A stretch of 64,000 bases of DNA from Pomacea canaliculata (taxonomy: Eukaryota; Mollusca; Gastropoda; Architaenioglossa; Ampullariidae): NCBI RefSeq assembly GCF_003073045.1, contig NC_037597.1, forward strand, positions 9,955,217 to 10,019,216. Direction: 5' to 3'. The notes beneath the pieces were generated by a model. It did no database searches. It was not told the DNA's origin and saw only the letters and a list, made by a program, of their open reading frames with translations. The position numbers were made by a program, and so were the translations under genes. Of the stretch, positions 1 to 64,000 are shown piece after piece. How positions within the stretch are numbered: position 1 is the stretch's first letter; each line of letters opens with the position of its first letter.

Positions 1-187
1 ATAAAGTTGGACTGACTGTGCATCATTGTCAGAGTCCTCGAGGGCACAGGTAGTAATCAGTAAATTTACTGTTCTTCCCAATGTATCATTTTAACGAATC
101 CTATATTGATATTATCGCTTTCATAAATAGGCAACATGCTCCAGAATTAATTGTGGCTCTCAGTTGTTGCGTGAGGAGAGTCATAAG

Positions 188-460
188 CCCTTAAGTACAC
201 AAACAAGCAAAGAGTCTGGCAGGCTTACTGAGATATTTTTGAATAACAGAATACAATGAAAATATATAGTCCGTTGTTGAATGACCTTTTTTCAGACCTG
301 GTAAGGGTTCGTTTTGTCGAAGCAAAGACATAATCGTATTTATTATTGATGCGCAGAAGTCTCCAACCACACTTACAAGGGCGATGCCTTTGTAGTCACT
401 GGTACACTCTCGATCGCCTTTGATACAAAAACAACAAATAAAGCTTCCTTCCACCTGCAC
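188..460 (-). mobile_element. Reverse-transcriptase fragment of a degenerate LINE
   Basis: An open frame on the minus strand reads like the central part of a non-LTR retrotransposon reverse transcriptase. It contains KGDRECTSDYKGIAL (usual form: D..NYRGISLL), then SIINTIMSLL, then GLKKGHSTTDYIFSL (usual form: GFRKGYSTTDNIFTL). It has no endonuclease domain and no catalytic FADD box, and it ends at a stop just after IQKYLSKPARLFACL. It is therefore a truncated, inactive copy. The family assignment rests on these motifs alone. The nested hAT insertion begins only 56 bp away. Confidence 0.7.
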
Positions 461-523
461 ACACGAACCAGGCCTCCCCAGGCAGAGACGAGGTCCACGA
501 CTGACTGCCGATGGTTCAGAGGG

Positions 524-2733
524 CAGGGCCGGCGTTAGGGGGTGGCAAATGGGGCGGCCGCCCCAGGCCCCGCTGTCAAAGGGGCCCCGCGCTTCAGCCC
601 CGAGGTAAGGTGACCAGACGCTTTTGACCTCGTGTCACACCTGCTCATAAAATGTCCGGGCGGGGACGCCCAATGTCCCGCTTTGTGGCAAGTCCATCAA
701 AGTCCCGCTTATCTTTAAAAATACCGTACACTGATTCGCATCCGCGCCTTTGGTTTTGGCTTTTGCCTTTTGACGGTGTCTTGTTGATCCCTATTTTTTT
801 TTTCCGTCGCTGTGCGGGCTCCGGTGTTTGACCCGTGACGACAATGACCTGCCGGCCGATATCTTATTGCACGCGCCGCTAGTACATCGCCGGTGGTCGT
901 TTGGTCGTCCCTCGTAGGTGTCAGCTTCTTTGGTTACAGTTGTCCGAGTTCCCCCACTTCCCAGTGGCAGGTGACTACACCCCAAACCTAGTGTATATGG
1001 AATGGACAACAGTCATGTCAGCCTGTTATTATTTTTTATCTTTTAACTTTGTATTGGAATGCTACAGAATGCCGATTTCTAACTCTGTTATACTTGATAT
1101 AATAAATTTTTTAGAAAAGTAAGCTAGGCTAAAGTTATAAAAAAAAAAAGAAAAGTGCATTTTACATTTTGGCAGACGATGCCGATCCAAAGGCATCCAC
1201 AGGCCACCCCGGGTATAGAGTTGTAGACTAATGTAGTTTGCTTGGTGATGGAGAGACGGGAAGAGAAAGTTTCACGGTGTCGTGAAGTAACTACAGGAAA
1301 CAAGTTCCTTTGACATCTCTCACTTCGGGCTTAGAGGTTGCAGTGCCAGTGGTGGGCCCCATCCTTTCCATTCACAGAGTGGCCATACATCAGTAACATA
1401 TCCACCTCTTTACTGTCAATTCCAACTTGCTTGCAGGTCGCCCAAGTGGCACATTAATCCAGCGACCTCAATGCACGAACGTTCTTCTAACGGTTCATGC
1501 CGATAAATTATTGTGTCCAGCGGCCCTCTGACACCTGACCCGCTACCCCGACTACCCCGCCTACCTTAGGTCTGGAAATTGTATACTGCAGACTGCTTGG
1601 GTGTTCCTTCTTCAGACCTTTCTTTAAGAGAAAAGAAAAAGACGGAAAACAATCCACTGACCAAGGCCGGGCCCCTTCACAACCGCGGGCCCGGGTACAC
1701 CAGATACCCTGCCATCTCATCAAGTCTACGTCAGCACGTTTCCCCTCACCTCTCTGCATTTCGTCCTCCCGCGTGTTTTCCGCTGCCCGGCATTTTATTC
1801 GCTTCCAGTAATCCTTTTCTGTGAGTACGGATCAGTGACTGAACTAATGTCGGGGACGATACGAACATCGCCAGTGAAAAGACAGTTAAAGGTGGAAACA
1901 TTGAAAAGACTTTTAATTGTGAGGTGCAACTTTGACAGGGAAAATTCACGAAATCCTTGTGAAAAAATTTATGACACAATCTTGCAATGACCGAAACTTT
2001 ACAAGGAGATTCACGGTCTATGAAGTAGGGTTTCGGAGTAACAGCCTCGCAAGATGACGAAGTACCATAATTTGTTACAGCGCCTCACCTGCACGTCCGC
2101 AAGGTTGGCTGAGCGGGAGGTAAGGTAGGAATATTTTAATTTAAATGTTAAATACCGGTTTTCTATTTGAAATGGAATACTGTAGTGGCGTGGACAGATC
2201 TGCCGTTGAAAGCATCACTACTCGGCAAAGTCAGAGGAAAGTCTCCCCCTCCCCACCCCCCCTATTTATCGGCGTTGTTTGTCAGTGACGTCACCATCAT
2301 CAGCACGCGTCCTGCTTTCGCCCCCGAAACGTCTGGTCACCTTACCCGAGGTCATCTTTATGACTTATTGCTACATGTAGCTGTGTTAAACATGTTGTGA
2401 CACAAACTGACCTTCAGAAAACACTTCTAATTAAGCAAATTATTGAACCCATGTCTTCACGTTAAACCCGACAATAATAACAAGCAGTTTATTAAGTTAT
2501 CATCACCATATTATTTTGCTTTAAGAAAAAACCGCTGCTGTCACAAACGGTTACGAACAATTAAAACACTAAATCCATGCGTTATTTCGCGAAATGGATC
2601 CAGCCTATCTAACTGTATATAGATCAGTGCTTCCGGCATCATATCAATAGGGATGTTGATACACGTACTCCATGACCCCGGCCCCGCGCGGATGGTCGGC
2701 CCCAGGCCCCGCGTGGTCCTAACGCCGCCTCTG
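524..2733. mobile_element. hAT element (outer), interrupted by a second hAT
   Basis: The element begins CAGGGCCGGCGTTAGG and ends in the complement of CAGAGGCGGCGTTAGG, which are matching terminal inverted repeats. It is flanked by a perfect 8-bp target duplication, TCAGAGGG, at 516-523 and 2734-2741. An 8-bp duplication with CAG-type termini is the signature of the hAT superfamily. Without the insert at 607-2344 and its second target copy, the element is about 460 bp, a GC-rich non-autonomous MITE. No transposase frame was recognised in it. Confidence 0.85.
607..2344. mobile_element. Second hAT element nested inside the first
   Basis: The left end reads AAGGTGACCAGACG and the right end is the complement of TAAGGTGACCAGACG. 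It is flanked by a perfect 8-bp duplication, CCCGAGGT, at 599-606 and 2345-2352. At about 1.74 kb it is too short for a full transposase gene with introns, and the open frames inside are short and unrecognised. It is probably a non-autonomous or internally deleted copy. Both of its target copies lie inside the outer element, so it inserted later. Confidence 0.85.
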
Positions 2734-2741
2734 TCAGAGGG

Positions 2742-5272
2742 ACATCGATACACAGCCATCTCAGCTTATTAATTACAGCCAGCATCCAGTACTTTGAAAC
2801 TCTTGATTACATTATGGGAAATATCTACAGGAGATCTCATCGCGACATTTTTAATGTGCCGAGACAGATCGCAAAGTTATTATTTGAGGCAGCACTAAGC
2901 AAAAGCAGGGACATTCAGCTAGCATCTGTACCCTGGACTGACGGTACCCGACTGAAGACACAACTCTCGTTTGTACCGAGTGCTATCACTCTCAGCCCAC
3001 ACAATCAATCATCAGAGATATATCATCTGAATTAGCAGAAAAATGCTAAGTAAAACTGACAAGCTTTTAAAACTGTATCTTACTGTCCCATCTAGAACGC
3101 ATTTTTGTCTTAAGACGAGTAAAAACATACCCGAGATGTACCATGACACACGTGTTTGAACTGCTTCGTTGTGCATGTGTTTAAAGAGAGGATTGATTAT
3201 CTAAATCTGGATAAAACTTTAATGTAGCTCATTAGCGGAAATCTAAGTAGTTTTAAGCACATTTACTTGCTAACCCTGAATGGTATTGAGATGATTACGG
3301 AGTTTATCTTATTCTGAATGTTACATTACCTATTGTGATTGCCGAGGGAGTTATTTTTCAATGGGTTTTGTTTCTTGTTTAGTGATGTTTTCTCTTTTAA
3401 CACAGAAAGCAGCATGTGTTGTGATGCTACCACCAGGTATATATATCCATGGCCGCACTCACGCACCCGCCGCCTCTTTCTCTGTTTTCGTAATGCGTGA
3501 GTACTAACACTGTTGTCAGTATGGAGTTTGTAAAGGTCGTACATCTTTCTAAGCCACTAATTCTTGTACACGATTTGGACATTCATCAGCTACAGACCAG
3601 ACCCTCCTTACAAGCCAGTGTGAAAAACCAAATATTTGGCTTCTGCCCTTTTGCAACCTACATTATGAATACGTCACCAGACCCACTCCCTTTATTATTA
3701 ATTCTCAATTATCGCTTATTTTCGGAAGCAGGGGAATTTATTTGTTATTGTCTTGACAGAAATTGTGTTAAAATATTGTATTTCTGACATTTTTTCCGAC
3801 CTGCCTTGATCATCACAAAAATAGCTCACCAGAGAAGATAGGATGATAGATAAAGCCATTTCTCACCTTATGTCTGGCAAATCAGTCAAGTAACATCTCT
3901 AACAGTCCTAACCGTCCATCGAGATGAAACTGCTGTTGTAAAGCTGTTGTTTGTCCTTACTCTTCGACACTGTTGAACTAATCTGACATTCTTCCTGTCA
4001 TCAACTGTCACTCGCATGTCCTGCTTACTATTTTCAAGCTAACCTTTAGTTTCTTTGTAAGTGGCATCCGGTTTTCTTTGAAACAAAGAGAGTCAACAGC
4101 GAGAAGGCAGGTGGCGGTCACAGGACCACATCCTCTTTGTAATGTAAACGTCGCTAGCCCTCGGGCTGACGATCTGTACTGGCAACAAACACACACACAG
4201 ATTGAAAACAAATTTCATATTGACATTTTCTCTACTTTAGAGAAAAAAGAACCTTTCAAGCATATTAAATTAGCAATAAAAGTAACTTATTGGTCTGCAA
4301 TGGCTGGAGGGGCACATAAGCGAACTTGATTTCTGTTCCAACTTTCCAGAAATCAAGCTTTCACTCGGTCCATGTGACCTGATTTCATGAATATAATTTC
4401 CAGTTCCTCTATTGCCTTCACCAGCTAAGATGTTGGGACGATTAGCCTATCGTCGTTTCCATTGCTGGATTAACTGTAGGGGCTCTTGGTGTTCCCTCTT
4501 GCTTTCCCTTAAACATTTGGCTGCTAAACTTACTCAGTCAGTTGATCCGTGTGTGATAGCAATCTCAGAGGCTTATTCTGAGAACACTTCTAAAGTTATC
4601 ATCGTCGACAGGCCAGCTGCAACACTGGGCGATAGAACCTGAGAGGCAAACCTGATTCGAAGGGTGGAAAAACTTGGTAGCTGTAGATGTTTTTTTCTGA
4701 GAATCGTGAAGCCATTTGTATACAGTTTTTGGTATCCATATTGAAAATAATCTTCGTATTTTCAAGAAATATGTTTGGGTTTTTTTCTCTCGTGAACCTG
4801 ATCTTTTAAAAATTGCTTCTAGTGTTTTTGGTGGGGTCGGCAGGGTCGCTAGTACCGGGGCAGACGACCTTTACGGGCCCCTTGTAATTGTAATCGTAAA
4901 TTATTTTCCCAATATATAATATGTTTACAATTTGATTGTCAATATCTACATTTCATTCAATATAGACTGCAAACATTACGACAAGTGCACTAGGATCTAC
5001 ATCACTACTTGAACATAGAGTTGTGTAGGCCTGAGTTGTTAGCAAATGACGAAAAACATCATCCTCATCAATCATCATGTTATGTCTATGTAACAAATAT
5101 TTGATATTCCAATGTGAACTTTTTTATAGTGTTATTCTTATTAGCGGCTTATTTCAGAAGAAATTTAGAGAGGAAATCTGGCTCAGGGTAGGCATTATAA
5201 ACAAGGCAGTATATATATATATGGCTTTCTCCAAGTCTGGCATAAAAAAAACTACATGCTCTTTGCCTTGTG
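2742..5272. other. Intergenic, nothing recognised
   Basis: The open frames here are short, low-complexity or AT-rich and show no domain. A GC-richer patch around 4830-4885 (CTAGTACCGGGGCAGACGACC) looks like a piece of a dispersed repeat, but no boundaries could be found. Confidence 0.5.
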
Positions 5273-5550
5273 AATAGATCTGTGTGTCAGCAGTATAGAT
5301 CTGTTTCTCATTAGTATAGATCTGTGTCAGCAGTATAGATCATTGTGTCAGCAGTCTAGATCTGCGTCAGTAGTATAGATCTGTGTGTCAGCAGTATAAA
5401 TCTGTGACAGCAGTATAGATCTGTTTCTCATTAGTATAGATCTGTGTCGGCAGTGTAAATTATTGTGTCAGCAGTATAGATCTGTGTCAGCAGTCTAGAT
5501 CTGTGTGTCAGCAGTATAGCAGTATAAGCTTAATGTAGTATAGATCTGTG
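5273..5550. repeat. Minisatellite of AGTATAGATCTGTGTCAGC-type units with higher-order structure
   Basis: This is a tandem array of units of about 18-24 bp built on CAGTATAGATCTGTGT, with variants CAGTCTAGATCTGCGT and CAGTATAGATCATTGT. A variant containing CTGTTTCTCATTAGTATAGA recurs at 5301 and 5421. That gives a 120-bp higher-order period of several diverged units, so blocks of units have been duplicated together. Confidence 0.85.
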
Positions 5551-6873
5551 CACTAAGCTTTCTGTTATTGTTGTGCCAGCGGTCATCAAAACAGTTTAAG
5601 GTACACATTGCTGATGGCCATGTAGGTCCGAGACAGAGTGGCAAACACCTGTCCCCGACAGCCACAGTAAAACTTACCGAACTGCTGTAGTTCCGGAAGT
5701 CAAACGAAAGTAGATTACATAACAATGGAGGCTGTAAGCACCTTGTCATTCTGTCAGTTCAGTCCAACTGGATCCTCTTTGGTTCAGTCTTCTCTTTTAT
5801 GATGCCAACGAACCAGTCCCCACATTTTTCGGAAACAAAACCAATCATTTAATAAAGACCGACAGCTTTCCATAGAATACCTAATTTTCCTTATAATTAT
5901 TTTTTGAAATTTTTTGCCCTGCAAGAAAAGTTTTTCCAATTTTTATTTATTTTCTGAATTAAGAGGACACAAAATATTTATGAGCGTTGAAATTTAAGAA
6001 TTACATTTTCCTCACCCCACACTCACCAGATTTTATTTGATCCATGCGCTTTGAGAAGTAAATGTCTTTTATTCATGCGTTTTATTCATTCATTATTGAT
6101 GCGTTTGTGCCACTGGTTAATGGTATCTGTTCTGAGAAATGAAAAAGGGAGTGAGCTTCAGACACACAAAGATGTTGTAAAGTTGCACAATACCTGTGAA
6201 CTAATCATGACAACCTCACGCCAGTTATGACAGCAAGTTGGTTCGTCAGCGTGACCAGTTCATCACACGAATGGCAATGACTCAGCCTTCACCACGATAG
6301 CCGTTCATGAGACATCTACAGCACTCATACTACCTTCCTCAGCATAGCCATTCATGAAAATGTTTGTTTATGTTTTGTTATTTTCTGTGTCTGCGTGTAT
6401 TTGGGTGCGAAAACAGGAAGAAACTGTGTGCCTGCGTAGTGTGTTGTGGGTATGTACTCTTGCTCAAAAGCAAAAAGCCGAACACATTTTAGCTACTGCT
6501 GAGTTCATCACCAGAAGCAGGGCTCCTAGGAATCAGGGCTGGTGCCAAGTAAAGACCTTTTAAGGACCTTTCATGTATTTGTAGGGACCTAAGTGGCAGT
6601 AACCAATGCTTCAGTTTTTCTCACGTACGGTCGGAAAGAGGTATTATTTAAGAATGAATCTTTGGTCTTTGCTCTGAAATATTACTATTCTAGTAATAAA
6701 TAATCAAGATAATTATTGATGCCTATCTGCCTTATTTAGACAACTTCGAAAGTCTCTTTAACGCGTTGATAATAAGCACTGTTAATGTTCCATGCTTCCT
6801 AGAAATGAAATTAATAATGATTGCAAGGCATCCTTTGCTGTAATACAAAAGCCAGTTCATCTCTCCCTCACAC
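5551..6873. other. Intergenic, nothing recognised
   Basis: AT-rich DNA with short frames on both strands. I see no exon-like segment, RNA gene or terminal repeat here. Confidence 0.5.
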
Positions 6874-7117
6874 TAGAGCCGGCGCTGGGGGTAAGGGAAG
6901 GAATGGGCGATGATGGGGGCCCCGTGCTAACAAGTGCACCGTGGGGATGAGACCGTAATTTGCTTGAAATGCGCCTCTCGTGCCGCGGTAGGTATACTAT
7001 TGTTATACATCTGATATGGTTATTTATTATTCGGAAGACATCCAGCACTTTTGATTGCCCTGCTACATATGTTGTGCCGACTTCCAAAGGCCCCGCATCC
7101 CCCTAGCGCCGGCTCTG
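6874..7117. mobile_element. Short hAT MITE, about 244 bp
   Basis: The left end TAGAGCCGGCGCTGGGGG and the right end (complement CAGAGCCGGCGCTAGGGGG) are inverted repeats. The flanks share CTCACAC at 67 to 73 of the 6800 block and again at 7118-7124. This fits an 8-bp hAT target duplication with one changed base. The ends resemble those of the outer element at 524-2733, so the two are probably relatives. There is no coding capacity. Confidence 0.75.
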
Positions 7118-7276
7118 CTCACACACACAGAATGAGAGAGAGAAAGGAAGAGACGCATGCACAGCACTAGAAGTTCAAGGCTCTGGTTCTAGAAATGCTC
7201 CTAATGCTAAACCAAATACGGAATAAGTCCAACAAGTCAGGCAAAACGGTCCATTTATTACTAATATTCCATGACT

Positions 7277-8025
7277 TCACATCATACATTTATGTAATGG
7301 TGCAGGTTTATTTAAAACTGAATGAGGCACAGCAATGAGCATTAGTAACACCTGAATTTCACACTTTTTAATTTCTTCCTCTAATCTAGCAAGGTCTGAC
7401 TGAATCTTTGTAATGTCCTTTTTCTTAACTTTGGCTAACAAACGCAGATTATTGGATCTTTCAATGAGTGAAAACCTTTTTTTGCTCTTGAACCTGGAAA
7501 CCATGTCTGTCAGCCAGTTCCAGCAGTTGGTGTTCTTTGTCACCGGTGGTCTTCAGCCTCTTTGTGACTATTGTCAGCTCATCTTCTAGTTTCTTTCTGT
7601 GAATCTGCTTCTCTTCTGTAATGTTCATACCTGTCATAGTCGCTAAAAGCTGATATCATCAGTGGTTTGCAGATGTCAACATTTTCCAGCCCTCCAACAC
7701 CGTGAATATGGTCAGGAATTACTCTGCATGCTTTTAGTGCAGTCTGGCTAAGATTATCGACTACGTACTGTTCTTCATCAAATAAAAGTACATACTTATG
7801 TATGTGGAGCACACTTATTTCCCTACACTTGAATTCTGATGCCATCTGGCTATCAGGAAACATGAGGCGGAATAGATCATCTGATTTTTCAGAAAATTTG
7901 AAGCTGTAGTGGAATTCATCTTCAGACTCCACAGGACCTCTGCTTTCAAACTCGCGCTGCTCATCACATAACCTATTCAAAGAATACATAAAGTTTTGAA
8001 TTATGTCTGAAGCATTCTGTCTCAA
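7277..8025 (-). pseudogene. Broken ORF with coiled-coil C-terminus, probably transposon-derived
   Basis: A 148-codon frame starts at 8025. It contains FRLMFPDSQMASEFKCRE, resembling a block found in zinc-finger/hAT-like repeat proteins of fish and invertebrates (recognised only by eye). Just before 7610 the frame shifts. The overlapping frame continues with KKLEDELTIVTKRLKTTGDK and a heptad-like coiled coil, which shifts again near 7465 into SDLARLEEEIKKCEIQ. At least two frameshifts separate segments that look like one ancestral protein. No introns are needed to read it, which favours a retrocopy or a transposon gene over a host gene. Function is unknown. Confidence 0.4.
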
Positions 8026-11000
8026 TAAAAGACAGGTTTCAAAATGTAATAGTTAATGACAAAATAGAAGGAAGCAAGGTTAAAAGCTTGAGCGAACTGA
8101 TTTAGCTTTGATGTTAAAATCGAACAAAATAATATGCACGTGCTGATAAAACAGAATAATAAACATACATCATACTTTTATACAAAATTAACGATGTATG
8201 ACATAAAATGAATCGTGATCAGATGGCAGAAGTTAATTTTCAGTCATCAGATACATTTTCTGAAGTGAAACAGTTTAGCGTAGATTCGTGATTACATAAC
8301 ACTGTAGTGCCTCAGGAATATAATATCGACTTTTTAAATAATTCATTGCTGTTACTGATCTTTAAACTATCGGATTTACATTAAAATAGGTTGGCTAAAA
8401 GTGCGGAAAATCCTGTCTTAATAAAACACGAAAGTTTATGCAGGTTTTAATTTAATGTTTTAGGCCTTAAATTTTTGCATTTGTGTTTATATGGTTTCGT
8501 AACAAAAATGTGATTTTCAAGTTAAAATACACATACCTCGGGAAAAAAACTTAAAATTCAGTACTGAGACAGATATGCTGTACGTGTAGCATGACGAGAG
8601 GAAAAAAAACACCCCGAAGACAAGAGAAGAAAAAAGCGAGATGCGAACAGGATTTTCCCCGTCATGCACCGCGTGGCCCTCAAAAAACAAGCATGGGAGC
8701 AAATGTGGAGCTGAATGCGCCGAGCCAATGATTCAAAGCTTGATGGCCGGCCTTAATGGATAGCCGTGGAATTGAAGCAGCTGTTGAGCTTTTCTTTTTC
8801 CCGTAGGTCTGCGATTTAATAAAAAAAAAATTATTAATCTGAAAACGCTTTTCTGTGGGTCCGCGTTTTTTCTCTCATGCAATATTTGATTTACTTCGGC
8901 ATGTGAAATGATTCTATATGTTCGCCCAGCGCCCAGCTGTGTATAGCTGAAGAATGGTGAATGTTGATAACTGGCAAGACGATTTGTTCGCGGACCGCTG
9001 ACAGATTGAGATGGACTACATTTAACGTGTTCATTAGCTCTGCGAGTCGCTGTTGATATTTATGATTTACAGTGCAACAGGACGAGACTACAAAGCCTTA
9101 TTGGCAAAATGTCATTTCTAATCAACGCATTATGGACGGGGTTATTTTTTTTCCACTCATCCCCCTGCTCACCACTACCCCCGTCACACATGTTAAAAAA
9201 AAATTGGTACGCGCTCGAAAGAAAACAGGTTTTATCTGTAAATCAGCTCATCAGCATTTACATCGTCGCAGTCATCGTCCAACATTGCTATTATCATCGA
9301 TCCCTAGAACATTCCCCACTGTAGCTATCCCTATACCATCTTCAACACCACGACTACAGTTTAAGGTCTTTTTGCGAGGATGGAAAATAGACTGTTTTCT
9401 AGCCATATACGATATTGTCGATCAATCACTTTACTAAGAAATCTTTTTTTTTTTTTTTTTTTGAGATAACTGATATTCAGTTTCTGCCACGAACTTGTAT
9501 TACTGGACTGCTGGAATAGATTTTTTTTTCCAGTTAACTACTAAAACGAGGCAGGTGTGCACAAAGCTTCCGGTTTAGTCACACGTTCATTGCTAGGGCT
9601 CGCCGAGACTAACAGCGGAGAACTTCGCATGAGCCTCAGCGTTGGTCTCGGCAGACAGCAATCCACTTATACACCTCCGAGGTTTCTACAGCTTTTGATT
9701 GCAATTGTTCTCTTTGAAGAAAATTGAGTTTGATTTTGTTTTGTCTCATAATTGCAACTAAGAGGAAGAAACCCCTTCACTTTTGATTAAAAAAGAAAAA
9801 AAGTAGGGTTAGTCTTTCCACGGACAAGTTCGTGGTCCTCAAATGTGTGATTGTCAAAATAACGAAAACATTCAAAAATATGTTCGTTCACTCCAATTAA
9901 ATCTGCCCGTTTGCCTTTCATACAATAGTGGACATATTAAGCCCATATGGATCAAACTTCTTATCATGTTTAAGTACTTTCCTAAATATAGAGACTTCAT
10001 AACGTTAGTAAATACATTACAAACACAGTTCGGTCAGTAATTAGTGCAATTTTCAACAGAATTCACCATATTTTCAACCCTTGAAAGCCTCCAAGTGTTG
10101 TTTCCAAAACCACAATCAGTTTGACAAAGCAATTAAACTTACCATGTCGGAATAGCAGATACAGCCGAGATGAAAAGATATAGTTTATGGCCATATCCAT
10201 TCATACGTACAATACCCTCAAGGGTGGCGGAGACTTTGTCCTCAGTACAAACTGAAGAGCGAAATTAAATATAATTGTACGCGATCTCTGTCCTGCAATG
10301 GGTGCTATTGATTTTTACGGAATACACCCAAACAAACAAATGCTATTTTCCTTTCATGTTTTGAATCATCATATCTGATAACAAGTACGAAAGAAATGTA
10401 CATTGTAGCGATTTCTTCTGGCGTCACCTTTTCTGCACTGAGATTTGTTCCCCGAGAACCAAGCGAAAAACAGCTCAATGGACTTCAAAGAAAATTGAAG
10501 ATCGATTCTGACTGGGGCTTGCTTCACATCTCTTCCGCTAATGTCAAGTTCTAGTCTTTTATTAAGCAGCAGTTGCAAACTACTTATACCTACTTGACCT
10601 AGAGCTGTTACAAAATAATAAAGTTGTTAACAGTATGCCAGTTACTGCATTTATCCAGACCACCTCCGCTTATGAAATATCCGATTGCAAAAAAGGCGAT
10701 TAGCATCTGTAGCCAAGGTGTGCCACTGAATCCCACTTTGCACGCGAAAACGCAATGCTACGTTACTCTCGTGTTATGCCGCCAGCTATGGTTGCTCGCT
10801 AGGCGGGAGATAAAAGTCAATTAAAATATCTTTATATGGCACGTAATAGTTTTAGCGACACATAATAAATTTCTGTTATAGCTTTGAAGCCATTTGACTG
10901 AGTGTATAAAATATTTATGAAATGTGAGAAACCGAAGCATCTGAGTTCAGCAGACGACGCAAAACTCTTATTCACCGACTGCCGAGTGTTTTTGCTTTAG

Positions 11001-11530
11001 TGGTGGTGGTGTCTGAGTTGTCTGTAACCAGGTAAAAAGATTCTAGAATATGTTATCTGGGCTAAAGTTCAGTAAGAGACTTAATGACAGCGATTGCAGA
11101 GAAAGAGTTGTAATAAATCACTCATTTGATATTTTAATAAAATCTTATAAGTTTTTCATAACCCCTTCACAATTTCTGGAAGAATTCTTTTAGCTCCCTT
11201 GCTGAAGCGCAGCTGCAATAACAGCCTCTTCCCTTCAGGTCTGTCCTACAAGGAAGCAAAGACACTGACTACAAACAATAGAAGGATCCAGGCTCATCCT
11301 CATTTCCATAGACACTAACATCTGGGCAACAACCACCAACCTGATCCAGACAAAAACCTTTTGAGGAACATTGAAGAACCCACTAAAATAAAATACGTTA
11401 GAAAAAATAACACAGAAAAACAGCTAATAAAAATCTAGAATATCTTTTAAAAAAATTCATTTTCTTTCATAAATATAACTTAGATAAATCTGAAAAGTCA
11501 GAAACAAAACCCATTGTGTCCACTGATATG
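8026..11530. other. Intergenic, nothing recognised
   Basis: Mostly AT-rich DNA with homopolymer runs. The longest frame (9072-9437, plus strand) has biased, low-complexity composition and no domain. The segment nearest 11530 lies just past the selenoprotein L poly(A) signal. Confidence 0.5.
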
Positions 11531-11536
11531 TTTATT
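11531..11536 (-). terminator. Poly(A) signal of selenoprotein L
   Basis: AATAAA on the minus strand, 16 nt beyond the 3' end of the SECIS stem. It would give a compact 3' UTR of roughly 120-140 nt that still contains the whole SECIS element. Confidence 0.65.
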
Positions 11537-11551
11537 TTGACACAACATGGT

Positions 11552-11627
11552 GAAAAAAGAAAAATATCCAACAGCAATCTCCATGCTTCCATGGTTTTGA
11601 CAGCTATTTTCATGAACATCTTTTCTC
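11552..11627 (-). promoter_or_regulatory. SECIS element, form II, of selenoprotein L
   Basis: Read on the minus strand, all parts of a eukaryotic SECIS are present. The lower stem GAGAAAAGA (11619-11627) pairs with UCUUUUUUC (11552-11560), 9 of 9 with one G-U. An internal loop follows. The non-Watson-Crick quartet is UGAA (in AUGAA, AUGA at 11610-11613) opposite GGAU (11566-11569), giving U-U, G-A, A-G and A-G. The upper helix AAUAGCUGUC pairs with GAUUGCUGUU, 9 of 10. Eleven nucleotides after AUGA come the unpaired AAAA and then the mini-hairpin CCAUG-GAAG-CAUGG, which makes it form II. It would bind SBP2 and recruit the selenocysteine machinery to recode the two UGA codons. It starts 15 nt after the stop codon. 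Confidence 0.88.
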
Positions 11628-11642
11628 ATTCAAAGGTTCCAG

Positions 11643-14600
11643 TCAAGTAGGTTCTGGTGCCTTTTCCATGCAGGTCTAGGGAAAAATATTCCCCACAAAA
11701 AATTAAATACATGCACTATTAGCATTATTATGCAAGTAACCAAGCTCAAATTTAAACAGATACAGATATGAACACCACGTACATATATACACAAATTTAG
11801 AAAAGATATACACATATATATATTCACAAAGGCATGAACACATGCAGATGCACACACGTAGCATGTATTGTATTAATATGTCTTCTATTAATATATTAAT
11901 GATACAGGTAAAAATACATTCTTGCTTTATATATTACCTTTATCATTGAATGTGAATGTTCATAAATGAAAAAGTGAAATGCTTAAATCAAACAAAAGTT
12001 TACAGGAAAAAAATTATAGCTGCTGAAAGATTATCAAGGGTGGGCAGATATCTTCACCTATACTCTTTTCAAAAAGAATGTTGAACAAAGTTATAAAAAT
12101 CTCTCACCAATGATGTATGGAGGGAACACAACAGATGATCAACAGATGGTCTGTCTGTGGATGATTGGCTGCAGTAGGTCAGCAAAACAGTTCCATCTCT
12201 AGCCACAATAAAATCGCCTCCAAGCTGATAACATGCAACAGCGAACATTTATTTTGTTATGCTTCGCAGCTTCAAGTGGAGCAAATAGCAGGCAACAGAT
12301 GGAGTTTACTTATTTACACCATGGCAAAATTAAAAATTGCAAGGTACTACTGCTGGTAAAACTAACACATCCTTAGTAGGTCAACACACAAGCTATGGCT
12401 TTTATCATTTATATATCACTATTATGGAGTGAAAATTAGGGTAGTAAAGAAGCATAACTCATCATCATTTTACCGCTAAACTCTAATTTAATGAGTGAAA
12501 ATAAGTACTTTATTAAAAAAAACTTAAATCTGATTCTAAAATGAATTTTTATACAGTTATATGGGTATGGTTCTTTTCAGTACATAAAAAAATGTTAAAT
12601 TATTTGGCAAACAGAAGAATTATTTTGCTATAAACAAAAGAAAAAAGAGTATCTCTAGATCTCGATAACTAAGAAAAAAATCCTGTGCAACTAAATGTAC
12701 ATAATCTTATGTTACATTAAAAAAAAGCTTTAAGAAAAGGAATTGTCATAAAAACTGTAGAGGTATCAGGAGTTCTTGTCACAGTTAAATCCCTGATCAT
12801 TCTTGTAGTAGTTTTTCACCAGATAATCATTCATTCCCAAACCAATTCATCAAGATTTATGATAAATAAAGCTACAGTTAACCAAAATGTTTTTGTACAC
12901 TTTGCAAACCACAATAAGTAAAAAGAAAAATTGATCACCTGGTTGGGATCATCATGGATATTTTCATAGGGAGTTGGCAGACTTCTGCCTGCACACATTT
13001 GTTGTGCATAGTAAACCATACACGAAATGCTCCACACCTGAAAATCCAAGATAAAGACATCACAAATATTTAGCTTCAACAACATTTCCAGCTGAATATA
13101 GGTAACTGTTAGGTATTTTGTCAGTTCTGCTAGGTCTTATTTTGATATAAAACAAGATAAAGCTCAATGACATAAAAGCATGTTAATTAAGTATGCATGC
13201 ACATCAAGAACAGAGCAAAGTGCATCATGTTCGTGTCATTTTCTGACCATGCCTTCTTTATCACAAGCACACGTGCACAAATATCAGTAGATTCCTACCT
13301 TCAGAACAGACTGCTTCAAGCCAAATGAATGATAGAGCTAAGGGCAAAGAACAAAAATGCATACATTATTACTGTAAAAAACAATTATTTCAAAACCATT
13401 TACTTTTTTTTAAAGAGCACATTCCAAACATTAAAAACGAGATATTTTGTATAAAATCAGAGATTACGCTACACATGTGCATCTAAGCTGTGGCTTGTCA
13501 TGCAGTATAATTAAGAGTATGTGTGTGAGTGAATGTGTGAGAGGAATGGAGACCAGGAAAGGAGTATGTGTCTGTGCATATTATGAAGAGAACTATACCT
13601 GTCTGTCATGGTCCAGAATCATGTCAAATGGACAGTTTGTTTCTTCTAGCCATCGCAATGCTCCTTCATGGGCACCAAAAGATACCATTACAATTTGTGA
13701 CCCCAGTCTGTAGAACTCGTCCTAAAGCAAATAAGGAAGCATGTAAAGCACTTGCATAAAATTTTGATTTATAAAAAGCACCTGTCAATTATGAGCTGAG
13801 TTTACAATTGAAATTTAGTCAGCAGAAGAAAAAAACAAACTGCAATTACTATTTGTTTAATGAATAAATATAACCATCTTGTTTCCTGGAGTGAAGGCCT
13901 AAGCTTTCAAAAACAGAAAACATATTATTACCTGCTTTGTTATCAACTCTTGAAGATGCTGCCGTCATGGTAGTCAGGCAAAATGTCTTAACAATACCAG
14001 CACAACAGAGGATGGAAATGGCAGGAAAGATGATAAACCTGAATTCCCTGCATCACTAGGTGCTTCTTGTATAACAGATCCAGAAGATGGTTTTTCTTTG
14101 TGAAAGAAATCATAAAGGCACTTTCTGGTTCCTGTACGGGCATCAATAAACATCTGCATTAATGATATTTGCTGACCCTCAGTTAAAGGATGAGGCCCTT
14201 TTGTGCCAATGCGGGAGTCCACATCTTTCAGTAAATCATCCCATTTATTCTAGGAAAAGAAACATGAAACACTACCAATCATTTCTGATACAAATATTTT
14301 TAATCATGTTATATAATTCAACCTTAGAATTGATAACTGATAAAAACAAATAAATTTTTTTTTTAAAGTCATTTCCTGTAAACTTTCCTCAGATCTTCCA
14401 TGTAGTTAGTTTTTGTTTTTATGAGAGATAAATCCCTTTTTCATAAAAGTAATGCCACAACAAACTTTAATGTGTAATATGGAAGAGTATTACATATTTG
14501 CCTTATCCGCACACTATTTTAGGCCGTTGCATATAAGTAAAAAAAAATATTTAGAGTAAAAAAAACTTTTAAAAAAATCATGTGAATGGATTTAAGTATG

Positions 14601-16513
14601 CTCAAATTCTGTAACTACACCTAGTACTAAAGAAAACATCACTCTTTTCTTTCTTGCTGTAAACATGGTGAATCCATATGACTTCTTGTTTCCTGGTTGT
14701 TCTGATCACAAATGTCACAATTTGAAGCTCTTACACAAAATTTTTTTAGCAAATGATAATTCAACAGCAAAAAGAACTTCAAAAATAGTTCTTTCATTGA
14801 TTTTCTATTAAAAATAATTTAACATTTGCACAACACATGCATTGTTTAACCCATTATTAACAAAAATCTGTACCTCAGCTTCTTGCCATTCTTCAAAAGC
14901 CTCCCTTAATGGTGAATATCTGCAACAGGTTAGATAACTGTAATTTATGTAATGGATATGCTTCTACAAATTTAAATCATATTCATAACAAATGGACACA
15001 TACATCAACAGATATCTAAAGACTAGCATAACAGCAAATACTATTCTAAAAACTACAAAAGTAACAAAATATTTATTATCTAAAGCTTCATTTATTCTGT
15101 AAAATATACAGATGATGCTGGATAATTATAATTACTCCATCTAGTTTGTGGCAAGTTCACCACAAGTTAGTCTGTCTTAAGTAAATCCTACACAGCCCAG
15201 GTCTGGATCTAACACAAAGGGCAGTTCCCTTACTGTTGTAACTGGAATATAAAGGGCTTCAGAGAATGTAAACCTATTTCAAATACAAAATGTGCAATTG
15301 AGACTTGATGGAAACAATGCAACCACAATGGTAGCATATAATTTGTAGATTAAGTGATAATTTACCTGAAATGATGCTTGATCTTTTCCTCAAAATCATC
15401 TTTTGTCTGTATGCCAAGCCTTAAAAAAAGAATTAAAATATTTATATGTTTAAGTCTGAAACTTAAAAATGTATTGTCAATAAGCTATATTCGGTACTTT
15501 AACTTGATGTTAAACAATTCAGTTCTGCAACAAAAATAAAGCTCTTTAAATGTGTTTATATATTTTGTATATATATATAGAGCGAGCATGAACAACTGCA
15601 AGACAATTGTTGACCGAAGTATAATGGTATCTAAATTGCTGAGATGTCTTTTTACTAATTATTTACTATGTACAATTTATAATAATGTGTACACCCATGT
15701 ATGCATGAGAAAACAACACAGGATACCCATGAACACAGGAAGGATGAACAGTAAAATATGTGCACTGCCCATTGCTCATTTTCCCTTCTGGCTCTAAATA
15801 TTTGGTGGTGTGCAAATGTATGTCAAATCTGGACTTAGAGTGAGAAAAACATGTAAACATTGAAGTTTGAATATTTTGTGCTACTATACAGTTGCTTTCA
15901 GTTTTACAGCTTGTGAACTTACCTTTCAAAAATATCTTTGTAAACACTAGCCAACCTGAACAGCTTGCCTATTTTACTGCTCACAAATGTTTTCACTGAA
16001 GCTAGTGGCAAAAACATAAGAAAGAATGAGTAAAATGAATCCAAGCCTTCCAAATATATACCTTGGTTTGAAACATGCATTAAAAACTACAAATTGCTGT
16101 ATTTCGTGTATCACTGTCACACAAACATAAAACTAAAAATGATCACAAACAAAATGCTTTCTCTGAATACTGATAACTGATATTATAAATTTTTCTTTTC
16201 AGATGAAATTTTATCATTCATTTAATAATCTTTTACTCAGAGTGAGAGTCAGGTGTGTGTATAACTGTATACATATATCTCTGCACATGTGTAGACTTAT
16301 GTCATCTGCTGCACCAACATTACAGCCACAATTATTTGAATAAAGCTATTACAATGATCAGCTATACTTAAATTTAACGCTTCTTTACTAACCCTTAACC
16401 TCCTTTTCGGCGTATGCTACTAGGGTCTCTTCTGCCTCCTTGAGCTCTTGAAGACAGAGCAGAAGAGTTTCTTTGTTCTGTCTTTCATCCATCATTTTAT
16501 TGTAATATGGTAA
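11643..16513 (-). CDS. SELENOL: Selenoprotein L, UxxU thioredoxin-fold selenoprotein
   Basis: Ten exons join in phase: 16393-16513, 15923-16001, 15366-15419, 14874-14919, 13932-14249, 13599-13721, 13299-13337, 12939-13037, 12108-12224, 11643-11675. They read continuously except for two UGA codons at 13974-13976 and 13965-13967. The context is LRHFA-U-LP-U-RQHLQEL, where AhpC/TSA-like proteins have a CxxC active site. The fold continues through IVMVSFGAHEGALRWLEET, CPFDMILD and GGDFIVARDG. From the ATG at 16495 the protein has 336 residues, with Sec at 186 and 189. The N-terminal half is helical. In published fish SelL the UxxU forms a diselenide; the family is known from aquatic animals and the redox substrate is unknown. 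A SECIS lies in the 3' UTR. The true start is uncertain because the first listed exon is preceded by a splice acceptor and is open upstream of the ATG. Confidence 0.88.
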
Positions 16514-16916
16514 CTGCAAGATACAAACAATGCAGGGCTAAGTTGTATGGAAAAAACCACAAATGCTCCTTCTAGGTAATAATACCTGCATGGGTGATAG
16601 GAACCTAAATAAAGTGCTTTTATTTAAACGAATCTGCCTATGTGTGGCATCAAATGTCAACACACACAACTTACAATTTAAATATTCAATGCTACTTCTG
16701 CTGAAATCTGTTAATTAACTTAATATATTTAGTCAAATGGACAAGGCAGCTCCTGGACATGTGACACTGATAGGTGACGGGGTGTCTGTGGCAGTGTAGG
16801 TTGGGTCGGGAGAACAACATTCTTACAGGGCGTCATATGCCGGTCGATGTTATTTTTGCAGAGGGGAGAGCAGGTACGATCGATTTTTGAGAGGGGAGCG
16901 CAGTGGGGCGTGGTGA

Positions 16917-17101
16917 GGAGTTGTGTGGCGCTAATGAACTGCCTTTAATGGACCGCGCGATAGGGATATTTTAGTAGTTTTGCATCGGTTTATGTTAATA
17001 CCTGGTAGGGAGTTGTGTGCCATAAACGAGCTGCCTTTAATGAAACGCGTGACAGGGATATTCGAGTTTTTTGTATCGGTTTATATCAGTATCAGGTGTG
17101 G
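16917..17101. repeat. Two-copy direct repeat, 92-bp period
   Basis: Copies at 16917-17008 and 17009-17101 share GGAGTTGTGTG, TGCCTTTAATG, AGGGATATT and ATCGGTTTAT in the same order and spacing, with about 20% divergence. The block is GC-richer than the introns around it and carries the shorter repeat GAGAGGGGAG upstream. It lies in the putative first intron of selenoprotein L. It is probably part of an inserted repeat whose ends I could not define. Confidence 0.7.
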
Positions 17102-17423
17102 AGCAGACGACAGAAGTCGTGACGTCATTTTAATAGCTCGATCAGTCCATGCACGTAGATAGGGATCTACGTTCATGATCAGTCGACCAGTACGCCATTA
17201 TTATTTTTTTTTTTTACGGTCGTCACGTTACGTGATAAGAAAGCAGTGTCCTTTTGGTGATCGTAAATTTATACATTTAATCTAACTGATAAAAAAAACA
17301 AAAAACGATAAAGGTAATAAAAATACCTCTGTGTACATCACTACATATAGCTGTCACTGTCAGTGTTTCAGGTCGTACAATACTTACAAGATTCAAGATT
17401 CTTTATTCTGTCACCCTCTAAGG

Positions 17424-17490
17424 CAGGGGTCGGCAATTAATTTTCCCAAGGAACCGCTTGAGAAATTGGGATGGTTTTAGAGGACCGTAC
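17424..17490. mobile_element. Left end of a hAT-like element
   Basis: CAGGGGTCGGCAA is a common hAT terminal inverted repeat. Text following it (GGAACCGCTTGAGAAATTGGG) fits the same kind of element. No matching right end or repeated copy of the flank CTCTAAGG was found downstream, so it is a fragment or a decayed copy. Confidence 0.45.
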
Positions 17491-17720
17491 TAATATAGTT
17501 AACTCAGTTTTACCCAATACTGTATATACAGTATATAATATTATAGTAATATTTACGCTGGTCATCAAATGTTACATAAGGATTTTACAGTAGCCACTCA
17601 TATCTCAAAATACACTACAACAGGAATATATGTGAATAAACTTACAAATTCTGATATCGCATCGAAAGAACGGTAAAATTATATATACCTTTAAAGTGTA
17701 AGCGCAACCATTTTCCTAAC

Positions 17721-17777
17721 CATGTCTTGAAGCAACACCCAAACAGCGAAAACGGAAGTTATTGTTTGTGACGTCAT
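17721..17777 (-). other. Candidate first coding exon of selenoprotein L
   Basis: An ATG at 17777 opens 19 codons (MTSQTITSVFAVWVLLQDM) that end in phase 0 at a possible GTTAGG donor. They would join in frame to the phase-0 acceptor before LPYYNKMMDERQ, giving a 361-residue protein. The ATG overlaps a CRE palindrome, so this stretch could equally be promoter or 5' UTR. The donor is non-optimal. This is a candidate only. Confidence 0.25.
17753..17776. promoter_or_regulatory. ETS-like and CRE motifs between SelL and SEC23
   Basis: CGGAAGTT (17753-17760), an ETS-like core, is followed by the full CRE palindrome TGACGTCA (17769-17776). No TATA box stands out. Such pairs are common in housekeeping and bidirectional promoters. 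The site lies between the minus-strand SelL exons and the plus-strand SEC23 gene, about 1.1 kb before the SEC23 start codon. A splice donor (CACAG/GTAAGA) at 18581 and an acceptor ending at 18869 imply at least one non-coding SEC23 exon in between. Confidence 0.4.
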
Positions 17778-18861
17778 TAAGAGACTTGTGGGTAAACGTG
17801 GCAGCAGTACTGTTGGCATTACCTACCTGGCTGCTACTACGTCTTTGACGTGGTCTTCTATTACCTTGGTATGTGTGCTGGTTTTACTTTGCTGTTTTTT
17901 ACTACGTGTACCATCTATATATTTTGAAAAGCTGATGATCAAAGACACATGTCATAGAATGGTAGTCAAACAGACGCGAAATGCTAGAGCTCCGAAGTAA
18001 AATGATGATGATACAGTGACTACGCCCTGCTTCAGAAGCTGTTTAAAAGCTTGACAGGAGGCAAAATTATGTTGAAAAACCTTGACAGTAAGAAAAATTA
18101 TGTGTCGAAAGATCAGTATTTCAGAAACTATTCTCTCTCGTTGAAAAATGCGCATACTTTTTTGTTTCGGGGTCTTTAGTTTTCTGCCGGCCGAAACTCA
18201 GTAATCAGCTTTTTTTTTAAAAAAAGATGTTTAGACGCCGCTTGAAGCAAAGACAATCAGCTGTTTGTGTTATATTTTACAATTTAATTGAAAAATGCTA
18301 ATAGGAAAAATATGAAATAATTTAGCGGTGCTGAAGATGCAGGAATACTTCAACATCTGACCACTTAAACATTGAAATAGCTCATCTGTACATTGAAATA
18401 ATTGTGTTATTGCTGTGTTTGGACTAAGATGAGGGAAAAATTGTACCTATATGGACATTCCGGATGTGTCTGCGATTCAGTTGTATCACAAAATCAAGTC
18501 CACAATTGTGAATGCAATATTTCTTTTCTAAACTTCAATGAATATCCAAAAATATTTAACAGAAGTATTTGTGGGCACAGGTAAGATTGGAAGTTTTTAC
18601 TTTTTAAGTATAGACTATTAAGATCAAAATGCAAATGCAGAATAAACAATTAACCATGTGTATACTTCTGAAGGGTCAACCATTTCAAGATAGATTATGT
18701 GTATATGCTGCTCATTATGAATATTTAATGTAATGTAAACTTTCTTTATGTAACCAGCTGGTAAGGCCATTTCTACCCTTAAAGTCTCAATAGAGTGTCA
18801 GTGTTATAGAGGTCAAATGATATAAAGCAGTATATTAAATCATAGCATTTATAAAAAATAA

Positions 18862-28492
<9,631 letters not shown>

Positions 28493-29043
28493 TGTTTGGA
28501 GGACAACAAAGCTTTCACTCTGATCTGAGATGTTTAGCACTTGAAAGAGACTTTAATCTGACAGCTGATGAACTGGCTTCAAACATAGTCTGCCATTAAA
28601 TTCTGATGCTGATTTTTAACAAAAAATAATTTGATTGGTTTTTGTAATGCAGGGATGGAAGGGTCTTGATAACTTTCATAAAAGTTACAGATTTGTGGTA
28701 AAGTGGATTTGTGTTGTAGCCACATCTGTCTTTGAGCTGCTGAGCACTCTGAGAACATAGTTTTGACAAGCTTTCTGTTTGTAGATAGAAAATCTTAAAA
28801 AGACAGTTTGAGTTTCTTTCAGTTTCTGATATTTCTATTTTCTTACCCCAAATGCTGCATGCAGTTCACCAGTTGAAACCATAGTGGATTTTTTTGTAAA
28901 TTATACATGAAGTCATGTCAGGCTTATTATATTGTATGCAGTTTTTCTTGGCAGATTGAGGTTTTTAAAATGTTTAAAGGTTGGGGAGGCATTAATTTAC
29001 ATGCATGTGTTTATTGTAAAATTTAGTCCATTTTATATTTGTA

Positions 29044-29049
29044 AATAAA
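29044..29049 (+). terminator. Probable poly(A) signal of SEC23
   Basis: AATAAA stands 552 nt after the stop codon, followed by a T/GT-rich stretch (TTTCTGTTTGTGATC) that fits a downstream element. Confidence 0.5.
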
Positions 29050-29761
29050 ATCACTGACTATTTCTGTTTGTGATCTATTGCTGGAGGTGTGGCTTATGTC
29101 TCTTGTAGCATATTTTTATCAGAAAACAGGCCAGCGGGAAAAAAAAATCAAATCATGGATTTAAGGATTTCGATTTCACTGTAGGACCTATACTAGGAAG
29201 ATATTGCGAATAGTTGAATGCTAGCTAGATTTAATAGTATGTTGAAAGAGGGTGAGGTTATGAAAGAGGTTATGAAATCTATGTAAAGACATGTACAAAT
29301 GCACTGTAGTTGTTGAATTGTTTGCAATCATTCTTACTAATTTTGTAAACTTCTGCATGTAAACTCCACTCCAAAGTGTAATTTTGACTTGCAGATTCAG
29401 TGATTTGTGTGCAAACTGCAAATTCTCTATTCTAAACCAGTTTAGAGGATGATGTTCAAAAAGTCTGATAAGAAAACCTTAAAGCAATCAAACTGCTTTA
29501 TTAAAATGTCTAAGTTTATCCATTCCCTTCTCATTACAATAAAATACAAACTACATTTCACTTTTATTCTCACCTTTTGATGATATATGCAGTAATTTTT
29601 TGAACTGTTGCATTGTGCACAATGTGATTACAATTGTTCTACTAATCATATGGAGTGATCATGCTCAACACCTTGTCCAAGGCACCTTGGAGGGTAGTCA
29701 ACGCCACACTAGCCAAAGAAAGAACTGGCTCACGAACGTCAAAGACTAGACTGGTCATCTT

Positions 29762-29859
29762 GTACATGGATAGATGTGGCAGCTGACAGGACCTGCCACT
29801 CCTGCCTATTTTGGGCAATAGTGAGCAGGTCCTCTCAACTGCCACGTTTATCCATGTAC
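29762..29859 (+). ncRNA. Long hairpin, candidate miRNA precursor or foldback element
   Basis: Arms 29762-29796 and 29825-29859 are nearly perfect complements over 35 nt. In plus-strand RNA 33 of 35 positions pair, two of them as G-U; read from the minus strand the two G-U pairs become mismatches. The stem continues inward as CACU/AGUG after a one-base bulge, then UGCC/GGCA closes a small terminal loop. The length and shape fit a metazoan pre-miRNA. The hairpin sits in a GC-richer island between the convergent genes SEC23 and CHP1. No target duplication flanks it. I do not recognise a known miRNA in either arm. Confidence 0.4.
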
Positions 29860-32136
29860 TCCCCCCCCCCACCCGATGACAGGTTCTGGTCAAGGGAGGA
29901 CTGACTGGCTGATCATGGCCCACTTTTCTGTTATTCTGATTTTCCTTTCTCCCAAACTCATTATGCTAAATCAGTTCTTTTGTTTTGTTTTTTGGGTTTT
30001 TTTTGGAGGGGGGGGGGTTACTTTTTTTTTTTAACTGTGTGTGCAAACTCTGAAACACTACAAGATGTTTTGACACAGGCATACAATTCTTATGTATGAT
30101 ATACATCAAGATATAAAAGTCCACACAATAAGATTCAATAGTTCATTTTCTGTACATATTCAAATTTAACCATTTGTACTTTAAGACACATTTTAAATTA
30201 TTAAAAAAGTGGCTCAAAAACACTTTCATTTTATATGCTGTTGCAAATATATTACTATTAAAAGGAGCTTTTTTATTATAGATTTTCGTTTTGGTCACTT
30301 CTTTTGGGATAAAAAGTAATGGATTTAAAGCAAGAACAAAAAAGCTGTAGATGTCATATAAAGAATACCACAAATAAATTATTGGAATAATAAACAGCAC
30401 TCAGAAATAAAAGCTACAAAGGGAAGACATTTTTATGAACAGGAAAAATATTTAATGCATGCATAAAGATACTGAAATAAGATGTAATAAATGGTTAACA
30501 GAGTAAGAATATAAAATAATCATTCATGAGCATTGCTGACCAATAGAAATCTGTGGTTTCACATGCTCAGAAAAATGCAATATTGCCACAAAAATCAGTT
30601 GATTTTTTTTTTAACAATTTCTTAGTCATGTGTTAATAAGATCAAAATTTTGCCTCTCATACATTTTTTTAAATCTGGATGTAAAGCCACAAGAAAAAAA
30701 GTCATATGCATAAACATAACTTTGAGAAAACATACAGTGTCACATACACAACACACAAATGTTTAAAGAAAGCTTTTGGTAATTATAATGAAAAGCTACA
30801 GATCCCACATCTATCATTCTTGCTTTCATTTGGTGTTTGAGAGTTTTCTGGAATGTCCCTACCCATTCGATTCCTCAATATGACAGAAAACCTTGAATGA
30901 ATCTTGCAATACAAAGAAAAGGCAGCACAGAGAAATGCAAGTGGAAAAGCGGGAAGAAAAGATGGTGTACCAAGATGAAAAAAAAGACTACTAAAATATT
31001 ACCTTTTTTAGATGTGCATTAAGTGCAAAGAACAGTCCAAAATCCAAACTGATTCTTTATATAGGATGAAGCTTGTTTGTACTAAAGCTTTTCATGCACT
31101 TATACTTAATGAGAGATAATGTATGGGGGGACTCCATGTATAGTTACAATAAAGTAACTAATTTGTAAGTTTTCCTTTCATTAACTTAAAAAAATGCAGT
31201 TCCTTTGGTTTTTTTTTAATATATTTTGATAAATAGTAGGAAAAAAACGTAAATACAGACTGGGAGAAGTAACCAGAATATAAGACTTTATTTATTTTAA
31301 ACCAGTGAGGATGCCTGCATTGCAATTTTTTTTTCTGGGTAGGGAATTAATTTTGCAAAAATTTTCTCTAACATAGTTTGCAGCTCATGAATCTATGATA
31401 GATACATCATTTACTCATTCCATGAGAAAGAACTAGACTGCCAACTGACTAGATAAGATTGTTTTCCCATATCTTAGACAACACTGTATTCACCGCAAAA
31501 TAACAAATGCCAGACTATAGTTCTGTTGTTTCTGGAGAGAACCTGTGGCCTTTTAAGTTTTAGTTGTAGTCTAGGGCTTTATAAAAAAAATCTGATGATC
31601 AGGCCCCAAAGAGGTGGCACTTTTGTTCTATTATGAAGAGTTTTAACCAAGTTACTCCTGCCCTCTTGGTCTTTCTAATGTTAAACTTTAGACACTTAAG
31701 ATGAAAAATAGAAACTAACAACCATGGCATTAAAGCTAGTGTGAATATGATGCCCCCAAAAGCAAAAGACTTCACTTTTATCTGAAGGCTTTAAGACTAT
31801 TCATATACTGACTTTGTGATCCACAAAAAGCTATTGTTGAAGCAGATAAGAGCAGCATAAACATTTTGCAGTGGATATAAGCAAGCATGTAAATTTTGCC
31901 CTTTGTTACATTAATTTATTCAAATCAATAAGAAATAAAAATTTGATATATTCTTGGTTTGTCAGAAAGCTTGTTTGGTATGCTTGTAAAGCTGTAAAGA
32001 CATACTATCCTGCAAAAATAGCACGTTTAACCCGTCATTAAAGTGAACACTGTTCCTTTGGGAGAATGTTACTACAATAAAAGCTTTTCCACTGATAATC
32101 ACAGTCACCAGTCTTGTGTTCCTTAGATGCTTATGT

Positions 32137-35100
32137 TTAGTGGAGAAAACGAATGCTCATTTTGGATTCCACATCCACTTTTGTCATGGCCTGCAATTGT
32201 GAAAAATTTCACAAATTGTTTTGAAAGGCAATGTTAAGTGAACACTGTCAATCTCCATTTGGATCCATAATCATCAACAATGAACAACAGGAGACATTTT
32301 CTGGACAGGTTTTGGACAAAAAACAATTTGGGCAGAAAAACAGCTGTTTCAAAGTCAGAAGTCAGCTGAAATGCTGAACATTACAACTGTAGATGTTACC
32401 AAAGATGATGTGGTCACTTAAGAATAGTTTTGGTTTGTGATACCTGTTTAATTAATTCAGATATTACTAGTTAGGTCACATGCCATAATTTCTATCACAA
32501 CTACTATCTTTATAAAACTGCTTATCTTACGTTGAATTACTCTTACCTTAACAAACTCTTCAAATGATATGAAGTCATCTTTGTCCAAGTCCACCTCTTT
32601 GATTGTCCTGTCAGCAATGCTGCCCAGCTTTATTCACAAAGATTCAACATTAAAGTATAGGTTTAATTTTTACATAAGTAGCAAAAGTAGCTGTCATCTA
32701 ATTCAACAGCCTACAATACAGGATTTTCCTACATAACACCCTTTAGTCTAAAAATGATCTTTGATTTACGTCCTCAAAAACAGTTCTCATTGTTTTTATA
32801 TGTTTATGATAACTTTGCCTATAGAAATGTAATCAGTGGAATTGCCTTGACTAACTGGATTTTTTAAGACTAAAATATTTGCTATGAACTTATTACTTTT
32901 TAAAGATTATATATAAAATAGTGTATATCATATGGCATCACCTGCTCCTCAGATATGTTAGCGCCCACCATCATGTGTAAAACTTGCACTAGCTCATCTC
33001 TGGAAATCTTGTCATCACCATCCAGATCATACATCTTGAAAGCAACTGAAAATGTTATCATATCACTGTACAGTAAATTCTAATATTGTGCAAAGATGTG
33101 ATATGATTTTTTATGTGAATGCATATGCTCATCATCTAGTCTAGACTTTCAAGTATTTGCAATACAAAACATCTTTATTTAAACACCTTTTCAGGAAATT
33201 GTCTGCAAAAAGCACAGAGACACAGCAGACTATGTTGCCACTGAGTGTAGCACCACAAATAGTTTATAAGAATTACTTACACACTCCACGCTTTACAAGA
33301 AAAAAAATGGCACTCATTCTAAATAGAAACAAATGAAAGAGGCTGACAGGAGACACTGTGCCAACAAATGCAGTGTTACCACCATGCAAGTCAACACCAT
33401 GCAATGAGTAAAAGGTACAACCAGCAGGCCTCAATGCAGCGATATATACATCATCCCTCTGGGCAGGTCTCCATAATCATAAGAATATCCACTCCATGAT
33501 CTTAAGTCCTGAATGTTCAAGTCTTCTGATGACACAGCTAAGCATTGAAATACAGAATCTTGAGATACAGTGACAATATCGTTGATGGAGTGTTGACAAG
33601 GCAAAGAGGAACAATACAAGAAGCATAAAAACAAATAGAGGTTAATAGAAATGACTTGTATAGTGCATTTTCTTAGCACGTGGGGATCAACACATTTTAA
33701 TATGGTACACTGCATCTGACAATAAGTTAAGCTCAAGCAGCGCATGATAAATAAGAGTATCTGAAAAAATACTGCAGGCCTCCTTCCAGAGTGACTGCAT
33801 GCTAGCACCACTTTTCAGTTCCAAGCTTGGTGAAACAAACAAATCTAACTTGTCTTCAGAGCACATCTGAAATAGATCTGCATCTGTTATGTCAGCGAGG
33901 AAGATATTTTGCCATGAGGGTGTGTTGCAAAGATTTGCAGAATTTTAATTAGAAACAAAAACACTTTTTGATAATAAGTGGTGTGATTCACAATAGAAAA
34001 AGATGTCCAAATGAAGTGGTCATAAAATATTCCTTGAAAGAATCTCCATGTTTGAATCATAAATGATCATAACGAACATAGCTGGTAATGAAATTTTACA
34101 CAGACGACATAAGAAAAAGTAGCAACCACTGTCACGGAAGATTACAAACTGTCAAACAATGGTGAGCTTTGTGATTAAAAACTGTCACTTGAAGCTGAGA
34201 CCAACTACAGTATTCAGATCATCCACAATCACCATCAAGTGGCAAAGGATGTGTAATGAAAATGATACCGATAAATTTTACAGTGATCAGTGAATACAGA
34301 TCAAAACTAGGAATCTCAGTCTGAAGATTCAAAAGGAGATCATACAGCATTTGAAAATGGAGAATGAAAATGCAGAAACAGGGGCATCCCACTATAATAT
34401 AATAAAACACATTCAAGAACAAATCCGCAGCAAGTTTTGTAAGCCTGTTAAGCAATCTTGCTTGCATGAACAAATATCGCCATCCAAACAGTTAAGAATC
34501 ACAAGCAGTCAAACACTATCTTACATCCTTAAGTAATGATTGTTGATCTTCTTGCTTATTTGACTGGATGTTTTATTCTGTTTCATTACAGCCTATTTCT
34601 AGCTTGCTAATCAGAACATACAATGCATATTTAGGAAATTACGTAGACATAAAAACAATGGTTGTTAGATGCAGCATGAAAGAAACTTGACTATAATGCA
34701 GGTACATACATCTTAGTTTCTCATCTCTGTTATTCATCGTGTTCTTCTCAATATTCTTCTTCAATGGTCTGAACCTGGCAAGCACCCGCATAAACTGTCT
34801 GAAGTTTATTGTTTCACCATCATTGCTGTAACAGAGGAGTCTGATTTATGCTACAAGAAAACAAAGAAATAATACTTAACATTTTTTAGGTTCATATTTT
34901 GAAGGGTGAGTTGAAAAGGTTTGTGAGAATAAATGGTACTACATAATGATAACGTGTACTAAAAAATTTTCAAACTCTGTGGAAGTCACAAAAGCATTGC
35001 TAAAAAGACAGTTTACCAGAAGAATACCAACACAGGCATCCAGCAATGTGGAGACATTCCCCCCCCTTTCCCTGTAACAAAAAAAACTATACCCTGACTT

Positions 35101-36632
35101 CATATTTCATCATTGTAGTTGTAATGACTAGCAGAACTATGAAAGCAATAGTTTTAAGACAAATACTAATCACCATTTCTAATGTGCACATAATATTAAC
35201 AGATGTAGATAAATACATATTATTTACCCTTCAGCAAAGAAAGAATGCACAATCCTATCTCCAAGTGGATTTATTGCAAGCTCAGGTATTCGAAGAAAAT
35301 CTTCACGCCTGTTGGAATGGAAGCACAAGGTATATTTCAATATCTTATGTGTCTTACAATTTTTCAGCGTTTATTTAGGAACATTTATTATTATCTTGAA
35401 ATTTTACACAAATATATTTAAAACCCAACATCACAACACAAAACAAAAAAACTAATGAACAAGCTGGGGAAAAAAAATGTTCAAAGGTTTGAAACTCAAT
35501 AAGCAATTTCTGATTCGTTAAATGCAATGTGTTCATTAAGAGTAATAAATAATAAATATAGATCTGTCCCAATCATTATCAACTTAGCTCTTTGTCCCCT
35601 AAGTTATGTATAGAATAGTTTGATATAAGTTTAGATAAATAGATATGCACAAGTGTGTCAAATAACATCCACCAGTTTGTTGCATATGCTTTTAGCCATA
35701 TGTGAAAATTATGACAATTTTACCTGAGACAACCATTGTTGGATTTGTCTAAACTTGTAAATCTGCTGTACAGCCTCAATATCTGATTCTTTGAAACTGC
35801 AAAAAAAGAAAATAATTATTTATTAAATGTATCCAGTAATTTTTATAGTTATTCATCTTAACTGTTTATAGGCAAAGTACCAATCCAGTCTTGTAACACA
35901 GGTCCTGCAACATCACAGAAAGATGAATGTATCACCTTGTGGCTGTAACTCCACTAGATTAATAATTTTTTGCATTTTTGGGGGTTGGGGGGGGCTTCTT
36001 CTACTTAGCCCATCTTCAACTCATTGTGCCGGCCTGTTGTCCCAATGTTACGCTTTCTGCTATCATGACCATACTGGAATTAAAATCAAGATCAGCAGTT
36101 TTCTTGTAAATGTTCTAAAGAGAGCTGCTTTTACTTTTAACATCCATGTTTTTGTTTTTTTTTCCCCATATTTGCCATGACTGCCAGGTCTATTGATTCA
36201 ACAGAAAACTGCTTGTCATCAAAACAGGATAATTGATTCTGGATTCAGATGTGTAATCTGTCTGTCACATGTTCCTATGACTGCACTAGATCATCGCAAC
36301 CGAGCTGCTGCCAAATAATTGCCCCTCTTGCAGCTACGCTTACGGTCTCTGGAATGATACAGAATATGTACCTGTTTACAATTTCCTTATCTGAGATGCG
36401 CTTATGCTTCTTATGGTATCCCGTGGTAAAGATCAATAATGTAGTTTATCAACGCTATCAAATGAACAATAGCTTGAGCTGAGCTAGGCTGAAGCTATTT
36501 CTTTGATATTAGATTATGCCTTTAAAATAAATACTAAATTACTTGTAGTTTAAGAGATATCTTACATCCTGTTTCTGCTTTGATCTCCTCTATTTCTTCT
36601 TCCTGAAGTTGCATAGACGATCCAGTCCCCAT
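32137..36632 (-). CDS. CHP1: Calcineurin B homologous protein 1
   Basis: CHP1 is a myristoylated EF-hand protein that binds and stabilises plasma-membrane Na+/H+ exchangers and acts in membrane traffic. Seven exons join in phase: 36566-36632, 35724-35796, 35228-35308, 34710-34825, 32942-33045, 32547-32627, 32137-32190. They give 191 residues (human 195). It begins MGTGSS, an N-myristoylation signal. Landmarks against human CHP1: EEIEEIKAETGFS, LYSRFTSLDK, REDFLRIPELAINPLGDRI, KLRFAFKMYDLDGDDKISRDE (first 20 residues diagnostic), MMVGANISEEQ, and the end MSIRFLH. Only EF-hands 3 (DLDGDDKISRDE) and 4 (DLDKDDFISFEE) keep full calcium ligands, as in the family. CHP1 rather than calcineurin B is clear from the N-terminus and the linker between the lobes. 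Confidence 0.96.
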
Positions 36633-37130
36633 TTTGTATGATATGAATTGTTTGGACCACGAACAGGTATCTATACACGTCCGTGGTTTGGACTACTCCT
36701 TTAGACTTTATTCTTTCCTGTCTTGGGGAGTTCTCTCTCTTTCGGAGAAACAATTCAACCTTCCTCAGAGGAGAGCGTACCGTTCGAAGAAAAAAAAAAA
36801 AGGACAACCACGGACTTCCACACTAACCGAAGGCTGTGAAGACGACGCTGTTATTAGATGTGAGGACGGAAAACATTATACTAAAAAGATAAAGTTTGTA
36901 AAAGACGAAAGTAAATCTCATGCTTCTAAAGTTATTGTTTCATAGGAGCGATTTTAAATATTGTTGTCGGTGATATTGATGTTTATATCTATAAAATTCT
37001 ACGTAAAAATTAATTTTTAATTGTAGTTTACTTCTTGTTACTTTCCAGTCCTGATTTCGTTTTCTGTATTTTCAGAGAATGCAGCCTCATACTTCTTAAA
37101 TTATCATACCATAAACACTGATCCAGGAAC
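36633..37130. promoter_or_regulatory. Divergent promoter region of CHP1 and NDUFAF1
   Basis: The two start codons point away from each other across 498 bp. No TATA box is evident. A splice acceptor (GTATTTTCAG) at 37066-37075 indicates a non-coding first exon of NDUFAF1 inside the interval. After it comes a short upstream frame, ATGCAGCCTCATACTTCTTAA, before the main start. The frame at 36634-36945 on the plus strand has no recognisable domain and probably reflects 5' UTR or promoter DNA. Confidence 0.5.
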
Positions 37131-39310
37131 ATGGCCCAAGGTGTGTGTAGATATGCAAGCATTATGAATGGTGCACGGCAAGTGCTTTTTCATCATAGGA
37201 TTCACAAAGTTTTCAAACAACATCTTGTCTGCATAAGTGTTTGGGAAAAGGACAAGAAAGGTGGCAACAGAAAACCTTATCCAGTTTCCCACATAGAAAT
37301 GATAAAAGATGGACTGAAGATGATGGGTCCAGAAATGAAAAAGTTTGGTGATGAAATGAAACATAAATTCCGTGCAGATCCATTTGTTAATATAAATGAT
37401 GGTGATTATGAATACATATGGAAATTCAATGATCGAAAGAGAGTTGAGGAATGGATCGTAAGTTCAGACCATGATAACAACGAGGGTCAGAGCAAAGCAA
37501 ATCTGACTTTTTCCACAAACAACACAGCTCTCTTCCATGGCTATCTCTCCCAGCAAGTTCCTAAAGATGGAGTAGTCAAACGCACAGGCTATTGTAACAT
37601 CCGTTCTCCAACTAAATTTGTAAGTCGCAGATAAATGTCATTCTTTATTTACCAGTTCTGAGGAAAATTTGCATTATTTGTCAAAATACATACATACACC
37701 ACCTACATGTGTCTCAGAAATGCGTCGGAGATATGCACATATATTGGTGTATGCTCACATTTGCATGATTACATGTATGAATTATCATAAATAAATAGGT
37801 ACAGACAGAAAGCCAATATATCTGCAACAGATATGTATTTACTGACTCCCCTGTCAATATTTTGCGGACTTGAATTTAGTGTTCAAGTTAATAAGATCAA
37901 GGAATAGTCCTAAGAAATGTGAATTTAAAGCCATTTGAGAAGTTAACAGTTGTTCAGATTCACATCACAAAGGGGAATAAAGCCAGTTTCATTTATTTTC
38001 TGATGCAGCTTAGTAAGGTTGTCAAGAGTGATCAAGTTCTATATACAAGAATGTTTTCTCATTTAACAGCTGTCATTTAAGCGGGAAGATAATCATGACT
38101 GGAGCTGTTTCACCCACCTTTTGATGCGTGTGCGAGGTGATGGTCGTCCATATATGGTGACAATAAGCATGGACCGGTTTTTTGACATAAACTGGTTTGA
38201 TCAGTACCACTACACACTCTTTACTAGAGGTGGACCATACTGGCAGATAGCTAAGGTTAGTTGCTTTTTATCTTGTTTGTGTGCATCTGGTTATAAATTT
38301 TGTTAATAATCTTTGTTTTACCTATTACTGTACTAGATGTTAGATTTGTTAAAGATCATTTGAAAAATCAGGCGTAAATTGGTCTTGGATTTTAAAAGGT
38401 GATGAGACAGAAGTGCAAGAGCATATTATGGAAGAAAACAATTTTTTGTGAGCATTTTATTTTTAGGTTAATGATGAAAGTTTCTTTTGATTTTTATATT
38501 TTACCATATAATTAACTTTTTTTAAAAGAAATTGTGATTAAAAAAGGAGAACATGCGTAATTTATCTAACCCATTTAAACTATTCAAGAAATGTTTAGAT
38601 GCTTAGTTCAGAATGACTGGAGTTATTATTTACTTACCTAATATAGTTTGATCAAAGTTAATCATACCAAAAATACAGCATCTGAGAAATTCCAAATATA
38701 AAATTAAAATGTTTTAATATATTTAAAAGGCATACTACCTGTTAAACTTATAGATTTAGTGATGCATGTAAAAGACAAATGGTTGTGTCTTCCATGACTG
38801 TATTACATTTCCTCTAAAAGTGTGTGTGTAAATGTCTGTATGAGTATGTATGCCTGCCCTTGTGAGCAAAAGAAAAATTTCTATCTTGGGTCTCCTCGAC
38901 AGACAATAAAGTCTGATTTGATTTGATTTGAAGTGATGTTGTTGTGTGGTCCATGACTATTGTATTTCCTCATAATGTATTTTTTTGACATTATGTCCTA
39001 GTCAGTACTGTAGAGAAATCAAGGGGCTTTGATAGCTGTGTTACATGTCCATAAATAATAAGCCTGGGATTTACTTCCTATGCAGATTCCGTTCTCCAAG
39101 TTTTACGTCACAAGCAAAGGCCGTATCCAGGACAAGCAAGAACCTATTCAACTGGAACGCATCACTCATTTGAGTATCACAATTGGTGATGGGAACGAAG
39201 GACCTTTTTACCTGGAAATAGATTATATTGCCTGCATGTTTGATGAAAACCATAAAGAGGCATTTGCCTATGAATCTTATGTCACTGATCCTGCTCATGT
39301 AAACACATAG
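37131..39310 (+). CDS. NDUFAF1: NDUFAF1, complex I assembly factor (CIA30)
   Basis: NDUFAF1 is a mitochondrial matrix chaperone of the MCIA complex, needed to assemble the membrane arm of respiratory complex I. Coding exons 37131-37619, 38070-38255 and 39086-39310 give 299 residues (human about 327). The N-terminus is basic and Arg/His/Lys-rich (VCRYASIMNGARQVLFHHR), consistent with a mitochondrial presequence. The CIA30 domain follows: [63 protein letters not shown] and GPFYLEIDYIACM. The start ATG (GGAACATGG) is the first long one after the upstream acceptor. A poly(A) signal near 39580 would end a short 3' UTR. Confidence 0.95.
38850..38935 (+). repeat. Tail of a non-LTR retroelement or SINE with (TGATT)n end
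   Basis: The segment ends ATCTTGGGTCTCCTCGACAG, then ACAATAAAGTCTGATTTGATTTGATTTG. A conserved-looking 3' end followed by tandem TGATT repeats is typical of LINE/SINE 3' tails. It lies in the second intron of NDUFAF1. The 5' limit is unclear. Confidence 0.45.
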
Positions 39311-42300
39311 AAGGAAAAAAAATGGCTGTAACCGTAGTTTGTGAATACATTTTTTTCAGATTTAGGGTGGGTTGATGAATGTACAAGTCCTTGCATGCAT
39401 ATGTGGACATGCAAGCATGTAGATTCATACATAAATATATATGTGTGATATGTACATGTCAATTCACTTTGTACAGAAACTCTTACCAGTGGATTTACTT
39501 AGTACTGGAATTGAATGCAAAGAATAGTTAATAAGTTTATTACACAGAGAGAAAAATTAACCATAGCAATCGCTATTGGAATAAACTGTTTTTATGAAAA
39601 CATGTCTTTTAAGTGGTTGTCTCTGCACACATGCTTCAACTTTTTTTTCTTTCTGATTTCAATCTTTATTGAATAGGCAATCAGATCATCTAACAACAGT
39701 ATGGCGGAAAAATAAAAGTAGCCATAACGTATTTAAGTACATATTGTAATAGTAATGTCTAATAATAATATACTTATTACCTTAAACCAGCAGTATAGAG
39801 AATATGTACATAAAGATTAAGCACACTATATCAAATGTCCCTGTATTTTATTTTAATTTACACTGTAACTTACAATAAGTAAATTGAAAAATGACAATAA
39901 AAGAGTATTTCTATAAAATAGACAATAGGCAAATAAGTGTATCATTTTCACTTCTTTTAACGTTTCAAATTTTTCACTTCATGCCATTAAGCAATTTGTA
40001 AAAGGTCTTCTATGTCTATGACATTAACAACTGATCCAAGAAAAAGCGATAATGTTACGCACACCCAACCCTGCAAACTTAACCACATCCTAATAAGCAG
40101 AAAGTAGTAACAATGGTGCATAGCATTTAGTGTCTGTCTCTGATTCTTTCCATAAGTAAAAAATCTTTTTCTTTTATAATTATTACCATGATTCAACTAT
40201 AGTTATCAAAAAAATTACTTTATCATCAAGCATTCGTTGAAATTCTGCAAAATCTATTGCAAAAGTCTGTAAAAATGGTGAACACATTTGTTTCAGTAAT
40301 ATTTTCTAGGAAGCATTCTCTAAATTGTTTAAAAGCTGACATCTGTGGATGAATTGAATTCAAATATAAGCTTGATAGCACAAAGAAAACCATGAATATC
40401 CACTGCATTTAAACCCTCTGCCCACATACAAACACTTTCTATTTCCTTATTACACTGGTTTTCTTAATTTTTGAGTTTTTTTTCTTCCAAATAATCTCAA
40501 AGGCTGATTGATTTTGTTAAGAATATTCTTAGTGGAACGGAAAGGTAATGAATATATAAATAAAAACATCATAAGAGATTTAACAATATTTCTTCCATCC
40601 CTGCTGAAGTTACTTCCCCTACGAACATTTTGATATGAGAAAGAAGACTAATCTAGCCCCTTGTAGTGAATGTCTCTTCTTCCAAGTAAAACCTCTAGTC
40701 TTGGGATGCACATCTCTTCAGATAACTAGATTTATTTTTTAATCACTAGTCCTAATAGCATAAGCTTTTTCATGATTATACAGTTATTCTTTAAGTTGTC
40801 AGTAAAAATACTGGGTTATTTACCTTCTGGACCACAATTGTTAACAAATAATCAGTCTTCAATGCACTTTTAAAATGATATAGTTCATGGATCGTTTTAA
40901 AGACCATTGTGTATTTGTCTTTAAAGTTGTTATTAAGATTGCCTGTCCCTTAGCATTTGAACTGCAAGAATTAAGGTCGACCTCGTATTCCCCATTTCCC
41001 TTTGACAAATCATAAAACATGTATTTCACTAATCCATTATTTTAATAATAAAAATACAACAGACTAAAACAAAAACAGTGTAAGATAAAGTTAAAGAATA
41101 TTGTTTTTTTTCACCGGGGTGATGATTTGAGTATTTTGTAATCTTTTTGAACTAGATCTGCATAATGGGACATAATTAGTTTATTTACTCTTCCAAAAGT
41201 ATAGGAAAGTAAAAGAGTACATAGCAAATATATGTAAAAATGAAAAAAATATGTAAAAAAGGCTAGCATTACAAGGCCACCATATTTTGCCATGACCAGT
41301 ACTCACAGATGTGCTGATGTTGATGACCCATTTTATTACAGAATGAGACGTTTATACAGGTTTCACTTCGCATCAGTGTATCAGTGTATGTACGTAATAG
41401 GTAATGAAGTTCTTCTAACCATACATAGACATTGACCTATTTGTGTGGCTCTCTACTATCATTTTGCATAAAAGTGTAGTTTAGACTACCTAATGTGTGC
41501 CAGCAGTTTACTGTTCAACTTACAAGCTGGATGAAACAGTACTCGCCACACCATACAGTTATTCCATTAGTTCAAAACAGCAGATGCAAGGATTTTTCTA
41601 TCATTTATGCATCGCACAAAATCACGTTTTCTTTTCCCTCTTTTTTAAACATCATCGACACTGGTTTAACATTTAAATTCTCTTGAGCTTGACCATCTGC
41701 CACGTTGAACATCGCTCACCAAGATCTATGTTTAAACTTTGTCTCCATGCAGTAACTTCTCCATCGAAAATACCAGGTCTAGACCACAAACACAAAAAAT
41801 GTGTTTCTTCAAAAGTTTTACTGTGCTGACAAAACCCTCTGTTTTAGTCTGTTCATGCAAGTGCAAATATCAAAGCACCCTCCCCACCCATCACATATCC
41901 CACACACTCCTCCACAGAATGAAATTAAAATACATCATTTATTATTCCCACACATAAATATACGCACAACTTATGACAAAAACACCTCTGCAAATGTGCA
42001 GTGTAACCAATGTTAATATAATGCACGCATAAACATATTTAGCATGTATAATGGGCTTTTTTGTGTCCAAGCACTTAATTGCTTCATTACAAAACTCACC
42101 AACCATAGTAGACGAATTATTGCTACAGCAAATGTAGCACACAGTAACCTGATAAACAAGTTCCCAATCAGTGTTTTGTATCTAGGGAAAAGGTTTTTCA
42201 CATTTAGAGGATACCTCAGTCTTTACCATCATGTGTGAAGCTATTTAAATGTGGAGACTTTATTGCATAGCAATTGGGTTAAACCATTCAAACATTTTAA

Positions 42301-42875
42301 GAAACATACAAAGCAAAGCTTTGAGAGACTTGATATGTAAAGGTGATGATTTTAACAAATGTAAAACGTATAAATCAAGATGATGCCGGGCATACATTAT
42401 TGTACATGTTATTTCATCTGGCATTGTGAAAATTAGATCATTCATTTTTGTCAGTAATAGTGTTAATGATAAATAACAAAAATTTCAAGAGCAAGCACAG
42501 TAGTATTTAGTGACCAACAACACTACATATGGGATCATATTGGTAATACCAAAATAAGTAGCAAAAGGATTAAACATCTTTTTAAAATTATATAATATCA
42601 TAGAGAGCTTTGGTATTTATTAACAGATTTGTAGTGTTTTTTTATTTATTTATTTTATTTCCAATGGAAAATGCTTTCACTTGCATTTAGTGAAGTTGTA
42701 ATAGATGAGATTCATGAGAATGGTGGCCAAATAGATTACCACTTAAACACTTAGTGTACCTGGTAGAATAAATTGGCAGTTCTAATGATTTAGTGTCCTT
42801 TGTTCACTTTAAAGCACTTTTAATCTTAAATGTTTAATTAAAATTCTGATAACACTTGTGAAAGAGGTATTGGAT

Positions 42876-42938
42876 GGGGAGGGGAATTAACTGGTGTTTT
42901 ATGTATGCTCAGTCAACAACTAAGACTGCATCATGGAC
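42876..42938 (+). repeat. Copy of the GGTGTTTTATG..AACTAAG SINE-like repeat
   Basis: GGGGAGGGGAATTAACTGGTGTTTTATG, split by a few bases from CAGTCAACAACTAAGACTGCATCATGG, parallels the copy at 50756-50837 in the same order (first 20 bases of each shared in part). Repeats with this consensus are frequent in gastropod DNA, to my memory. Confidence 0.5.
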
Positions 42939-43026
42939 AATGCAGATGATACTGTAAAAAGATATCACATGTAGAAAAAGAACAGTGGTCCTTAAACGAG
43001 CCCTGAATCCTCACTGTATTGGTTCA

Positions 43027-43208
43027 TTAATATCCCTTGACTGGTACCAGATGATGAATGGTTACGCCTGTCCTCAGGTACTGGTTGTCAGGGGAAGCGG
43101 CTGGACAGTCGCAGCGACTGACAAAACCACCAGTTAGCTCTGTCTTGGGCTGTGGTGAACAGGTCACTGTAGTGGTGTCGTGTTGCACCACAAAGCTGCC
43201 TGGAAAGA
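43027..43208 (-). CDS. Exon-like open segment, unidentified
   Basis: A minus-strand frame of about 60 codons follows a good acceptor (CTTTCCAG) and ends at a TAA, beginning SFVVQHDTTTVTCSPQPKTE. It contains four cysteines and normal-looking codon composition in an otherwise AT-rich region. No partner exon was found upstream on the same strand before GNPNAT1. It could be the terminal exon of a small gene, an alternative 3' exon, or part of a repeat. No family is recognised. Confidence 0.2.
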
Positions 43209-45910
43209 GGTGAGGGGATAGGAAGGCATACATTCAACCCCCAAACAAAACATGGCACAAATCTAGAGGAGCAAAGACTGACATGAACATCATACTTAGT
43301 TCTAGACCTTTAAGATATCAACATTTGCACTATCAAATATAAATCATGGACAATGTCAAAATAAATGAATGTGCACCTATGCACACAATGTGTTCATTCT
43401 TAAACATACGTCTGATAGCCAAACACACGAGTAGATGTAGCCTATTTTCTTTAAATGTAGCAACACTGAGCCCCATACTGTTTCAGTCTGTTATCATTTC
43501 CACTTTTCATTCTTGACATGGGACTTTCAAATGGCATATTATCTCTATTTACAAGATTGTCATCACGGCCAAGATTCACGATGAATAAACTTATCATTAA
43601 TATACTACCCTTTCAAAGTCCTTATTTCACAGCAAATGACACTGAAGAAAAGATGAGATTCAGTTTTTTAAAAATGAGGTTAAACATACAACAGTATATA
43701 AACATAAGCACATATACAAATACAGTTCTTAAGGTTAACTCATTCAGTAGGATTTTGTTTTTCCTTTGGTTTTTATTTTTTTTAATCTATGAAGATTTGG
43801 GCTGATATTCACAACTTATGTACGTCATAAAGTCTCACAGGCTTCATGCTGTCTTCTGTGTATTACATCAGCCGCATTATCCCCATTACTGGATGAAAGA
43901 ATCAATGACCTAAATGCTGATGAGCAGTTCATGGGACTCACCCCAGCCCTATAACCACATTAGATACTTCTGATGTGATACCAGCCTAGGAGCCATAAGC
44001 CAGAAACTTTTGGGTTTTATTTTAACATTTCCCTTGACATCTCAATGTACTCTCTAATGCAAAGGTAGCACTTAAAATCCGTACACTTGATAAGATTAAA
44101 ATGGCACTCTTGAACATTAAAGAAAGGTTTTGCTTCATGTAAAAAAAAAAAACACACAAAAAAACAAGACTCTTGAAAGTCTTTTAAGTTGCCCTTACTA
44201 GCAATAACAGCTGTTGTTTTATGAGTTAAGTAGTCAACAGTCCTCTGAACTGTCAAAGCGAACATCACATTTCTTTCCATTTCGCCAAGGAGGGCACTGG
44301 AAGCACATCTTACCTCTAAGCCTACCTCTACAGCACAATGCTTTGTTCATCCTCAGGCTGTGTGTTTTCTACTGCACTGTCAACTGAGAGTGCACATCAT
44401 GAGTAAATTATAATAATAGGTTATTCGAGGAAATCTTCAATTTTTAAAAAAGTAGGTAAATCAACTTTTAAAATAAACTCCAATAATCCTTGGTTGAAAC
44501 AGATGCTCACTAATAACATATTAAAAACATCCTAACAACAACTGACATTTATTAACTGTAACATAATGGTCCTTTTATGAGGGGAAAGAGGGAAAAGGGA
44601 GAATCACTCGGAAGGTCCAGCCACCATCATTATTTTTAAATGGCTTTAATTGTGGTGCATGTGGGGGATGGGGGGTGGGAAGGAGATGAAATCCCATCCC
44701 TTGATGGAAAAACAGGCAAACTATAATAAAGGGGGATATTATGAGGGAAGCTGTCCTTTTGGTTTCATTCATTGTCATTTACAATTTACACAAGATAGCA
44801 ATGCAAATAAACTGATGGAATGGGTATCTTCATGGCTTTTTGAAGTATATGTTTTTTCAGGTTTTAATCCTTTTTTTTTTAACACTAACACAAACCTTTC
44901 ACTAGTGACAACCTGAGATTTAAAGCTCCATAAAACAGACAAATACAGAGGTCAGAAGAATACTTTCTGTTTTTTTTGAATCTATCATTTGTTACAAGTA
45001 CTCTTCTATATTTTATTAAAGAAAAGAATGAGAGGGAGAACACCCCAAAATTCTATCATGGTCAAATAAAGGTGATGGGTTGGAATCTCCTTCAAGGAAA
45101 GTTCCATCAATTAAATGTTCATATGAGGCAGTCATCAAACATGAAAGATATGTTAATCTTTAGTGCTACTTTATGTTTAAAAAAAAGTATACAAAAGAGC
45201 TGTCCCTGTGTTCTGAATAGGAAAAAGTTTTCCTAATGACAAAGCAAAAATCAGAAGAAAGGCATTAACAACATGACAAAATTATAATTTTTGGAGACTT
45301 TTGAAGAAACACAAGTCAAAGAAAGCAGAAACCTATCAGGAGGTAGAGTCTGAGACAACGATCACCAGTAGTGTCACAGACACTAGCAAAGTCAGCTTTT
45401 GTTGCTTTTTAAATGGAATGATCTCAAAACTCTAAGAACACAGGATTAGCAAAAGCAAAAAGTGACCTGTGACTGAACTTTGCTTTTTTTCTGGCTCACA
45501 TATTTATTTAAACAAATTACACAAAACCATAAACTCTGGTAAAAGCCATGATTTCTAATCCCCGTTATTTTTAAACATGCATTTCCAAGGGGAAAAAACT
45601 GCAATATAACTACAGTATCGACAGTTCTCTTTTAGTTCTTTCTTTTAGATACAGATTGAAAAAAATCTTACTTTTCTCTTTACCAACACCATGACACAAA
45701 AGTAGAAGCTTCTGAGTGATATAGAACCCACAGCCAATAAATTATACTTTGCATGCTATACCCTGTCAAGTTACATCAAGTTTTCCAATGAAGCTTTCAT
45801 GCTTTCAGTAGTCTGCAGACATGCCATACTGAAGGCATGAATGCAAAAGGTTTTCCATTTATCAACCAGCAGCTCCCCAAAGCACCTCCTATATAAAATG
45901 TCTCCAAGTC

Positions 45911-48900
45911 CTAATCAAACCACCGTTGTTGCATAAAGTTCTGTCCTTCTTCACGAATGAAGCCAAACTGTGAATAAAACTCCACCATATGATCTTTACA
46001 TTCCAAAGACACCTTGTAGCTATTTACTGCTTTACTAAGCAAGACTGCAACATCCAGCAATCTGCAAAACAATATATTGTCTATAATCAAACAAATATAC
46101 CAATATTCTGCATTTTGTTGAATAAACAGTCGCACAACATACTCTACAATTTCATTTTCTTTGTTTACACTGAAACAATTTTTTTTTAATAAACATTGAC
46201 AGATTCATTATGTCAATTTGGGTGTGTTTATTATGTTTCTTTGTGTTTGGGAAAGTAAGAAAGAGAAAGGCGTGGAAAGCAAGATAAATGAAATACCAAG
46301 TGAGGGAAATTAAGGAAAAATTTCACATATTTTTGTAAAATGGTAGACAATTTGAAATACACACTCTATGGTGGTAACAAGCAAATTATACAAATAAATT
46401 ATTTTATGAAAAGTGAACTTGACAACATTTTTTAGCAGTGTAAGAAGATAGAGGTATTCCAGCGATTTCAGCAAAGACTGATTACAATAAGCTGAATATT
46501 TACATTTTTCCCAGCTGTTTGCCTCTGTATAGGTCACTGACCACCACATCCTCCACTCTTGCTCTCTGTGAAAAACATAATTCAAAATGTTTCCAACTTT
46601 TTTCTTCCTTTTATATATTTTCTTGAGTTCACATTAAACATTTTCCCTGGGAAACATAAACTACACAAGCTGAGTTTTCAGGATATAATTATAATTAAGA
46701 TAAATATCATAATAAACATCATAATCAATTTGATCCCACTTACTGCTGATGCACCATGGATAAACTTTTGTTCCTTGACTAGTGTAGCAGAACCAATGAC
46801 CTGTCCTGTTGTCTGATTCTCAATAACTATGATGTAGTATGTGTCAGGGCAGGCCTTCATCTGGCTGAATCTGTCTGGGACAGAAGAGACAAGATGTGCT
46901 TTCAAGTGTAATGATAAACTAATGAATATAGAATAGAAAAGACTGCCAACTCTTCAGGCAAAAAAGTAATCATGCAAAAGAAGATCTGCAAACACTTTAC
47001 CAGGGCAATGTATACAGCAGAGTAATAAACAAATAAAGCTTACTTCAAATATATTTATTGTAGGTTATTGTTTGCTCTGTGAAAAAAGTGTAAGTGGAGA
47101 CATCAAGCATCATTCAATATAACAAATGGAGCACACTAAAATTAAATCCAGAGAAAATAAAATTGCTTCTGGATGACAAGTGCCAAGTTTCTTCTCAGGT
47201 ACTGAAAAAAACCCAGCTGCAGAAGCATTAAATTGTTGCGGCCCTATGCTCCTCAAAGGAGCAACAAGGAATAAACTAAACTAAGCATTAAATAAACTAC
47301 TATTGTTCACATATTAAAAAAACACTGTTGACTATAGATAATAAATAAGTCATATTAATCATAAACTCTGGGATGGGCCCATGTTAGTCTTTTTTGTTAT
47401 AGGATATAAAAATGAAAATTACTTTTGTGTGAAACTTACGGTGATATCATGAATTCTGTTTGTTAAATTGAGCAACTTTTGAAGACTATTTTTGTGAAAT
47501 CTTGGAAATGAGCTCTTAAATATAGCTATCAAAAAGGAATAAATTGCTCATTTTAATCTGCTTGAAATGGTTGAGATTCAAACACTTAGCTAGACTTACC
47601 TTCAAACTGTGCCTTTGTCACTTCTCCAACTTTAGTCAATTGCTGTAGAAGTTCCATATAACCTAACACAAAAGATACTTTCTTGACTTTTCCCAATGTG
47701 ATTTCATAGGCACAGAATAAGCCAACAATATTGATACATCTAAGACACCCAAGTGAAAGGAACAAAAACAGACAAATTAAATGGCTCTATTAATATGCTA
47801 ATTAATGAAATAATGACAAAGTGGAGTTATTATACAATAGTTTCTCCACTGTTATCTCTGTATTAAGATCTTGGGAAATAGGAATAATTGCCATACACAA
47901 TTTTGCTCTCTCCTAGATTTGTGGATAATGTATATTTGATTCCTACATCAATGTACACTTATCTTTAGTACAAAAGTTGTACATTTTTAGTACTTTGTTG
48001 CTTGTACTTTTTTAGTACTTTGTTGCTTGTACATTTTTAGTACTTTGTTGCTTGTACTTTTTTTGACAGCTTTTAGAAATGTTGTTGTAGTTCTTATAAT
48101 TATAGTTATATTATAGTTCTTAATGCTGTTATAAATGTTTTGATCTCATATTATGAAAACATGTGGCTACAGTAAAAATAAAAGTTCAGACTTCAATTTC
48201 AAAGAATCAAACCAAAATCCAAAAATTATTTAAACTCTAGATTGTAAAGGAATGTACAAGCAAGCATACATATCTTTTTTATGTGAATGTCAAGCATATT
48301 GTTACCATTATGATAGTCACCAAGAGCCAAAGGTCGGATCTTTAAATTTTCTCCAGGATTCTCTGGTGTGATACCACCTTTATAACTCCCTTTACATTTG
48401 GTATAATCAAGTGATTCCAAGATTGCAGCATCAAAAAGAAAAATGTCTGCAACACCATTCTGAAATCAAAAAATCACATTCACTGATTCTCTTGCATCTA
48501 TTAAAGATAGTGCTAGAAATTTAAATATAAATCACAGATTTTGTTTATTTCATACCAAAGACATTTGATTACTTCACAATACATTCACTGATGACAGAAT
48601 AACAGAATAAGAAGTTCCACAAAGAACAAGCCCTGTAAATAAAATGGGCATCATAACGATGTTTTTGTAATCATCATAACAACTGTCCATGCCACTAGGA
48701 ATTATCGTTTTCATTCAGATCCGAAAAGCAAGTTCACTGGCAGATGAACCATTAGGAAGAGACCTCCCCGAAACATTCTCGCCTCTCACTGTGGTGACTA
48801 TTTAAAATTCCTCCTTTTGTCTCAGAACGTTATTTTCAATTGCTCTTGATAAGTTAATTTTTAAAAAATTGTAAGATAACATAGAGAAAGTGCTCTTGTC

Positions 48901-49317
48901 TTCAGGTACGATTTTAAACGCACATGCCGCTGCCCTTGGGTACACCCAAGATCGAAACAGCTACGCAGACTTGTATATTATTGATGGGAGGTCTAAACTT
49001 AGGAGGTGGTCATTTTTTGGGGAGGGTGGGGAAGCACACTTGCTTGAATATTCCTGGATGAATTTATACATCTCAACGGCCTTTTGAAATGACCCAGCTA
49101 TACAATATCGTATATCAGGAAACCATTAGTATAACCAGGATATAAGCTAGTAGTAGCATAAGGTGTTATTGGCGGGAGCTGTCGCGCGACGAATTGCATC
49201 ACGCGTACACACAGTTATACCTACTAAGGACATGGATCGACAGTATTTACAATGACATCGACAAGTTATCAGCATAATCATAAACATCTAATAGCTTACC
49301 TCTGAAAGTATTGACAT
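45911..49317 (-). CDS. GNPNAT1: Glucosamine-6-phosphate N-acetyltransferase
   Basis: This enzyme transfers acetyl from acetyl-CoA to glucosamine-6-phosphate, giving GlcNAc-6-P for UDP-GlcNAc synthesis (chitin, glycans). Six exons join in phase: 49300-49317, 48306-48459, 47600-47662, 46744-46874, 46504-46565, 45911-46061. They give 192 residues (human 184). The first coding exon holds only six codons (MSILSE). GNAT signatures: DTYYIIVIENQTTGQVIGSA, KFIHG, then RVEDVVVSDLYRGKQLGK with the acetyl-CoA loop RGKQLG, followed by NSYKVSLECKDHMVEFYSQF and GF at the substrate side. It is divergent with CRLS1. Confidence 0.95.
47237..47284 (+). repeat. SINE 3' tail fragment
   Basis: GCGGCCCTATGCTCCTCAAAG, then GAGCAACAAGGAATAAACTAA, ends in an AAACTAA repeat. 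It resembles the 3' tail of tRNA-derived SINEs common in molluscs. The 5' part is not recognisable. It lies in a GNPNAT1 intron. Confidence 0.4.
47975..48062. repeat. Tandem repeat, 25-26 bp unit, about 3 copies
   Basis: The unit is approximately TTTAGTACTTTGTTGCTTGTAC, with length variation in the T run, repeated three times in a GNPNAT1 intron. Confidence 0.8.
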
Positions 49318-49607
49318 GATCGATGTAAAAGTTGACGATCGCGAGTGTGAATGACGCGAATGTGTGGGTGTTAATATGAGAGTTCCGAGTCTCTCGCTTA
49401 CGTGGCTCTCCCACTGATAAGGTGCGTCTACTTGTGGTATTACGAAAGGTGAAAATGTACTCTCTAAATATATTGACGGGTTCAATGCCCGCTTTAATAA
49501 AATGTTCTGACAAGCATTGATATATTTTTCAGTTATAACAAGTTGGTCAGAAACTATATTCTTTCTTTAGTTTTATATTTATTTCACATACTGAGATATC
49601 CCACACA
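49318..49607. promoter_or_regulatory. Divergent promoter region of GNPNAT1 and CRLS1
   Basis: Only 290 bp separate the two start codons, so both promoters and 5' UTRs must fit here, or one transcript starts inside the other gene. The GNPNAT1 side is rich in CG (for example GACGATCGCGAG and GACGCGAATG) compared with surrounding DNA, as expected for an unmethylated promoter. There is no TATA box at a fitting distance. Confidence 0.5.
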
Positions 49608-52600
49608 ATGCCTTTAATTGAGAGAGTACCAGCAAAGTTAACAAACATGGCAGCTCCCTTGAGAAAGTTTTGCATGTGTGGTCTTACAATATTTCAGAAT
49701 GGAGTCGTCTTTCCAGAGATCATTAATAGTAGCATTTATCGTGCATTCAGAACATATTTTAATTTGATAGGAAATCATGTCGCAACGAAGGAAAGAGCTT
49801 ATTACTGCGGATTACATCGCTGGACTGAAGTACAACATTCAAGGGTTTTGTCAGTATCACCGTCTGGAAGTAGAACTGTTGAAAAAGCATTTCCCCTTAG
49901 GAGGAAGATTAAAACATTGAATAATATGATTTCTACACATATTATGAGCAGGAAAAATATCCAGCTACATCATTCAGGCTTTATTACTTTGGATTTTTCA
50001 TGTGCATGTCGTAACTTCACATTGTCGACACGCAACACCTGTAATTCTGACAGAGCAGACGATGCTGCCTGTTCGTCACAACGTGAACAGGAGAGAGGAA
50101 TTCAGAGCACGAAAGCAAAGCGGTCTTCTGTTGAAGTTGATTTAAATGAGAGTATAAAACCGAAGGTAATTGGAAATCATACACGTTCTTTTCAATACAT
50201 TTTGATGAATCTAATGAATGATTTATCGTTTGTGTGCAAATATTTGTATATCTTTAGTCTCATTTCTCTTCCACCACCTACCCATCATTCTCATTCAACC
50301 CATAACAGATCGTTTACATTATGATTTGATAATTTCCGTCCTGTTAAAAAGATTTAAAGGAATGCCAATCTAATAACACTAAGAGAGTGTAACAACTATG
50401 GATATTTTAAAGTAAAACACTTTAAACAATCTTAAACATGAGTTTTACAAAGCATTTTTTTAAAATCTGTGTTGGACAATCTACTCCTTAACAGAAAGAA
50501 AACATCAAGACCATCCCTAACCTCTTGACAACACTGCGTATGGCATCAGCACCATTTCTTGGATACCTTGTAGTCAATGAAAACTTTACTGTGGCACTGA
50601 GCATCTTTACTCTTGCAGGAGTATCTGATCTTGTAAGTTTCCACTAGTAAGCCAATAAATATAAATCATAAAAGTGGTATTTATCAATTTTATGGCATGA
50701 AAATATCATACTAATAATTGTTAAATAAAGTACTATGTAGCAACTGTTTGTGTGTAGGGTGGGTGGGGGGAGTAATTGGTGTTTTATGCCAAGCCAGCAA
50801 CTAAGGCTATATCACAGCAAGGCAGCCAGTCCTGTAAATTTGGGTGTGTGAGACAGAGATGAGGACAACAGAGTTTTAAAAATAATCTTCACTTATTAGA
50901 GCTTTTTGCTAAATTATCTTAAACTTAACATATTTCATTTCCAGTGATAAACTGTTTTATTGGTATTAACTTTGGTATCATCAACCAAGCAGTAAAAGCT
51001 GCTTATCTTATGCTAAGGACAACATTTTAGGAGAATGCATTGCAGCAGTAATGGAATGTGTATTTTTCTATGTATATATTATCAATATTGTACACTTTAT
51101 TTTACATCTATCCATGTAAAAAAAAAAGTAAAGCTAGTGAAGAACCATAACTATTGGTGTATATGTGATACATTTTCTTTTGTGTTTTAATCAAAGCTAG
51201 ATGGGTTCATTGCACGAAACTTCAAAAGTCAGATGTCAGTTTTAGGAACTGCATTGGATCCTCTTGCTGACAAGCTTCTGATCACAGTTCTTTCAATTTC
51301 CATGACCTCTGCTGGACTTATTCCATGTAAGAGTTTAACATTTGTGTAGTTTGTCTGTTAACTTTTCACTTTTTTTTTTAAAGAATTCTCAGAAAGGTTT
51401 TGGCTGTTGTAAACATTAATTTCCAAGTACAGAAACCATAAGCAAAGAATGCCATAATTTTTGCTTCAGCCAACCTACACCAAAATGGTTTGTACTAGTG
51501 TAATCATTTTTTTTCCAGCTTTAATAATATTAAGCATAGAAAAATTCTTCCAGGATGAAAAGTACATGGCATTGATTCCCGTTATTATGTTGTCTAACAA
51601 AACACTAGAGCTTGGGTGACAGCTTGCTAAATCTCTGAATCTCCTGCTATGAATAACTAAAGCATTCAGAAAAATTTGTGTTTGTAAATTATTTGAGATT
51701 CCTTCCATTATTATTCTTGTTTATCATTTGAATGAGTTATATGCATTTTAAAACTTACCAGCATAGAGTTGCTGCTTATTATAATATCCTGAATAAGTTG
51801 TACATGTAAAAGCAAGTGTGTGAGAGACTTTAAACTTTAAACCTTTATTGTCTTTGACTTTGTCATTATGACATTAGGGAGAGATTCAAACCTAACAGCA
51901 GAATATAAAAGCCAAGTTATTCTGTAGCATTTTGATTGTGTTCGAATCCAGAAATGGATCTATGACCATCAGGCACCAAGAATTTGTGTAAGATCACCAT
52001 GCATTAGTACTCTAAGTGAAAGTACACTGTTTAATCTCTTAAGAATGCAGACATATAAGTGCATACTTTATCTGATATAGTGCACCGTTTTCTTTTTTGC
52101 ATATTAAGACTTAAGGTTCTTGTTCTCAGTAGAGAAAGTTTATGCTTAGATGAGACAGGATTCTTTAAATTGTTTAGAAATTTTAAATACATCAGTACAC
52201 ACACACACACTAGATGTTTACTCAGAGAAAGAGTTTGACTGTGTTTCTTGTGGAAGGTATGAGATGTTGAGTATGCAGGAAGAATGACTGTATGTTGCAG
52301 TGCCTCTCACAGCACTTATAGTATTCAGAGACTTGGTCCTCATTGCTGGAGGGTTTTACATTCGATACAGGTCCTTGCCAGTTCCACCTCCTGTAAGCAA
52401 TAAATGACATGTTTGGTAACTTGTTCTCATGTTCTTGTTTTCATTTCAAAAGCTTATCTAATATTTTAAAACTCTTTTATGCATGTCACAGACATGGATA
52501 CCGCAACATCAAAGCAAATGTAAATAAATCTGTGTTTTCTCCCTGTGCAATTGTGCCTGGGATGTAGAGGATGGCTAGTAGTGTAAGTGTTATTTTCAGA

Positions 52601-54035
52601 GATTGTTTGGCAGATGGTAGTTCTGCATGACATTATTTTTGTAGAGAGTGTGGGGTCCAGCAACTTAAAGGGTGGTCAGTTCCCAATCTGTCATCGCAAA
52701 ATCTCTGCTGGTGTTGTTTGGGGTGCGCACTACCAATTCCAGCAAGTTTCTTATAAAGTGAAACTGTTTTATTACTATTATAATGTGTTACTCGTGTAAA
52801 TAAATTTGGGCTGCTGGTGTCATTTGTAATTTAAGTTTTAAAATTCAAGATAATACAAGCAGAGAAAACTGCAAGGACATGTTGATAACCATGGGCTTAT
52901 GAATTGTAAATGCTTATAATTTCCTTATTCGGTGCATTTTTAAAGAAAGATTTTTGGAATCTTTTGTATTTGTATATGTTTGCCCCTGAAAATTACATTA
53001 ACTGACATTAACATTTTCTTTTCAGATAACTCTGTCTCGCTACTTTGATATTTCACATGCAACAGCTAAATTGTCACCAACATTTATCAGCAAGGTATTT
53101 TTTTTAAATCACCTATATCTGTTAATAATACAAATAAACAAAAACTTCCTCAACAGCTTATTGATAGAAAAGTTTTAGGTTACTTAAGGCAGAAAGGTTT
53201 TAGAGCACCTTTATTTCCCCAGGTTTTTTTTTTACTTGAATCTTAAACCAGCCTCCAGATTTTGTTAAATACTATTTCTCCATATTGGTTTATATAATTT
53301 ACTTTCCAACTACACAGGAAAATGACTAAATGAATATGGTGAATTTTGTATATAGTTTCTTTTATGAAAATGTTAGTTTATATATATATATAAAGTGTAT
53401 ATGCCAATTTATCCTATTAAAAAAACTTTACTTTGGAGATTTGGGAAGTTGTGCATTTTTAAGCCAACCGGCAAGATGGTTGATTCTGTGTACAGTTAAA
53501 CACAAGCTTACAATTGACACTGGTGGCTTTTTCACTTGCTGCTCCAGTATTTGGATTTGTGAACCACATATTTCTACAAACTTTATGGTGAGTTCTTAGT
53601 TGAAATAGTCTTGCATGTACATTTACTTTCCAGAGTAGGCTATTGGATGCTTCTAGACCACAAGTGGTTAATAATACATGAACAATTTTTAACTCATTCA
53701 AGATATCAGGTTGTGCATATTGATTGTTATGTTTGTTTTCACGATGGCAAAATGCTGTCCTTGAGTTAATTTTTTCATAAATTGTTTATGTAGTGTAGCT
53801 TATCTACTTTAAAAGAAAGCTAAAATAGCACTATTTGCATTTTTTTTGGTTGTTTCTTGAAAAAATATATCACAAATGTTGATTCGTGCACAATATAAAC
53901 GAGAATATTTTGATTCAATGATTTTATGTTTACAGGTATGCAGCAGGTGCAACAACAGTTTTATCAGGAGCAGACTACATGTGGTCATGGAAAAAATATG
54001 TTACTTTGCTAGAAAAAGATCAAAATGACTTGTAA
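49608..54035 (+). CDS. CRLS1: Cardiolipin synthase
   Basis: This enzyme joins CDP-diacylglycerol and phosphatidylglycerol to cardiolipin in the mitochondrial inner membrane. Seven exons join in phase: 49608-50165, 50495-50632, 51197-51326, 52301-52392, 53026-53094, 53496-53587, 53936-54035. They give 392 residues. The CDP-alcohol phosphotransferase motif spans D231-D257: D(x2)DG(x2)AR...G(x3)D(x3)D, here SDLLDGFIAR...[11 protein letters not shown]. Flanking matches to human CRLS1: [45 protein letters not shown] and FLQTLW. Several transmembrane helices are evident. The first exon encodes a 186-residue N-terminus with [13 protein letters not shown] at 49647 as an alternative start. It is longer than in human CRLS1 (301 residues) and poorly conserved, presumably presequence plus linker. 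Confidence 0.95.
50756..50837 (+). repeat. SINE-like dispersed repeat copy
   Basis: It contains GGTGTTTTATGCCAAGCCAG, then CAACTAAGGCTATATCACAG, then CAAGGCAGCCAGTCCTG. A decayed copy lies at 42876-42938 and a possible fragment (GGGGAACTGGTGTTTCAGTC) at 61400-61420. It sits in the second CRLS1 intron. Confidence 0.6.
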
Positions 54036-55422
54036 GGAAAGTTGCATCAACAAAACAATTTTCTGTGTTTACTTTGCCTTTACGATGGATCATCAGCATT
54101 TGAGAAAGAGATTATGTTGGACTTGCTTGAATATGGCTTAAGCATGTGAAATCTCATTGCATAAATGGATGTATGAAAGGATGAGAGAGTGTGCAGAGAG
54201 AGTGATAGAGAAATTTGCATATGCAGATTTTGTGTTCGTATGTCAGAAAGTGAGTGGATGCACACACACACATGTGCCTTATTTTTTGCTGAACAAAGAT
54301 GTCTTTTATTCTTTGATTCCATCAGAAGTTTAGGTCATGAAGTCTTGCTGCTTCTATGATATTCCATGTACTTCAAGAATAAGTTCTTGATCATGAATTC
54401 AAATTTTTTTCTCAATGTATAGTGGTGGAAAAATGCAATCGAAATATTATTTTTGAGAAAGTAGTGATATGTATATATGTACACACACAGAGTATTGTGT
54501 ATGACTTCTGTTTTAATAGAAGACATTTATCTCTAAGTAATTTTTCCTTCAGTGTGAGAAATAATATTAAATTGTGTGACTTGTTTTTTTCAAGATTTAT
54601 CACATACAGTTTTTTTAAAATAAATTCTAGAAATTATGCTACAGTGTTTTAAATACATAAGACTAGAATCAGAGGCAGAGATACTTTTCATTTATTAATC
54701 AGTTACTGAACAATTTTTGGGCTTGTATAGTATTATTCAAGTGTGTTAACTGGTATTCAGTAAGTCTGACATATTGCAGGCATTGATACCTACAGTTGAG
54801 CGCGGTGAACAGGGCATATTCTGTAGTGCCTTCCATTCGTCATTTGGTGTGACTTTATAGTCATGTGTGTGAGATTCATTTCCTCTTCTTCAGGCAGAAA
54901 GTGGAAAATTGGTATAAAGGATTGCTCATCGTTTCCTACAGCGTACATTCACATAGTGTTATTCATGAATATAGTCGTCAACTACTTGCTTCACGGTGGG
55001 TAGATATGAGAAGATTTTTTTTTCCTCTGTCGGAAACATGGGTCACCGAAAGACAACTCAGCTGGTGGACGGTTCAGCAGCTAAACTCATGGTAACTTAA
55101 GAGCAACACACGAGGGAGTGGACCCCTCCCTCCTTACGGCGGCAGGACTCCCGTCGGCACCTCTGCATGGTCAGAGTTTGCCCAACCTCCTCTGTACTGA
55201 TTCGCAGGGCTGGTGAAGATGATAGTGACACTAGTTATGTGTGTGCTCCTTCTTGTTCTTGCCCTCTCCCTCTCTCAAACGTTCTCTGTACGCATGAATG
55301 TTCGTATAATTTGGATTTATTTAACTCGTTACTAGAGTCACATAGGTACACGTTGTTGTAGTATTCATCAACGGCCAACGGAAGTGACATTGGCTTTGTC
55401 CAATCTGTAATCCATTTTGCTC
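54036..55422. other. CRLS1 3' UTR and intergenic DNA before the GPCR stop
   Basis: CRLS1 and the GPCR are convergent here. The first part is AT-rich UTR-like sequence. Around 55090-55210 there is a GC-richer patch without a recognisable frame, possibly the GPCR 3' UTR. Confidence 0.45.
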
Positions 55423-58327
55423 CTACTGCGTTCCAACATGAAAGTGGTGGAGACTATCGGACTCCTTTTCTTTTCGGGTGTTCTCCCTGCTTCTGTCGCA
55501 CGAGAAAATGTATCTGATTGTGGCCTGGAACTTCGAGCCCATTCGGTAGTAAACGAAGAAGTTCGTTGAGCAGTTGATGATTCTGAACTGCGTGATTATC
55601 TCCCACAACACCGAGGTCAGGTTGTAGTAGCGACCGGTGTAGCTTAGGTCGGGCACCAGAAAGGCCGAGATCTGCACCATGACCGTCGGAATGGTGCAGA
55701 CGATGAATAAAATGGACGTCGCGATAAGCATTTTGGTCAGAGCCACCTCTCGGCTCGGTAGGACGCGGGCAGAACTGTTGGCGTCTGTTGCTAAAGATGT
55801 CGCAGTCGGTGAGATGGTCGTCGTCAACAGCTGACGTCGCCAGACGACGGCTTTGTGAATCTTTAGCGCCGTGATGGCCGTGGTGACGACGATGATGACG
55901 AGCACGACAAAGGAGAAGGACGTGGAATAAAAGAAGATGTCGATAATATCGAAGACCTTTCTGTTGTCCAGATAAAACCTGCAACAAAGATGCCAAAATA
56001 GTGGTTTCACCGACAGATGGGCAGCGCTTCACTTTCAGTTCAAAACAAGAAAACTTGTTGATGGCTCCATGCCATTATTACATGAAGGAGAGCAAAGAGT
56101 GCGTTCTCAACAATGTGTGAAAATCTTCATGTGGTACAGTGTGTGGAACTTGCACACGTTCACAGTAAGTTCTACTCACGACGTGAAGGCCAGCACGTTG
56201 CTCGTGCGGTTGGTGACGGGGTCGAACTCGCAGACGACGATGTGTTTGTTGCCCGCGATGACCCAGATGCCAGCCACCAGCACAAAACAGACAACTGAAA
56301 TGATCACGGCCATGGTCGAGGTCTTGAAGTATTTCTGCGCTTTGAAGGGGCTGACCACACAGAAACACCGCTCACAAGCGATCACGCAGGACAGGAACTG
56401 GGAAGCGAACAGGAAGCCTGTCAGACCTGCCAGATTACAATTTGAAATTACTACAAATAAAATAACTGAAAAATTGGGAGGTTGCTCTGTATTTTTCTTG
56501 TTTGCATAAAACAAATATTGATAACGAAAGCATGCTTTATATTTTAAAATCATTCGCTATCATGGAACATTTTAGGCAGTGAACGATTTGTGCTTGATGA
56601 TTACAAGACGACTAAGATTCATGAAAAAATTTAAATCAACAGACGTCTTCTTTAAGTATATATTATGGTAAGTAAGCTCTTTTACGGATTAACTTCAAGC
56701 AAAAAAGAACACGTCTTATCTAGATAATAAAGTGACTTGAAGTTTTGAAATAAAAGACCAGTAAACGCGTTAAATTATACAAAGATTGGCCGAGGTCTGG
56801 GGATTCCTTCTGACCCTGGCGTTGCCTATGCATAGTCTTTTGGACAAATTCGGCCCAGTTTTGTGCATTTCATGGGAGACTAGGCACCGGCACGAAATTC
56901 CATTAATTTCTTGTTTGATGATATTCGATGAAATGTGCATCAAACACAGTTAAGCTTCATGAAGCTTGGAATCGACGAGAAGCAGCGATTAGACACTGTC
57001 CTACAGAAATCGTTCACTCACCTACTAAGTATTGCAGGAGAACGCTGGATTCACCGACAAGGTTTCTGTAGGCTTGCTCGGCCGACAGAAGAAAGAGAAC
57101 AGTGACCACAATGAGATCAGCAAGAGCTAGAGCGAAGAGACACAGGTTGATTCGCTCCCGGAGTCCATGTTTGTAGAAGACGGCGGCATTGAGGATGTTG
57201 GTAGGAAATCCCAATATGAAAAGAACTGGAACAAGTCCAGCAGGGAGAATCGTTCTGATCCAATATTCTGTCTGAAAAGTAAAGTGCATGATTACCTCAG
57301 ATTTTTAAAGTATTTTGCTTCAGATGAATGTTCTGGTTGTAAAGGTTAAACGGCTACCGTTTGTTGTCTATGGACTAGAGCTGATGATGGGCGCCAGTAC
57401 AGAGTTTCGGAACAGAAAATATAAACGTTCGATGGCTAGCTATCGTCAGTATTATTCAGCTGCTGCGGTATTGTATGAATGTGATGGCCAACATTTCTAC
57501 ATACGCAAGTTTTTAAAATCGGTAATATCCTCCCATCCCTTTAAAAGTATTTTTTTTAATGCCTTTTAGGTCATTCTTAAACATGCTGCTCATGATGAGC
57601 CGAAGTTTCTTTGTCTCTTTTCCCTCGTGTCTCAGGAACTCGAAGAACGATGGTACAAGGCAGTATGCATCACGATAGAAACACCAACGTCTCCAGATCG
57701 ATGTTGGTCTCAAGAAAGACAGGAAGAGCAAGGAAGACTGATAAGGCACGTGCAGGAAACCGTTTATGACGTCAGATATCAGACTGCAGCGGAATGAGAT
57801 CTTTGCATTTCGAAATAGAATTTTCCAATCACGAGGTCTTGAAAGTTGCAGCTTATCTCTCATAAACATCAAGGTCTTGGGGTTTCTTTTAAGCGTTGGT
57901 ATGAACTGTGTGTGTATATGTGTGTGTGTGATATTATTAAGCAAAAGGTGTTTTGCTGAGTCCTCCGTGACAGGACAAAAGCCATGGCAGTGACAGTGTT
58001 AATTTGTCATGATGAGCTACCCCATATTCCTCGAAAAATGATGATTTGTTTCTCTCTCTACCTCTGCCAGATGCTCTCATAAATGCGCATGCAGCTTATT
58101 AAAACGGCGATGATGAGTCCATCAAATCGTTTATTTTCTAAGCGGACTTTAATAAAGAAATTTATAGTGGAAGTCTGCCATACCTTGTGACTGATGAGGT
58201 CGTAAGGGTTGTCCCAAGGAACAAAGCTGGTGTTCTGTTCAAGTTTGCAGTCTGTTGGAGGAGACGACATGGAGCCTTCAGTGGCCACAGGAATGGACAC
58301 GGTGTGGTGCGAGTCTCGGGTGTACAT
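55423..58327 (-). CDS. Molluscan chemosensory-type rhodopsin-family GPCR
   Basis: Four coding exons join in phase: 58184-58327, 57022-57271, 56180-56426, 55423-55978. They give 398 residues with seven hydrophobic segments. The N-terminus has an N-glycosylation site (NTS, N32). TM1 carries GFPTNILNAAVFYKHGLRER and TM2 carries INLCLFALALADL. TM3 ends ACERCFCVVSPFKAQ, so DRY is replaced by ERC (150-152). Loop 3 has Thr/Ser-rich sequence and SREVALTKML. TM7 reads NCSTNFFVYYRMGSKF in place of NPxxY. No cysteine lies at the top of TM3, although loop 2 has one (VVCEF). These features match the large receptor family described as chemosensory in Aplysia and other gastropods. The ligand is unknown. An acceptor (TCTGCAG) right before the start implies a 5' UTR exon upstream. 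Confidence 0.8.
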
Positions 58328-59639
58328 GTCTGCAGAAGATCGTAGAGAGTGCAGTTATTTCCTAGTTTAAGTAGAAAAAAAACTTGAGCGGAATCATTCT
58401 ATTGTCTTGTGAGATATACTGTTGTCGTTTCAACATCATGATAAATAATCACGGCCAGGCTCAGGTACACTCTACTATTAGTTACCATAATTAACACTCA
58501 AGCAATCACCGTTACCATAGACGTGGCAATCAGCATGCCACCCTCTGATCATCGACTGATTGAAACTTTTTCGATGTTTATACATAGCAATGAAAATTAA
58601 GGTTAAGTTTTGTCACACATAATATTATTCGCTTCTGCCGCCAATCACATGAGTAAAGATTCACTTATTGACGATAAAAGTAATCAAACTTAATGTTAGC
58701 ACCACATGAACTAAAATAAATGGTTATTTAAAAAAAATCCTTTTTCTTTCTTTAATACGAAAACACTTACTCGTGGTCCCTCAACAGCCGGTTAGTCTCC
58801 TAGTATGAGCGCTCAGGTGAGGTCTGTTTAAAAAGGTTTCATTGTTTACTCAGAAGACTGCAGCCAGCCACGTAAACGGCCAAAGGCTGATCAATATGGA
58901 GACGACTCACCGTCCTCCAGACCTGTAGGAATTATCGTGGACCTGAGAAATTGACCCTGCAGAGAGGTCACTTTAATGCCATCATTTCGTAACATTGGAT
59001 TTTTCTGTCGTCTTTGAAAGCTTCAATATTAAAACAATGCTTTAAACTCAAAATATCTCCAAAAGTACATACAATAGTTCAAAACAACAAAGCAAAACAA
59101 GCATTTCAAGGTTAATATAGTCGGCATGTCTTAACCGACAAAGTGTTTTGGATCTGATAAAAAGGTTTATTTGTTTGGAAGTTCCAAAAGAGCGGGTGTG
59201 CAGACAATAATGGAGTGCTCCAAAGATCGAGAATAAAATCAGACACTGGAAAAACGCTACTGAATTTGTCTGTGAAGAAGCATTGCCTGGAATTTACAGT
59301 TAAAGAGTGAACATTAACTAGCAAAACCTTCTAAGGATGTGCGATGTTCAGTTCTGCTGACGAATACAGATAAGGCGTGCTGCCTTCACAGACGCCACTA
59401 GGAAACTCGTTCTCAATCTGTTTTTTTCATCCAATTTGCAGACAGAATCTGCTGTGTTCTCACGGTTTCAGAGTCTTTCCGTTGAATGAAGAGGTGTTGG
59501 TAGTGAGGGATAAATCGAGTGGATGAGCATGTGTGTACGTGGCGGAGAGGAAAGCGTTTTTGGAATGGGGTGTTCCAAACCTTTCTATATTTTTGTTTTT
59601 TTCGCTTAAAGCAGGCTCTCTAATTTTGGGGAGTAATAT
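58328..59639. other. Intergenic, upstream of the GPCR
   Basis: No gene recognised. It must contain the GPCR's non-coding first exon and promoter, which I cannot place. Confidence 0.45.
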
Positions 59640-60330
59640 AAGTGTTTAACAAAAAAGGCTATTAGAAACAGAATGGAAAAGTCTGAATGGTACGACCACT
59701 TTTTAAAAGTACTAAATGATCTGCTTCACCTGAACGAACAAGATATAGAGGAAATCAACAGCAGCTCTGTAGCTTTAAACACCTCTGGTGACACAAATGT
59801 TTACACAGTTGATAAAGCCAGCGAGGACGAAGAATCCCAAGGATATCTAAACTCAGATATACTTCCAAGTGAAACACTCGAAGCTATCAGTGCGTTAGGT
59901 AATTGCAAAGCAGTAGGATCGGATGGGCTTATTAGTGAATTCTTTTTCACAAAATACTTTAATCAATCATTATCCAAAAGTCAGCTACTGAGGGCCTGAG
60001 GCTCACGGGCTAAAGGTTTAATTCACACAATCATCAAAAGAGGTGATCCTGACAACCCGGACAGCTACAGAGGAATAACATTGTTAAACATCTGCAGTAA
60101 AATTTACAGATATATACCAAACAAAAGATTAAATAAATGGATAGACAAGAATGACAAGATTCTTGAAGTCCGAGTAGGGTTTCGCAAATATTCTAGTACT
60201 GTATACCAAATTACATTATTTGCAATTGCCCAGAAACAACTTAACCACAAGAAATTCTACTTTGCATTACTGAATTAAAAAACGCGTTTGATGCAGAGAA
60301 AAACTTCGGAGGACCTTAAAGAAAAATAAA
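59640..60330 (+). mobile_element. LINE reverse-transcriptase remnant
   Basis: One frame carries WYDHFLKVL, ETLEAISALGNCKAVGSDGL (usual form: A..GKAPGPDGI), a TGA at 59997, then GLIHTIIKRGDPDNPDSYRG, ITLLNICSKIYRYIPNKRLN and VGFRKYSSTVYQI. These are the early blocks of a non-LTR reverse transcriptase. A stop after FYFALLN and a shift to KNAFDAE (motif A) follow, after which the homology fades. With one in-frame stop and one frameshift over about 650 bp, it is a moderately young dead copy, truncated at both ends. Confidence 0.8.
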
Positions 60331-63204
60331 CTAAAGGGTAGAATTATCATGCTACAAAAGGAATGTATAACATCGTAAAAGCTACGGTAAGAGTTGGAGA
60401 GGACTTGACATGGTCATTTTTATGCCCTACAGGCTCTTAAACGATTTCTACGAGTACCAATACAAACCCGAGATTAGTTTACGGCTAGAAGTCGAGATAC
60501 TCCTTGTAAGTCAATATATACGTAAAGGCTATCAAGTATTTGTTAGGCATTTTAAGCATGCCCGTAAATAGACCACTTAACAAAGCATACAATATGTTGC
60601 TACATGTCCATAACTAAAACTTATTGTTAAACTTATTGCTATTTGTTTGTAAGGCCTTTCAAATTCGTATGGATGTTTCTCGAATAAGAGTATTGTCTGC
60701 TGCTTTGTAAGAATATATAGTGTATTAATGTAATTTTTGTCAGATTGTATAGGTATTTATTGGTGTTTCTATGATATGACGTAAGAGCTCATCTATTTAT
60801 TTACCTGTATTTCTTTATTTTTCTAGTGAAAGGGGATCTAGATATTATAGGCTTTACTCAAGAGTGAGAACTCTGGGTCTGTGACCTAGCTGTTTGAGAA
60901 CTGCACCTGTGACCTAGCTACTTGAAAACTTTGCACCTGTAACCATAGACAAGCTTCAGGTAGCCCTTACAACCAGATTGTCACGAGACTGTTTTATGGC
61001 TTCAAGTTTGGTATACAGGTTTTGGGGTTCGTTTGGTAAAAATTGCTCACTGCTCTTTTCTTTAAAGGGCTGCTGCTTAAGATTCATGATCATTTTATTG
61101 TGGCCATCGGTGATATCACAGTTTATAAAGTATGTGACTGTGCATTTCAATGGTTCGTGTCAAAACTAGGGCAATCAGTACATTGAATTCTTATCTCTAC
61201 AACTGGTTTAAAAGAAACGTCTCGATCATTCTAAAAAAATAGTATTCGACGTGCCGCCCAATAAAATCCCTAAGGTCTAACTTATAGCGTGATTTACAGT
61301 TGGTACTATAACAGTCTTCATTATTATTGGACTCTGCCTCGGGAGAAAACCGAGTTTTGAAAGCGAAATAATTAACTTGTGAGTTTGTTCTGGAGGGAGA
61401 GGGGAACTGGTGTTTCAGTCATAAATTAAACGAAAACTAAAAGAAGAAAAAAGAGACAAAGAACTTTTGTGAGAAAGGTCAACAATGAAATAAAGACACA
61501 CAAGACGGATCTAGTTTTGAAAGAACGAACGAACGAACGAACGAACGAACGAACGCTCACGTTTGTATGTACGCACATGCACGGACAAAGCCACACACAT
61601 ACATAAACACACGAAACAATGGACACATGATTGTACAGGGGAATGAACGAAGGACTGAAAAAATGACTCTCGTTTTTTAAATATATTTTAATCCGTATGA
61701 AGGAGTTGACTGACACTGAGGCTACATGTTGATGCATTTAAGTGTGCCTATGAAAAAAAATAAGATGATAAGTTTTTTCCATGCCGATCAATAACACAAC
61801 ATTTTTCAAGCATGACCTTATCATTCAAGACAAATCAAAGTAAACAATTTTTGAATTATTCTGGTCTTAGGGTGGTAACATTGATTTTATAAAATCTTGA
61901 GCAAGTACAAACTATGTATGTCGATTTTTATTTACAGAAACCAAACAATTCTTCATCTGAAGCAGGCGAAAATTAAGACAATATTTGAGACACAGTTTAT
62001 GTCAACCAATTTTCTTTCTGCTTCACTCCTGTTATCGAACACAAAGGTTCAAGACAGTACTATCCTTTTTTCTTTGGGTGAGAAGGGCTGTTGAAGGCGG
62101 GAGGAGGTAAGATAAATGAGTTTTGTAAAAGTGTTTTTATCCTATTTTCTCAGTTTCCGCCATCTGCCTACTACGTCCTCCCCAACCTACTTCTACACAA
62201 GCACGGCTCAGGCAAGACGAGAGTTCTGTTGAAGATGAACATAAGCAATATGAAGATTGTAAACTAGGCATATGGACTTTATTCTGCGTTAGAATTTCTC
62301 TTTCTTATTGATTATTGCGCGAAGAGATAAAGAAAATAAGAAATACATCGAAAATATTCAGATTGGTAGTAACCTTAATATTGAAGAAGACAATGAGATG
62401 AAAAATATGGTGGCACGGGTTGGTCAAAACGATATACAAGTAGCTAATACAAGTATTATGTGTGTGCGTGAGAGAGAGAGAGAAAGAGAGAGGACCACGC
62501 ATCCAGCAATGTGACTAAGAAGCGTGAAGACATCGACTTTTTTTTCATTTGAGGCTTTATTCGCATGCGTTTTACTTATCGACATCATCAAGCAAAACAT
62601 AGAATCCAAGAGATTCATCTTTAGTAGGAGGGAACTTGTACATCGTATATATATATACCTTAGTTACATCTGAAGCTCTGTACAGTATCATACATACTGT
62701 CACTTCCATTAAAGGCAAGTTGGGGCAAGAGACTTAACTTCGTCTTATATTCGCCAGATCCTGACAGCAGTTTGAGCAACTGGTCACATGCCGCGAACTT
62801 TGTAATGGACAGATTAACCTTCATTTTGCCTCATTTCTCACTCTCTGTGTGTGTGTGTGTGAGGTGTGCGTGTGTGTGATCTTTATGCGTGTATAGACAA
62901 GAGGAATTAAGTGTTTCAGAAAATTCATGAGTGAGAGATATTAGCTACACTTGACCGCTGGCATACGGACTGTGCTGTTTTCAAATCTGCCATCATTTGT
63001 ATCCAGGTACTGAGATTAATGGTGGATAGACTTCCGCGTTCACTCCTCTCCCGTGAGCTGAACGGCTGAAGTGGCAGAGGTTGTACAGACCTCGACTAAA
63101 CCATATCTTCGTTGTCCGCACTATACTCCTATTTAGTACAAACCAGAAATTGTGTCAGGGGGCAGTCTTCCCCGTGTGCCATCATTCAAGTTCATCATTT
63201 AAGA
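60331..63204. other. Intergenic with simple repeats
   Basis: No gene recognised. It includes a two-copy repeat of about 33 bp at 60873-60945 (CTGTGACCTAGCT...GAACTGCACCTG), a (GAAC)n microsatellite at 61522-61554, a GA-rich run at 62469-62492, and a (TG)n run near 62840-62875. Confidence 0.5.
61522..61554. repeat. (GAAC)n microsatellite
   Basis: About eight perfect tandem copies of GAAC. Confidence 0.9.
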
Positions 63205-63648
63205 CAGTGATGCACCTTTTTCGGCCTGCGGGCCATATCCATTTCAGACAGCCGTGTCGCGGGCCACTTCACCGCAAAAATACAAAAAGGAAAAAAAATA
63301 GAGCAGATACCGTTTTTTTATTAGAAACAAGTTGTACTTACCATTAATTATGTACTAATTAGTGGGATATTTGAAGTTGTTTTCCCGAAACCAACTTCTG
63401 AATGTCCGGCCTCATCGTAGAGACACCAAGTCAGAGCACTGAATCGAAATGTTCGTCCATCGAAAAAAAGATTGAGAGACGCCCCTATGTGGGGATAAAT
63501 ACTTCTTCCTTTTTTTTTTCGTTTCTTTAAAGTCTTCTTTTATTACTAACATGCCGATTTCCTGCACTGTGGGCAGACGTTTCGCGGGCCGGATGGCACC
63601 GCGTCGCGGGCCGGATATGGCCCGCGGGCCGTAGGTTGTGCATCCCTG
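63205..63648. mobile_element. hAT MITE, 444 bp, with perfect target duplication
   Basis: The left end starts CAGTGATGCACC and includes GGCCTGCGGGCCATATCC; the right end is the complement of CAGGGATGCACAACC and GGCCCGCGGGCCATATCC. The flanks carry an identical 8-bp duplication, ATTTAAGA, at 63197-63204 and 63649-63656. The inner region has no transposase frame. This terminal sequence (GGGCCATATCCGGCCCGC) is widespread among animal hAT non-autonomous elements. Confidence 0.88.
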
Positions 63649-63656
63649 ATTTAAGA

Positions 63657-64000
63657 CAACCACCCGGCGGAACGATCTTGTTCGGGGCAGGTTATTAGTA
63701 TTTACCTTTATGGGTAGTGAGGTATAGTGTCTGCGAAACATTTTTCATAACAAAATCACAGATAATGACTGAGGTCTAGAGAGCGTTCTTTTCACGTTTT
63801 AAATTTTTTAAAAACCGCGAATTCTTCTGAAGGTATATAAATCGTTTCGGAAAATCGCAGCCATTTTGTTTGAAGATATTTAAAGTATATACCTGAGTTC
63901 AGTGCAGTCAATTGAACTCAAACATTAATGGCAGTGTCGAAACAATAATATAATGGCGAATGTCCGTAGGCTTGCAAGCGATTCGTCAAAATTAAAAGCG
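63657..64000. other. Right edge, nothing recognised
   Basis: There is no frame or repeat I can identify. A TATATAAA sequence at 63834-63841 is present but isolated. Confidence 0.4.

Follow-up and report, generated by a model that had tools for sequence, protein, structure and literature searches.

We describe a gene on the minus strand of a 64,000-nucleotide stretch of DNA, referred to throughout as the window, which, judged from its sequence, is a complete animal selenoprotein L (SelL) gene. It very probably encodes a functional SelL in which two selenocysteines (Sec) make up a redox pair and a single SECIS serves the insertion of both. Sec insertion in eukaryotes usually proceeds by way of a SECIS, SBP2 and eEFSec. 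In the mechanism that we propose, both in-frame UGA codons would be read as Sec through one SECIS in the 3′ UTR, which would place U-L-P-U where the family has CxxC, and the two Sec would most likely alternate between the selenol and the diselenide state, so that the protein would act as an oxidoreductase. The predicted product has 336 residues, about 170 of which form an N-terminal part without a family match, followed by a thioredoxin-fold domain of the AhpC-TSA_2 type. We infer that the gene is transcribed, that Sec is inserted, and that the product forms a diselenide and is redox-active.

Gene structure and in-frame UGA codons

The coding sequence runs on the minus strand from 16495 to 11643 and comprises 10 exons that join in one frame of 336 codons plus a stop codon (Table 1). 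A prior interpretation of this DNA, which we call the sequence-only reading, had claimed ten exons joined in frame through two UGA codons, and all ten joined, with both TGA codons where it had put them. Its gene boundaries held to within 18 bases; the outer edge did not stand as drawn, the first ATG lying 18 bases inside it. An in-frame TAG is found at 16540, 45 nt upstream of this ATG. Each of the nine introns starts with GT, finishes with AG, and measures 210 to 714 nt. G+C content is 42% in the exons versus 30% in the introns. Within the spliced frame of 337 codons, TGA occurs three times (codons 186 and 189 and the last codon) and neither TAA nor TAG occurs; the alternative frames of the same spliced sequence contain 20 and 24 stops per 336 codons. 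The two internal TGA codons fall at the active-site position with UxxU spacing, and the translation around them reads LRHFA-U-L-P-U-RQHL.

Table 1. Coordinates of the minus-strand selenoprotein L gene and of the elements at its 3′ end, in the direction of transcription.
Feature	Position	Strand	Basis
Exon 1, coding part, first ATG (Met-Met)	16393-16495	-	splice joining
Exon 2	15923-16001	-	splice joining
Exon 3	15366-15419	-	splice joining
Exon 4	14874-14919	-	splice joining
Exon 5, both Sec codons inside	13932-14249	-	splice joining
First Sec codon TGA, residue 186, next base C	13974-13976	-	spliced frame, NF040769 masking
Second Sec codon TGA, residue 189, next base C	13965-13967	-	spliced frame, NF040769 masking
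Exon 6	13599-13721	-	splice joining
Exon 7	13299-13337	-	splice joining
Exon 8	12939-13037	-	splice joining
Exon 9	12108-12224	-	splice joining
Exon 10, coding part, TGA stop 11645-11643	11643-11675	-	splice joining
SECIS-like element, form II; core ATGA (11613) to GGAT (11566)	11555-11621	-	Rfam SECIS_1 23.3 bits, descriptor scan
AATAAA poly(A) signal	11531-11536	-	sequence

Since a single base change turns TGC or TGT into TGA, both codons could be plain nonsense mutations in an old CxxC gene that is now a decaying pseudogene. However, TGA occurs on both Cys sites and nowhere else before the end of the frame, the 336 codons are free of TAA, TAG and frameshifts, every splice site is intact, and a SECIS-like element is in place. 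A tblastn search of the window for a second copy of the gene found none at E ≤ 0.1, the one match being chance-like (E 0.71). We regard decay as highly improbable because frame and splice sites are intact and both TGA codons coincide with Cys sites.

Alternatively, the gene may be real but yield a main product without the redox pair, either because exon 5 is skipped or because translation ends at the first UGA. The length of exon 5 is divisible by three and both of its ends have phase 0, so its omission would leave a frame of 230 residues, and a UGA located ahead of several introns may cause message decay when selenium is short. Against this, the 230-residue frame lacks the redox motif, and skipping would cost the domain its active site. 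The three donor-like sites within exon 5 (14176, 14121, and 14038) would each, by arithmetic, throw exon 6 out of frame if spliced to it. We consider a main product of this kind very unlikely and retain a functional SelL with both Sec as the preferred reading. The claim that ordinary annotation fails on SelL genes agrees with a survey of vertebrate entries that counts SELENOL among three families for which fewer than 1% are "well annotated" in Ensembl (PMC12822975).

Several other features were noted in the window. Exons belonging to a gene for the COPII coat protein Sec23 lie on the plus strand (21680-22063 and 24912-25253); their Sec23 domains exceed the Pfam cut-offs, and the matched parts are close to PDB entries named Sec23A. 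An open frame at 37122-37631, also on the plus strand, contains a CIA30 domain that scores 35 bits against a cut-off of 24, and probably encodes a complex I assembly factor, presumably of the NDUFAF1 type. On the minus strand, two open frames at 55426-56556 match 7-transmembrane receptor families, in all cases below the Pfam cut-offs, and may possibly belong to one divergent G-protein-coupled receptor gene. ARAGORN found no tRNA.

Family assignment and prokaryotic relatives

UxxU is also present in other protein families, so that the motif alone is insufficient to name the gene and it is the domain match that names it. With U read as Cys, the product scored 138.6 bits against NF040769 (SelL-related redox protein), an NCBIfam model of 173 positions with a curated cut-off of 120 bits, and with both Sec positions masked it scored 123.2 bits, still above the cut-off. 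The match extends from residue 173 to 319 and from model position 24 to 170, and these equal lengths indicate that exons 5 to 9 are joined in agreement with the family. When only exons 6-10 were scored, the result was 89.4 bits, below the cut-off of 120. NF040769 prefers Cys at both Sec sites, and when these were masked in the domain alone (140.9 bits) the score fell by 8.5 bits for the first site and by 6.8 for the second. The product also exceeded the cut-offs of Pfam AhpC-TSA_2 (PF13911; 50.1 bits, cut-off 27, and again 50.1 when masked) and AhpC-TSA (PF00578; 39.6 bits, cut-off 26, and 27.8 when masked). With NF040769 and PF13911 above their cut-offs, the product contains a SelL-type peroxiredoxin-like thioredoxin-fold domain. 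Among solved structures, the closest in sequence is that of a prostamide/prostaglandin F synthase (PDB 9us9, E 0.00015), whose CVVC aligns to the U-L-P-U motif without gaps. The identification of the gene as SelL in the sequence-only reading is supported by an NF040769 match that survives masking, by the Cys preference of that model at both sites, and by the SECIS-like element past the stop codon.

Upstream of the first TGA the sequence gave no related match, only a weak and unrelated one to DndB (E 0.13), and the N-terminal residues preceding the domain gave nothing significant in Pfam, NCBIfam, or the PDB. These residues could be pictured as a separate domain that docks onto or regulates the diselenide domain, so that animal SelL would be a redox protein of two domains with a dedicated partner, and the gene perhaps in a lineage from which SelL has yet to be reported, but we consider this picture unlikely.

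We further compared the domain with prokaryotic relatives. A three-row alignment served as the query of prokaryotic genome contigs, and the best 80 of 243 confirmed relatives were kept. Three plasmid records contained mycobacterial peroxiredoxin-like proteins, and two of these loci were added, giving 82 loci in a sample that is biased by search patterns favoring the actinobacterial type. All 82 fetched relatives have CxxC in the motif region, as FAGCxxC or YAGCxxC, in line with the claim that UxxU occupies the position of CxxC and with the Cys preference of NF040769 at both sites. The offset is one residue: ahead of the motif, FAGCxxC has one residue more than the FAUxxU of the window protein. 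BLAST requires a one-residue gap to set CxxC on UxxU, and in most rows that gap falls inside the motif. The placement of CxxC on UxxU is consequently our reading of these rows, and it is borne out by the ungapped matches to NF040769 and 9us9. The aligned stretches of the 82 loci contain four stop symbols; none can fall within the motif, which reads FAGCxxC or YAGCxxC in every one of them. Five of the best 80 relatives scored 48-68 bits against NF040769, below its cut-off, for their matched stretches only; the window protein thus lies closer to the SelL model than these five do. Because the search patterns favored actinobacteria, the fact that none of the 82 loci is a Sec form is uninformative about bacterial SelL. 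An earlier scan of genome contigs for relatives confirmed none of its 20 pattern matches. A protein search of viral contigs likewise confirmed none of 9, and these contigs had no match to the UxxU motif when it was written as one degenerate DNA sequence. Phages gave no match at E 0.01.

The SECIS-like element and the final stop codon

Behind the stop codon lies a SECIS-like element. By inspection its shape is form II: an AUGA core is followed by a 6-bp helix beside the quartet and by additional pairs, and then come a bulge of AAAA, a mini-stem of 5 bp, and a GGAU core. Its core starts 29 nt past the stop codon and 473 nt past the second UGA. Rfam SECIS_1 was the best family match in the 3′ region of the gene, at 23.3 bits versus a gathering score of 35, and no other Rfam SECIS match appeared in the window up to an E-value of 10. 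Against all 4227 families, the E-value of this site was 0.016 when 201 bases were considered and 5 when the entire window was; at the gathering threshold, Rfam reported nothing within the window. A SECIS followed by a poly(A) signal had been proposed at this place, and the core bases, their spacing, the form-II shape and the AATAAA are there, although the Rfam score falls short of gathering.

A form-II descriptor applied to both strands of the window returned a single site, the SECIS-like element behind the SelL stop codon. On 100 simulated first-order Markov strands of 64 kb each, this descriptor, which was drawn up once the site was known, yielded 0.11 sites per strand, or 0.4 without the mini-stem condition. 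At 0.11 sites per strand, one site anywhere in the window would not be very surprising; one located right behind the stop codon is. The folding energy of the region was not unusual relative to shuffled sequences (z = -0.29, +0.90, and -1.22 for the stretches tried, the second of which was without the 5′ core).

The final stop codon, like the two Sec codons, is a TGA with C as its next base. Past it, ten codons remain open before the TGA of the SECIS core is reached (11645-11611, minus strand). Recoding of this TGA as well would thus add ten residues. However, the minimum UGA-SECIS distance for Dio1 is cited as 51-111 nt (PMC3316567), and the 29 nt found here fall below it, so that the last TGA most likely terminates translation. 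The family model, moreover, stops short of the last TGA, and we assign recoding at this position a negligible probability. Termination at this TGA, with recoding at codons 186 and 189 by the one element behind it, is the arrangement that we favor.

Comparison with selenoprotein L and other UxxU proteins

SelL of fish and aquatic invertebrates was reportedly described by Shchedrina et al. in PNAS in 2007, as related in papers citing that work. One SECIS serves the insertion of both Sec of SelL (PMC3316567), and SelL of Ciona is known from ESTs (PMC2874816). The table of a 2012 survey lists SelL for a sponge, a placozoan, a cnidarian, an annelid, and amphioxus, and lists none for the limpet Lottia, its one mollusc (PMC3473315); three flatworms are given as lacking it (PMC3828610). 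Our search of the literature on molluscs, gastropods, and bivalves, from which subscription journals were mostly out of scope, found no report of SelL, and this is no proof of absence. A family with two Sec and a single SECIS, occurring in several invertebrates, is already published (PMC3316567, PMC2397514, PMC2874816, PMC3473315), and existing knowledge of the family is unchanged by the new gene. What the gene adds is a complete model with exon boundaries, the SECIS-like element, and 3′ UTR. With it, annotation can be mended, and experiments can ask how a single SECIS would serve two UGA codons so close together, in a family that is one of the few with a Sec-Sec redox pair.

SelL of fish and aquatic invertebrates is described as having a pair of Sec spaced two residues apart, a single SECIS, and a peroxiredoxin-like thioredoxin fold. 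The window gene resembles this description in its predicted Sec pair and fold and has a SECIS-like element behind its stop codon, and at this level of description no difference was found. NF040769, a model used for prokaryotes, matches the window protein above its cut-off even with the Sec masked, but prefers Cys at both sites and is without the N-terminal residues, about 170, of the window protein. Actinobacterial and other AhpC-TSA_2 peroxiredoxin-like proteins, represented by the 82 loci, share the fold and have CxxC in the UxxU region, but with about 26-32% identity to the window protein and with FAGCxxC instead of FAUxxU. Other UxxU selenoproteins, namely peroxiredoxin-like proteins of marine metagenomes and prokaryotes and SELENOW of amphioxus and Ostreococcus (PMC2398784, PMC13188914, PMC7539508), also have two Sec in UxxU, but the papers themselves assign them to separate families.
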